A DNA stretch of 38,572 bases from a virus. Numbering within the stretch: position 1 is the first letter of the stretch; every line of letters starts with the position of its first letter. The position numbers and the translations under genes were made by a program. Location of the stretch: positions 1 to 38,572 of IMG/VR virus record IMGVR_UViG_3300027747_001139; one strand, given 5' to 3'. The notes beneath the pieces are model-generated. The model was not told the DNA's origin, made no database searches, and saw nothing but the letters and a program-made list of their open reading frames with translations. Below, one piece after another: positions 1-38,572 of the stretch.

Positions 1-41
1 ACGAGAAGAAGGTAGAGAAGAAAGCCGAAGCTAAGAAGTAA
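1..41 (+). CDS. 3' end of an unidentified Lys/Glu-rich protein (partial)
   Basis: An open frame runs from the left edge to a TAA at 39-41. The visible tail reads EKKVEKKAEAKK, a charged, coiled or disordered terminus. It is followed at once by a hairpin terminator, which supports it as the true end of a transcription unit. Too little is present to name the protein. Confidence 0.55.
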   Translation, partial: EKKVEKKAEAKK

Positions 42-53
42 TTAGTTAGGTGT

Positions 54-81
54 GGGTGGGGATTCGTCTCCACCCATTTTT
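54..81 (+). terminator. Rho-independent terminator
   Basis: A 9-bp stem (GGGTGGGGA at 54-62 with TCTCCACCC at 67-75, one G-U pair) closes a UUCG tetraloop and is followed by ATTTTTAT. It sits directly after the partial gene at the left edge. Confidence 0.85.
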
Positions 82-96
82 ATCTAAGGAAAACAA

Positions 97-291
97 ATGA
101 AACATCTAATCACAATCTTATTGTTAGCATTTACTGCTAGCACTTTTGCTGCAGAACCAACCACTGCGCCAGAACGTAAAAAGGTTACACCAGATTTTAG
201 CAAGAAAAAAGAAAAGAAGCCAGCCAAAAAGCCCACTTCTAAACCAGTTTCTGCACCAAAAGCCAAGCCAGCCACCGAGCCAGCGAAGTAA
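97..291 (+). CDS. small exported Lys/Pro-rich protein
   Basis: The 64-residue product starts with a classic signal peptide: MKHLITILLL..., a hydrophobic core to about residue 17, then a likely signal peptidase I site around TFAA-EP (residues 16-20). The mature part is about 45 residues of Lys, Pro, Ala and Thr, strongly basic and probably disordered. TAAGGA at 85-90 lies 6 nt before the ATG. It follows a terminator and precedes a late-promoter-like box, so it may be its own short unit. A periplasmic or envelope-binding role is possible from charge and export signal only. I do not recognise a family. Confidence 0.7.
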   Translation: MKHLITILLLAFTASTFAAEPTTAPERKKVTPDFSKKKEKKPAKKPTSKPVSAPKAKPATEPAK

Positions 292-297
292 GAATGC

Positions 298-308
298 CTA
301 AATAATAG
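298..308 (+). promoter_or_regulatory. T4-type late promoter-like box
   Basis: CTAAATAATAG matches the box found before gp48, gp4, the DUF4815 gene and a tail fibre gene, and resembles the T4 late promoter TATAAATA. It lies in the gap after the exported protein, 62 nt before the next ATG. Assignment rests on similarity and position only. Confidence 0.45.
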
Positions 309-369
309 ACAGTGGGTTGAAGGATCCCAATAAAACCTTCATTACACACAACACAAAAAGGAGTATTTT

Positions 370-642
370 ATGTCAAATATGACACCCTTCGAGATTCGCC
401 TCGAACTTTTAAAAATGGCGAAAGACATGCTTTCTGAGGACTATCATGGAAAGCGTGAAGTAATTAGCAACGACTGGCATATGAAAGTCGAATCTGCTAA
501 ACTAAATGGTGGAGCGATTCCTGATCATCCAGGATTTCCAACCTACCCTGTTGAAACCGATATCATTGCGAAAGCACAGATACTCAATGGTTTCGTCAGC
601 AACATCCCACTAGAAACTAAGACTAGCAAGAAGTCCACCTGA
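370..642 (+). CDS. conserved phage hypothetical protein
   Basis: A 90-residue soluble protein with start MSNMTPFEIRLELLKMAKDM. AAGGAG at 358-363 sits 6 nt before the ATG, giving a confident start. The N-terminal 25 residues form an amphipathic helix, the middle is Pro/Gly-rich (PDHPGFPTYPVE) and the tail is Lys/Ser/Thr-rich. I recall similar small proteins in environmental T4-like phages, always without a known function. It has no membrane segment or recognised catalytic motif. A 10-bp hairpin follows its stop and may end or attenuate the transcript. Confidence 0.75.
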   Translation: MSNMTPFEIRLELLKMAKDMLSEDYHGKREVISNDWHMKVESAKLNGGAIPDHPGFPTYPVETDIIAKAQILNGFVSNIPLETKTSKKST

Positions 643-650
643 TAGGGATC

Positions 651-674
651 GAGGGTGTGCATCCGCACACCTTC
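651..674 (+). other. hairpin between hypothetical gene and hydrolase
   Basis: GAGGTGTGC-type arm 651-660 pairs with 665-674 (10 bp, one G-U) around an ATCC loop. Only TTCCTT-type pyrimidines follow, so it is a weak terminator or attenuator at best. It buries a GTG at 657 that could be taken as the start of the next gene, which argues against that start. Confidence 0.6.
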
Positions 675-698
675 CTTAAACTAAGAAAGGAGATTACT

Positions 699-1370
699 TT
701 GCCAAAAGTAAAAATTCAAATCATTGCAACAATTGCAATAGTGCTAATAACTGCTATAGCACTGGCATCAATAGATCAAAGGAAACTATTTCCTATCAAA
801 GCAACATTTAATCAGCTAACCCCTGTAGCACAAAAAGAAGTATTGTGCTTGGCTGATAACATTTTATTCGAAGCAGGACATGAACCAAAAGATGGACAGA
901 TGGCAGTTGCCGTTGTTACACTTAATCGAGTCAAGTCTGGCAACTACGCAGATACAATCTGTGGTGTAGTTAAACAAAAGACTGGAAATACATGCCAGTT
1001 CTCATGGTGGTGTGAAGACAAACCAAGAACAGCTTCCATTACAAGAAACTTGACTAATGCACAACAGTCGTTGTATAATTCTATTCTAGACATGGCAGTA
1101 TACGCATACCTTAACTCTGAAATATTAAGAGACAATACAAAGGGTGCTACATTTTACCATGCAGACTACGTAAATCCAAACTGGAAGAACTTACGTAAAA
1201 CAGTGCAAATTGGAAGACATATTTTTTATAAGAATGGAGAAGTTGATGTCAAATATGATGAAGAAGTTAAACCTAGCACTGGAGCAGGACGATCTGTCCC
1301 ACTCGTATTTCTTACTAATGGAAGAGATTACAATGGCTACCTGCAAGCAAACTATCGAATGGATTTTTGA
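699..1370 (+). CDS. SleB-like cell wall hydrolase, probable endolysin
   Basis: The product is about 223 residues and is predicted to cleave peptidoglycan (SleB/CwlJ, Hydrolase_2 family). Seen: an N-terminal hydrophobic anchor (IQIIATIAIVLITAIALASI), then LADNILFEAGHEPKDG with the family's conserved Glu in the FEA motif, AVVTLNRVKSG, a CQFSWWC patch and ATFYHADYVNPNW. I place the start at TTG 699 because AAGGAG at 687-692 lies 6 nt upstream. The longer frame from GTG 657 begins inside a hairpin and has no good ribosome site. The weakly hydrophobic Ala/Thr/Ile anchor suggests a signal-anchor-release type endolysin (inference). The last 42 codons overlap clpP in another frame. Confidence 0.85.
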   Translation: MPKVKIQIIATIAIVLITAIALASIDQRKLFPIKATFNQLTPVAQKEVLCLADNILFEAGHEPKDGQMAVAVVTLNRVKSGNYADTICGVVKQKTGNTCQFSWWCEDKPRTASITRNLTNAQQSLYNSILDMAVYAYLNSEILRDNTKGATFYHADYVNPNWKNLRKTVQIGRHIFYKNGEVDVKYDEEVKPSTGAGRSVPLVFLTNGRDYNGYLQANYRMDF

Positions 1371-1812
1371 TTCGAACTTTGCTGAAGAACGACCAGAGGT
1401 GCTTAACTTAATTGTTTGTTCTCCTGGTGGTGACTTAAATGCTGCGTTTGCAGTAATTGATACAATGCGTGGTAGTAAGATACCAGTCCATACTATCGGA
1501 CTTGGTCAGATCGCTTCCGCTGGATTGTTAATTTTTATTAGTGGTATCAAGGGTAATCGTGTTCTTACACCGAACACTTCTATCTTGTCCCACCAATATA
1601 CATGGGGTGCTTTCGGTAAGGAACATGAACTGTTTGCAACCGTAAAGGAGTTTGATCTCACAACGAAACGACTCATAGCACATTACAAAAAATGTACTGG
1701 GATGAACGAAGCCCAGATTCGTGAAGTCCTTCTGCCACCGCATGATGTATGGCTTGATGCGCAGGAGTCCAAGAAACTTGGTCTTTGTGACTTAGTGAAA
1801 GATCTAAAATGA
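1246..1812 (+). CDS. clpP: phage ClpP-like serine protease (S14)
   Basis: A 188-residue S14 peptidase. Visible motifs are CSPGGDLN (oxyanion loop), QIASAG with nucleophile Ser91, ILSHQY with His116 and PHDVWLD with Asp167, so the catalytic triad is complete. Cellular ClpP forms a barrel fed by ClpX or ClpA. In phages an S14 protease may act with host unfoldases or in capsid maturation, which cannot be decided here. Start 1246 is chosen because GGAG (1236-1239) is 6 nt upstream and because the first strand (SYFLLMEEIT) typical of the family lies upstream of the later ATG at 1333. This start creates a 125-nt overlap with the hydrolase. A start at 1333 (GGAAGAG upstream) is the alternative but would drop that conserved strand. 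Confidence 0.9.
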   Translation: MSNMMKKLNLALEQDDLSHSYFLLMEEITMATCKQTIEWIFDSNFAEERPEVLNLIVCSPGGDLNAAFAVIDTMRGSKIPVHTIGLGQIASAGLLIFISGIKGNRVLTPNTSILSHQYTWGAFGKEHELFATVKEFDLTTKRLIAHYKKCTGMNEAQIREVLLPPHDVWLDAQESKKLGLCDLVKDLK

Positions 1813-1844
1813 GACCTAGTCAAAAAACACAAATGGGAGAAACA

Positions 1845-2090
1845 ATGAATCATGAAAAACTCACACTCATTATCTGCTCGACAATTATTGCACTCAGTGC
1901 TATCTTTGGTTGCGCCTACTACTACACTAATCAATCTAAAATTATGGCAGACACGATTGCAGCTGCTTCAGCGAAAGGTGTTGACCCACTAGCAGTACGC
2001 TGTTCTTTTGCATCAAATCAAGATACAATCTGCTTGGTTTATGCGTCAACCCTGCATTTAGGCACAACTGCCCCAGCTGGAAAAAGGTAA
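1845..2090 (+). CDS. small single-pass membrane protein
   Basis: An 81-residue protein with one N-terminal membrane helix (LIICSTIIALSAIFGCAYYY) and a short outer domain with two cysteines (VRCSFA, DTICLVY) that could form a disulfide if periplasmic. GGAG at 1836-1839 lies 5 nt before ATG 1845, so I prefer it to the ATG at 1809, which overlaps the clpP stop as ATGA and would add 12 residues. I recall similar proteins with the KGVDPLAVRC pattern in T4-like environmental phages as hypotheticals. It is the last gene before a strong terminator. Confidence 0.75.
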   Translation: MNHEKLTLIICSTIIALSAIFGCAYYYTNQSKIMADTIAAASAKGVDPLAVRCSFASNQDTICLVYASTLHLGTTAPAGKR

Positions 2091-2114
2091 TACTTTTAGG
2101 TTACCCGCAGAAAT

Positions 2115-2138
2115 AACCCTACCGAGTGTAGGGTTTTT
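2115..2138 (+). terminator. Rho-independent terminator
   Basis: A perfect 8-bp stem (AACCCTAC 2115-2122 with GTAGGGTT 2128-2135) around CGAGT is followed by TTT. It closes the first gene block 25 nt after the last stop. Confidence 0.9.
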
Positions 2139-2330
2139 CACATTGGGGTTAAAACTCACCCCAAAATACACCCAAAAACACCCTTTTAGGACTGCTTAGA
2201 TCGCCCTAGGATCGCTTTAGAGGGATTCGGGGTAAGGTTACCCACCCCTAAGCACGAAAACGGCTAAAAACACCCCAAAAAGCGTTGCGAAAAAGCAACG
2301 AAAATACCCTTCCAAACTTGCAGAAAACAG
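2139..2330 (+). other. structured non-coding region
   Basis: No supportable gene lies between the terminator and the promoter at 2331. The strand carries repeated ACACCC/CACCCC-AAAA motifs (near 2157, 2168 and 2270), two GATCGC copies 11 bp apart (2199-2204, 2210-2215), a TGGGGT/ACCCCA hairpin (2144-2163), the palindrome GGGTAA-GG-TTACCC (2230-2243) and a hairpin CGTTGC-GAAAAA-GCAACG (2283-2300). It could encode a small RNA or be a protein-binding or origin site. Nothing here settles which. Confidence 0.5.
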
Positions 2331-2359
2331 TTGACGGAAATTCAGAAATTGGGCATAAT
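2331..2359 (+). promoter_or_regulatory. sigma70-like promoter
   Basis: TTGACG (2331-2336) and CATAAT (2354-2359) are separated by exactly 17 bp. Five of six -35 bases and five of six -10 bases match consensus. It lies downstream of a terminator and about 30 nt before ATG 2391, so it likely starts the small-gene operon on host RNA polymerase. Confidence 0.85.
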
Positions 2360-2390
2360 TACTATTATAGTGATTAGGAAAGGAAATGAA

Positions 2391-2633
2391 ATGACTGAAT
2401 TTGAGAAAAACTGCTACGGTATGACCGAAGCTACCATCCGTGAAGAATACATGAACGGCATTACTGCCAAGTTTTCTGGTCTGGAAATGGTTGCGATGGG
2501 TGTGTTGTCTGATGCGCAAGAATTGATGACCTTTGGTCATGAGCAAGCCACCGATCAGGCTCGCAAAAACATCAACATCGCAAAGTTCATTCTGTCAGAA
2601 ATGATGGAAGCCAAAATGTCTGCAAAAGTTTAA
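2391..2633 (+). CDS. phage hypothetical protein
   Basis: An 80-residue, mostly helical soluble protein (MTEFEKNCYGMTEATIREEY...). The in-frame TTG at 2331 is the promoter -35 box, so the real start is ATG 2391, with AGGAAA at 2381-2386. It is first in the operon driven by the 2331 promoter. The Met-rich C-terminal helix (FILSEMMEAKMSAKV) could mediate oligomerisation. I recognise no family. Confidence 0.75.
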   Translation: MTEFEKNCYGMTEATIREEYMNGITAKFSGLEMVAMGVLSDAQELMTFGHEQATDQARKNINIAKFILSEMMEAKMSAKV

Positions 2634-2642
2634 GGGGAAATT

Positions 2643-2846
2643 ATGAGTCAGGTCTTATACAAATCGAAAGCCGAAATGCGTGTTGAGGGTGAGAAGGCTC
2701 TCAAGAAATTTTTGAAGTCTGGTGGTGTCGTTGAAGTTGTCAAAGCCAAACGTGCACCCAAGCAAAAAATGCGTGCCAAGAACAGCAAAGGTTTTCTTGG
2801 TAGCACTGCTCCCTCTGGCGTAACCTCTTCTAACTTTTGGAGATAA
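2643..2846 (+). CDS. small basic hypothetical protein
   Basis: A 67-residue, strongly basic protein (KRAPKQKMRAKNSKG) with a Gly/Ser/Thr tail. AAGGGGA immediately before the ATG is a good ribosome site, and the gene sits 9 nt after its neighbour. The charge suggests nucleic-acid contact, but no motif proves it. No family recognised. Confidence 0.7.
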   Translation: MSQVLYKSKAEMRVEGEKALKKFLKSGGVVEVVKAKRAPKQKMRAKNSKGFLGSTAPSGVTSSNFWR

Positions 2847-2847
2847 T

Positions 2848-3219
2848 ATGAAGATCGTAATCACAACTCAGTTTCGCGAAAACTATGGTGCTCATGATTG
2901 GGATGGCACTGGTGAGTGTCCTCAGTATTGGAAGTTCAAAGGTGGTAGTGAGTACATCATCGAAGACGTGCAACAGCATGTCAAGCTGAATGACTTCTTT
3001 GGTAAGAAGTGCGAGATGATTGTTGACTCAATCCGTCCCAAGATTGAGCACAAGAGTGAGTACGCAGAAGAGTACATCCTTGGCTGGTCGATCGAAGAAG
3101 ACAGTTACATGTCTGAGTTTGAGCAGTCTCAGATGGAGTACGATGGTGTGATTACACACAAAGAGCCACGACTGGATATCGATGGCAATTTGATTCCACG
3201 AGAAAGGGCAGTGGCTTGA
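2848..3219 (+). CDS. conserved phage hypothetical protein
   Basis: A 123-residue acidic soluble protein starting MKIVITTQFRENYGAHDWDG, with CPQYWKFKGG and a long acidic helix (EEDSYMSEFEQSQMEYDG). GGAGATA precedes the ATG, and the gene begins 1 nt after the previous stop. I recall the QFRENYGAHDWDG...CPQYWKFKGG pattern in many phage genomes as a conserved hypothetical. No function is known to me. Confidence 0.75.
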   Translation: MKIVITTQFRENYGAHDWDGTGECPQYWKFKGGSEYIIEDVQQHVKLNDFFGKKCEMIVDSIRPKIEHKSEYAEEYILGWSIEEDSYMSEFEQSQMEYDGVITHKEPRLDIDGNLIPRERAVA

Positions 3220-3443
3220 GTAAAGACGACATATTGCAGTGGGTCGGTGCAGGGTTTATCGTGGCTGGTCACGTAACAAATGCTATTGGTCCTGATGCAT
3301 ATCCATGGAACATTATAACCTTTGCCATTGGCACAGTGATGTTTCTTGTTTGGTCAGCTAGGGTGAAGAATCGCCCACAGCTGGTAGTAAATGTAATATC
3401 GTTGACAATAGGGCTGGTTGGCTTGTACAAAGCACTGGCATAA
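3216..3443 (+). CDS. small multi-pass membrane protein
   Basis: A 75-residue protein with three hydrophobic stretches: around WVGAGFIVAGHV, WNIITFAIGTVMFLVW and LVVNVISLTIGLVGLY. It starts at TTG 3216, overlapping the previous stop as TTGA, and an AAAGGG site lies 6-11 nt upstream, so translational coupling is likely. The pattern resembles small phage inner-membrane proteins found in several T4-like genomes. A holin-like or superinfection role is possible but unsupported. Confidence 0.7.
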   Translation: MSKDDILQWVGAGFIVAGHVTNAIGPDAYPWNIITFAIGTVMFLVWSARVKNRPQLVVNVISLTIGLVGLYKALA

Positions 3444-3454
3444 TTTGGAATCGC

Positions 3455-3483
3455 TTTACTTTAAATCATTTATAGGGTATAAT
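3455..3483 (+). promoter_or_regulatory. sigma70-like promoter
   Basis: TTTACT (3455-3460) and a perfect TATAAT (3478-3483) are 17 bp apart in a 46-bp gap between genes. The predicted start of transcription falls on or beside the ATG at 3490, so the first gene would be leaderless. Confidence 0.75.
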
Positions 3484-3489
3484 TAAGTT

Positions 3490-3642
3490 ATGGAAATTAC
3501 AATCAGAAAAGTCGCCAATGGTTACATTGTGCGCACAGAAGGTGAAGACCCTGTCGAGGGTTTCGTGACGAAGGAATTTATCTTCACGAGAAAATCGCAG
3601 GTCATTAAATTCTTTAGAGAAACTTTCTCAGCGGGAGAGTAA
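3490..3642 (+). CDS. 50-residue conserved-type hypothetical protein
   Basis: This short gene reads MEITIRKVANGYIVRTEGED, then EGFVTKEFIFTRKSQVIKFFRET, ending SAGE. The beta-rich start followed by an amphipathic helix looks like a real fold. No ribosome site precedes the ATG. The -10 box of a strong promoter ends 6 nt upstream, which predicts a leaderless message. Its 3' end carries GCGGGAGAG, which is the ribosome site of the next gene, so it is physically integrated in the operon. Function unknown. Confidence 0.75.
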   Translation: MEITIRKVANGYIVRTEGEDPVEGFVTKEFIFTRKSQVIKFFRETFSAGE

Positions 3643-3643
3643 C

Positions 3644-3979
3644 ATGGGTATGATTTTTGTTCGTGATAAGTCTTCCAAAAAGCGTAAGCCCACAAAGGCT
3701 CAACGTGAGTTGAAAGAGCAGTGGGAAGCCATGCTGAAGAAATACGAAACAAAACCTGTATCGGGTAAGCATAAGCCTATGACAGCACCAAAGCCATATA
3801 TGCGGGAAACTGTATATCATCCTAGTTTAAATAGTGGTTACCATGACACCTCTGCAAAACCCAAACAGGTTTACACAGGAACTAAGATGCTTGGTATTGG
3901 CACAATGCATAAGTCTAACTCAGTACCAATCTTCAGCGATGAAGAAGCAGTCGCTATCGCAACGATGCGGAGGGGATAA
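3644..3979 (+). CDS. widely conserved phage hypothetical protein
   Basis: A 111-residue basic protein: charged helix (RKPTKAQRELKEQWEAMLKKY), a Pro/Lys linker, then a SLNSGYHDTSAKPKQVYTGTKMLGIGTMHKSNSVPIFSDEEAVAIATMRR block. I recall this C-terminal pattern (YTGT...GIGTMHKSN.VP.FS.EEA) as common in T4-like and other phages, always of unknown function. GGGAG sits 7-11 nt before the ATG. Confidence 0.8.
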   Translation: MGMIFVRDKSSKKRKPTKAQRELKEQWEAMLKKYETKPVSGKHKPMTAPKPYMRETVYHPSLNSGYHDTSAKPKQVYTGTKMLGIGTMHKSNSVPIFSDEEAVAIATMRRG

Positions 3980-4101
3980 TGTTCTTTAACCTTATGGCTG
4001 CAGCACTTTTAGTTCTTGCTGTGTTGCTGTTAATCCTTGGTAATGTTAGCTGGGGTTTGAGTTGCTTAGCTGGATTCTTTTTGATTAAAATTTGGAGTTG
4101 A
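3979..4101 (+). CDS. tiny membrane protein
   Basis: A 40-residue hydrophobic protein, MFFNLMAAALLVLAVLLLIL followed by GNVSWGLSC and a second hydrophobic stretch LAGFFLIKIW. The ATG overlaps the preceding stop (TAATG) and GGAGGGG lies just upstream, so expression is well supported despite the size. It may be a one- or two-pass inner-membrane peptide. Role unknown. Confidence 0.65.
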   Translation: MFFNLMAAALLVLAVLLLILGNVSWGLSCLAGFFLIKIWS

Positions 4102-4103
4102 TT

Positions 4104-4385
4104 ATGGAACTTTCTATTACAGAAATGCGTGACAAAGTATCACTGTGCGTTGTTGATCAAGACATGGACGCACTGGCAAAGATACATAACTTTCTTTTGA
4201 CCCAGTCCAAGATCATGGACAAGTGGTTCGACAAGTATCTCGACATGTTCGAGAAGAAAATGAAACCTGAAGAACCTGATACCAACATTTGGAAAATGTA
4301 TCACAGCAAGTCCAATGAGTATTCAGAACTTCAATCACTAATCAGGACTACAGATGCTTACCTCAGAAAATACAAATCAGTTTAG
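4104..4385 (+). CDS. hypothetical helical protein
   Basis: A 93-residue, all-helical charged protein (MELSITEMRDKVSLCVVDQD...). GGAG at 4094-4097 is 6 nt before ATG 4104, so I reject the in-frame TTG at 4092. It directly precedes gp33, the position of T4 dsbA, but I see no sequence match to DsbA. Its last 32 nt overlap the gp33 start. Confidence 0.7.
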   Translation: MELSITEMRDKVSLCVVDQDMDALAKIHNFLLTQSKIMDKWFDKYLDMFEKKMKPEEPDTNIWKMYHSKSNEYSELQSLIRTTDAYLRKYKSV

Positions 4386-4593
4386 TACTGCTTCATCCTT
4401 TTCTCTTTTCATTGAGAAGAAAGCAAGGGAAAAGCGTATGCCGTATATGGATGCTGTGCTTGAGTATTGTGCAGAAAACTATATCGACCCGCAGGACATC
4501 GCTTCACTGATTAACAAATCCCTTAAAGATAAGATTCAGTTGGAGATGATTGAAGCAAACATGCTACCTAAACAAGCACAGTTGGATGTTTAA
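4354..4593 (+). CDS. 33: gp33-like late transcription co-activator
   Basis: A 79-residue protein. In T4, gp33 bridges RNA polymerase beta-flap and the sliding clamp gp45 to activate late promoters. Residues 15-75 (FSLFIEKKAREKRMPYMDAV, CAENYIDPQDIASLINKSLK, then KIQLEMIEANMLPKQ) follow the family pattern I know for gp33 co-activators. It is shorter than T4 gp33 (112). The C-terminus ends AQLDV, only a partial match to the hydrophobic clamp-binding tail of T4. AGGA lies 7 nt before the ATG. The order gp33 - gp59 - gp32 matches T4. Confidence 0.8.
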   Translation: MLTSENTNQFSTASSFSLFIEKKAREKRMPYMDAVLEYCAENYIDPQDIASLINKSLKDKIQLEMIEANMLPKQAQLDV

Positions 4594-4777
4594 ATACATT
4601 TGGTTAGCCGTACCAGTTTTAATCTTTTTTATTATGATGGGTGCGATTGTTTTTGTGGGAGCACAGGCAGACAAGAATACTATTAGGTATGATTGTCGTC
4701 AATTGATTGGTGGTTGGCATCCCGATGTCCCACAACAGGTAATGGAAGAATGTAGGAAACGAAGTGGACGGATTTAA
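4586..4777 (+). CDS. small single-pass membrane protein
   Basis: A 63-residue protein with a strong membrane helix (YIWLAVPVLIFFIMMGAIVFVG) and a short outer domain with two Cys (YDCRQLIGGWHPDVP..., ECRKRSGRI). ATG 4586 overlaps the last codons of gp33 (8 nt). The in-frame TTG at 4550 would lie deep in gp33 and is less likely. I recall YDCR...P..V...C.K type small membrane proteins in other phages, function unknown. Confidence 0.65.
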   Translation: MFKYIWLAVPVLIFFIMMGAIVFVGAQADKNTIRYDCRQLIGGWHPDVPQQVMEECRKRSGRI

Positions 4778-5369
4778 TGTATACAAATACTACATGGCAG
4801 TTAAATTACATTTCACCACTGACAGTTATGATGTATTTGAAACCAATGGTCATGTGAAAGGATCACGAGATGTATTTTCTAGTCGTAATGACAGGTTCAT
4901 ATTTGAGAAACTTGGAAGAAAGTTTGAGAAACCTTTTGATGTCATACAATATTTTGTTGCGAACTTTGCTTATGGTAACGATGCCGTCGTATACTGCGAT
5001 GCTGAGTCAGATGCGAATCTTGTAACATGGCAACGAAGAAAACAATCCCTAACTCAAACATTTAAAAACGACATTGATGCATTGTTGCTACATGTTGAAA
5101 AGAATAAACACACACATGACAGAGTCTTTAAATTCGTACAGGGTGACCACCCAGAACTACTCAAGTTGTTTCTTGGAAGTCACATCAGTATTGAAACTAT
5201 GGTTATACTCGATTCGTTCGAGGACTATCTTTCTGATTGGAAGTCAAATACAAACTTGCTTTGGGAAGAAGAATATCGTAGAATCATTAAGTGCAAGAGA
5301 TTCATTAAGTTTGACTCGAGCAGGTTAATGGAAAACTATCAGGAACTAAAAGAGGGATTTAACTTCTGA
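4764..5369 (+). CDS. 59: gp59-like helicase loader
   Basis: A 201-residue protein. T4 gp59 loads the gp41 replicative helicase onto gp32-coated forked DNA. The N-terminus MDGFNVYKYYMAVKLHFTTD, YDVFETNGHVKGSRDVFSSR and RFIFEKLGRKF aligns by eye with T4 gp59 (DGKSVYKLYLMIKQH..., RRDKYFFQKL). Later FLGSHISIETMVILDSF matches T4's LLQSNIISFETFILLDSF. Start is GTG 4764 with TAGGAAA upstream, overlapping the preceding gene by 14 nt. Length is close to T4's 217. Position next to gp32 supports the call. Confidence 0.88.
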   Translation: MDGFNVYKYYMAVKLHFTTDSYDVFETNGHVKGSRDVFSSRNDRFIFEKLGRKFEKPFDVIQYFVANFAYGNDAVVYCDAESDANLVTWQRRKQSLTQTFKNDIDALLLHVEKNKHTHDRVFKFVQGDHPELLKLFLGSHISIETMVILDSFEDYLSDWKSNTNLLWEEEYRRIIKCKRFIKFDSSRLMENYQELKEGFNF

Positions 5370-5373
5370 TATC

Positions 5374-5577
5374 ATGGGCAACAAGAAACAGAATTATCAT
5401 CATGAGTATGATGACGAAGAACGCAGTAACAAGCGTAAGAAAAACCCGAAACATTCACCCAATGTTAGGGGACAAGGTATGAGAACGCTAAATAGTTATG
5501 TCGAGGAAGAAGACTACGATGAACTCGAAGACGACAACCATGACAATACTAAGACACGTTTTTATACAAAACATTAA
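5374..5577 (+). CDS. small highly charged hypothetical protein
   Basis: A 67-residue protein, almost all charged or polar: basic first half (NKRKKNPKHSPNVRGQG) and acidic second half (VEEEDYDELEDDNHD). Probably disordered. It starts 4 nt after gp59, with no clear ribosome site, so it may be coupled. A CTAAATAG late-like box lies inside it at 5488-5495, upstream of gp32. Function unknown. Confidence 0.55.
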   Translation: MGNKKQNYHHEYDDEERSNKRKKNPKHSPNVRGQGMRTLNSYVEEEDYDELEDDNHDNTKTRFYTKH

Positions 5578-5593
5578 TATACTTTTTATACAA
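5559..5593 (+). repeat. 11-bp direct repeat in gp32 leader
   Basis: TTTTTATACAA occurs exactly at 5559-5569 and 5583-5593. The second copy abuts the gp32 ribosome site AAGGAAA. In T4, gp32 represses its own translation by cooperative binding to an unstructured A/U-rich leader. These repeats are candidates for that operator or for promoter elements (TATACT at 5578-5583 is a weak -10). Confidence 0.5.
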
Positions 5594-5604
5594 GGAAACA
5601 TACG

Positions 5605-6522
5605 ATGGACATTCAAGCACTCCGCAACATGCGTAAAACAGACTTCAGCAAAATCTCTGCTGAGTTTGACAAGATTGCCAACCCAGAGGCTGGTGGCAAA
5701 AAATCTTATCAAGACGATCGCTTCTGGAAACTAGAAGCCGACAAAGCAGGCAACGCAACTGCTGTAATCCGATTCCTACCACGTGTTGAAGGCGATGAAC
5801 TCCCATGGGTTCGTATCTTCAATCATGCTTTCCAAGGTCCAACTGGCAAGTGGTATATCGAAAACTCTCTTACCACACTCAACGAAAAAGATCCTGTTGG
5901 AGAACTTAACTCCAAACTGTGGAACTCTGGCTCTGAGGAAAACAAGAAGGTTGCACAGAAGCAAAAGCGTAAGTTATCTTACATTGCCAACGTGTTGATC
6001 ATCTCTGATCCAAAGCATCCTGAGAACGAAGGACAGGTTCGTTTGTATAAGTTTGGTAAGAAGATCTTTGACAAGATCATGGAAAAGGCTAATCCTACTT
6101 TTGAGGATGAAAAGCCAGTTATCGTATTTGACTTATGGGAAGGTGCAGACTTTAAACTGCGTCAACGTAAAGTCGATGGTTACGCTAACTATGACCAGTC
6201 TACCTTTATGGAACCAACAGCATTGTTTGGTGGAGATGAAGACAAACTGCTAAAGGTTGTTAACTCTCAGGTTAAACTGGTTGAGTTTACCGATCGTAAG
6301 AACTTCAAGACCTTTGAAGAACTCGCTCGCAAGTTGAACGATGTTCTTGATGGTGGTTCTACTCCTGGTACTTCTGCTGCTAAGATGGCTGAAGATGAGG
6401 ATTATACACCACCAGTGCGTACACCTGCGCCAGCTGCAAAGCCAGTAAGTGTATCAAAGGTTAGTGCTGGAGATGACGAAGACGTAATGTCTTATTTCCA
6501 GAAGATTGCTGACGAAGCATAA
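5605..6522 (+). CDS. 32: gp32-like single-stranded DNA-binding protein
   Basis: A 305-residue homologue of T4 gp32, which coats ssDNA in replication, recombination and repair. Visible: basic N-terminal region for cooperativity, AVIRFLPR, IFNHAFQGPTGKWYIENS, KRKLSYIANVLIISDPKHPE, EGQVRLYKFGKKIFDKI and DLWEGADFKLRQRKVDGYANYD, all typical of the family, then an acidic tail (DEDYTPP...AGDDEDVMSYFQKIADEA) used for partner proteins. T4's zinc-binding cysteines are absent. The equivalent stretch is ENSLTTLNEKDPVGE, and the whole protein has no Cys. AAGGAAA precedes the ATG. A terminator follows. Confidence 0.95.
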   Translation: MDIQALRNMRKTDFSKISAEFDKIANPEAGGKKSYQDDRFWKLEADKAGNATAVIRFLPRVEGDELPWVRIFNHAFQGPTGKWYIENSLTTLNEKDPVGELNSKLWNSGSEENKKVAQKQKRKLSYIANVLIISDPKHPENEGQVRLYKFGKKIFDKIMEKANPTFEDEKPVIVFDLWEGADFKLRQRKVDGYANYDQSTFMEPTALFGGDEDKLLKVVNSQVKLVEFTDRKNFKTFEELARKLNDVLDGGSTPGTSAAKMAEDEDYTPPVRTPAPAAKPVSVSKVSAGDDEDVMSYFQKIADEA

Positions 6523-6539
6523 TCGCTTGTAGCATTGAG

Positions 6540-6564
6540 AAAGCCACCTTCGGGTGGCTTTTTT
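6540..6564 (+). terminator. terminator between convergent genes
   Basis: AAAGCCACC (6540-6548), TTCG loop, GGTGGCTTT (6553-6561) and a T run to 6564. It ends gp32 on the + strand. Read from the other side, the same stem is followed by TTTCTC, so it may also serve the convergent tape-measure gene whose stop is at 6566. Confidence 0.92.
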
Positions 6565-6565
6565 G

Positions 6566-8998
6566 TTAAGTGCCGTATCGTTTTTGCATTTGATTCTGAA
6601 CACCCTGATTTGGATTACGCACTGGTGGCTTAATCGCATAGGTGCTAGAACTATTATTGTTGACGCTACTCATTGGTGCAATAACTGTACTTGACTGAGA
6701 AGATTTAGCATTCTTTGCCATCTCACTATCAGCAGACTGTGCAGCAACTTTGTTACCTGTCTGCGGTTCGCTTGATGATATTTTACCAGCAGAAACAGTT
6801 GTGCCACCCTGAACGACACTCATCTTTCCTCCAGCCATTGCTAGAGCAGTTGCTTTCATCCATGGAAATGCATTTACTGCTTCCATAGAGTTTTTATCAA
6901 CTTTGGCAAACTCTTTCATTGCGCTACCAACTGATGTCAATCCGCTGCCAGCTTTTTGAACTCCCTCACCGCTTTCACCGATCTTAATCAATTGATCAAC
7001 TGGAGAACCACCTGGAGTTATTGCTCCAAGGAATCCGCTTACAAGATTGCCAACTCCAGCCACTGCTTGCCCAGCCCCGAATGCTGCCATCGCAAGACCG
7101 ACCGCACCAATACCAGCAGCAACTTTAAGTAATTTTTCTCCATCGAGGTTTGATAATTTATCAAGACCCTCATTCATCTCAGAGAAACCTTTACCAACTG
7201 CCTGCATTGCTTCACCGACGATATAAAGTGCAGCACCCATTAATCCGAGTGCACCTGCGCCAGCAGCGATTAATGGTGCTGCTGTTCCTGCGATTGCACC
7301 AACCACCCCAAGAGCACCAATCGCAACAATACCTTTACCAACTGTTTCCCAGTCTAGCTCAGAGAAGGTTTTAAACGCAGCGCCGACTCCCCACAGAACT
7401 AATCCGAGGATACCAAGTGCAGCTGCACCCGCAATCATATTACCTTTTACTTTATCAATTGCAATTGCAGCAAGAACTACGCCACCAAGCGCAACTAATC
7501 CTTTACCAACATCGCCCCAAGAAACTTCAGCGAAGTTTTGGAATGCTTTACTAACTATGTAGAAAGAAGCACCTAGTGCAAGTAATGATTTCCAAGAGTC
7601 ATTCTCTTTAAGAAATTTGGTGCTAAGTACTAGAGCACCCATTGCAACTAATCCCTTACCAACATCGCCCCAAGAAACTTTTCCAAATTCTTGAAATGCT
7701 TTTGCTGTTATGTATAGTGCAGCTGATAGTGCCAAAAGAGTTTTAGCTGCTTTACCTAAACTTTCACCAATCTTAGATAAGAAACCTTTACCTCCACCAC
7801 CTCCATCTCCGCCACCTTCTTTTGGTGGCTGAGCATCATTTGGTTTTAGATTTGGTGACGTATTCTCTGCAATCTGTTTAAGCAACTCAGTTTGTTCATC
7901 CATCTTTTTCTGATTTTCCATATCAGCTTCAGTCATATCAGCTGAACCTAAACCAGACGATTTGGTGTCTTTTTTCTTTCCTGGGAAGTTGATTACATTT
8001 GAAGGCAATTCACTATCATCTGTATCTTCAGCTTTCTTAATTTTATTGGATCTTTTCTTTGTAGAGTTTGGATCATCAGCATCAGCTGCTTTAGTTATTT
8101 TTGGTTTATTTGGATCAGCTTTAATTTTAGAATCTGTTGATTCTACTTTAATCGGTTTTATGTCTGCAGATTTTTTCTTTGTGGAGTTAGCATCATCCTC
8201 ATCTGCAGCTTTAACTACTTTAGGTTTCTTAGGATCTGCTACCTTAACATCTTTCTTAGGATCTTCTTTCTTAATTCCACCAAATGACTCGCTGAAGCGT
8301 GTATCTGTTTTTGCTAGATCTTTCTCCAGCGATTCTTTCTTCTCAAAGAATCCGCCACGTTTGATCTGTCCTTCTTTGAATCCACGTTCTTGTAGCCCTT
8401 TAATGGACTGTTCATTCTTTACGATTTCTTTTTGCAGTTTTTCTGATTCATCGAATGCTTTGGCAAAACTCTTTTCGCTACCAAAGGTAGTTCCCTGTGT
8501 AGCTTTTCTATCAGCAATGTACTGCTGTTTTCTTTCTTCGTAATCTTTCTTTTCAGCTTCTGCTTTAAGACCTTTTTGTTCTCTACCAGCCAATGCTTTA
8601 TCTGCTAAGCCACCAAGATATGTTTGATCATGGCCACGTTTTAGAATGCTGGTTTTGTCCAAGAAGCCACGTAAGGTAAAGAAATCTTTCATACCTGTTG
8701 GTGGTGGAAGATCTCCTGGCTTACCCTTTGGTTGAAGACCCATTACCTTTTCGGTAACTGCTCCTGCCTTAAAGGTAGACTTGATTTCCTTGAGTGTCTT
8801 TGATAGTTCGCCTTTATCACCGAGACCATCGCCAATTGCTTTGTTGAGTTTTTGCAACTCATCAACCTGTTTCTTGGCGAAGTCTAAGTAAACAACATTA
8901 CTTTCTCTGGTTAGACTTTCTAGTTTAGACGTGGATGCTCCGCTACTGGCCATTACACCAGTACCTTGCACCTTCTGTTTGTCTAATACTTGTTTCAT
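6566..8998 (-). CDS. tail tape measure-like protein
   Basis: An 810-residue protein. The N-terminal half is charged and helical. The centre holds a duplicated low-complexity unit (KVADPKKPKVVKAADEDDAN... and KADPNKPKITKAADADDPN...). The C-terminal half has three related hydrophobic repeats (F.EVSWGDVGKGLVALG type) followed by Ala/Gly-rich helices, a layout typical of tape measure proteins that set tail length. It lies just after gp26 and the frameshift ORF, the usual tape-measure position. T4's equivalent is gp29 (590 aa), but I cannot align them by eye. Start at 8998 is preferred: its ATGA overlaps the upstream stop and AAAGGA is upstream. The ATG at 9034 lacks a ribosome site. Confidence 0.7.
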   Translation of the reverse strand: MKQVLDKQKVQGTGVMASSGASTSKLESLTRESNVVYLDFAKKQVDELQKLNKAIGDGLGDKGELSKTLKEIKSTFKAGAVTEKVMGLQPKGKPGDLPPPTGMKDFFTLRGFLDKTSILKRGHDQTYLGGLADKALAGREQKGLKAEAEKKDYEERKQQYIADRKATQGTTFGSEKSFAKAFDESEKLQKEIVKNEQSIKGLQERGFKEGQIKRGGFFEKKESLEKDLAKTDTRFSESFGGIKKEDPKKDVKVADPKKPKVVKAADEDDANSTKKKSADIKPIKVESTDSKIKADPNKPKITKAADADDPNSTKKRSNKIKKAEDTDDSELPSNVINFPGKKKDTKSSGLGSADMTEADMENQKKMDEQTELLKQIAENTSPNLKPNDAQPPKEGGGDGGGGGKGFLSKIGESLGKAAKTLLALSAALYITAKAFQEFGKVSWGDVGKGLVAMGALVLSTKFLKENDSWKSLLALGASFYIVSKAFQNFAEVSWGDVGKGLVALGGVVLAAIAIDKVKGNMIAGAAALGILGLVLWGVGAAFKTFSELDWETVGKGIVAIGALGVVGAIAGTAAPLIAAGAGALGLMGAALYIVGEAMQAVGKGFSEMNEGLDKLSNLDGEKLLKVAAGIGAVGLAMAAFGAGQAVAGVGNLVSGFLGAITPGGSPVDQLIKIGESGEGVQKAGSGLTSVGSAMKEFAKVDKNSMEAVNAFPWMKATALAMAGGKMSVVQGGTTVSAGKISSSEPQTGNKVAAQSADSEMAKNAKSSQSSTVIAPMSSVNNNSSSTYAIKPPVRNPNQGVQNQMQKRYGT

Positions 8999-9174
8999 TT
9001 GTTTTGCATCCTTTGTTTTTCTTCTTCTAACCATTGAATCAACATACTTACATATATCTCTCGTTCAAAAGGGAACATTTCCTCTAGTGCTTCCAAACCA
9101 TACTTATGATATTGCATAAGAGCAAAATTCGTTTTGTAGTAGTTATAGAGAGACTCATGACAAAGGCATATTAA
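8995..9174 (-). CDS. gp51-like ORF without own start, probable -1 frameshift extension of gp26
   Basis: A 59-codon open frame reads LICLCHESLY, NYYKTNFALMQYHKYG, LEALEEMFPFEREIYVSMLI, QWLEEEKQRM, then stop. The YYKTNFALMQYHKYG and FEREIYV pattern is what I recall from the small baseplate hub assembly protein following gp26 in T4-like phages. There is no ATG, GTG or TTG before the Met at position 20 (9117-9115), and that Met has no ribosome site. The frame is -1 relative to gp26 and joins it through a T TTT TTT heptamer. Its stop overlaps the tape measure start as ATGA. The likely product is a 298-residue gp26 fusion. Confidence 0.7.
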   Translation of the reverse strand, partial: LICLCHESLYNYYKTNFALMQYHKYGLEALEEMFPFEREIYVSMLIQWLEEEKQRMQNK

Positions 9175-9890
9175 AAAAAACTGCTGAGACCCTCAATCAC
9201 TTTACTGTGATGATGTTTACAAACTGGACAATCGTATTGAACTTCCTTGGACAGTTTGGGCATGGTTTCAAAGAACAGTTGAATCTTCTTAAACTGTTCT
9301 TGAGTTAAATTCTCTAAGAACTCTTTTAACTCTTCCTCAGTTTGATCCTTAGAATAGTGTAGTTCATCACCATCATAAATAAAGTCTACAGATTTTATCA
9401 CTATTTTAAATATTGATTCTGCATCAGTTTGATCTAAATTCTGTAGATCGTTTATAATGTTAAGTGATGGATATTTCATCACTACACCTACATCATCGAA
9501 CAATGCTATCTTCTTATTGTGATCGGCTGGAAAATTTACCTGTAGCTTGGACAGGTCAAAGGTCAACTTCACTCGTGCCTTTGTTTCCTCATCGGGACAA
9601 ACATCACAGGCAACTACAATCTCGACAATTTCGCCAACCGATTTCGATCTTAACTGGGCAAAAATGTACTCGATATCGAACAGTGCAAGAGAATCAACAT
9701 CCAGTTCTGTTTTGACACAGGACTTGATAATCTGTTTCAGTGTGTCCAACATTACTGCTGGTTCTTCACTTTGTTGGGCGATGAGAAGTGCCTTTTCTTC
9801 CTTGACTAAGAAAGCACGAAACTTAATTTCTTGTTTCGTTGATGGTACTGTTGAGGTATATACTGCTGCATTCTGAATAGGTAATGCCAT
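9171..9890 (-). CDS. 26: gp26-like baseplate hub subunit
   Basis: A 239-residue member of the T4 baseplate protein family (T4 gp26, 208 aa), which acts in hub assembly. The N-terminus MALPIQNAAVYTSTVPSTKQ with IKFRAFLVKEEKALLIA is the family hallmark. Two CxxC pairs, C95/C98 (CDVC) and C221/C224 (CPVC), suggest one zinc site. AAAGGAG lies within the end of gp16, 8 nt before the ATG. It ends SSFF at a T8 run that looks like a programmed slip site into the next ORF. In other tailed phages the gene pair upstream of the tape measure is the tail assembly chaperone, made by exactly such a shift. Confidence 0.85.
   Translation of the reverse strand: MALPIQNAAVYTSTVPSTKQEIKFRAFLVKEEKALLIAQQSEEPAVMLDTLKQIIKSCVKTELDVDSLALFDIEYIFAQLRSKSVGEIVEIVVACDVCPDEETKARVKLTFDLSKLQVNFPADHNKKIALFDDVGVVMKYPSLNIINDLQNLDQTDAESIFKIVIKSVDFIYDGDELHYSKDQTEEELKEFLENLTQEQFKKIQLFFETMPKLSKEVQYDCPVCKHHHSKVIEGLSSFF
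9174..9194 (-). promoter_or_regulatory. candidate -1 ribosomal frameshift signal
   Basis: On the minus strand, gp26 ends GGT CTC AGC AGT TTT TTT TAA. The heptamer T TTT TTT occupies 9180-9174 in the X XXY YYZ register. GAGGG (9194-9190) lies 9 nt before it, the position of a stimulatory internal Shine-Dalgarno element as in dnaX. I see no strong stem-loop downstream. Transcriptional slippage on the T8 run is an alternative route to the same fusion. Confidence 0.6.
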
Positions 9891-9893
9891 ATG

Positions 9894-10316
9894 TCAAACT
9901 CCTTTGTTCATGTTATCAATCAATTTGCTCAATTCCGCAGTACTACCCACGAAAATCGCATTATTATTTGTCACTTGCTTTGCTGCCTCACTTTTGCTCG
10001 GAGCGTCAAGTACTCGCTTCTTGCCATGCAGATCCATTAACTGATGGTTAATGTCCGCAAGCTGTTTCATCAAATTGCCCACGACCTCAAAGGCACGTGG
10101 ATGCTCTGAAGATTTTGCAACCTCCAAAGCATGGTTCAATGCATCCTGTCCCTGCTGAAGCAGGTTGTGTAAATTACTTCTTGATTTATCATAATCATAA
10201 TTCACTTTTTCATCGGGAGGGAGAATAACTTCTCCACTCTTGGTAATGACTTCGCCTGTTACTTGCAGGGCAGGTTCCAGGTCAAAGATCTCACTCATAT
10301 TGTTTTCGATTTTCAT
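9894..10316 (-). CDS. 16: gp16-like small terminase subunit
   Basis: A 140-residue protein (134 if it starts at the second Met, MSEIFDLEPA). Small terminase recognises phage DNA and regulates the gp17 motor. The core YDYDKSRSNLHNLLQQGQDA, LEVAKSSEHPRAFEVVGNLM and ADINHQLMDLHGKK is the signature I associate with gp16 of T4-like phages, and the tail NNAIFVGSTAELSKLI is also typical. T4 gp16 has 164 residues. No clear ribosome site precedes either Met. The gene is 5 nt from the holin stop, so coupling is likely. The large subunit gp17 is not in this window. Confidence 0.82.
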   Translation of the reverse strand: MKIENNMSEIFDLEPALQVTGEVITKSGEVILPPDEKVNYDYDKSRSNLHNLLQQGQDALNHALEVAKSSEHPRAFEVVGNLMKQLADINHQLMDLHGKKRVLDAPSKSEAAKQVTNNNAIFVGSTAELSKLIDNMNKGV

Positions 10317-10321
10317 ATTGA

Positions 10322-10732
10322 TTAGAGACTTGGTCTTGGACGTGGTCTCGGTGTATCGGTTGTGGTTGGTGTAGGATCTGCGCTTGGTGTTGGGATTGGG
10401 TCTGGCATTGGTAAGCTAGATGTTGCTGCCATTGCTGGTGGTGTATAAGGTACTGGTGTTGTATTGCTTGCTGCGCCAGCTACCTTTTCCTGAGTGCGAC
10501 CCCATGCTGCAATACCTAGTACTGCGCCCATGGCCAAGTGAAACAATCCAGCACCCTGAAGTGTAAGAGGATTCCACTGAGTCACTGGTTGTTTTAACAT
10601 TGCTTGCAGTAGTGCCCATGCAACAGGGAATAAAACCATGTCGCAAAAACAAACAACCATATACATCCAACCCATGGCTGGACGCCATTTCTTTTGCATC
10701 CAGTCTTCGTCTTTTTTAACTTCTTCTGTCAT
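10322..10732 (-). CDS. 3TM-type holin (GTA holin family-like)
   Basis: A 136-residue membrane protein. The motif KKWRPAMGWMYMVVCFCDMV followed by a hydrophobic helix, then QWNPLTLQGAGLFHLAMGAVLGIAAWGRT, matches the holin_3TM family known from gene transfer agents and environmental phages. The C-terminal 50 residues are Pro/Thr-rich with a PRPRPRPSL end. Holins permeabilise the inner membrane to free endolysin. AAGGAAG lies 6 nt before the ATG. It sits between gp54 and gp16, away from the hydrolase at 699. Confidence 0.75.
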   Translation of the reverse strand: MTEEVKKDEDWMQKKWRPAMGWMYMVVCFCDMVLFPVAWALLQAMLKQPVTQWNPLTLQGAGLFHLAMGAVLGIAAWGRTQEKVAGAASNTTPVPYTPPAMAATSSLPMPDPIPTPSADPTPTTTDTPRPRPRPSL

Positions 10733-10753
10733 TGTACTTCCTTAGTTATTATT

Positions 10754-11551
10754 TTAGAAATCGCCTAGATCCAACGGACCTTGTGCAAAACTAATTTCTT
10801 CTGGGAATATGGAATCGCCAGTACCAGTAAATACGTTTTGCGTATCACCGAATATCTGATCTTGGTATCTATTAAAATCGGTATAGTATTCATTTGGTAT
10901 CTCGAATGCAGAGTTAACCTGTGACAATAAAGAACGAGTGGTGAAGCCATCCTTATTAGAGAAGTCACTGCCCAAATTATTAAACCTGTTGTTATCTTGA
11001 ATCGTACTGCCCTGTGTCACATCAGATATTGTTGCCGATCTCCAATACTTGTAATTCATGGAGATGTTTACTTTTAGCGTTTCTTTAGATGCATAATCCA
11101 ATGATACAGCCTGCATCTGTTTTGGATAGCACTCATATAATGAAACAAGATAAACTGATCTACCATCGTTGTTGAACATCATAATGTCAATGGTTGGTGC
11201 GATGTAATCATTATAATAATTCCAATGACGTGTGTCTGGATCTGATATAGATTGAATCCATGTATCAAAGAATTCTTTTACAATATAGTTAGAGTCGCAG
11301 TAGAACGAGAAGTTGACATTACCATAAAGGTTCTCGTATGGCATCTCACGAACTTCGCCATAAGTCCTTAGTTGCGCAGTACTGATGTTTTGATCTGGCA
11401 GTTGTGTTTGATCACAGAACAAACGCATTAGTCGTAGCGAATCGCTTGCGTTATTAAAATTAATACCCTTAGGCTGTGAAATAGTTACCATGAACTTATT
11501 CGGGTTAGCCAAACCACGTGTCTTAACTTCTGTTATGAAATCTGATAGCAT
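10754..11551 (-). CDS. 54: gp54-like baseplate tail-tube initiator
   Basis: A 265-residue protein with the tail-tube fold pattern: PNKFMVTISQP near the start, SFYCDSNYIVKEFFDTWIQS, HWNYYNDYIAPTIDIMM, YECYPKQMQAVSLDYASKET and MNYKYWRS. T4 gp54 (320 aa) sits on the gp48 ring and starts tube polymerisation. The gp48 homologue is at 12631, so this is best read as gp54. A gp19-like tube protein is less likely given length and location. The ATG overlaps the previous stop (TAATG). Confidence 0.75.
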   Translation of the reverse strand: MLSDFITEVKTRGLANPNKFMVTISQPKGINFNNASDSLRLMRLFCDQTQLPDQNISTAQLRTYGEVREMPYENLYGNVNFSFYCDSNYIVKEFFDTWIQSISDPDTRHWNYYNDYIAPTIDIMMFNNDGRSVYLVSLYECYPKQMQAVSLDYASKETLKVNISMNYKYWRSATISDVTQGSTIQDNNRFNNLGSDFSNKDGFTTRSLLSQVNSAFEIPNEYYTDFNRYQDQIFGDTQNVFTGTGDSIFPEEISFAQGPLDLGDF

Positions 11552-12132
11552 TAAATTTTTCCTAGTGAGTCTTGCCAGACCTGTACTTTAGTTGCACCGA
11601 CAAATCTCTCAACTGGAAGAAGCATGGCCATGGACCAGTCTTTTGAATTGATTTTCACAAAAGGCGATCGAACATGATCGGTTAAGTATTCTTTGACGCA
11701 GGGTTTAGCCAGATTAAATCTAGCCACGCCATTCAGCGTTGCCCATGACATACGTAACTTGGTGTTACCATCCATCTTGTCGTTATTACGAAACTGTTGT
11801 AGTCTGTCCAACAGCTTGATACGAATTGGATATGCTAGATAGTGCATATTCAATCCACGAAAACCATGCTGTGTTTTGGCAAAAGGAAACACCAGCGGAA
11901 ACCTATCGTAGTAGGGTAGCGTATCTTTATGTTTCGGATCATACATATACAGGTAACAGTTACCTGGAATGATCTGAGACCTATTTTGAGATGGGCTATT
12001 CTTCACCAACTTATTTGGTGTTGAAATTTGTTTGGACAAAAGCAGTACCTGTTGATCGAACCATGTTTTGGAACGATACTTTATGGTTGGATCGTAGATT
12101 GCTTTGTCGAATAGTTTTTGGTATGTATCCAT
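11551..12132 (-). CDS. conserved T4-like virion protein, possibly gp2 DNA end protector
   Basis: A 193-residue protein starting MDTYQKLFDKAIYDP. The block GNCYLYMYDPKHKDTLPYYD, RFPLVFPFAK, GLNMHYLAYPIRIKLLDRLQ is strongly conserved in T4-like phages as I recall. I associate it with proteins annotated as DNA end protector (gp2), which in T4 lies beside gene 4, as here. I cannot confirm this against T4 gp2. The start has no ribosome site. A late-promoter-like box ends 4 nt before the ATG, and the gp4 stop is 8 nt upstream, so translation is either coupled or leaderless. Confidence 0.6.
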   Translation of the reverse strand: MDTYQKLFDKAIYDPTIKYRSKTWFDQQVLLLSKQISTPNKLVKNSPSQNRSQIIPGNCYLYMYDPKHKDTLPYYDRFPLVFPFAKTQHGFRGLNMHYLAYPIRIKLLDRLQQFRNNDKMDGNTKLRMSWATLNGVARFNLAKPCVKEYLTDHVRSPFVKINSKDWSMAMLLPVERFVGATKVQVWQDSLGKI

Positions 12133-12136
12133 ATAT

Positions 12137-12147
12137 CTATTTATTTG
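12137..12147 (-). promoter_or_regulatory. late promoter-like box at gene start
   Basis: On the minus strand CAAATAAATAG ends 4 nt before the ATG at 12132. If it works like T4 TATAAATA, transcription would start at or beside the ATG. The AT-rich end of gp4 could produce this by chance. Confidence 0.35.
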
Positions 12148-12578
12148 ATTCCTAGATGGTGTTCTGTAAGAATCTTGAATTCCCATCCACGATCTTTTGC
12201 ATATTCCGTTGCAGCTTTCCACTTAGCCTCGTTCTTGCCCCATGTCATTACTTCTGTGATATAACGCTGTGTAACTCTGCTTGGTGGGATAGGTGGGCGA
12301 GTCTGAGAATCTGGTTTGATTTCAACCAGATATGTGGCTAAATTGCCTTCTTTATTACGCACCTGTATCTGAAAGTCTACGAAATAACGATGAATTCTAT
12401 TGTCGGTAGGACAAACGTACGGAATTACAGTCTCCTCAGACTTCCACTTTACAACATTTGGGTTGCGATCACACCATGTGGCAAACTTTGTTTCCCATGA
12501 AGAACGCATTATAATGTTAGTTGGATCCCCAGAATACTTCTCAGGTTTGGTTGGAACAAATTTTCTTTTATGATACAT
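12141..12578 (-). CDS. 4: gp4-like head completion protein
   Basis: A 145-residue protein (T4 gp4 is 150), needed to finish DNA-filled heads before tail joining. The pattern matches gp4: MYHKRKFVPTKPEKYSGDPT, NIIMRSSWETKFATWCDRNP, VVKWKSEETVIPYVCPTDNR, HRYFVDFQIQVR, YLVEIKP and FKILTEHHLG. It contains a nuclease-like array (SWE, ...VDF...VEIKP), consistent with the endonuclease-like fold proposed for the family. ATG 12578 is chosen over longer in-frame starts that run into gp48. No good ribosome site precedes it. Confidence 0.9.
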   Translation of the reverse strand: MYHKRKFVPTKPEKYSGDPTNIIMRSSWETKFATWCDRNPNVVKWKSEETVIPYVCPTDNRIHRYFVDFQIQVRNKEGNLATYLVEIKPDSQTRPPIPPSRVTQRYITEVMTWGKNEAKWKAATEYAKDRGWEFKILTEHHLGIK

Positions 12579-12592
12579 GGCTAATTTGGCGA

Positions 12593-12603
12593 ATAAATAA
12601 TAG
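12593..12603 (+). promoter_or_regulatory. late promoter-like box for gp48 operon
   Basis: ATAAATAATAG lies 28 nt before the gp48 ATG, close to T4 TATAAATA. It forms an 8-bp inverted repeat (TAAATAAT/ATTATTTA) with the minus-strand box at 12613. Confidence 0.65.
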
Positions 12604-12612
12604 ACTACCCCT

Positions 12613-12623
12613 CCATTATTTAG
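12613..12623 (-). promoter_or_regulatory. late promoter-like box for gp4 operon
   Basis: Read on the minus strand as CTAAATAATGG, it lies 35 nt before the gp4 ATG and points left. It faces the + strand box 9 bp away. Confidence 0.6.
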
Positions 12624-12630
12624 AGAAAAC

Positions 12631-13842
12631 ATGGCAGAATTCGACGCACTTTCAAACGTAGATCCCAATGGATTTTTCACTGGCATAAGCGATCCCGCAC
12701 CCAACGTCGCTGATACACCAGAAGGCATTCGCCCACCGATATCATCTACCAAAGCCAGCAATAAGTACTCTGTTGGTGTAAGAAAATTCCCAAGTAATGT
12801 TGAAAGCATTGAGATGCAGAATTATATTAAATTCTACATCAACGTACAGTCTGATTCTAAAATTGCCAGAGATAACTCTGAGGAGATGGCTCTGGTTCAG
12901 CCAGATCGTTCAGCCATGAATAGTTTAGTGGGTAAAACAACAAGTTCTACTGCATATGCAGCTGCTGCAGCAGCACAGGGTGCTGTAGTTGGATTCATTG
13001 GAGGAATAGCTTCTGGCGCAACCAGTGGTAAAGATGCTGTCGGTGCTATTGGTGGTGCAATCAGTGGTGGTGCAAAAGGTCTTCTTGGTGGTGCGCTAGT
13101 TGGTGGAGGTGCTGCTGCGGTTCAAACAACTGTACTAGAATCAGCTGGTATTAAATTTGGTGCACCAGCCAAACGTGTAAAAGAAGCTATAGTCCTCTAT
13201 ACTCCGCAACAACTTAGTGTTCGTTACGGTATGCAGTGGTCTGAAGAAGATGTGGGTATCGCTGCTGCTCTAGCAACCAATCCCGAACTAGCAAATCAGT
13301 TAAAAGCTGCTGGTGAATCTATGGCAGCAGGTAACGTAAAAGATGGTGCAGTACAAGGTGGCGCTGGGCTTGCCAATGCAGCAAAGGGTGCTATATCCTC
13401 AGAAATTTTAAAGGGCAATGCTGGTCTCTCAGCAATGACTAGATCTGCAGGCAACCCAAGAAAAGAACAGATCTTTAAAGGTGTAGACTATCGTAGGTTT
13501 ACCTTTGATTATCAATTTGCTCCAAGAGATGCTGCTGAAGCACAGGCTGCGTTAAACATTATCTGGTTGTTTAAATATCACATGCATCCAGAGTTTAAAG
13601 ATGCCAACAACTTTGTTTATGTATACCCATCAGAATTTGACATCGAATATTTTATCGGTGAAAGACAGAACAGCAGTTTAAACAAAATTTCATCCTGCGT
13701 ACTTACAGAGATGAACGTAAACTACTCACCGAATGGTGTGTTTACTACATTCCCAGACGGAACACCAACGCAGATTAACGTAACTCTTAACTTCGTTGAA
13801 CTAGAGACACTAACCAAAGAACGTATCGAGGCAGGTCTATAA
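12631..13842 (+). CDS. 48: gp48-like baseplate tail-tube cap protein
   Basis: A 403-residue homologue of T4 gp48 (364 aa), the ring that joins baseplate hub to tail tube. Seen: QNYIKFYINVQSDSKIARDN, LYTPQQLSVRYGMQWSEED, KGVDYRRFTFDYQFAPRDAA, FKYHMHPEF, VYPSEFDIEYF and LTEMNVNYSPNGVFTTFPDG. The C-terminal part has the tail-tube pattern. Residues about 108-170 are an Ala/Gly-rich hydrophobic insertion (AAAAAAQGAVVGFIGGIASG...). It leads the late hub operon behind the box at 12593. The following gene starts in its stop codon. Confidence 0.88.
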   Translation: MAEFDALSNVDPNGFFTGISDPAPNVADTPEGIRPPISSTKASNKYSVGVRKFPSNVESIEMQNYIKFYINVQSDSKIARDNSEEMALVQPDRSAMNSLVGKTTSSTAYAAAAAAQGAVVGFIGGIASGATSGKDAVGAIGGAISGGAKGLLGGALVGGGAAAVQTTVLESAGIKFGAPAKRVKEAIVLYTPQQLSVRYGMQWSEEDVGIAAALATNPELANQLKAAGESMAAGNVKDGAVQGGAGLANAAKGAISSEILKGNAGLSAMTRSAGNPRKEQIFKGVDYRRFTFDYQFAPRDAAEAQAALNIIWLFKYHMHPEFKDANNFVYVYPSEFDIEYFIGERQNSSLNKISSCVLTEMNVNYSPNGVFTTFPDGTPTQINVTLNFVELETLTKERIEAGL

Positions 13843-14339
13843 TGTATTTCGACAATATGCAGGATATGTACTATGACTTCCAGAAAGCAAATGGAGACAT
13901 AGACTACGTAAAACTAAAAGACATAACACAGAACGTGCGTTTCAAAATGAATGTTCTGGAAAACATTAGTCTTTATGAATACTACGATATGAGTGATCAG
14001 GATACACCAGAGATCATATCAGAACACTTTTACAAGTCTCCAAAGTATCACTGGGTCATTATGATTGCCAATCAAAAATATGATTATGTGGAAGATTTCC
14101 CTATGGCAGTTGATAGGCTAGAAGCGAAAATTACTGAAAAGTATGGTGCTGGTAATGAGTACGATACACACCACTACTTATACAATGGGTGGATAGTTGA
14201 CAATATAACTTATCCAATGGCATCTGCTGTTTCGAACTATCAATATGAGTTTGATCAGAATGAAGCCAAACGCAGAATACGAATTATCAGTCCAGGATTA
14301 CTTGATCAGGTCTTAACTGAATTTAGAAAAATAATGTAA
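13842..14339 (+). CDS. 53: gp53-like baseplate wedge subunit
   Basis: A 165-residue protein (T4 gp53 is 196). In T4 it clamps the wedge and hub and has a LysM-like core. The stretch LYEYYDMSDQDTPEIISEHF, YKSPKYHWVIMIANQKYDYV matches the family hallmark (YEYY...DTPE.IA..FYG...HWVIM..N). TAATG overlap with gp48 and the adjoining gp27 ATG show tight coupling. Neighbours gp48, gp27 and gp5 fit a hub operon. Confidence 0.88.
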   Translation: MYFDNMQDMYYDFQKANGDIDYVKLKDITQNVRFKMNVLENISLYEYYDMSDQDTPEIISEHFYKSPKYHWVIMIANQKYDYVEDFPMAVDRLEAKITEKYGAGNEYDTHHYLYNGWIVDNITYPMASAVSNYQYEFDQNEAKRRIRIISPGLLDQVLTEFRKIM

Positions 14340-15628
14340 TGGCGAAAAAAGATGGTTTAAGATTTGCTGGTGACGTAGACATTGAAAGAGTTGAAATAGT
14401 CTCTTCCAATGGTCGTGGTGTTGAAGTTACCAATATGATTGCAGAGATTCAGATATTCGAGGATATCTTTGCTCCCTGCGTTACAGGCACAGTTACAATA
14501 ACCGACAGTATTGACTTAGTAAATGTCTTTCCATTCGTTGGTGAAGAAAAGATCATACTTAAAATTAAGACGCCAGCAATTCCTGATAAGATGAAAGAAG
14601 CAAGAATTGATCAGCAATTCTATATCTACAAGATGTCTGATCGTAAGGTGTTGGGTGATAAGAACGTATTCTATATACTACACTTTTGTTCCTACGAATT
14701 GGTTTCTGACGCTAACTTAAAACTTTCTCGTTCGTTCGAAGGTAAGATCTCCGACCTTGCCAAGAAAATAATGAAGACTGAGATTGTTAAGTCCGATCTT
14801 CCAATGGACATCGAAGAAACCAAAAACTCTGTAAAGTATATTTCCAACTACTGGTCTCCGTATAGGAACATGACTTTTCTGGCTGAACGAGCAATCAGCA
14901 CCAGCAATGTTCCAAACTATGTGTTCTTTGAAAATCGCCATGGTCTAAACTTTGTTTCACTATCTGGTTTATTCACTAAGAAAGATAGAGAGCAATATAC
15001 ATACGACTCTTTCGAACGTCTACCAAAGAAACATGGTTCCATTCAAAATCCAGAATTATCATTTTCTAGGTTCTTAGACTATACCATTGAAACAGGTTTT
15101 GACTACATCGAGCGCATCAACAATGGTATGTTTGGTAGCAAGATGATCTCGCATGACATTCTAACTAAAAAGTACAGTACGCAGAATGTTAGTATGTTTG
15201 CTAACTTTGAGCAAGAAAAACATCTGAACAAGTATCCAGTCTCCACACAGGATGTGTTGGCACGTTATAATTCAAACATCTTTAATTACCCTAAGTACAA
15301 TAGCCATATGAATGGTTCGGGTGATGATGGTGTTCAAAATTGGTTACAACGCAGAGTATCACTAATGGCTCAGGCGCATGCGTACAGAATGACAGCTGAA
15401 GTTCCAGGTAGAACAGATATTACTGTGGGTGAGATTGTTACTGTTACAATTTACAAGTCTTCACAAACACTAAAAGAAAATGAAAACGATTCTTTGACTG
15501 ACAATATGTTTTCGGGTAGATACATTATCAGCGCATTGAACCACCGCATTACTCGTGAGAAGCATGAGATCCATATGGAACTATTGAAAGATTCGTTAAT
15601 CGTTGATCCTAAGACAGGCAAGAAATGA
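14339..15628 (+). CDS. 27: gp27-like baseplate hub subunit
   Basis: A 429-residue protein (T4 gp27 is 391), predicted to form the trimeric hub torus that carries the gp5 spike. The N-terminus GDVDIERVEIVSSNGRGVEV, EIQIFEDIFAPCVTGTVTIT, FPFVGEEKIILKIKTP is the tail-hub beta-barrel pattern. Later YRNMTFLAERAISTSN and AYRMTAEVPGRTDITVGEIV fit the second barrel. It starts in the gp53 stop codon, and the gp5 ATG overlaps its own stop by 4 nt. Confidence 0.85.
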   Translation: MAKKDGLRFAGDVDIERVEIVSSNGRGVEVTNMIAEIQIFEDIFAPCVTGTVTITDSIDLVNVFPFVGEEKIILKIKTPAIPDKMKEARIDQQFYIYKMSDRKVLGDKNVFYILHFCSYELVSDANLKLSRSFEGKISDLAKKIMKTEIVKSDLPMDIEETKNSVKYISNYWSPYRNMTFLAERAISTSNVPNYVFFENRHGLNFVSLSGLFTKKDREQYTYDSFERLPKKHGSIQNPELSFSRFLDYTIETGFDYIERINNGMFGSKMISHDILTKKYSTQNVSMFANFEQEKHLNKYPVSTQDVLARYNSNIFNYPKYNSHMNGSGDDGVQNWLQRRVSLMAQAHAYRMTAEVPGRTDITVGEIVTVTIYKSSQTLKENENDSLTDNMFSGRYIISALNHRITREKHEIHMELLKDSLIVDPKTGKK

Positions 15629-18423
15629 AGTTATATACTGGTGTAGTTGAAAATCGTAAAGATCCCTTAAAGCTGGGTCGTTGTCAGGTTCGTATTGTCG
15701 GGTTACACACCGAACAAAAAACAGTACTACCAACGGCAGATTTGCCATGGGCATTCCCAATGCAACCAGTTACCTCTGCTGCTATGAATGGTATTGGTCA
15801 TGCGCCAGTTGGTCCAGTAGAAGGTACATGGGTCATTATCTTCTTTAGAGATGCTGACGAACAACAGCCAATTATGATGGGTACAATCGGTGGTATCCCT
15901 CAGGCTGATTCCAAAAAGATAGATGAGTTTACAGACTTTGTTGAATTGTTTCCAAGTGCCATCGCACAAACTGGAACTAAGAATGGTGATGTAGCGCAAA
16001 ACGTAGTTTTAGATGGTTCTGGCAATCCAATAACAACTGGTTCTGGTGGTGTGTTAACCACTGGTAATGCCGATACACCAGCACAGGCAGCAAATACAGC
16101 CAATCAACAATCAGCTGAGGCAAAAGTTAATTCATCAATTCCTGGATCTCCACCATACGGTAAGAAAGAAGGTTCTTCAGTAAACATTCCTCAGACGTCT
16201 TACAAAGGTATTCAGGCACTGGGTAATGCCATGACATCGTTGGGTATTACAGCTAGGTATGCACGTGCAGCTATCCTTGGTATTGCCATGGGTGAATCAA
16301 AATGTGTGCCACAGAATGAAGCGTATAGCTACAACATATCCAGATTGAAGCAGGTGTATAGTTGGATTGATGATGAGAACGCAGCAAAGTATGCCAACTG
16401 GAAAGGTTCTCGTGAAGACTTTTTCCGTTACATCTACGGACCAACAACTCGTTCTGGCAAATCGTTGGGTCATACTGCTGCCGATGATGGTGCAAAGTAT
16501 TGGGGTCGTGGATACATTCAGCTAACTGGTAAAGGTAACTATACCAAGTACGCAAAACTATCTGGAGTGGATATTGTTAACTCTCCAGATCTTACCAACG
16601 ACTATGACAAAGGTGCGTTGGTTGCTGTGGCTTATTTTAAGGATCGTGTTAAGGTTGAACAAAACGATCCATCATATTTTGAAGCAGCATGTCGTGCTGT
16701 AGGTTATAACGTACCAGACATTAAAGCTGCAAAGAAAGCATACTACGAATACTTTCTTGGTGAAACTGCCACTGATGACAAGTCTGCAGTTCCAGGGGAA
16801 ACACCTGCCAACGTAGAAGTAAACGATCAGGGTATTCCACTAGATCGTGTTCAAAATATGGATACAGGATTCTCTGATCCAGATATGAAGTATCCACTAC
16901 GTTCTCATATCAACGAACCAGATACAAACCGATTAGCTCGTAGCAAAGTTTCAGGAACTGCCGTTGAAAAGAAAGATGCCACACGTGCCACTGGATTGCC
17001 AGTTGCCGATGATACTACATTTAGTCAACCAGCTGTTCCATTCAATGCCAAGTATCCATACAACCATGTGTTTGAATCTGAGTCTGGACACATTCAAGAG
17101 TTTGACGATACGCCAGACAACGAACGTATTCACCTGTATCACAAGACAGGCACATTCTATGAAGTTGATGTAAACGGCACTCAGGTTAACCGTATTACTG
17201 GTGATGGTTATACAATCATCGATAAGAACGGCTACATCTATATTAAAGGTGCATGTACCATTACAGCTGAAGGTGCTACAAACATCTTTGTAAATGCCGA
17301 TGCCAATATTAAAGTGGCTGGTATAACCCAAATCGATCTACTCAACGATGCCACAATTAATGTTGCAGGAGATTTAGATATGAATGTGGGTGGAGCATTT
17401 CAGGTCAAGTGCGACACCTTTACGCTAGAAACCACTGGCGACTCCGTAGACATTTCTTCAGTGGCTGGGGTAAACATTCAGGGTGAAGACGCTATCAATG
17501 TTAAGTCTGGTGCTGCAGTAAACGTACAGGGTGGTGGTGATATTAGCCTTAATGCTGGTGGCAATGTTGCCGCAGACGCAGGTGGTATTATCGATCTTGC
17601 CAATGGATCTGCAGCTGATGCTGACGATGCAGCTAAGACAAGTCTTGGTGAACCGCCAGCTGTTGGCAGTCCAGAGAACAACGTGTTTGCAACTCTTGAA
17701 GTTCCAACTCGTAATATGGAAGATGAAGCAGCATTCGAAACTCCAGAAGACAATGCATCAGCTGAAGGTCAGGCTGCAAACAAGAGAGAGATCGTGGGTG
17801 ATAAGAGTACTCCAGAAAACACAAATGCTACTGAGTCTGCCAATGCGCCAGCCAACAATATTACACCACAGGGAGCAAACTGCGATTTAATCTATACAAT
17901 GAATACTTTCCCAACATCGTTTAGATTGTCACCAAATGTTAATGTAGGAACTATGATTGCTGGTAGTCACATCTTACAAGGACAACAGGCTCTTGGTAAG
18001 ATGATGAGTATTCAAGAGATCGTTTGTAATATGAAAGGTTTGGCAGAAAACTGTATCGAACCAATTATGGCTCTTGCTGGTGGTAAGGGTGGTTTGATTA
18101 TTACATCAGGCTTTAGACAGAATGGTGTTGTGGCCAATTCATCTGCAACTTCACAGCATCCTGCTGGACAAGCATTCGACTTCCAGTTGGCTGGTAAGAT
18201 AAATGACTATCAGGCAACGTATGACTTTATTCAGAAAGTTGCCGCAAGTGTTCCGTACGATCAATTGATTCTGGAGTATAGAGATCCAGGGGTCAATGGT
18301 AATAACAGAAAAGTTCGTATCTGCTGGATTCACTGCTCGTTCAAGTACACTGGAAACCGTAAGATGGCATTCACTATGTTGAACGACAAGACCTATAAGA
18401 AAGATGGTTTCGCTTTACTATGA
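15625..18423 (+). CDS. 5: gp5-like spike with GH19-like lysozyme and M15-like peptidase domains
   Basis: A 932-residue protein (T4 gp5 is 575), the cell-puncturing spike. Domains: OB fold about 1-95 (LYTGVVENRKDPLKLGRCQV...MMGTIGGIP). GH19-type muramidase about 190-385, with AMGES (Glu224), QNEAYSYN (Glu232) and YWGRGYIQLTGKGNY. A gp5-type linker and beta-helix about 415-670, with GHIQEFDDTPDNERI and many V-N-hydrophobic repeats. An Ala/Asn linker. Then a C-terminal M15-like peptidase about 755-932, with TSGFR, SQHPAGQAFDFQ (His845, Asp852), DQLILEY and WIHCS (His903), the zinc-site pattern of D-Ala-D-Ala peptidases. T4 has a single lysozyme domain of a different family here. It overlaps gp27 by 4 nt. 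Confidence 0.88.
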   Translation: MKLYTGVVENRKDPLKLGRCQVRIVGLHTEQKTVLPTADLPWAFPMQPVTSAAMNGIGHAPVGPVEGTWVIIFFRDADEQQPIMMGTIGGIPQADSKKIDEFTDFVELFPSAIAQTGTKNGDVAQNVVLDGSGNPITTGSGGVLTTGNADTPAQAANTANQQSAEAKVNSSIPGSPPYGKKEGSSVNIPQTSYKGIQALGNAMTSLGITARYARAAILGIAMGESKCVPQNEAYSYNISRLKQVYSWIDDENAAKYANWKGSREDFFRYIYGPTTRSGKSLGHTAADDGAKYWGRGYIQLTGKGNYTKYAKLSGVDIVNSPDLTNDYDKGALVAVAYFKDRVKVEQNDPSYFEAACRAVGYNVPDIKAAKKAYYEYFLGETATDDKSAVPGETPANVEVNDQGIPLDRVQNMDTGFSDPDMKYPLRSHINEPDTNRLARSKVSGTAVEKKDATRATGLPVADDTTFSQPAVPFNAKYPYNHVFESESGHIQEFDDTPDNERIHLYHKTGTFYEVDVNGTQVNRITGDGYTIIDKNGYIYIKGACTITAEGATNIFVNADANIKVAGITQIDLLNDATINVAGDLDMNVGGAFQVKCDTFTLETTGDSVDISSVAGVNIQGEDAINVKSGAAVNVQGGGDISLNAGGNVAADAGGIIDLANGSAADADDAAKTSLGEPPAVGSPENNVFATLEVPTRNMEDEAAFETPEDNASAEGQAANKREIVGDKSTPENTNATESANAPANNITPQGANCDLIYTMNTFPTSFRLSPNVNVGTMIAGSHILQGQQALGKMMSIQEIVCNMKGLAENCIEPIMALAGGKGGLIITSGFRQNGVVANSSATSQHPAGQAFDFQLAGKINDYQATYDFIQKVAASVPYDQLILEYRDPGVNGNNRKVRICWIHCSFKYTGNRKMAFTMLNDKTYKKDGFALL

Positions 18424-18474
18424 TAACCCTAACACCGTAATTATGCACCAAGTCAAGTTTGGAATCAAGTTTAG

Positions 18475-19038
18475 ATGACAATTAGAGTTACGCAATCCAA
18501 TGAGATCGGCATTCCCAGTGCTCCAGCTGGTGACCAGTATGGATCTGGGGATGAAGCGCAGTTACAATTTTATTTAAAATCTGTATATGAAGGAACGTCA
18601 TTTTCCGTGGATTTAACTTTTGATGGTGTTTATATTGATATCGCAGAAGAAAAAACTTACTCGCCAGCAACAAACGTAACATTTACCGCACCAAGCACTG
18701 GCATCGTTATCACAAAGTTATCCAACAGTTCTGTTAGAGTCACTGGTCCATATTCCAACCCATTTCCAAATACGTTTTATCGATTTAAGATGGCTGATTA
18801 CACTACGAAAATTCTTCCTGCCAGCACTACTGAACATTGGATCGGTTTGGTAGAATACAACCCACCAAGCCCCACTTACATAGAAAAGACATTTGATCTT
18901 GCAGTGACTATTCCTGCTGATCCAGTTTTGGGTGGAAACCCAACTACTGAAACTATTACTATGCACCAGTGGGTTTACTGGACATATTCCAGCGCAAGAG
19001 ATTCTATCAGAAGTCTTGCCGCACGAGGAGAAAAATAA
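18475..19038 (+). CDS. hypothetical virion protein between spike and PAAR tip
   Basis: A 187-residue, beta-rich protein (MTIRVTQSNEIGIPSAPAGD...). No Cys, few Lys, many Thr/Ser/Pro, as in structural proteins. It ends RDSIRSLAARGEK, and its last codons carry the GAGGAG ribosome site of the PAAR gene. No convincing ribosome site precedes its own ATG. The short gap before it contains TCAAGTTT twice. Position between gp5 and gp5.4 homologues suggests a baseplate or spike role. I recognise no family. Confidence 0.75.
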   Translation: MTIRVTQSNEIGIPSAPAGDQYGSGDEAQLQFYLKSVYEGTSFSVDLTFDGVYIDIAEEKTYSPATNVTFTAPSTGIVITKLSNSSVRVTGPYSNPFPNTFYRFKMADYTTKILPASTTEHWIGLVEYNPPSPTYIEKTFDLAVTIPADPVLGGNPTTETITMHQWVYWTYSSARDSIRSLAARGEK

Positions 19039-19358
19039 TGCCAGCAGTAGCAAGAGCAGGAGATACAGTTATGTCTAGTTCTGGAACTGGACGTCAGTGT
19101 GCATCACCTATGACTACATCTGTTGGTGAAGTAAACTCCAAGGTAAAAGCAGATGGCATTTTCGTTGTCTGCGAAGGAAAAATGATTGCTCCGCACCCAA
19201 AAAGAGGATGTTCAATAGATACCTCAACCCTTTCTTCGTTTTCCTCTAAAGTGCGAGTTCAGGGTAAGGGTGTTGGCAGAATTGGCGATGGGTATGATGC
19301 TGGACCAGAAACCAATGTTATTTCCAAAGGATCGTCCAAAGTGTTTGCAGGTGGATAA
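19038..19358 (+). CDS. 5.4: PAAR-like spike tip protein (gp5.4-like)
   Basis: A 106-residue protein: MPAVARAGDTVMSSSGTGRQ, a middle with C-A-S-P, VVCEGKMIAPHPKRGC, then GKGVGRIGDGYDAGPETNVI. The A-R-x-G-D start, C/H residues for metal binding and GDG turns fit PAAR proteins, which cap the gp5 needle with a sharp, metal-bound cone. T4 gp5.4 has 97 residues. Start 19038 is fixed by GGAG 7 nt upstream and the TAATG overlap. The frame is open further upstream, but that part overlaps the previous gene. Confidence 0.85.
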   Translation: MPAVARAGDTVMSSSGTGRQCASPMTTSVGEVNSKVKADGIFVVCEGKMIAPHPKRGCSIDTSTLSSFSSKVRVQGKGVGRIGDGYDAGPETNVISKGSSKVFAGG

Positions 19359-19368
19359 TAAATAATAA
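19358..19368 (+). promoter_or_regulatory. late promoter-like box abutting gp25
   Basis: ATAAATAATAA begins at the last base of the PAAR stop codon and ends 1 nt before the gp25 ATG. gp25 has no ribosome site, so this box could give a leaderless message, or gp25 may simply be coupled to PAAR. Confidence 0.45.
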
Positions 19369-19369
19369 A

Positions 19370-19771
19370 ATGGCTACAGCAACTAAAAGACAACGTACAT
19401 TTTCAGACTTAGATCTGAATTTCACAGCTCACCCAGTGACTGGAGACGTGGCACGACTATACGACGAGAATGCTATCAAGCGTTCAGTACGTAACCTGCT
19501 TCAAACAAACAACTTCGAGAGACCATTTCACAGCGAAATAGGCTCTCAGATCCGTGCACTGTTATTCGAGCCAGCATCTCCAATTTTAAATACCATGCTG
19601 AAGCGAGTTATTACTGATACTATTAGTACCTTTGAACCAAGAGTTGTAGTAAACAGTGTTACAGTTTCTTCAAACGCAGACAATAATTCACTGAATGTTA
19701 CCTTGGTATTTACCATAGTGAATACAGTTAACCCAGTAACAATGAATGTTGTTTTACAGAGAACACGATAA
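19370..19771 (+). CDS. 25: gp25-like baseplate wedge subunit
   Basis: A 133-residue protein, the same length as T4 gp25 (132). It joins the wedge core to the sheath-initiating site. Family hallmarks are FSDLDLNFTAHPVTGDVARL, AIKRSVRNLLQTN, ERPFHSEIGSQIRALLFEP and ISTFEPRVVV with the conserved Glu-Pro-Arg. It is followed by gp6 in a TAATG overlap, as gp25 and gp6 homologues often are in contractile systems. Confidence 0.93.
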   Translation: MATATKRQRTFSDLDLNFTAHPVTGDVARLYDENAIKRSVRNLLQTNNFERPFHSEIGSQIRALLFEPASPILNTMLKRVITDTISTFEPRVVVNSVTVSSNADNNSLNVTLVFTIVNTVNPVTMNVVLQRTR

Positions 19772-21603
19772 TGGACAATAAAAGAATTAGAGTCACCGAA
19801 CTGGACTTTGACCAGATCAAAGACAATTTTAAAAACTTCCTAAAAGGTCAAACCGAGTTTCAAGACTACGACTTTGAAGGTTCTGGTGTATCAGTATTGC
19901 TGGATATTCTGGCTTACAATACCCACTACAATGCGATGTATGCTAACCTTGCCATGAATGAAGCATTCCTTGATTCAGCTTCAAAGCGAAACAACGTAGT
20001 TTCTCATGCCAAGTCGTTGGGATACATTCCAAACTCGGCTAGATGTGCTCAGGCAGTTGTAAACATTACTGTGTTAAATGTTCCAAATTCTCCTGATACA
20101 CTTACGCTTCCAGCTTATACTCAGTTCTCAACTTCAATTGACAAAGTTAACTATACCTTTTACAGCAGAAATGCTATAACTACAGTTCCAGTCAATGGTA
20201 CGTATACTTTTAGCGATGTAGTTATTACTGAAGGCACACCACTGCGTTTCCAGTATATTGTAAATGATGGTGTCGCCTTTATCATCCCGAATGCTGGGGC
20301 AGATCTTTCCACCCTAACTGTTCGTGTTCAAGACAGCACCAGCACCTCTGGCTATGTGGTTTATACACGTGGTGATGACCTTACATTGGTTGAGGCAGAC
20401 GACACAATTTTCTTTGTTAAGGAAATTGATAACGAACTCTATGAAATTTATTTCGGTGATGGTATTACTGGTCGTCCAGTAATTTCTGGTAACGTGGTAA
20501 CTCTTGATTACTTTGTTTCTAATAAAGAAGCTGCAAACAATGCTAAGGCATTCGCATGCAATACGAGTATTGGTGGTGGCACTACCATAGTTACTACAAT
20601 TTCCATGGCGCAGGGTGGTTCTTCTATTGAAGACATCGACAGCATTAAGTACAATGCACCACGTAACTATGCAGCACAGAATCGTGCAGTTACCGCTGAG
20701 GACTATAAAGTTATTCTGCCGTCACTATATCCAAACATTGAATCGGTAAACGTATGGGGTGGCGAGGAAGCAGATCCGCCACAGTACGGTAAGGTATTCA
20801 TCTCTATTAAACCAAAGTCTGGTGAAACCCTCACTACTTCTACCAAAGAGATTATCAAGAACAGCATTCTTCGTAAAAAGAATATCGTTTCTATTAGTCC
20901 AGAAATCGTTGACGCAGACTTTCTTTACGTATACATTACTACTTCTGTGTACTACAATCCGCTACAAACTGAGAAAAGCTCAGATACACTAAAGACACTG
21001 ATCAATAACGTAATCAATACCTATGATAACGATGATCTTCGTAAATTTGGTGGAATGTTTAGATTTTCCAAGTTGTCTCGTTTAATTGATGCAACCGATG
21101 TCTCGATTACAAGTAATATCACTAACGTAAGAATGGCCAAAGTATTCAGTCCAGAGTTCAATAGCAAGGCTAAATATAACATCCTCTTTAACAATCCGAT
21201 CTATAACTCTGGTTCTGCCGAGGAAGCTGTTAAGAGTAGTGCTTTCTACGTAACTTCCACAGATCAGCCAGTGTATATTGACGATGATGGTGTTGGCAAT
21301 CTAAGACTGTTCTACTACACAGGTACAAGTACCAAGGTGTTTATTAATAAAACTCTTGGCACAGTAAACTATACAACTGGAAAATTGGTTATCAATGACT
21401 TCGTTATTCTCTCCGCTGAAAATAACCAAATCACGATCTATTGCGTTCCAGATTCAAACGACATCGTCTCAGTAAGAAATCAAATCGTGGCTATTAATCA
21501 GAACAGCACCAAGGTTAACGTAATCGTTGACACAGTTGCTTCTGGTCAATTCACTGGTGGAACCAACTACGTATTCTCTTCTAGCCACAACTACTCAACA
21601 TGA
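19771..21603 (+). CDS. 6: gp6-like baseplate wedge subunit
   Basis: A 610-residue protein (T4 gp6 is 660), the J-like wedge scaffold that dimerises into the inner baseplate ring. The start ELDFDQIKDNFKNFLKGQTE, FQDYDFEGSGVSVLLDILAY, NTHYNAMYANLAMNEAFLDS is the family signature. Later YEIYFGDGITGRPVISGN and APRNYAAQNRAVTAEDYKVI are typical of baseplate J-type proteins. Overlaps gp7 as ATGA. Confidence 0.93.
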   Translation: MDNKRIRVTELDFDQIKDNFKNFLKGQTEFQDYDFEGSGVSVLLDILAYNTHYNAMYANLAMNEAFLDSASKRNNVVSHAKSLGYIPNSARCAQAVVNITVLNVPNSPDTLTLPAYTQFSTSIDKVNYTFYSRNAITTVPVNGTYTFSDVVITEGTPLRFQYIVNDGVAFIIPNAGADLSTLTVRVQDSTSTSGYVVYTRGDDLTLVEADDTIFFVKEIDNELYEIYFGDGITGRPVISGNVVTLDYFVSNKEAANNAKAFACNTSIGGGTTIVTTISMAQGGSSIEDIDSIKYNAPRNYAAQNRAVTAEDYKVILPSLYPNIESVNVWGGEEADPPQYGKVFISIKPKSGETLTTSTKEIIKNSILRKKNIVSISPEIVDADFLYVYITTSVYYNPLQTEKSSDTLKTLINNVINTYDNDDLRKFGGMFRFSKLSRLIDATDVSITSNITNVRMAKVFSPEFNSKAKYNILFNNPIYNSGSAEEAVKSSAFYVTSTDQPVYIDDDGVGNLRLFYYTGTSTKVFINKTLGTVNYTTGKLVINDFVILSAENNQITIYCVPDSNDIVSVRNQIVAINQNSTKVNVIVDTVASGQFTGGTNYVFSSSHNYST

Positions 21604-24600
21604 CAAGTTTAGTCAAAGCCAAAGTTTCCACTGTAGTATCTAAACAGGCTCCAGAGTTTGTTCGTGAGGAACATGCTCAGTTCATCAAATTCTTAGAAGC
21701 ATACTATGAATGGATGGAGCAACAGGGGAATGCTGGCTTCACGATGCGTAACATCGAAAGCGCACGTGATATTGACAAAACTGTAGACGACTTTGTTCAA
21801 TACTTTCAAAAAGAGTTAATGGTTGCTATCCCTGAGTATGTGCTTACGAACAAGCGTTTATTGGCTCAACGTATCCATGACCTGTATCGTGCCAAGGGTA
21901 CTCAGCAGTCTTACGAATTACTATTCCGAATTCTTTACAATGAACCAGCGGAAATCTACTATCCTAAAGTAGACTTACTTCGTTCATCGGACGGTAAGTA
22001 TGACAGACGCACTGTTATTAAAGTTATTGAAAATGCAGGTGATGCTTTCAAACTGATTGGTCAAACGATCACACAGGCTGCTAATATCGAGAACGGTATC
22101 TCTCTTGCAACGGCTAGAGTTGAATCTGTTATTAAGACATCTGCTGGTGAAAACATTGTTGCAGAGATAAATGTAAACCCAAATACATTGGTAGGTACAT
22201 TTATTTCTGGAACCACTGTCACTGGTTCAGATAATGAAACTGGTTCATTAATTTCCATGACTACGCAAACTCTAATCTCCAATGTTAATTTGGATACAAA
22301 GGGTTCTTATTATAATATCGGTCAAAAGTTTACCACTGCTGCTGGTTCAGGATTGGACTTTCTTTGCGAAGTTGCTTCTGTTCAGACAGGTAAAGTTTCT
22401 GGCATATTCGTTGAAACCCCTGGATCGAACTATCGTAAGGGGCAGGTAGTAACTTTCGATAATACCGATACAGGTGGTTATGGTGCCAGTGCTATTATTG
22501 AACAGGTTGATCAAACAGCTATCCTTCTTGAAACAACGACAGATGCATTACTGTCATCTGGTGCGTTAACATTTGATATTGGTGATGCAACTGATGGTTA
22601 TACGCCATTACCTTCTTACAGCAATTTGGCAGGAACTAGATTAACTGGTTCTGGTACTGGAGCATCGTTTAATGTTAGTTATGTAGAAGGCGCACCAGAT
22701 ACGTATAAGATCGATATCTACGCTGGTGGTAATAATTACACTGTTGGCGATACCATTAAAATTCTTGGAACATCAGTTGGTGGCTCGACCACTGCCAATG
22801 ACATTACTATTACAGTTGCTTCACTCAGCGATATTAAAGCTACAGCAGGTGATTTTATTGTTGGAACAACATGGGTCATTACCGACATCGGTAGTACTAC
22901 TCAGTTACAGTGGAATCAAATTGCAGGAACAACTGGCTTAACTTATAGCGTTGGTTCACGTTTTACTGCTGCAATTAAAGGTTATGGCAAGGGTTCTGGC
23001 AAAGCAACCCAAACCTCTATAGATACACTCACCTTTACGGGAACTGCTCGATCAGTTTCAGTTACACCAGATGGCAATAGACAAACAGGTCGTGTATCTG
23101 ATACCTCAATTTTAAGCAACACTGATTCTTACATGTTGCTGGAGGATGGTGGTAAAATTATTCCTGAAGATGCCACAATCGGTGGTATCAAAAGTGTTAG
23201 AGTTATTGATGGCGGTAAATTCTATAACAAAGTGCCAATTCCAACAGCTGTTACTACTACTGGTAATGGTGCCAAGTTAGTTGCCTATGGTGAAGATATT
23301 GGTAGAATTACTTCTATAAACATTACAAATCTTGGTGTTTATTACGAATCAAAACCAACAGTTGCAGCACCTGTCAATGCAATTATTAAAAGTTTAAACC
23401 AAACAAACTTTCTTCCTGGTGAAGCAATTTACACAGAACCAGAAGTATTGTTACTAGAAACTGGTGGTGAGATACTTCTTGAAAATAGCTACACTGATAG
23501 ATTGCTTGGTGAAGAACAAAGCAATGGTTATGGTTTATTTGATTCGTTCAATACATCAAGAAACTTACTAACAATTAGTCCAGCAAATATTAAAAACCGC
23601 ATTACTGCTGAAGACAATTCTGGTTACATAACTTTTGAAGATGAGCGTAAAGTTGTTACGGAAGATTCTGGCGAGTTTACCAGCAATCAGATTATCCATG
23701 GTCTATCATCTGGCGCACGTGCCAGAATAATGAGCATTGGTCATGCCAATGTAACACCGCAACGTGGTGCAGTAGGTAAGTATGTTGGAGTATTCATTGG
23801 TGCAGATGGCAAGGTTTCTGAGTCATCTAAAAAGATGCCAGACAACCTGTACTACCAAGAGTTTAGTTACGTTATTAAAGTTGGTTTGTCCATTGACAAA
23901 TATCGTGATGCGGTAAAACGTATTCTACATCCTGTTGGACTTGCAATGTTTGGACAGGTTGCTATTCAGTCTACTGGCAACGCAAGTATGCCAGGAACAT
24001 TGAGTAATAATTATGACCCAAGCAATATTCTTCTTGGTATCCGAACAATCATCGATGCTAAGATTAAATCTCAACACAGAGATACAGTATTGGTATTCCC
24101 GTTGTTCGTTGAAGCCAATATGCGCATGCATATTCTTGCTTCCGACTTTTTACCAACTCTGTACTTCCCTCGTTCCGAGCCACTCAATGTATATGTTCTT
24201 GATCTAAGAGCCACAGAAACAACTAGATGGCAAACCCATCTTTGGTTGGATCCGTTAGATCTTCGTTCAAGAATTGCAAGAAGTGTACTCCGTATCGAAT
24301 CCAAAGTTCTCAAAGCAAACACACAATTGGTTGGTGGACCAAGACTTGGGCACTTGGAAAAATTCAAATTCTTCATACCACCATATGAAGCTGGAACTAA
24401 AAATTCTTTAAATCTGAATCGTGGCGCATGGTCAAAACCATATCCAGCCCCAAATAACACATACTGGGACAGCTATGGAACGACTCAGATTAAAGACTTC
24501 GGCAATATCGTTCTCTCAGATGTCATAAATAATCCTAGTAAGAAAGTAGATTTTGTTATAATCGATGCTCATATCGACATAGTTACTTTCCCTCCTGGGA

Positions 24601-24737
24601 CAATTACTTTCGATAATGGTTTAACCTATATTACAATGGATAACACTGGACTCTTAATGGACTTAGATACAGAAAGAGTTGATGCAAACGACATCTACAT
24701 GGACGATAATCAAACAACAATGGACTCTATAAAATAA
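21600..24737 (+). CDS. 7: gp7-like baseplate wedge subunit
   Basis: A 1045-residue protein (T4 gp7 is 1032). In T4 it is the wedge initiator that binds gp10, gp8 and gp6. The N-terminus (EFVREEHAQFIKFLEAYYEW, YFQKELMVAIPEYVLTNKRL, LYRAKGTQQSYELLFRILYN) is the pattern known for gp7 of environmental T4-likes. The middle (about residues 190-640) is a series of Gly/Thr-rich beta modules (GSNYRKGQVVTF, GGNNYTVGDTIKI, NLGVYYESKPTVAA). Similar modules occur in the next two genes. The C-terminus ends in an acidic MDDNQTTMDSIK. Confidence 0.82.
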   Translation: MTSLVKAKVSTVVSKQAPEFVREEHAQFIKFLEAYYEWMEQQGNAGFTMRNIESARDIDKTVDDFVQYFQKELMVAIPEYVLTNKRLLAQRIHDLYRAKGTQQSYELLFRILYNEPAEIYYPKVDLLRSSDGKYDRRTVIKVIENAGDAFKLIGQTITQAANIENGISLATARVESVIKTSAGENIVAEINVNPNTLVGTFISGTTVTGSDNETGSLISMTTQTLISNVNLDTKGSYYNIGQKFTTAAGSGLDFLCEVASVQTGKVSGIFVETPGSNYRKGQVVTFDNTDTGGYGASAIIEQVDQTAILLETTTDALLSSGALTFDIGDATDGYTPLPSYSNLAGTRLTGSGTGASFNVSYVEGAPDTYKIDIYAGGNNYTVGDTIKILGTSVGGSTTANDITITVASLSDIKATAGDFIVGTTWVITDIGSTTQLQWNQIAGTTGLTYSVGSRFTAAIKGYGKGSGKATQTSIDTLTFTGTARSVSVTPDGNRQTGRVSDTSILSNTDSYMLLEDGGKIIPEDATIGGIKSVRVIDGGKFYNKVPIPTAVTTTGNGAKLVAYGEDIGRITSINITNLGVYYESKPTVAAPVNAIIKSLNQTNFLPGEAIYTEPEVLLLETGGEILLENSYTDRLLGEEQSNGYGLFDSFNTSRNLLTISPANIKNRITAEDNSGYITFEDERKVVTEDSGEFTSNQIIHGLSSGARARIMSIGHANVTPQRGAVGKYVGVFIGADGKVSESSKKMPDNLYYQEFSYVIKVGLSIDKYRDAVKRILHPVGLAMFGQVAIQSTGNASMPGTLSNNYDPSNILLGIRTIIDAKIKSQHRDTVLVFPLFVEANMRMHILASDFLPTLYFPRSEPLNVYVLDLRATETTRWQTHLWLDPLDLRSRIARSVLRIESKVLKANTQLVGGPRLGHLEKFKFFIPPYEAGTKNSLNLNRGAWSKPYPAPNNTYWDSYGTTQIKDFGNIVLSDVINNPSKKVDFVIIDAHIDIVTFPPGTITFDNGLTYITMDNTGLLMDLDTERVDANDIYMDDNQTTMDSIK

Positions 24738-24752
24738 GAGTTAGGAGAAAAA

Positions 24753-26147
24753 ATGGCTGCTATTATTACAAACAAATTCCGCATTCACAATGCTGCGCAA
24801 TTCAAAGAAGGCTTTAGTGAAGCTGCACCAACCCAGATGTATCTTTTCATCGGACGTTCACAACCATGGACTTCAGACGCATCCCCAGATACCCCAGTAG
24901 ACACAGTTGAGGCTGAATACTTTAACTATGATGATATGATCGCCATGAAGCGTATTCAGTCATCGGACGTTTCACATGCTATTCTACGTCGTGACTGGAC
25001 TAGCGGTAAATACTACGATATCTATCGTCACAACTACGATGGTTCTTCTGCTCAGGGTGCAGACATCGATGCTGGAACATCAACAACTCGTGCAACACTA
25101 TTTGATGCAAACTACTTTGTCGTAACTGATGAGTATAACGTATACAAGTGTTTGGACAACCGCAATTCGTCAAACGTAGTTGCTGCTTCTACAGTTAAAC
25201 CAACTGGTACCAGTACCACTGCTTTTACTACAGCTGACGGATACGTATGGAAATATATGTACTCTATCTCTGCTGCTGACGTATTGAAGTTTGTTTCCAC
25301 AGACTTTATCCCAGTTAAAACGCTGGACTCAAACCCAGGATCCACTGATTCTTACTACAGCCAATGGCTTGTTCAGGCTGCAGCAGTTTCTGGTGCAATT
25401 GGTAATATCATTGTTACCAATGGTGGTTCTGGTTATACTTCTGCTCCAACCGTAACTATCGCTGGTGATGGTACTGGCGCAACTGCTACAGCCACTGTTT
25501 CTGGTGGTGCTGTAACAGCAATAAATATTACTGCAGCAGGAACTGGTTACAGCTATGTAACAGTGTCAATGTCTGGTGGTGCTGGCTCTAATGCAACTGC
25601 CTCAGCAATTGTGTCACCAAAAGGTGGCCATGGAGCTGACCCTATTAAAGAACTTGGTGGTTTCTACGTTATCATGAACGTACGTCTTGAGTACGCTGAT
25701 GGCTCTGGTGACTTTCCTGTTGATAACGACTATCGCCGTATTGGTATCGTAAAAGATCCAGTATTGTACGGAACAACCAACCTTGCAACAACCTCAACTC
25801 TAAGAGCAACCAAAACTTTGACTCTTCAGGCTGGTGTAACAGGAACTTTCACTGTTGATGAAATTATCACTCAGGCAACTAGTGGCGCAACAGGTCGTAT
25901 TGTTTCTTATGATTCTACAACAAGAACCATCTATTACATCAAGCAACAGGGTGTTCAAAACAACATCGCTTTCACAACTGGTTACAATATAACTGGAGGT
26001 GGTTCTGGTGCTATCGGCAACGTATCTGCATTGGGCAATCCAGAAGTTGCTGTTGACTCTGGCGACATTATTTACTACGAAAATCGTCGTCCAATTAACC
26101 GTGCTTCAGACCAGTTAGAAGATATTAAGATCGTTGTTGAGATGTAA
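24753..26147 (+). CDS. 8: gp8-like baseplate wedge subunit
   Basis: A 464-residue protein (T4 gp8 is 334, a wedge dimer). The first 200 residues ([73 protein letters not shown]) follow the gp8 pattern. An insertion of about 70 residues near 215-290 ([32 protein letters not shown]) splits the fold and explains most of the extra length. The end ([20 protein letters not shown]) is also typical. GGAG precedes the ATG. A late box follows the stop. Confidence 0.88.
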
Positions 26148-26157
26148 TAAATAGTAG
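26147..26157 (+). promoter_or_regulatory. late promoter-like box for DUF4815 gene
   Basis: ATAAATAGTAG starts in the gp8 stop codon and lies 32 nt before the next ATG, which has GAGAGA as ribosome site. Same box as before gp48 and the fibre gene. Confidence 0.6.
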
Positions 26158-26189
26158 TTGAATGCACCGAATAAACATAGGCTGAGAGA

Positions 26190-29100
26190 ATGACTATCAA
26201 TTTTAACGTAGATCCGTACTTTGACGATTACGACGAAGATGACAAATATCTTCGTGTACTGTTTCGTCCAGGATACCCAGTACAAGCACGTGAGTTAACC
26301 CAAGCACAGACAATCCTGCAAAATCAGGTTACTCGTTTTGGTAATCATGTGTTCAAACAGGGTTCGATGGTAACTCCTGGTCAGGTTGCTTATGATGGTG
26401 AATTCCACTACATTAAACTTCAAACAATCTACAACAACATTGAAGTTACATCTTATGTGAGTCAGTTCGTTGGTCAAACAATTATCGGTACAAACAGTGG
26501 GGTAGAAGCGTTAGTGCTTTATGCCACTGAGTCTACTGAAACTGATCCTCCAACTCTGTACGTTAAGTACATGAACTCTGGTACTGATACAGCTACCAAA
26601 GTTTTTTCTGATAATGAACAAATCATTTCTCAAGATGATACAAACCAGCGTTATGCATTCACCTACACTCAGGATGCAACTGGTCTAGGTTCATCGGCTT
26701 CTATTCAAAAGGGTATCTATTTTGTAAATGGATTCTTTACTCAGGTAGATGCTCAGACTGTTATTCTTGACAAGTATACAAATAGCCCATCATACCGTAT
26801 CGGTCTTGATGTTTCTGAGGATGTAGTAACTCCTGAAGAAGATAACAATCTATTTGACAATGCGCAGGGTTCAACGAACTATGCTGCTCCTGGTGCCCAC
26901 CGCTACAAGATCACTCTCACTCTCGAGAAACGTGCCACTGAAGATGATGGCGACGTGGACTTTATTGAATTGCTACGTATTAAAGCTGGTGAAACTCAGT
27001 ATCAGGTTAAGAATGCTGCTTATGCAGACATTATGGATACCATGGCTCGTCGTACTTATGATGAGTCTGGTAACTACAGTGTAAGACCTTTTGGTATCGA
27101 TGTTCGTGAACACCGTAATAATGATCGTGGCACATGGGATGCAGCTGTTTCATATAAAATTGGAGACATCGTTGCCAATGGTCTTGGTCAATACTACGTT
27201 GCAAGAACTTCTGGTATTTCCACAACTAACAAACCAGTTCATACACTGGGTGTTGCTTATGATGGTACTTCTCTTTACTGGGAATATACTACAACACCAC
27301 CATACAATCGTGGTGTTTACTCTGTTGAAGATGGTGGCGATGAAGCATATCTTGCCATGGGTATCGAAAAAGGCAAAGCATACGTACAGGGTTACGAGAT
27401 CGAAAAACTCGCAACCACTTACGTTAAAGTTCCAAAGTCTAGAACATATAAACAAATTCTGGATGGTAAGATCTCTACTCCAGTTGGAAACTTCGTAGAG
27501 GTAACAAACCTCTATGGTCCTCCAAACCTTCCAACATTCCCAGTTGTTTATCTGCGTGATGCCAAAACAGTGACACGTGGTGCTGCAGCTGGCAATCAGG
27601 TTGGTACTGCTCGTATTCGTGGTATCGAATTGGAATCTGGTGCCAATGGATCAGTTACTGCATACTACAAAGTAATGCTGTATGATATCGACATGAACAC
27701 AGGTATTAGTGATATCATTATTAATAGTGGTGGAACTGGTGCTAGTTCTCCAACAATCACAATTGCAGATCCATTTATTGATGGTATCAGCGGTAATGTT
27801 GTAGCATCATGGACTAGCGGAATGTCTTCCGCTGTCGGTAGATATATTTCTTATACCAACTCTGGTGTAAAGAACTTCTATAAAGTTACTGCATATAGCG
27901 GTGTACTAAGTTCAAGCGCACCTACTCATACGTATAGCACTACGACTTATGGTGGAGCAACTCTGCAATATGTTGGCACAACTGCCACTGCTACAGCTGT
28001 AGTTTCTAGTGGTGCTGTAGTTGCTGTTCAGATTACACGTCCAGGTAATGGATATGTATCGCCTCCAACCTTTACGTTCTCCAATGGCTCTGCTTCAGTA
28101 TCATGCTCTGTTGGTAAGTTGGACTTTTCTCGTTTAGTGAAACAACTACACTATCCAAGCGATGCAGCTGGTAATGCTTTCTCTGCTGATGCTTACCCAG
28201 TATACAATGCTGGTGTTGGTCAGATCACCTGTAGCGGTGCTGGCTCTAGCGCATTGGTTTCAGGTAACGGAACATATTTCCTAAGACAAACTAAAGTCGG
28301 TGATATAATCCGTGCAACAACTACGGCTGGCGCAATTTCTGAATTCAAAGTTGGCTTTATTGTTGACAATGTAACCTTATATGCATCAACCAACGTAACG
28401 AATGGTTTCTCTGGCAGTGCATTCACAGTTCTAAATAATCCGCTGTTTGAACCAACAAACTTGGCTCTGTTGTATAGACTTCCATACGATACAATTCGTC
28501 GTATTCGTTCAGTGGACGATGCAACAATTGGAACTACTACACGTGTTCGCCAGTATTTCGCTGAGCAGACAGTTAACTCATCGTATCAGTTAAACTACTC
28601 TACTGATACTGTTGACCAAACTTTCCTTACGCCAGATAGTCCATCCTCTACGGATCGTAACTATCTGTTGGTCAAAACATCTGGTGGTAACCTAAGCACT
28701 TATCCAGCTGGAACAGTTATTGCTCCAACTTCGATCGTGTTTAGCGATACGACACAACGTAACATTACTATTACAGTTCCAAGCGGATTGTATGATGTTA
28801 CTGGTTCACGTGTTCGTTTGATTGCAACAGTTAACAAGTCACAATCTTCGGCTGGCGAGAAAGCGAAGACACTAAACTTTGGTGAGATTCTAAATGTAAC
28901 TGCTCAGGCAAACGTACAGGCTACAACGATTAGTCTTGGCAAGGCAGATGTATTTAAGATCGAAAAGATTCTTCAATCAACTGTTGCCTTTGGATCCCCA
29001 TACGACCCTGCAGCTGTAATTGACATCACAGACAACTATACTTTGGATAATGGTCAACGTGATACTCATTACGATATTGCATCCATTACAAGAAAACCTG

Positions 29101-32100
29101 GAGTTTCTGCTCCGCAGGGTCCAATTCGTGTTTACTTCGAATACTTCACGCATACAGGCACTGGTGACTACTTCTCTGTAGACTCATATTCTGGTATCAA
29201 TTATAAGGATATTCCTTATTATAAGGGAACTTCTTTAGCAAATTATATCGATTTTAGAGCACGTATTAATGATGATGGTAAATCCTTTAGTTCTGCTCCG
29301 AATCTTCCAAAGCGTTCAGAAGACTTAATCGCTGACTATACTTACTATCTCGCACGTCGTGGATCTTTGGTTCTGAATGGCGATGGTACTTTGGTTAGCA
29401 AAGAAGGTGTTGCAGCTGATAGTCCAGATTATCCAGAAGCACCAGGAACTGGTATGGTATTGTACAATGTTACATACATGCCTTTCACTTATAATACCAC
29501 CAACAAGCAGGTTATCATTACCTCCATCGATAATCGTCGATACACTATGCGCGATATTGGTAAGTTGGAAACTCGTATCGAAAAGCTGGAAGAGTTTACT
29601 AAACTCTCTATGTTGGAACGTGCCACTGCATCTACACAGATTATTGACACAACAACACTGAGCGATCGACTAAAAGCTGGTTTCATTGTTGATACCTTTG
29701 ATGGTCACTCTGTTGGTGGAACCACAGAGATTGACTATCGTGTTTCTGTGGATACAATTAATCGTGAAGCACGTCCGTTGTATAACATCGAGAACATTAA
29801 CCTAATCGAGAAAAACTCGAATGATAACCAACGTAGCACTAATGGTTACATTGTTAATGGTGATGTGTTTACATTACCATTCACTCACAAGGTAATGATT
29901 AGTCAGTTGAAGGCATCTAGAACTGAGAACATTAATCCATTTGCCATCTTTACTTTCATCGGCAATCTAACACTTAACCCAGCCTCTGATGAGTGGGTTG
30001 ATATTGAAAACATAGATGTAACTGTATTTGATGACAAAGAGAAACAATCTTTGGAATCTATTGCCAATGCAAGTTGGAATCCAGTAACTGGTAAACAGGG
30101 TATTTTGGGTAACTACTATGGCGCATGGCAAGAAGTTGTAACTGGTCGTACAAGAACTACATCTAGTAATTCTAGAACAGTTTCTGACTTTACTCGTCCA
30201 CATGCTTCTGCTGGTGGTCCAAACTCTGGTTGGTTTAGACAGGTTCATGATGAAATTGATGCCAAAGAAATTGGATATCAAAGAACTCAGTATACCACTG
30301 AAGTTAAATTGATCGGTAGCGGAACACCTATCCTCACTGAAGATAAGGTAACAAGTTCTACAATTATCCCATACATTCGTTCACGTCCACTGCTATTCGT
30401 TGGAAAGGGTATCAAACCTAGTACAACAGTAAATGCATTCTTTGATGGCACTTCTGTAAATGATTATGTTACTCCTGCCAAACAATTGGTTATTACCAAC
30501 CGCACTGGTACATTTGATGACAAGTCCAATGTCGGTGCAAATAATGCCGAAGCTGCACGTTTAAGTACTATCAATGGCAATACCGCACTTGCTTATAATA
30601 AGGGCGATATTGTTTATGTTGCGACACGTTCAAGCACTTCTTATACTGTTGACAACTCTCCAGCCACTGGTGTTGTTGCTCTAGTTGAAGATAATGCGAC
30701 AACTATTCGCATAGTTAATGTATCTGGTACATTTACTGCTGGCGATATTATTGTTGGTTCTGTTTCTAGTGCACGTGCAACAGTTGTTTCTATTGCAAGC
30801 CCAACATCTCTGGTAACAAATCAGAATGGTGAAGTTGCTGGTGTCTTCAATATTCCAAATACTAGCAAACTACGTTTCCGTTGTGGAACACGTATCTTTA
30901 GATTATCAGATACTGCAACAGATCTAAATTCAACAACTCGTGCTGAGGCATCATATCTCGCATCTGGCGTTAAAGAAGTTCATAATAGATCGTTTAGTTC
31001 TATCCGTCACTATGAGATCGCAACACGTGAACTACCAAGACAAACCGATGGTGCTCCACCGAATACATGGGTAAACGATCCAGCTTCGGCTCGTACTGTT
31101 GGTGATACTAATTGGTATGATCCGCTGGCACAAACCTTCTTGGTTCAAAATCCAGGTGGTATGATGTTGAGCAAAGTTAATATTTACTTCCAAAGTAAAG
31201 ATGCCAACATGCCTGTGCGCATGGAAATTCGTGAGACAGTGAATGGTTATCCAGGAAAAATTATCCTACCATTCTCTCAGATTTCGTTGAACCCATCACA
31301 GGTTAACATCTCCGATGATTCCTCTGTGGCAACTACTTTTACATTCCCAGTACCGATCCCACTCCGTGACAAGGGTGAATATGCATTGGTTCTACTGTCC
31401 GATTCCAATAACTATAAAGTTTGGATTGCTCAGATGGGTGAGAAAGATGTTCTTACAAGTCGTCCGATTTCTGAACAACCTTACATGGGTGTCATGTTCA
31501 AGTCACAGAATGGCTCGACATGGACTGCGGAACAATATCAGGATCTGAAGTTTGAATTGTATCGTGCTCAGTTTGATACCAATACTGTGGCTACTATTGA
31601 CTTCGTAAATGATACACTCCCAACAGATACGTTGAAGAGCAATCCATTCGAGACAACTACTGGTTCTGGCGTAATTTATGTTACTCACTACAACCATGGT
31701 ATGCCGAGCGGATCCAAAGTTAGATTCAGTAATGTAACTGGAACTTATCATGGTATCTCAGCAGCACTTTTGACCTCTGCAAATACTGTTACACGTATTG
31801 ATAATAGTAAATATTCTATTACTGTTTCTGGAACAGCCAATGCAACTGGTTTAACTGGTGGTGATGGTATAGGAGTTACACGAAATGTTCAGTTTAATCT
31901 GTTACACCCACAGGTCGAAGAATTTATCCTACCAGATACCAACATTCAATATCAGGTTCAGGCATGTACAGGTAAGTCTCTGGACGGAACTGAAGTGCCA
32001 TACGTTCTTGAGGATGTGTGGGTAGATGTTACACCTAATCAGTCTAACTACTTCACCAATCCAAGACTATTGGCTTCTTCACTCAATGAGTTGACCTTAC

Positions 32101-32618
32101 TTAATGGTAGTAAGTCTTTCACTCTGCGTGCTAAGTTATACACAACGAATGATGCGGTAACTCCAATGTTGGATATTCATCGTACCTCAGCACTGGTTGT
32201 TGAGAATATGATTAATAATCAGGATAGTGCCAATATCACTTATGTTGATGAAATTCAGCCAAGGATTGGTTCTTCTTTATCTAAATATATTACCAAGAAG
32301 GTTAAACTTACCACTCCTGGTACTGGTATGTATGTGGCATTTGACGTTAATTGCCCACCAGAAGCCAGTGTTAATGTATACTATAAGACAGCTAAATCTG
32401 CTGATGCGATCTTGTTTGAGTTGCAATCATGGAAACTTTCTGTTCCTGATAAAGACGTAATCCCTAAAACCAATGATGCTACTTCATTCCAAGAAACTAC
32501 CTTTACGGAAGATGAATTGGACGAGTTTGATACGATTCAGGTTAAGATTGTCTTTACCTCTACAAACTCATCGGCTATTCCAAGGATCCAAAACCTTAGA
32601 GTGATTGCGTTGGCATGA
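26190..32618 (+). CDS. giant structural protein, DUF4815 type (baseplate or tail fibre-network protein)
   Basis: A 2142-residue protein, the largest here. The N-terminus NFNVDPYFDDYDEDDKYLRV, LFRPGYPVQARELTQAQTIL, QNQVTRFGNHVFKQGSMVTP is the DUF4815 hallmark of environmental T4-like phages. Two inserts resemble Y.VGDIV..G..Y.A-type modules (about 315-375, GTWDAAVSYKIGDIVANGLG) and two resemble the GNGYVSPPTFTF beta modules of gp7/gp8. A helical stretch near 1125-1160 (RDIGKLETRIEKLEEFTKLS) could trimerise. It occupies the place of T4 genes 9-12, so a gp10-like or connector role is likely. The exact counterpart is not resolved. Confidence 0.75.
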   Translation: MTINFNVDPYFDDYDEDDKYLRVLFRPGYPVQARELTQAQTILQNQVTRFGNHVFKQGSMVTPGQVAYDGEFHYIKLQTIYNNIEVTSYVSQFVGQTIIGTNSGVEALVLYATESTETDPPTLYVKYMNSGTDTATKVFSDNEQIISQDDTNQRYAFTYTQDATGLGSSASIQKGIYFVNGFFTQVDAQTVILDKYTNSPSYRIGLDVSEDVVTPEEDNNLFDNAQGSTNYAAPGAHRYKITLTLEKRATEDDGDVDFIELLRIKAGETQYQVKNAAYADIMDTMARRTYDESGNYSVRPFGIDVREHRNNDRGTWDAAVSYKIGDIVANGLGQYYVARTSGISTTNKPVHTLGVAYDGTSLYWEYTTTPPYNRGVYSVEDGGDEAYLAMGIEKGKAYVQGYEIEKLATTYVKVPKSRTYKQILDGKISTPVGNFVEVTNLYGPPNLPTFPVVYLRDAKTVTRGAAAGNQVGTARIRGIELESGANGSVTAYYKVMLYDIDMNTGISDIIINSGGTGASSPTITIADPFIDGISGNVVASWTSGMSSAVGRYISYTNSGVKNFYKVTAYSGVLSSSAPTHTYSTTTYGGATLQYVGTTATATAVVSSGAVVAVQITRPGNGYVSPPTFTFSNGSASVSCSVGKLDFSRLVKQLHYPSDAAGNAFSADAYPVYNAGVGQITCSGAGSSALVSGNGTYFLRQTKVGDIIRATTTAGAISEFKVGFIVDNVTLYASTNVTNGFSGSAFTVLNNPLFEPTNLALLYRLPYDTIRRIRSVDDATIGTTTRVRQYFAEQTVNSSYQLNYSTDTVDQTFLTPDSPSSTDRNYLLVKTSGGNLSTYPAGTVIAPTSIVFSDTTQRNITITVPSGLYDVTGSRVRLIATVNKSQSSAGEKAKTLNFGEILNVTAQANVQATTISLGKADVFKIEKILQSTVAFGSPYDPAAVIDITDNYTLDNGQRDTHYDIASITRKPGVSAPQGPIRVYFEYFTHTGTGDYFSVDSYSGINYKDIPYYKGTSLANYIDFRARINDDGKSFSSAPNLPKRSEDLIADYTYYLARRGSLVLNGDGTLVSKEGVAADSPDYPEAPGTGMVLYNVTYMPFTYNTTNKQVIITSIDNRRYTMRDIGKLETRIEKLEEFTKLSMLERATASTQIIDTTTLSDRLKAGFIVDTFDGHSVGGTTEIDYRVSVDTINREARPLYNIENINLIEKNSNDNQRSTNGYIVNGDVFTLPFTHKVMISQLKASRTENINPFAIFTFIGNLTLNPASDEWVDIENIDVTVFDDKEKQSLESIANASWNPVTGKQGILGNYYGAWQEVVTGRTRTTSSNSRTVSDFTRPHASAGGPNSGWFRQVHDEIDAKEIGYQRTQYTTEVKLIGSGTPILTEDKVTSSTIIPYIRSRPLLFVGKGIKPSTTVNAFFDGTSVNDYVTPAKQLVITNRTGTFDDKSNVGANNAEAARLSTINGNTALAYNKGDIVYVATRSSTSYTVDNSPATGVVALVEDNATTIRIVNVSGTFTAGDIIVGSVSSARATVVSIASPTSLVTNQNGEVAGVFNIPNTSKLRFRCGTRIFRLSDTATDLNSTTRAEASYLASGVKEVHNRSFSSIRHYEIATRELPRQTDGAPPNTWVNDPASARTVGDTNWYDPLAQTFLVQNPGGMMLSKVNIYFQSKDANMPVRMEIRETVNGYPGKIILPFSQISLNPSQVNISDDSSVATTFTFPVPIPLRDKGEYALVLLSDSNNYKVWIAQMGEKDVLTSRPISEQPYMGVMFKSQNGSTWTAEQYQDLKFELYRAQFDTNTVATIDFVNDTLPTDTLKSNPFETTTGSGVIYVTHYNHGMPSGSKVRFSNVTGTYHGISAALLTSANTVTRIDNSKYSITVSGTANATGLTGGDGIGVTRNVQFNLLHPQVEEFILPDTNIQYQVQACTGKSLDGTEVPYVLEDVWVDVTPNQSNYFTNPRLLASSLNELTLLNGSKSFTLRAKLYTTNDAVTPMLDIHRTSALVVENMINNQDSANITYVDEIQPRIGSSLSKYITKKVKLTTPGTGMYVAFDVNCPPEASVNVYYKTAKSADAILFELQSWKLSVPDKDVIPKTNDATSFQETTFTEDELDEFDTIQVKIVFTSTNSSAIPRIQNLRVIALA

Positions 32619-32845
32619 TGAAAGTTATCAAAGTACAAGACGAGAATAATCTCGTTAGAGATGTTGAAACAGGGGCTATTCTTTTTAATAACTCTGTTCA
32701 ACATCAAACGTATGTGGAACAACGCAAAAGGTTCATATCAAGAAATGCGCAAATAGAGCAGCAGGCAGAAGAAATAAATAACATGAAGAATGATATTTCT
32801 GAGATCAAGGGTATGCTAACTGCCCTACTGAATAGGAACCAATAA
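32615..32845 (+). CDS. small coiled-coil structural accessory protein
   Basis: A 76-residue protein. The first 30 residues (KVIKVQDENNLVRDVETGAI) look like a small beta domain, and the rest is a coiled coil (NAQIEQQAEEINNMKNDISE, IKGMLTALLNRNQ) with heptad-like Ile/Met/Leu spacing. It starts ATGATG, overlapping the upstream stop. Both Met are possible. It ends in the next gene's TAATG. Its place between the giant protein and a fibre-like gene suggests an adaptor or trimerising role. Confidence 0.75.
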   Translation: MMKVIKVQDENNLVRDVETGAILFNNSVQHQTYVEQRKRFISRNAQIEQQAEEINNMKNDISEIKGMLTALLNRNQ

Positions 32846-33246
32846 TGGCGGTCACTAACGTATCCCAATCGAACACCTTTGATCAGTGGAGGGTTAAGAC
32901 CAACACAATCGCCAGCGATCTCGGTGATGCTGCCACCCTAAATACTACTGCAACCACAGCTGTTGGCGGTGTGAATGAACTAAATACTAATGTTGGTTTG
33001 CCAGCCAATTTAACGACTACGGCAAAAAACAACGTAGTATCAGCTGTAAATGAAATGGACAGCCGTGTTGGATTAGCATCTAATCTTAATACGACCCTAA
33101 AAACTAACGTGGTGACTGGTGTAAACGAAGTCAACACAAAAGTAGGAACACTAAATAATCTGACGACCACTGATAAAACAAATTTGGTTTCGGCAGTTAA
33201 TGAAACAAAGAATTTCTCTCTCGCAATCGCAATTGCTCTAGGATAA
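32845..33246 (+). CDS. short repeat fibre-like protein
   Basis: A 133-residue protein. After a 30-residue head (SNTFDQWRVKTNTIASDLGD) it has four repeats of about 24 residues: L.TTAT.AVGGVNELNTNVG, ANLTTTAKNNVVSAVNEMDS, SNLNTTLKTNVVTGVNEVNT, NNLTTTDKTNLVSAVNETKN. This L-TT-K-NVV-AVNE repeat is common in phage fibres and whiskers. It ends in a short hydrophobic tail. The ATG overlaps the upstream stop. Probably a trimeric fibre stalk or chaperone-like adaptor. Confidence 0.75.
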   Translation: MAVTNVSQSNTFDQWRVKTNTIASDLGDAATLNTTATTAVGGVNELNTNVGLPANLTTTAKNNVVSAVNEMDSRVGLASNLNTTLKTNVVTGVNEVNTKVGTLNNLTTTDKTNLVSAVNETKNFSLAIAIALG

Positions 33247-33250
33247 AAAT

Positions 33251-33580
33251 ATGGCGAACACCTTTAAAAATGCACTGGCAAGAAACATAGGAACCTCTGC
33301 GGTATCCGTATACACAGCGCCAGCTTCTAAAAACTCCATCTGTATCGAACTTGACGTATGTAACACTACAGCGTCTGGTGTTACATGCGATGTTTATATT
33401 ACAAAATTCTCCGATTCTCTCAACTACTACCTAGTTAAGTCTACCCCTGTTCCAGTGGGTGGTTCGCTACAGGTTGTTGCTGGTCAGAAAATTGTTCTGT
33501 CCAACGGAGACATTTTAAAGGTAGTTTCCAGCGTAGCGTCAAGTCTTGACGTGGTGGGCGCAATTCTAGAGGACGTCTAA
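33251..33580 (+). CDS. conserved phage structural protein
   Basis: A 109-residue, beta-rich protein: NALARNIGTSAVSVYTAPAS, KNSICIELDVCNTTASGVTC, DVYITKF, LVKSTPVPVGGSLQVVAGQK, LSNGDILKVVSS. I recall this IG-T..VYTAP...I....CN pattern in virion proteins of cyanophages and pelagiphages, often beside fibre genes. It likely forms a small beta-sandwich. GGATAAAA before the ATG is a weak ribosome site. Exact location in the particle unknown. Confidence 0.7.
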   Translation: MANTFKNALARNIGTSAVSVYTAPASKNSICIELDVCNTTASGVTCDVYITKFSDSLNYYLVKSTPVPVGGSLQVVAGQKIVLSNGDILKVVSSVASSLDVVGAILEDV

Positions 33581-33581
33581 T

Positions 33582-35735
33582 ATGGCAATCGTTGGCGTAA
33601 AAATCGGTAGAGGCACAGGTAATGTTGGCCAGAATACTGCTGTAGGCACACAGGCACTAGCCACCGCAACCTCTGATGGAAATACGGCTCTTGGTTGGCA
33701 AGCATTGTCTACTGGTAATACAGCTGGTAGCACGGCTATCGGTCGTCGTAGTATGTACGCAACAACTGGTAACTATAACACTGGGGTTGGAACCAACTCT
33801 TTATTCACTAATACCAGTGGTGCACAAAATGTTGGAATTGGACACAGTGCATTATTTTCGAGCACAACATCATCCAACAATACTGCCGTCGGTTATTTTG
33901 CAGGATATTCAAATACAACTGGTACTGATTTAGTTGCTGTTGGTTATAATGCTCTTCAGTCTAACACCACTGCGTTACAAAATACGGCAGTCGGCTCTCA
34001 GGCAGCAACTACAAACACAACTGGCTCTGGTGTAACTGCTCTTGGTTACAGAGCACTTTATTTAAATACAACTGGTGTTGAAAACGTAGCGATCGGTGGA
34101 AGTTATGCCAGCTATTCGGCACTATACTTCAATACAACTGGTTCGTATAATACTGCCGTTGGTGCTGGTGCTTTATACACCAATACAACTGGTAGCAATA
34201 ACATAGCTATTGGTTATACTTCTTTATCTACCTATGTTGGAGATAACAGTATTGCTATCGGTTTCAATGCGTTAAACTTGGCCACTGGTGCTGAAAACCA
34301 TGCGTTTGGTCATCGTGCAATGCAAGCAACTACAACTGGTTCAGAAAACACTGCAGTTGGTAGAAACGCTCTTGTTGCCAACACGACTGGCTCTTTTAAT
34401 GTGGCAGTTGGTAAACAATCTCTTTCCGCTAATACCACAGCATCTAACAACACTGCTGTAGGTTATCAGGCGGGGCTTAGCAATACAACAGGAACAGCAA
34501 TCAATGCTTTTGGATATCAAACTCTTTACGCTAATACAACTGGTATTGGTAATAGTGCTTTTGGTGGCTATCACGCTGGAAATTACGATGCCGCTTTAAA
34601 GGCAAATACCACAGGCAATTACAACAATGCTTTTGGTTCAGGTGCTTTATCTGCCAATACAACTGGCAGTAATAATACTTCAGTTGGTTACGCTTCTCTT
34701 GCATCTAACACCACAGCGTCTAACAATACTGCCGTAGGCTATCAGGCTGGGTATAGTAATACGACTGGCACTTTATTAACTGCTGTTGGAAAAGAAGCGG
34801 CATACTCCAATACAACGGGCAATTATGTTACTGCTATAGGATATGGCGCAGCTTATGCCAATACAACTGGTGAAAGCACGACAGCAGTTGGTTTAAATGC
34901 GCTTCGCAATAACACAACTGGTAATGCCAATACAGGTGTTGCACATGATGCTTTAGTCTTTACTACGACTGGCTCATATAACGTGGCGGTTGGTAAAGAA
35001 GCCCTCTACTCCAACACCACAGCATCTAACAACACTGCTGTAGGTTATCAGGCAGGTAAAGCAAATACAGGCAGTGCCAATACTTTCATTGGAAAAGCGG
35101 CTGGATTTTCTACTACATCAGGAATAAATAACACCATTATTGGTTATCAAACTGGATATGCTTTAACTACGGGAAGTTACAACACATTTGTTGGTGTTGA
35201 TAATAATACCAACGGTGCGGCTGGTTCAAACATAACAACAGGTTCTAAAAACACCATTCTTGGTGGATACAACGGCAACCAAAATGGCTTAGACATTCGC
35301 TCATCAACCAATAACACTGTTATATCTAATGCTGATGGAAGAATATCTTTTTATGCAGATGGAGCAACCAACACTGCTTTCTTTAATGGTGCCACCTCTA
35401 CTTATAACAGCACTGGTACAAGTATTCAAAGTTTTTATGGAAATACAACATCAAGTACACTGGGCGCTTGGGCAACCATATGGACTGTACCTCAAAATAC
35501 AATAGGTCTTTTGAATCTTGGCATTAATTATGGCGGCTATGGAGGCGGATATTTGTTTTATATTGTATATGGTGGTAATACAAGTGTCGCGTCGTTTACA
35601 ACACTTGCAAGTGCTGTTGGAGACCAGTCGGGATATAGCTTTGCTTTTAGATTAAGCGGTAATAATTTTCAAATTCAAAACAATACCAATACCGCAACAT
35701 TTACACCTCGTTTAACTTTTATTCAGTTGTACTAA
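33582..35735 (+). CDS. tail fibre/adhesin with YadA-like head repeats
   Basis: A 717-residue protein. From about residue 10 to 590 it is built of more than twenty repeats of the form NTAVGY.A..SNTTGS-N, the left-handed beta-roll repeat of YadA-type trimeric adhesin heads. The last 125 residues (SSTLGAWATIWTVPQNTIGL, GGYLFYIVYGGNTS, FTPRLTFIQLY) are non-repetitive and beta-rich, with a Gly-rich patch, and probably carry receptor contact. GAGGA precedes the ATG by 8 nt. Some repeats are nearly identical in DNA. Next to it lie two small conserved fibre-associated genes. Confidence 0.85.
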   Translation: MAIVGVKIGRGTGNVGQNTAVGTQALATATSDGNTALGWQALSTGNTAGSTAIGRRSMYATTGNYNTGVGTNSLFTNTSGAQNVGIGHSALFSSTTSSNNTAVGYFAGYSNTTGTDLVAVGYNALQSNTTALQNTAVGSQAATTNTTGSGVTALGYRALYLNTTGVENVAIGGSYASYSALYFNTTGSYNTAVGAGALYTNTTGSNNIAIGYTSLSTYVGDNSIAIGFNALNLATGAENHAFGHRAMQATTTGSENTAVGRNALVANTTGSFNVAVGKQSLSANTTASNNTAVGYQAGLSNTTGTAINAFGYQTLYANTTGIGNSAFGGYHAGNYDAALKANTTGNYNNAFGSGALSANTTGSNNTSVGYASLASNTTASNNTAVGYQAGYSNTTGTLLTAVGKEAAYSNTTGNYVTAIGYGAAYANTTGESTTAVGLNALRNNTTGNANTGVAHDALVFTTTGSYNVAVGKEALYSNTTASNNTAVGYQAGKANTGSANTFIGKAAGFSTTSGINNTIIGYQTGYALTTGSYNTFVGVDNNTNGAAGSNITTGSKNTILGGYNGNQNGLDIRSSTNNTVISNADGRISFYADGATNTAFFNGATSTYNSTGTSIQSFYGNTTSSTLGAWATIWTVPQNTIGLLNLGINYGGYGGGYLFYIVYGGNTSVASFTTLASAVGDQSGYSFAFRLSGNNFQIQNNTNTATFTPRLTFIQLY
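34434..35053 (+). repeat. near-identical DNA repeats inside fibre gene
   Basis: A 38-bp sequence starting ACCACAGCATCTAACAACAC is identical at 34434-34471 and 35016-35053. A third, diverged copy begins near 34711 (CCACAGCGTCTAACAATACT). The identity extends over synonymous positions, so it reflects recent duplication or gene conversion rather than only protein-level constraint. Confidence 0.85.
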
Positions 35736-35736
35736 T

Positions 35737-36084
35737 ATGACCACATACACATACACAATTAAAAATTTGCCTGCATACACATCAATTGATGGACAATCAA
35801 ATGTTGTTTTTGAAGTCAATTGGCAGTGTTTTGCATATACACCTGACTCTCTTGTTGGGAATGTTCATACACCAAGTTACTCTGCAATTTACAACGGAAC
35901 CACTGTTGTAACTTATGTTGCTGGGCAACCATTTACCCCTTACAACCAATTGACGCAAGAGCAGGTTTGGGGATGGGTAAACCCAACAATAGATAGAGCG
36001 GCAATTGAGGCTGATTTGCAAACGCAAATTGATGCCCAAATTAACCCACCCGTTGTAACCCCACCCCTACCTTGGAGCAATTAA
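35737..36084 (+). CDS. small conserved fibre-associated protein
   Basis: A 115-residue protein: N-terminal beta part (YTYTIKNLPAYTSIDGQSNV, VFEVNWQCFA) and a C-terminal part QPFTPYNQLTQEQVWGWVNP, AAIEADLQTQIDAQINPPVV, ending PPLPWSN. I recall the PY.QLT.EQV.GWV...L..QID.Q.NPP pattern in small proteins just downstream of tail fibres in many phages. Likely a fibre tip or assembly factor (inference from position). It follows the fibre stop by 1 nt with no clear ribosome site, so coupling is likely. Confidence 0.75.
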   Translation: MTTYTYTIKNLPAYTSIDGQSNVVFEVNWQCFAYTPDSLVGNVHTPSYSAIYNGTTVVTYVAGQPFTPYNQLTQEQVWGWVNPTIDRAAIEADLQTQIDAQINPPVVTPPLPWSN

Positions 36085-36085
36085 A

Positions 36086-36319
36086 ATGACCGAACAAGTA
36101 CAAGCACCAACAGCAGAAGAAATCGCAAAGCACTACAGTGCTGCCATGGACTCTGTAAATCTTATCAATGGCACCAAACCAGAATTCACAAGTGATGAAG
36201 ACTGGGCAGATACTCTAGAGCGCAATGCTGCTCACTTAGAGATCATGGTAGCAAAAGATTACTGGACCACAGAAAATCTAACACCATTTACTGCTGCGAT
36301 CGCTACAGCAAGAGCATAA
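36086..36319 (+). CDS. small conserved phage hypothetical protein
   Basis: A 77-residue, acidic helical protein: APTAEEIAKHYSAAMDSVNL, TSDEDWADTLERNAAHLEIM, VAKDYWTTENLTPFTAAIAT. The DWADT..RN..HL.IM...DYWT pattern recurs, as I recall, in tail regions of environmental phages. GGAG lies 9 nt before the ATG. The gene end overlaps a late-promoter-like box. Function unknown, probably fibre-associated. Confidence 0.72.
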   Translation: MTEQVQAPTAEEIAKHYSAAMDSVNLINGTKPEFTSDEDWADTLERNAAHLEIMVAKDYWTTENLTPFTAAIATARA

Positions 36320-36326
36320 ATAATAG
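36316..36326 (+). promoter_or_regulatory. late promoter-like box for second fibre gene
   Basis: ATAAATAATAG, identical to the box before gp48, overlaps the preceding stop codon and lies 21 nt before ATG 36348. AAAGAG serves as ribosome site. Confidence 0.62.
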
Positions 36327-36347
36327 AGAACATTAAAGAGACTATCA

Positions 36348-37985
36348 ATGGCATACATCGGCTATAATCCAAGTCAACTAGCAGTTGCACCATTCGCAGT
36401 GAAGAGTTTCACAGGCGATGGCAGTACAACAACTTTCACTTTGGATCAATCAGTTCCAGGTGCGAACGAAGCGAACGTAGAAGTTGTCGTTGAAAACGTA
36501 CAACAAAACCCGATTGACGCTTATACAATTGGTGGTGCTCTTAATAACTCTCTAATCTTTTCCGAAGCACCAGTTAGTGGTGCTGCGATCTATGTTATTC
36601 ACAAAGGTGAGTCAACATACAATCTACAACCATCCACTGGCTCGGTAACTGCAGCCACATTGGATCCAGTACTACGTAACTTCACTGTGAATAACTTCAC
36701 TGGTGATGGCAGTACTACTTCCTTTACGCTAACTGATACTCCATACTCTGCCAATTCTATCTTGGTAACTGTAGATGGTATTGTTCAAACAGCTAGTACA
36801 AACTACACTGTTTCTGGAACTACACTAAGTTTTGGTTCATCGGCTCCAGATAGCGGTGCTGTTATTACTGTTGTTCACATGGGCTTTAGTTCTGGTAACA
36901 AGACAGTTATCGATGGTGGTATTACTCCAGTTAAGTTAAGCACTGGTGGACCATGGTGGACCAGTGATGGTAACGTGGGTATTGGTAATACTGCGCCAGC
37001 AACTAAATTAGATATTGGTTCATTGGTAGATACAGCGACTGCTGCAACTTATGGTGGAACTCTAAGAATTAGTTCAGCAACGCAAACAACTGTTAATGCT
37101 GTTGGTGGAATTGAATTGCCTGTGGCTGGTGATGGTTATGGTTATAAAATTCAACAAATTTCCAATGCTGGCGCTAATTTAGCATTTGCAAATAGATATG
37201 GAAATGCAAGCTGGACTGAGAGAATGCGTATTGATACTGCTGGCAAATTGATGTTAGCAACTAGCACGTCATTGGCTGGTTGGTCAACTGGTTGGTATGG
37301 TATACAATTTCCAAATGCAAATATATCTGGTGCAGCAAATCAAATTGATATTGCTCAAAACATGTACCTGAATAGTAGTACTGGTAGTTGGACTACCATG
37401 GCTACTGGTCCAAGCGCATTTGCTCAAATAGATAATGGTGCATTCTATTGGCAAACTGCAGCAAGTGCCAGTGCTGGCACTCTTGTTACACCAAACGTAG
37501 TAATGAGTGTGTCCAATACTGGTCTACTTACTCTACCATACGGACAGATCAAATTCCCAGCTGCTCAAAACGCATCCTCAGATGCCAATACGCTGGATGA
37601 TTATGAAGAAGGTACGTTTAGTCCATCAATAACTTTTGGTGGTAACTCAGTTGGAGTAACGTACAATGGAAGAGCAGGAATATATACAAAAATTGGTAGA
37701 AATGTTTATTACAGCTTTGGTATGGGTTTATCGAGTAAAGGAAGTTCAACAGGTTCCGTAGCTATTGCTGGTTTCCCGTATGCATCGGGTACTGGAAAAT
37801 CATATAGAGAAGAAGGAACAAGATGTGGACAATATGCTGGAGTTAGTAGTGATATGACTTTGTGGGTTCAAAATGGCACAACTTCTTTTATTATAATAGG
37901 ACCATCTACTGGCGCAGGATTAACAGATACTAGTTTTACTAACAGTTCATCAGTATTCTTTTGCGGGTATTACGTAACAGATTAA
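36348..37985 (+). CDS. second tail fibre protein
   Basis: A 545-residue protein. Start AYIGYNPSQLAVAPFAVKSF is a common phage fibre opening. Two beta modules follow, each beginning FTGDGSTT.FTL (about 23-100 and 118-190) and resembling phage fibre anchoring domains. Next come GPWWTSDGNVGIGNTAPATK, a beta-helix-like stretch, and a C-terminal domain (EEGTFSPSITFGGNSVGVTY, TKIGRNVYYSFGMGLSSKG) of the type seen at receptor-binding fibre ends. It has its own late box. Transcription may continue through the hairpin at 37989. Confidence 0.8.
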   Translation: MAYIGYNPSQLAVAPFAVKSFTGDGSTTTFTLDQSVPGANEANVEVVVENVQQNPIDAYTIGGALNNSLIFSEAPVSGAAIYVIHKGESTYNLQPSTGSVTAATLDPVLRNFTVNNFTGDGSTTSFTLTDTPYSANSILVTVDGIVQTASTNYTVSGTTLSFGSSAPDSGAVITVVHMGFSSGNKTVIDGGITPVKLSTGGPWWTSDGNVGIGNTAPATKLDIGSLVDTATAATYGGTLRISSATQTTVNAVGGIELPVAGDGYGYKIQQISNAGANLAFANRYGNASWTERMRIDTAGKLMLATSTSLAGWSTGWYGIQFPNANISGAANQIDIAQNMYLNSSTGSWTTMATGPSAFAQIDNGAFYWQTAASASAGTLVTPNVVMSVSNTGLLTLPYGQIKFPAAQNASSDANTLDDYEEGTFSPSITFGGNSVGVTYNGRAGIYTKIGRNVYYSFGMGLSSKGSSTGSVAIAGFPYASGTGKSYREEGTRCGQYAGVSSDMTLWVQNGTTSFIIIGPSTGAGLTDTSFTNSSSVFFCGYYVTD

Positions 37986-37988
37986 ATA

Positions 37989-38008
37989 TCTTCAGTGGAT
38001 TCTGAAGA
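37989..38008 (+). other. perfect hairpin between fibre gene and next ORF
   Basis: A 7-bp perfect stem (TCTTCAG 37989-37995 with CTGAAGA 38002-38008) around a 6-nt loop lies 3 nt after the fibre stop. No T run follows, so it is not a classical terminator. It may protect the 3' end or attenuate transcription. Confidence 0.55.
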
Positions 38009-38033
38009 CGGACATTAATCAAAGGAGAAAACA

Positions 38034-38297
38034 ATGTCACTAAGTAAAGAAGTCGTTATCGACAAAATCGAAGTCGTGGAAAACGGAATCATTCAGGTTC
38101 GTCAGGTTACACGCATTATGGAAGACGGACAACAGTTGTCCTCGTCTTACCATCGTTGGAGTTTAACTCCTGGTCAAGACGTTACTGACCAACCAGCGAA
38201 TGTACAAGCAATCGCTGCAGCAGCATGGACTACAGAAGTTGTTGCTGCATATGAAGCAGCACAAGCAGCTGCCCTTGCTGAAAGAAACGCACAGTAA
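38034..38297 (+). CDS. small conserved phage protein of fibre region
   Basis: An 87-residue protein: LSKEVVIDKIEVVENGIIQV, RQVTRIMEDGQQLSSSYHRW, SLTPGQDVTDQPANVQAIAA, then an Ala-rich helix. The YHRW.L.PGQD pattern is familiar from small proteins located between tail fibre genes in many phages, with no known function. AAAGGAG lies 7 nt before the ATG, the best ribosome site of this region. Confidence 0.78.
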   Translation: MSLSKEVVIDKIEVVENGIIQVRQVTRIMEDGQQLSSSYHRWSLTPGQDVTDQPANVQAIAAAAWTTEVVAAYEAAQAAALAERNAQ

Positions 38298-38318
38298 TTT
38301 TATCTAAGAGAATAGAAG

Positions 38319-38572
38319 ATGCCAATTTCAAAAATTAAGACCAGTTCCATTACAGCAGATGCTGCGAGTATCAATTTAAACATTGATGCCAACACGCTGT
38401 ACTTGGACGCAGCTAATAACAGAGTTGGTATCGGTACTACTAGTCCTGGAGCAACACTGCAAGTGCAGGGTGCAACTACTTTGGCTAGTGGCAATTTTAC
38501 AGTAGATACAGCTGGTAGTTTGTCCACACAAGGATATACAATTTCAACCAGTGTGCCAAATGGTGCAGTTGG
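38319..38572 (+). CDS. third tail fibre-like protein (partial, 5' end)
   Basis: Open from ATG 38319 to the right edge (84 codons seen). Reads MPISKIKTSSITADAASINL, NIDANTLYLDAANNRVGIGT, TSPGATLQVQGATTL, and so on. The NRVGIGTTSPGATLQV motif is typical of phage fibre and collagen-like adhesin stalks and resembles GNVGIGNTAPATKLDI in the preceding fibre. Ribosome site is weak (AGAGAATAGAAG). The rest lies outside the window. Confidence 0.75.
   Translation, partial: MPISKIKTSSITADAASINLNIDANTLYLDAANNRVGIGTTSPGATLQVQGATTLASGNFTVDTAGSLSTQGYTISTSVPNGAV

Follow-up and report, generated by a model that had tools for sequence, protein, structure and literature searches.

How is a gp51-like reading frame translated when no start codon precedes it? 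The question is raised by a tail locus of an uncultured T4-like phage, represented by the 38,572-nt virus record IMGVR_UViG_3300027747_001139, the whole of which is here called the window. The gp26 homolog (9171..9890, minus strand) encodes a protein of 239 aa that matches Pfam PF12322 T4_baseplate (E=1.2e-59), phrog_150 (1.3e-64) and T4 gp26 (hhalign 4e-13), and it is the putative short form of a tail assembly chaperone (TAC-N). Its 3' end on the minus strand reads AGC AGT TTT TTT TAA. As the first-pass annotation had noted, the gene thus ends at a run of eight T (9180-9173), in which the heptamer T TTT TTT (9174..9180) is in the gp26 phase (X XXY YYZ) and in the register for a -1 slip. The Shine-Dalgarno (SD)-like GAGGG, likewise noted, is located at 9190..9194 on the same strand, 9 nt before the heptamer.

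From position 9174, the -1 frame is open for 59 codons and stops at a TGA at 8997-8995. This ORF (8995..9174, minus strand) matches phrog_634 (E=1.6e-25), annotated as "baseplate hub assembly catalyst" (gp51), and it also matches residues 206-243 of T4 gp51 (BLASTP 7e-5, hhalign 5e-5). No ATG, GTG or TTG occurs in the frame until codon 20, an internal ATG within the conserved core NFALMQ. The earlier description of an open, conserved-looking and start-less frame therefore applies to a real gp51-like ORF. A -1 slip at the heptamer would join the two frames into a gp26-51 product of 298 aa (8995..9890, minus strand), predicted from the anatomy of the heptamer and the ORF, with the junction ...SSFF/LICLCHES..., in which the gp51-like part forms the C-terminal extension of the long form (TAC-NC). 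The predicted product is collinear with the in-frame gp51 of T4.

The overlapping gp26 and gp51 ORFs are directly followed by the tape measure gene (6566..8998, minus strand; phrog_4372, 2.6e-22). The ATGA overlap reported earlier is formed by a possible start of this gene, ATG at 8998-8996, and the TGA of the gp51 frame, while an earlier in-frame ATG at 9034 gives a longer tape measure ORF. Upstream lies the tail tube gene (phrog_45), separated from gp26 by a holin-like gene and a small-terminase gene. The small holin-like protein (GTA_holin_3TM) is encoded at 10322-10732 on the minus strand, and its gene is flanked by those for the tail tube and the small terminase. Elsewhere in the window, 15625-18423 on the plus strand encodes a gp5-like tail lysozyme of 932 aa, whose residues 197-341 resemble an endolysin or chitinase.

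Viral contigs were scanned with the gp26 protein of the window as query, with a gp26 profile and, separately, with a gp51 profile, and some contigs were recovered in more than one scan. Together with the window and two cyanophages, the scans yielded 187 loci; with an 88% identity cut-off for the nucleotides around the junction, 141 of these are distinct. All 141 contain an in-phase T TTT TTN at the end of gp26, and gp51 is always in the -1 frame, with an ORF length of 53-69 codons in the relatives. The 0-frame stop follows the heptamer after zero or one codon in 128 of the 141 loci and up to nine codons on in the rest. The heptamer and the -1 ORF stay together even where the stop has shifted this far; for example, the gp26 stop is located several codons downstream of the slip site in L087, L101, L102, L023 and L106, and the -1 ORF is unchanged. 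The first-pass annotation had proposed to check whether start-less gp51 ORFs in relatives go with T runs at the gp26 end; all 141 loci have the heptamer, and 69 of them have no start codon in the leader.

A further explanation of this arrangement is a sequencing error or a pseudogene, with gp26 and gp51 truly belonging to one frame. Homopolymer runs are error-prone. However, 141 distinct contigs share the arrangement, as do finished isolate genomes, and in all 80 loci from the gp51 scan the -1 frame upstream of the slip site runs into a stop within 25 codons, which also means that entry into the gp51 frame must occur near the slip site. The relatives rule out an error in the T8 run, which is itself present in independent contigs (L004-L010 and L028), and we assign this explanation a negligible probability.

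The heptamer encodes two phenylalanines, and a constraint on the protein was considered as the source of the T run. Among the 92 representatives of the first two scans, the terminal Phe-Phe carries the heptamer in 92 of 92 cases versus 8 of 96 internal Phe-Phe sites in the same genes. In this terminal Phe-Phe, TTT invariably encodes the first residue, and the codon that precedes the pair invariably has T in its third position. Under the codon usage of the genes themselves, the conservation corresponds to log10 P = -31.8, which is an overstatement because the loci are related and were treated as independent. In five loci (L166, L168, L197, L215 and L222), Phe-Phe is replaced by Phe-Leu, and the slip site is T TTT TTA instead of T TTT TTY. 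T TTT TTA is the heptamer known from HIV-1. Since these five loci keep a heptamer while changing a residue, it is the nucleotides rather than the residues that are under constraint. The internal Phe-Phe control and the Phe-Leu loci together rule out the protein constraint. The conservation of the heptamer, kept by all distinct relatives, is on these comparisons not due to chance.

The last base of the heptamer is C in 77, T in 59 and A in 5 of the 141 loci. This distribution bears on transcriptional slippage, by which the polymerase would slip on the T run and produce mRNAs of altered frame. The T8 run of the window would suit such a process, but in the 77 loci with a terminal C the run is interrupted after six T, which is short for polymerase slippage. 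Moreover, transcriptional slippage needs neither the codon phase of the heptamer nor the SD-like motif upstream of it, and we consider it very improbable.

The SD-like motif is itself a common feature of these loci. It is present 10-21 nt upstream in 85 of 92 loci, compared to 8.3% of control windows, and its 3' end is mostly located 8-10 nt before the heptamer, a distance comparable to that of GAGGG in the window. The Glu codon at this site is GAG in 50 and GAA in 18 cases, while the corresponding numbers for Glu before Gly elsewhere in gp26 are 19 and 45 (P = 7e-7). The arrangement resembles that of Escherichia coli dnaX. The first-pass annotation had suggested GAGGG as a stimulator; the motif stands as a conserved element, and the stimulatory role may be regarded as probable. 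No clear signal was obtained for a downstream stimulatory RNA structure, for which the mean z-score was -0.86 compared to -0.2 to -0.5 in controls, and any such signal is at most weak.

Translation of gp51 as a separate small protein, begun at or near the gp26 stop by termination and reinitiation, would require a TAATG-type overlap or a non-standard start such as ATA or ATT. Some relatives contain an ATG at codons 1-4, the annotations of P-SSM2 and S-SZBM1 take this form, and a product 26' is annotated in T4, where gene 26 has an internal non-AUG start. However, the 69 of 141 loci mentioned above have no ATG, GTG or TTG at all in the first 14 codons of the -1 frame, and 105 of 141 have no ATG. 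Codon 1 of the frame is variously ATA, GTA, CTA, ATT, TTA, GTT, CTT and others; a shared hidden near-cognate start at this position is rejected by the codon make-up, which is often GTA, CTA, TTA, GTT or CTT. The ATG codons that do exist mostly lack an SD sequence (1 of 18 has one). Reinitiation also leaves the invariant in-phase heptamer, and the SD-like motif 8-10 nt before it, unexplained, and we hold it to be unlikely, though less so than transcriptional slippage.

The pattern of substitutions points in the same direction. In the start-less loci, leader codons 1-13 have a pN/pS of 0.30 in the -1 frame versus 1.13 and 1.49 in the other two frames, and the value for 21 non-overlapping, independent leader pairs is 0.32. 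The core of the gp51-like ORF has a pN/pS of 0.18. Ribosomes therefore read the leader of the start-less loci in the gp51 frame and arrive there from upstream of any start codon. In the roughly one half of the relatives that have some possible start codon in the leader, a separate gp51 may possibly be made in addition.

These results strongly support the programmed -1 ribosomal frameshift proposed in the first-pass annotation, and with it the two products gp26 and gp26-51, on comparative sequence evidence. We put the probability that the locus encodes a tail assembly chaperone in these two forms, by means of the frameshift, at about 94%. Ribosomes translating gp26 would reach T TTT TTT with tRNA-Phe in both the P and A sites, and GAGGG, 9 nt upstream, would pair with the 16S rRNA and aid the slip. 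For the majority, translation would end at the TAA that comes next, with gp26 as the short product, while a minority would slip back one base and continue in the gp51 frame to yield the 298-residue fusion as the long product. The functions may be analogous to those of lambda G/GT: the gp26 part would coat the tape measure or polymerise on it, and the role of the gp51 extension would be to recruit other tail parts there. We infer that slipping takes place, how often it does so, that the SD-like motif stimulates it, and how the chaperone works.

The assignment to the tail chaperones also draws on a structural model of gp26, built from 54 sequences with a pLDDT of 86.5. The best matches of its N-domain among solved structures are the HK97 tail assembly chaperone 2ob9 (Z 7.7 over 84 residues) and 3fgx (Z 7.5), followed by matches at 5.1 and 4.3, all with Z below 8, and Foldseek alone gave an E-value of about 1. 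The structures 2ob9, 3klu and 3fgx are described as tail assembly chaperones (PMC9603447). The predicted fold match between the gp26 N-domain and the HK97 chaperone is moderate, and together with the comparative evidence it favours the earlier identification of gp26 and gp51 as a tail-chaperone pair. The gp51 extension is predicted to form a helical hairpin. A sequence search of solved structures with the gp26 and gp51 profiles gave no matches. PDB entry 5ir0, which is ORF19 from a PICI-like element of Vibrio cholerae, resembles the N-domain of gp26 and the tail chaperones (Z 5.1), and it is perhaps a satellite-encoded chaperone-like protein.

The heptamer and a gp51-like coding sequence in the -1 frame are also present in the named phages S-RSM4, ACG-2014e, Melnitz-3, DLP6, syn9, Cr30, phiM7, HTVC008M and P-SSM2, in the Vibrio phages VH7D (Schizotequatrovirus) and D527, and in OLIVR6, LPCS28, phiWae14, V45v66, S-CREM2 and Yut2. 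The predicted frameshift arrangement is thus not confined to the window phage; among the T4-like phages sampled from cyanobacteria, Pelagibacter, Methylophilales, Rhizobiales, Caulobacter and Vibrio, it is the rule. In GenBank, gp51 is given an internal start in S-RSM4, syn9, Melnitz-3 and HTVC008M and is missing in ACG-2014e. The records NC_013085, DQ149023, KC465899, MZ577098 and NC_026928 have gp51 from an internal start (about 45 codons) or unannotated, and the coding frame extends back to the slip site.

None of the eight split-gene phages examined, namely T4, KpV477, 50AhydR13PP, Tonic, Acj61, Serratia 4S, 05F and contig L137, has the perfect heptamer. Two separate genes are seen in the seven named phages, while the contig is T4-like, with 58% identity to T4 gp26. 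The T4 sequence at the corresponding site is GAG TTC TTT GAG. At the window locus, where gp51 is start-less, there is only one gp26-like gene, and the split arrangement of T4 was not encountered. A third situation, which weighs against the frameshift reading, is found in the Ackermannviridae phages EP75 (L121) and Ds9CZ (L127) and in Vibrio phage D506 (L123), which have the gp51-like ORF in the -1 frame and no T6 heptamer; gp26 3' ends in this group read GAA ATT TTC ATT TAA and TCA CTT TTC AAG TAA. The overlap is TAATG, with an ATG, in Ds9CZ and D506, and EP75 has ATT at that place. These three may use either reinitiation or a different slip site.

T4 had been contrasted with the window as a phage in which genes 26 and 51 are separate. 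There are indeed two genes, but the separation is not a simple one, since T4 gp51 itself consists of a gp26-like domain and an extension. Within its 249 aa, PF12322 covers residues 1-201 and phrog_150, the gp26 family, covers residues 3-248, including the profile region matched by the gp51 extension of the window. T4 gp51 also aligns with T4 gp26 (E=2e-6), and its C-terminus aligns with the -1 ORF of the window. T4 gp26 and gp51 are thus the short and long forms as paralogous genes. They belong to the same families as the window proteins (PF12322/phrog_150 and phrog_634) and form the same short/long pair; however, in T4 the pair comes from two genes, with gp51 as a full long form, whereas in the window it would come from one gene with a -1 slip.

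In a tree of 40 gp26-like domains, a branch (100/96) separates the T4-type gp26 and gp51 proteins from a set that holds the frameshift-type proteins and those of the Ackermannvirus type. The tree fits a single duplication in the T4 lineage, the direction of which we infer, because the root is the midpoint. In Slopekvirus 05F (L141, 1001-2295), a long gp51 and a short gp26 are adjacent on the same strand, while the T4 pair is divergent; the tandem pair is possibly a trace of the original tandem duplication. We somewhat favour a scenario in which the -1 frameshift is general, and probably ancestral, for the chaperone pair in T4-like phages outside the T4-type Straboviridae, and T4 acquired its two genes in a single event, in which gp26 was duplicated, the long form became fixed in frame and the slip site was lost.

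The window resembles lambda G/GT and P2 E/E' in the position of its predicted -1 slip, close to where the short form ends and immediately before the tape measure. The P2 slip site is T TTT TTG, and that of the window type is T TTT TTY/A; the link to the known chaperones is by the predicted fold of the gp26 N-domain only. The tail chaperone of Vandenendeviridae and Andersonviridae also has a T-rich slip site, GTTTTT, and a -1 frame upstream of the tape measure (PMC12846349). These are different myovirus families from that of the window phage, and they are likened to it by arrangement. The T4-type tail assembly chaperone genes (gp26/gp51) have, according to its title, been identified by Vladimirov, Gautam and Davidson (2022, Virology 566:9-15), which is cited in PMC10885494 and PMC12846349. 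As cited in the PRFect paper (PMC10885494), "some T4-like phages" do without frameshifting and instead use one short gene and one longer, fused gene, and as cited in the Adele paper (2025; PMC12846349), T4-like phages have poly-T slip signals. To judge from these citations, a gp26/gp51 frameshift in T4-like phages has already been reported, at least in part. A literature search that covered Vladimirov et al. (2022) through citing papers found no report of it in cyanophages. The extent of conservation, the test for selection on the leader, the Phe-Leu loci and the annotation errors were worked out here, possibly with some overlap with that study.

For a long time gp51 was known as the "hub assembly catalyst" of T4, essential but without an assigned function. 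The frameshifted loci identify the pair as the short and long forms of one chaperone, and they suggest that gene duplication can take the place of a recoding signal. In many genomes of marine T4-like phages, gp51 is truncated or unannotated, and the real product is likely to be the gp26-51 fusion. If the frameshift is indeed general and ancestral, the cyanophage "gp51" as annotated would not exist as a free protein.

What the first reader, a model, noticed from the sequence alone, without database searches (positions are those of the whole stretch)
12593..12623. Two late-promoter boxes face each other 9 bp apart between gp4 and gp48
ATAAATAATAG on the + strand (12593-12603) and CTAAATAATGG on the - strand (12613-12623) form an inverted repeat (TAAATAAT/ATTATTTA). 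Each points toward the other, so both transcription starts would fall in the same ~10 bp. Polymerases could not open both at once, which would couple the output of the left hub/packaging operon and the right baseplate operon as a toggle or fixed-ratio device.
Basis: partly seen in the sequence, partly recalled or inferred. Interest (0 to 1): 0.75.

Follow-up and report, generated by a model that had tools for sequence, protein, structure and literature searches.

The report
Facing late promoters beside phage gp4
Two late-gene start signals that point at each other sit in the 52-base gap between two oppositely read phage genes; the same layout occurs in phage T4 and many of its relatives, and it most likely reflects two ordinary promoters packed into a tight gap rather than a purpose-built switch.

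Summary
ATAAATAATAG (12593-12603, +) and CTAAATAATGG (12613-12623, -) face each other in the 52-bp spacer between divergent gp4 (ATG 12578, -) and gp48 (ATG 12631, +). Shuffled windows never give such a pair. It is a conserved feature of the gp4 junction. All 80 metagenomic relatives read carry boxes in both orientations near gp4, and 42 of 60 lineages have a facing pair (0.19 expected). T4 has TATAAATA-7 bp-TATTTATA between gene 4 and gene 53. Both boxes stay when gp48, gp53 or another gene is the partner; the second is missing in the two phages read where gp4 has no divergent partner. The toggle/fixed-ratio reading is not supported. The box-to-box gap varies from 6 to 28 bp and flips to back-to-back when the spacer exceeds about 65 bp or leaders are about 0 nt. 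What stays constant is the distance from each box to its own start codon (gp4 side 35 +/- 5 bp, the usual T4 late spacing). Best reading: two independent gp55-type late promoters interleaved by packing, with predicted starts at 12605 (+) and 12611 (-). Steric competition is a likely side effect, not shown to be a device. No RNA 5' ends are available.

The parts
12593..12603 (+). Late box (AATAAATA type, core TAAATA 12594-12599) for gp48, 37 bp from T of the core to the gp48 ATG
   Evidence: matches NATAAATA of cyanophage S-PM2 (PMC2984593)
12613..12623 (-). Late box (TCTAAATA type, core TAAATA 12622-12617) for gp4, 44 bp from T of the core to the gp4 ATG
   Evidence: matches the CTAAATA late box of phage Aeh1 (PMC1524935)
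12605..12605 (+). Predicted start of the gp48 transcript (26-nt leader)
   Evidence: inference, box T + 11. The offset agrees with the sharp 11-bp box-to-ATG peak in HTVC008M
12611..12611 (-). Predicted start of the gp4 transcript (33-nt leader); the two RNAs would overlap by 7 nt
   Evidence: inference
12141..12578 (-). gp4 head closure/completion protein, 145 aa, first gene of the left operon (then DNA end protector, tail tube, holin, small terminase, baseplate hub, tape measure)
12631..13842 (+). gp48 baseplate tail tube cap, 403 aa, first gene of the right operon (then baseplate wedge/gp53 type, tail protein, hub-lysozyme type)

Best explanation
Two independent T4-type (gp55-recognised) late promoters, one for each of two divergent late operons, are interleaved in a 52-bp spacer. 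Each box is held at roughly the standard late-leader distance from its own start codon (about 30-45 bp). Because the spacer is shorter than the two leaders plus boxes, each box has to lie beyond the other's start point, so the cores face each other: gap = f + r - D - 12, where f and r are the box-to-ATG distances and D the spacer. Both operons would be switched on together late in infection on the many genome copies. Polymerases on one copy must take turns, so some competition is expected as a by-product of the packing. Shown here: boxes, positions, conservation, geometry, and gp55 in long relatives. Inferred: promoter activity, start points, exclusion and its lack of a dedicated regulatory role.
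For: 1) Boxes in both orientations lie near gp4 in all 80 closest relatives; the gp4 box is 27-46 bp from its ATG in 78 of 80. 2) 42 of 60 lineages have a facing pair against 0.19 in shuffles. 3) T4 gene 4/53 has TATAAATA-GATAATA-TATTTATA in a 47-bp spacer; facing pairs also occur in Straboviridae VR5 and the RB49-like SAP, Acinetobacter phage AB1I1L, Stenotrophomonas BUCT608 and cyanophages P-SSM5, S-BM3, S-H25, ACG-2014d/j. 4) In 27 lineages the gp4 box-to-ATG distance has SD 4.6, against 7.9 if gap and flank varied independently (permutation p = 0.00015); gap and flank correlate at rho -0.66; coefficient of variation is 0.31 for the gap, 0.13 and 0.16 for the two leaders. 5) Of the 32 perfect T4 TATAAATA boxes, the 25 with an ORF start within 90 bp lie a median 32 bp upstream of it (IQR 26-34), so the pair's 32 and 34 bp are ordinary. 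6) Long spacers (80-97 bp in L014 type; 68 bp in Vibrio D482) and near-zero leaders (HTVC008M, D = 26) give back-to-back boxes, as the formula predicts. 7) Where gp4 has no divergent partner (44RR, Campylobacter CPX) only the gp4 box is found. 8) No pairing beyond the TAAATA core across 35 lineages, so the repeat follows from two boxes. 9) The late sigma gp55 (PHROG 234) is found in all five relatives longer than 120 kb, E <= 7.2e-59.
Against: No RNA 5' ends for this phage, and none for gp4/53 that I could read; promoter function rests on motif, position and conservation. The gp48-side leader constraint is weaker (permutation p = 0.14). The 17-bp gap is kept almost throughout the window's clade, even in L012 where the sequence between the boxes differs, although common descent may explain that. 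In the L014-type group a second gp48-direction box facing the gp4 box persists although the leader rule does not need it. A few distant divergent junctions lack one or both recognisable boxes. Lineages are not fully independent and some neighbour start codons (GTG/TTG) are uncertain.
Confidence: 0.8

Rival explanations
1. An evolved competition device: facing promoters exclude each other's polymerase, so head-completion/packaging and baseplate operons are expressed in a set ratio or with reduced noise.
For: Starts are predicted 6 bp apart here and 4 bp apart in T4, so polymerase footprints must clash. The layout persists across T4, cyanophage and freshwater lineages with different partner genes. 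E. coli bidirectional promoters compete once one direction is strongly activated, and this lowers noise (PMC12825309).
Against: The gap ranges 6-28 bp and flips to back-to-back in related lineages; leader length, not gap, is the constrained quantity on the gp4 side. E. coli bidirectional promoters did not compete at basal activity (PMC12825309). Many replicating genome copies would average out a toggle (inference).
Confidence: 0.1
2. The inverted repeat itself is the functional unit: an RNA hairpin that hides ribosome sites in read-through transcripts (as in T4 gene e), or a palindromic protein site.
For: Read-through RNAs fold slightly better than RNAs starting at the predicted late start (-6.1 vs -3.3 kcal/mol for gp48, -9.7 vs -3.7 for gp4). 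T4 gene e uses such a hairpin (PMC3014915).
Against: No complementarity beyond the shared TAAATA core in 35 lineages (observed equals shuffled at all five flanking positions). In T4 the Shine-Dalgarno sequence is outside the stem. Loop length varies widely, and back-to-back relatives keep the boxes but not this palindrome.
Confidence: 0.04
3. Only one of the two boxes is an active promoter; the other is a conserved but weak or silent match in AT-rich DNA.
For: Promoter activity was not measured, and TAAATA alone is at chance frequency in the window.
Against: Both box cores are invariant in the window's clade while flanking bases vary, and each tracks its own gene: in 44RR and CPX, where the divergent partner is absent, so is the second box.
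Confidence: 0.06

Closest known systems
T4 late promoters of gene 4 and gene 53 (AF158101 77338-77384)
   Same: Orthologous gp4 junction, two perfect late boxes facing each other in a 47-bp spacer, 34 and 32 bp from their start codons.
   Different: Gap 7 bp instead of 17, so T4's predicted bubbles overlap and its RNAs do not; the partner gene is 53, not 48; boxes are TATAAATA rather than AATAAATA/TCTAAATA.
Cyanophage late promoters (NATAAATA in S-PM2, Syn9) and the CTAAATA late box of Aeh1
   Same: Same -10-like core and position upstream of late structural genes (PMC2984593, PMC1524935).
   Different: In the parts I read, boxes are treated one by one; I found no description of facing pairs or of their conservation.
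Bidirectional promoters of E. coli and Salmonella (Warman, Grainger and colleagues)
   Same: Two opposite starts so close that polymerases exclude each other (PMC12825309).
   Different: There one pseudo-symmetric -10 element is shared and divergent starts lie 18 (or 10, 23) bp apart, outside or within it. Here there are two separate -10 boxes with both starts between them.
Convergent promoters with transcriptional interference (e.g. phage 186 pR/pL)
   Same: Promoter cores point at each other.
   Different: In classical cases long convergent RNAs collide (general knowledge); here the RNAs leave in opposite directions with an overlap of 0 nt in T4 and 7 nt in the window, because each start is almost level with the other.

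Membership tests
T4-type gp55-dependent late promoter | TATAAATA-like -10 element (NATAAATA or CTAAATA accepted) | tested here: met
   AATAAATA (+) and TCTAAATA (-)
T4-type gp55-dependent late promoter | Box at the usual distance upstream of a late gene start | tested here: met
   37 and 44 bp; T4 late boxes median 32, S-H25 mostly 27-33, other promoter-like window boxes about 31-46
T4-type gp55-dependent late promoter | RNA 5' end about 12 nt downstream of the box start, late in infection | not testable with these tools
   No transcript data for this uncultured phage; the Syn9 transcriptome paper is not held
T4-type gp55-dependent late promoter | Phage encodes gp55 (with gp33 and gp45) | tested here: inconclusive
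   No gp55 match in the window, which is a fragment; gp55 in all five relatives >120 kb; gp45 only by sub-threshold matches in four; gp33 not searched
Bidirectional promoter (shared symmetric -10) | One -10 element used from both strands | tested here: not met
   Two separate cores 17 bp apart; no extra symmetry beyond the core
Fixed-geometry coupling device | Conserved spacing between the two promoters | tested here: not met
   Gap 6-28 bp and order flips among relatives
Fixed-geometry coupling device | Output of one promoter depends on the other | not testable with these tools
   Needs in vitro or in vivo transcription
T4 gene e-type RNA hairpin | Ribosome site inside a conserved stem formed only in read-through RNA | tested here: not met
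   T4 Shine-Dalgarno outside the stem; no pairing beyond the promoter core

The most novel reading that the evidence does not exclude
T4-like phages have kept, since before T4 and cyanophages diverged, a pair of late promoters whose start points coincide so that polymerases exclude each other, and this competition is selected to balance head-completion/packaging against baseplate synthesis.
Probability: 0.1. Interest if true: 0.65.

Novelty: new variant of a known kind. Interest (0 to 1): 0.4.

Why it matters
The individual boxes are textbook T4-type late promoters, but I found no published description of this facing layout at the gp4 junction or of its spread across T4, cyanophages and environmental relatives. 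Because T4 itself has one of the tightest versions (P4/P53), the question whether such promoters compete can be tested in an existing purified system. The work also gives a simple rule (leader length versus spacer length) that predicts whether divergent late promoters face each other or stand back to back.

Tried and rejected
(b) Genome-wide counts of facing pairs in 12 T4-like phages do not exceed reversed-pattern controls, so the layout is special to certain junctions, not a genome-wide excess. (c) A first control using ATAAAT...ATTTAT overlaps the real boxes and was replaced by shuffles. (d) RNA hairpin or palindromic operator: disfavoured by absence of co-variation. (e) DNA-level blastn around the site found only a short gp4 stretch of Rhizobium phage AF3. 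(f) The Syn9 transcriptome paper, which may hold mapped 5' ends, is not in the library; searches for papers on divergent or facing late promoters found nothing on this layout.

Full report
OBSERVATION. The core hexamer TAAATA is at chance frequency in the window (35 seen, 34 expected), but the facing pair TAAATAAT-N-ATTATTTA occurs once and in none of 100 shuffles. The 52-bp spacer separates gp4 (145 aa, PHROG 218 head closure; ATG at 12578 on -) and gp48 (403 aa, PHROG 230 baseplate tail tube cap; ATG at 12631 on +). The left operon continues with a DNA end protector, tail tube, holin, small terminase, baseplate hub and tape-measure proteins, the right one with baseplate and tail proteins.

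CONSERVATION. I fetched gp4 loci from IMG/VR with five different gp4 queries and from cultured phages. All 80 nearest relatives carry boxes in both orientations upstream of gp4, and in 78 the gp4 box is 27-46 bp from the gp4 ATG (exceptions L025, with the box 12 bp away, and L069, whose boxes lie further up). In the window's own clade (L001-L013) both cores are invariant although gp48 falls to 61% identity. After clustering gp4 proteins at 85% identity, 42 of 60 lineages have a facing pair; 200 rounds of dinucleotide shuffling of the same stretches give 0.19 on average and at most 2. T4 has the pair at the orthologous junction: gene 4 and gene 53 are 47 bp apart and the spacer holds TATAAATA-GATAATA-TATTTATA. 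My count of 32 perfect TATAAATA sites in T4 equals the number in the review by Geiduschek and Kassavetis (PMC2988020). Facing pairs also occur in VR5, the RB49-like phage SAP, Acinetobacter phage AB1I1L, Stenotrophomonas phage BUCT608, and cyanophages P-SSM5, S-BM3, S-H25, ACG-2014d and ACG-2014j. The partner gene differs (48, 53 or a hypothetical gene). In 44RR and Campylobacter phage CPX, where gp4 has no divergent partner, only the gp4 box is found. P-TIM40 and S-SZBM1, whose gp4 and gp48 starts overlap by 2 bp, have no recognisable TAAATA upstream of gp4, and a Kuttervirus and phage Nando have only the partner's box.

GEOMETRY. Let D be the spacer, f and r the distances from each box to its own start codon; then the gap between cores is f + r - D - 12. 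Across 42 lineages the gap ranges from 6 to 28. In a reduced set of 27 lineages the gap has coefficient of variation 0.31, f 0.13 and r 0.16. The gap and the gp4-side flank are negatively correlated (rho -0.66), and f has SD 4.6 against 7.9 when they are permuted (p = 0.00015); for r the effect is weak (p = 0.14). So on the gp4 side the leader length, not the gap, is held. In T4, the 25 perfect boxes with an ORF start within 90 bp lie at a median of 32 bp (IQR 26-34), and the gene 4 and 53 boxes at 32 and 34 bp are ordinary. T4 has a second facing pair with both ORFs at normal distance (112023/112040; 34 and 33 bp) and one overlapping back-to-back pair (116455/116456; 27 and 23 bp). When D is 80-97 (L014 type) or 68 (Vibrio D482), boxes stand back to back. 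In HTVC008M, whose boxes at this junction lie 11 bp before the start codons, they are also back to back in a 26-bp spacer. The formula accounts for all of these.

START POINTS. The T4 box covers -13 to -6 (PMC1524935), so +1 is 11 bases after the T of TAAATA. Here that gives 12605 (+) and 12611 (-): leaders of 26 and 33 nt and a 7-nt RNA overlap. The open bubble in the T4 complex is -12 to +2 (PMC7892883), which gives 12593-12606 and 12610-12623, not overlapping; in T4 the two bubbles would overlap by about 7 bp. In both cases polymerase footprints must clash (inference from enzyme size).

RIVALS. A hairpin or palindromic operator is disfavoured: across 35 lineages the bases flanking the two cores pair no more often than shuffled partners at five positions, and in T4 the Shine-Dalgarno sequence is outside the stem. 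A designed toggle or fixed-ratio device would be expected to hold the gap; it is not held. Competition as a side effect remains likely: E. coli bidirectional promoters compete only when one direction is strongly activated (PMC12825309), and late promoters are strongly activated late in infection (general knowledge). The L014-type group keeps an extra gp48-direction box facing the gp4 box although the leader rule does not need it; this is the one observation that leans towards a role for the facing layout.

MACHINERY. No gp55 match was found in the window, which is a fragment. Five relatives longer than 120 kb all encode gp55 (PHROG 234, E <= 7.2e-59); the sliding clamp gives only sub-threshold matches in four; gp33 was not searched. 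Whether the promoters fire is not shown.

LIMITS. No mapped RNA ends; start codons of some neighbours are uncertain (GTG/TTG); lineages are not fully independent and no tree-based test was run; literature search was limited to open papers.

Noticed in passing
Pelagibacter phage HTVC008M (KC465899; L598-L605), e.g. 18922-18945; also L517-L541 and gp4 of L544-L558: T4-type late boxes often sit exactly 11 bp before the ATG (12 of 50 boxes; no other distance has more than 3; most read TAAATAGTNNNATG), which puts the start codon at the predicted +1: predicted leaderless late mRNAs. T4 and S-H25 peak at about 30 bp instead. A pelagimyophage survey reports that late promoters could not be predicted in these phages (PMC7029224), which this placement may explain.
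   Followed up: partly
L014-L017, L019-L024, L026-L028, L030, L031, L034-L036, L046, L048, L050, L078 upstream of gp4: These relatives have an 80-97 bp spacer with one gp4 box and up to three gp48-direction boxes: one back to back with the gp4 box at normal leader distance, one facing it about 8-10 bp away, one overlapping the gp4 start codon (TATTTATG). The facing one is conserved although not needed for leader length.
   Followed up: partly
T4 AF158101 112023-112040: A second facing pair (TATAAATATAGATATATTTATT), with ORFs 34 and 33 bp away, at another divergent T4 junction.
   Followed up: no
T4 AF158101 about 116441-116461: Two perfect TATAAATA boxes overlapping on opposite strands (TATTTATAAATA), a shared-core bidirectional late promoter.
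   Followed up: no
window 12601-12616 (-): The region between the boxes (ATGGAGGRGTAG on the gp4 strand) is nearly invariant in most of the window's clade but replaced in L012 with the 17-bp gap unchanged; it holds a Shine-Dalgarno-like GGAGG about 30 nt before the gp4 ATG and a 3-codon ATG-GAG-GGG-TAG frame.
   Followed up: no
window 10322-10732 (-): A holin-like gene (PHROG 3427, E 2e-9) lies inside the packaging/tail operon, next to the small terminase gene.
   Followed up: no

Follow-up and report, generated by a model that had tools for sequence, protein, structure and literature searches.

A T4-type gp5 spike with predicted GH19 glycosidase and C-terminal M15-like peptidase domains in the virus record IMGVR_UViG_3300027747_001139

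The window analyzed here is a stretch of 38,572 nucleotides that makes up the IMG/VR virus record IMGVR_UViG_3300027747_001139. Its gp5 is encoded by one uninterrupted 932-codon frame with an ATG start, and the chain runs from an OB domain through a GH19 domain, a beta-helix, and a linker to an M15-like zinc-peptidase domain (Table 1). Residues 458-925 belong to PHROG_430 (baseplate hub and tail lysozyme, E 2.5e-92), and T4 gp5 (1wth/1k28) is matched at E about 2e-45. Like T4 gp5 (1k28, 1wth, 1pdl), the protein combines an OB collar, an internal wall hydrolase, and a beta-helix needle, and as in T4 the genes of the hub and the PAAR tip adjoin it; synteny points to the hub protein as gp27. By these sequence features, the window gp5 is a T4-type central spike. 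It differs from T4 gp5 in a GH19 domain that takes the place of the T4-type lysozyme and in a linker and M15-like peptidase that follow the needle. The T4 chain ends at residue 575, according to the available part of PMC4576200.

Table 1. Genes, domains, and residues of the gp5 locus, in window coordinates.
Feature	Position	Strand	Basis
Tail hub protein adjoining gp5, gp27-like by position	14339..15628	+	phrog_350 tail protein, E 1.1e-82
gp5-like central spike protein, 932 aa	15625..18423	+	ORF, PHROG_430, T4 gp5 match
OB-fold collar domain, aa 1-95	15625..15909	+	Gp5_OB
GH19-type glycosidase domain, aa 186-385, T4-lysozyme position	16180..16779	+	9ms6, 7r6s, Glyco_hydro_19
E224, presumed catalytic acid of GH19	16294..16296	+	Invariance, family knowledge
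E232, second GH19 glutamate	16318..16320	+	Invariance
YWGRGYIQLTGKGNY GH19 core motif, aa 292-306	16498..16542	+	Sequence
Neck and triple-stranded beta-helix region, aa 411-660	16855..17604	+	phmmer, Gp5_trimer_C; boundary approximate
Linker from needle to peptidase, aa 661-755	17605..17889	+	Low pLDDT, invariant E705-T706-P707
M15-like zinc-peptidase (LAS fold) domain, aa 756-932	17890..18420	+	AF2, 1lbu, phrog_894
H845, putative zinc ligand	18157..18159	+	Invariance
D852, putative zinc ligand	18178..18180	+	Invariance
E884, probably catalytic (role inferred)	18274..18276	+	Invariance
H903 of WxH motif, putative third zinc ligand	18331..18333	+	Invariance
187-aa protein between gp5 and PAAR, function not assigned	18475..19038	+	No family match
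PAAR tip protein, 106 aa	19038..19358	+	phrog_281, E 4.2e-17
gp25 baseplate wedge protein	19370..19771	+	GPW_gp25, E 9.2e-15

Related loci were collected in two scans, each of which was counted over its best 80 loci; the search peptides behind the first contain no catalytic residue. Single long ORFs with the architecture of the window gp5 occur in at least 79 viral loci, some of them truncated at contig ends. In the non-redundant set of 35 members, the active-site residues of both domains are invariant, too. Nothing was found in favor of an assembly or frameshift artefact that joined two genes into gp5, although some relatives (Melnitz, Milchi, and Vibrio 1.244) do have the parts on separate genes. 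The fused frame shared by the at least 79 loci makes such an origin very unlikely, the invariance of both active sites argues against it as well, and the fusion recurs in the cultured phage BUCT-ZZ01. Frameshift or misassembly was rejected on the shared frame as the source of the fusion, and its probability is close to nil.

The OB domain is matched by Gp5_OB at the N terminus (Pfam, E 3.6e-27), and 35 of its 95 positions are invariant in the 35 sequences. Further along, residues 439-605 align with T4 gp5 348-563 (phmmer), and Gp5_trimer_C is present in 27 of the 35 non-redundant members (Pfam). The full-length AF2 model is poor (pLDDT 60) and holds no usable needle or OB geometry. Most of the linker lies below pLDDT 70 in this model, which is weak evidence for a linker as the OB domain is badly modeled there too. 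The linker residues E705-T706-P707 are invariant in 35/35 sequences, and a search of phage records with residues 660-764 returned nothing even at E 10.

The domain in the lysozyme slot is matched by Glyco_hydro_19 (Pfam, E 1.3e-5), precisely at the 25.5-bit cut-off for the window protein and found in 35/35 non-redundant members. It is also matched by the PWe1 endolysin 9ms6 (E 5.4e-12), and the fold comparison gives VIA Z scores of 17.5 to 7r6s and of 16.5 (9eoi) and 16.4 (4ok7, 8p8e) to endolysins. Neither Pfam nor PHROG matched a T4-type lysozyme between the OB domain and the needle. Both E224 and E232 are invariant in 79/79 covering sequences among the matches listed, window included, and from family knowledge we take these glutamates to be catalytic. 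The core, which is of the GRGxIQLTG type, contains the invariant residues G294, R295, G296, T301, G302, N305, and Y306. Sequence, fold, and active-site conservation agree with the earlier placement of a GH19-like domain, with E224 and E232, at the T4 lysozyme position. The domain is probably a glycan-cleaving enzyme with an intact active site.

At the C terminus the sequence signal is weaker. Residues 799-923 match the endolysin family phrog_894 (E 5.2e-9), and Peptidase_M15_3 (PF08291) stays below threshold on the window gp5 (15.4 bits versus a cut-off of 23.2) but passes the cut-off in relatives of the lineage (27.5 bits in locus L102, 28.3 bits in L133). An M15 profile matched no PDB sequence below E 0.5, and Foldseek alone found nothing for this domain in the PDB at E 0.001, the best matches being Hedgehog proteins at 0.023. 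The question is settled by the fold, since the domain model (AF2, pLDDT 91.6) aligns with the zinc DD-peptidase 1lbu (VIA Z 12.7, rmsd 2.9, 131 residues aligned); the next-best match has Z 7.6, and the Hedgehog N-domains have Z about 7. Among the matches listed, H845 and D852 are invariant in 80/80 covering sequences (window included), H903 in 77/77, and E884, a residue absent from the sequence-only reading, in 78/78. Of the 177 positions of the domain, only 15 are invariant, and all four of these putative active-site residues belong to them. The window gp5 carries the versions SQHPAGQAFD and WIH of a motif, SxHxxGxAxD plus WxH, that we take to be the zinc-binding pattern of the M15 family. 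The M15-like domain with H845, D852, and H903 that had been proposed behind the beta-helix is thus borne out by sequence, by the conserved putative active site, and by structure prediction, which returned an M15/LAS fold. On sequence and model, the gp5 C terminus is an M15-like peptidase domain with a predicted zinc site.

Downstream of gp5, the 187-aa protein has no match in Pfam, PHROG, or a phage tblastn search, and a homolog lies downstream of gp5 in 15/79 loci among the matches listed. The PAAR tip protein scores below threshold with PAAR_motif (Pfam, 20.1 bits). A PAAR gene follows gp5 in 70 of the 73 loci that continue for 400 b or more beyond it (among the matches listed), which indicates that the gp5 peptidase is no substitute for the tip. 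How the tip attaches when a peptidase lies beyond the needle had been raised as a question; the retained PAAR gene and the M15 domains that PAAR proteins carry elsewhere are comparative evidence on it. Judged from sequence, the peptidase appears to be a tethered cargo beside or beyond the PAAR tip. Elsewhere in the window, a separate Hydrolase_2 wall hydrolase (657-1370) and a holin-like gene could serve lysis.

The M15 lineage of the spikes separates from standalone M15 enzymes in the tree (100/99). In other phages its domain is fused C-terminally to a PAAR protein, which places the peptidase at the spike end, and the lineage is also attached to further spike-operon proteins. The residues H, D, E, and H are conserved across gp5 and PAAR carriers (10/10). 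The AU test does not reject a tree in which the gp5 carriers form a single clade (p 0.286), so the tree sets no direction of carrier switching. PA5oct, Milchi, PpuM, and Vibrio 1.244-like phages share the linker-tethered M15 lineage at the spike end with the window and differ in that the domain sits on the PAAR tip protein and not on gp5. For Milchi, a single-sequence search with the PAAR-M15 protein found two loci only, and an alignment query was used instead.

The mid-needle slot varies by lineage between GH19, Phage_lysozyme2, a VgrG3-like muramidase, and no detected enzyme. In Caulobacter phage Cr30, gp5 has Phage_lysozyme2 in this slot and M15 at the C terminus; the gp5 of locus L102 has the muramidase there, likewise followed by a C-terminal M15 domain. 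No mid-slot enzyme was detected in pf16 and no enzyme domain in the gp5 of Milchi (Pfam) or Vibrio 1.244 (PHROG, BLAST), while the mid-slot match of Melnitz is a sub-threshold VanY. In some relatives M15 is the sole detectable spike enzyme, and a Pfam glycosidase was found in 0/50 non-redundant carriers of the second scan (best 80 loci), which limits the two-enzyme state to certain clades. The earlier claim of a spike with two wall enzymes holds for the window and the loci that share its architecture, and such pairing is not the general rule. Somewhat better than evenly supported is the view that this distinct M15 lineage serves T4-like baseplates as a mobile module dedicated to the spike. Its carrier would be the needle (three copies), the PAAR tip (presumably one), or another protein encoded in the gp5-gp25 operon, and it would change carriers without leaving the spike. 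The glycosidase in the mid-needle slot would be swapped independently of it, and the window would represent the doubly armed state.

A cultured counterpart with this domain order is the gp5 of Synechococcus phage BUCT-ZZ01 (UTS51949.1, Kyanoviridae), which holds OB, GH19, needle, and M15 in 939 aa and shares 33% identity with the window gp5 over 98% of the query. It is annotated merely as a baseplate hub subunit, and the record ends beside gp5, leaving the PAAR region outside. The photosystem family Photo_RC (PF00124) was found in 0/12 records; one of these is BUCT-ZZ01, for which a cyanobacterial host is on record, so the absence is uninformative on the host. Two wall activities on one baseplate protein are also known from Anabaena phage A-1(L), whose hub gp15 has experimental endoglucanase and peptidase activities (PMC10966104, available part); no kinship with the window is implied. 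There the enzymes sit on the hub, and the same text, as far as available, describes none on the spike gp25. The Pseudomonas aeruginosa type VI secretion system (T6SS) spike VgrG2b ends in a zinc metallopeptidase, homologs of which are also grafted onto PAAR proteins (PMC6899460, in part). It differs from the window gp5 in its gluzincin fold with HEXXH and in being an antibacterial effector with an immunity protein, and the excerpt reports no mid-needle glycosidase. Going by these partial sources, hubs with two enzymes are known already, as are spikes that end in a metallopeptidase, and the window gp5 is a variant thereof. A limited literature search of partly available texts found no description of M15 on phage gp5 or PAAR, which is weak evidence of absence.

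Domains, folds, active-site conservation, and PAAR gene retention are established by computation; gp5 activity, zinc, trimer, timing, and geometry we infer. On sequence and models, we consider it likely that the window gp5 is a T4-type spike with two catalytically intact wall enzymes that would cut glycan and peptide at entry. A gp5 trimer would form the needle below the tail tube. Each chain would bear a GH19 glycosidase where T4 has its lysozyme and, on a linker past the needle and adjoining the separate PAAR tip, an M15-like zinc peptidase. Sheath contraction would drive the spike through the outer membrane. The tethered peptidases could then reach the peptidoglycan before or together with the glycosidases, and cleavage of peptide links by the former and of glycan strands by the latter would let the tube pass.

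The C-terminal domain might instead be a folding or assembly chaperone of the beta-helix, perhaps removed at maturation. Its place at the chain end behind a long linker would suit such a role, and cleaved-off C-terminal chaperone domains are described for phage fibers in the available part of PMC4576200. This reading is unlikely, as the few invariant positions include the whole putative active site and the lineage also sits on PAAR tips, which are not beta-helices, and on other spike-operon proteins. Improbable, too, is a loss of catalysis in either domain or in both that would leave only the binding of peptidoglycan, or of a metal as in the fold-sharing Hedgehog proteins. The Hedgehog N-domains are indeed next-best fold matches, yet the H..D..E..WxH set is complete in 77-80 sequences and retained by gp5 and PAAR carriers alike, and both GH19 glutamates are kept throughout the covering sequences, each among the matches listed. 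Endolysins among the relatives of both domains could suggest that the enzymes mainly serve lysis from within and sit on gp5 incidentally; the fusion to the spike in so many loci and the window's own wall hydrolase and holin-like protein make this very improbable.

On the preferred reading of gp5 as an entry spike with two wall enzymes, the end with which T4-like phages pierce the envelope may hold enzymes in two slots and evolve by swaps of wall cutters, which by analogy resembles effector swapping on T6SS spikes. The GH19 and M15 domains are small, well-predicted units and directly assayable. PAAR proteins of jumbo phages are stated to be stand-alone, without effector-domain fusion (PMC7824862, available part). 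This statement is qualified by PA5oct (286.8-kb record), in which a protein annotated and scoring as PAAR carries an M15 domain behind PAAR. Its record note, "putative baseplate hub sub and tail lysozyme, muramoyl-pentapeptidase," names the peptidase, so part of the finding is already present in annotation.

The spike protein gp5 of the window combines an OB domain, a GH19-like domain in the mid-needle slot (the lysozyme position of T4 gp5), a needle, a linker and a C-terminal M15-like domain. Its gene is preceded by a tail hub protein gene and followed by PAAR (the tip protein), gp25, gp6-like and more baseplate genes. A separate Hydrolase_2 wall hydrolase gene and a holin-like gene, both also in the window, can take the lysis role.

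Features of the window, with loci of related spike and carrier proteins (aa, residues of the window gp5)
Feature	Location	Assignment
gp5	15625-18423 (+)	One unbroken frame, 932 aa; phrog_430, baseplate hub and tail lysozyme (PHROGs, 2.5e-92)
OB region matched by T4 gp5 structures	aa 3-135	
Gp5_OB	aa 26-136	Pfam, 3.6e-27
Putative glycosidase	aa 197-341	phrog_181, endolysin family (PHROGs)
Glyco_hydro_19	aa 285-327	Pfam, 1.3e-5, exactly at cut-off
Needle region matched by T4 gp5 structures	aa 439-605	
Putative peptidase	aa 799-923	phrog_894, endolysin family (PHROGs)
Peptidase_M15_3	aa 824-858	Pfam, sub-threshold, 15.4 bits against a cut-off of 23.2
Hydrolase_2 gene	657-1370	
ClpP-like protease gene	1210-1812	PF00574, 1.2e-27; overlaps the end of the Hydrolase_2 gene
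187-aa protein	18475-19038	Between gp5 and PAAR
2142-aa protein	26190-32618	phrog_358 (unknown function) along most of its length; immediately after baseplate wedge genes
Melnitz gp5	L082:3962-7005	OB half and needle half in two genes
gp5 of a genome contig	L102:3667-6372	Mid-slot VgrG3-like muramidase domain (PF21277, 2.7e-52); C-terminal M15_3 above cut-off
Spike-like protein	L098:4390-6381	664 aa; strong M15_3, 60.7 bits
'MS..IFK'-type carriers	L142:2789-4021; L162:3158-4477; L169:3137-4450	

The predicted folds agree with both enzyme assignments. Modelled with 34 relatives, the C-terminal domain reaches a pLDDT of 91.6. Foldseek alone found nothing for this model at E 0.001, its best matches being Hedgehog N-domains (0.023), members of the same LAS fold group. 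A second look with VIA placed the zinc DD-peptidase 1lbu at the top (Z 12.7, rmsd 2.9, 131 aligned), far above the Hedgehog rows at 7.6 or less. The full-length model is of low overall quality (pLDDT 60); its C-terminus matches 1lbu too (Z 10.5), and its residues 175-385 resemble endolysins of the GH19 type and proteins related to them (Z 17.5 for 7r6s, 16.5 for 9eoi, 16.4 for 4ok7 and for 8p8e).

A first scan of viral contigs with six search peptides, none of which contains a catalytic residue, yielded 413 stretches encoding gp5 relatives. The best 80 of these represent 79 loci, all with one long frame, several of which end at contig edges. The residues named in the sequence-only reading of the two domains all lie where that reading placed them. 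In this alignment of 80 sequences from the best 80 of 413 (window included, near-copies left in), E224 and E232 of the GH19 domain are kept in 79 of 79 covering sequences, and the M15 domain keeps H845 and D852 in 80/80, E884 in 78/78 and W901 and H903 in 77/77 covering sequences. The same residues are also invariant among 35 non-redundant members; just 15 of the 177 positions of the C-terminal domain are invariant, and these include all four putative active-site residues. Glyco_hydro_19 is found in all 35 members and M15_3 in 16 (E up to 0.1).

The T4 spike is driven across the outer membrane, after which its lysozyme opens the wall. GH19 endolysins cleave glycan strands, and M15 enzymes cleave peptide stems or cross-bridges. 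For gp5, the analysis shows the domains by sequence, their folds and their conservation; enzyme activity, order of action and geometry are inferred. The peptidases, placed past the needle, would reach peptidoglycan before or together with the glycosidases.

The tip is retained alongside the peptidase. Among the loci from the best 80 of 413 stretches, a PAAR frame lies 3' of gp5 in 70 of the 73 that extend 400 bases or more downstream, none being found at L039, L040 and L041; for a downstream stretch of 1500 bases or more, the count is 57 of 58. The peptidase is therefore no replacement for the tip, which in T4 (gp5.4) sits on the needle end according to PMC4576200. The segment of about 95 residues between needle and peptidase has a pLDDT mostly below 70 in the full-length model, which hints at a flexible linker; this is weak evidence, since the model is just as bad for the OB domain, whose presence is clear. 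The linker residues E705-T706-P707 are invariant in 35/35 non-redundant members and absent from the inspected linkers of the Synechococcus phage BUCT-ZZ01 and the Caulobacter phage Cr30. The 187-aa protein encoded between gp5 and PAAR has no match in Pfam, PHROG or phage tblastn; homologs lie 3' of gp5 in 15 of the 79 loci (best 80 of 413 stretches), and several other relatives have a different-looking frame of 150-190 aa at its place.

With the M15 domain alone as query, 49 phage records were matched: nine gp5-type (Melnitz 4, Cr30 2, pf16 2, BUCT-ZZ01 1), 25 PAAR-type from Pseudomonas or Vibrio phages and 15 standalone enzymes. Proteins were inspected in 12 records, the others being typed by annotation or near identity; these were the four gp5-type phages, three standalone enzymes and five PAAR-type proteins (Milchi, PA5oct and Vibrio 1.244 by Pfam, Peetri by PHROG, 207E48 by sequence only). 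The mid-slot holds GH19 in BUCT-ZZ01, Phage_lysozyme2 in Cr30 (5.5e-29) and a sub-threshold VanY in Melnitz; the Pfam scan detected no enzyme there in pf16. The L102 contig is binned as Anaerolineae, and the family of its mid-slot domain takes its name from a T6SS spike protein. T4 gp5 is cleaved after assembly, and the Melnitz gene split, between mid-slot and needle, falls roughly at that place.

A second scan used ten M15 domains from gp5 and PAAR carriers as queries. Its best 80 of at least 527 confirmed loci gave 50 non-redundant carriers with M15 in the C-terminal part, the best M15 stretch of L202 being short (297-344 of 596). Since one of the two search patterns includes the equivalents of H845 and D852, the search itself accounts in part for their invariance among these carriers. 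HMMs built here class 25 of these 50 as gp5-like, of which 18 have both OB and needle and seven the needle only; eight are PAAR-fused and 17 are neither. None of the 50 matches a Pfam glycosidase at E 0.01 or the GH19 HMM, so what stays constant within this best-80 sample is the peptidase, and double arming of the spike is confined to certain clades. Fourteen of the 17 remaining carriers lie upstream of a gp25 frame, which was not found downstream of L158, L162 and L193; in this gp25 search, matches labelled "gp5" can stem from the M15 domain itself. By eye, L158 and L193 appear to start with PAAR-like stretches. A similar, uncharacterised N-terminus ('MS..IFK' or 'MSW..FK') recurs in twelve of the 17, and this part had no PHROG match in the four members scanned. 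The three in the table and nine alike are proteins of about 380-460 aa with a C-terminal M15 domain in a baseplate operon.

Related arrangements are published. PMC10966104 reports endoglucanase and peptidase activities, demonstrated by assay, for the phage A-1(L) hub, and PMC6899460 describes a zinc metallopeptidase at the C-terminus of VgrG2b, with homologous peptidases on PAAR proteins too; thus the logic of carrier switching is already known in T6SS. A jumbo-phage survey (PMC7824862) says that phage PAAR proteins are without fused effector domains, which the PA5oct PAAR-M15 protein contradicts. How far M15 switches carriers among T4-like phages appears to be new, as does the spike armed with two enzymes.

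A tree was built from a chosen subset of 49 M15 domains: the window, 20 loci out of the 34 in alignment A1, the four named gp5 phages, two genome-contig spike loci, six PAAR carriers, and 16 standalone proteins, of which 13 are from genome loci and three from phages. The six PAAR-fused rows cluster (97/95). A single clade of all 26 gp5 rows is not rejected (AU p 0.286), so carriers may have switched in either direction. One branch (100/99) separates the 26 gp5-fused and six PAAR-fused rows from the 16 standalone enzymes and the spike-like protein L098, whose M15 domain, by its clustering with the standalone enzymes, is likely an independent capture.
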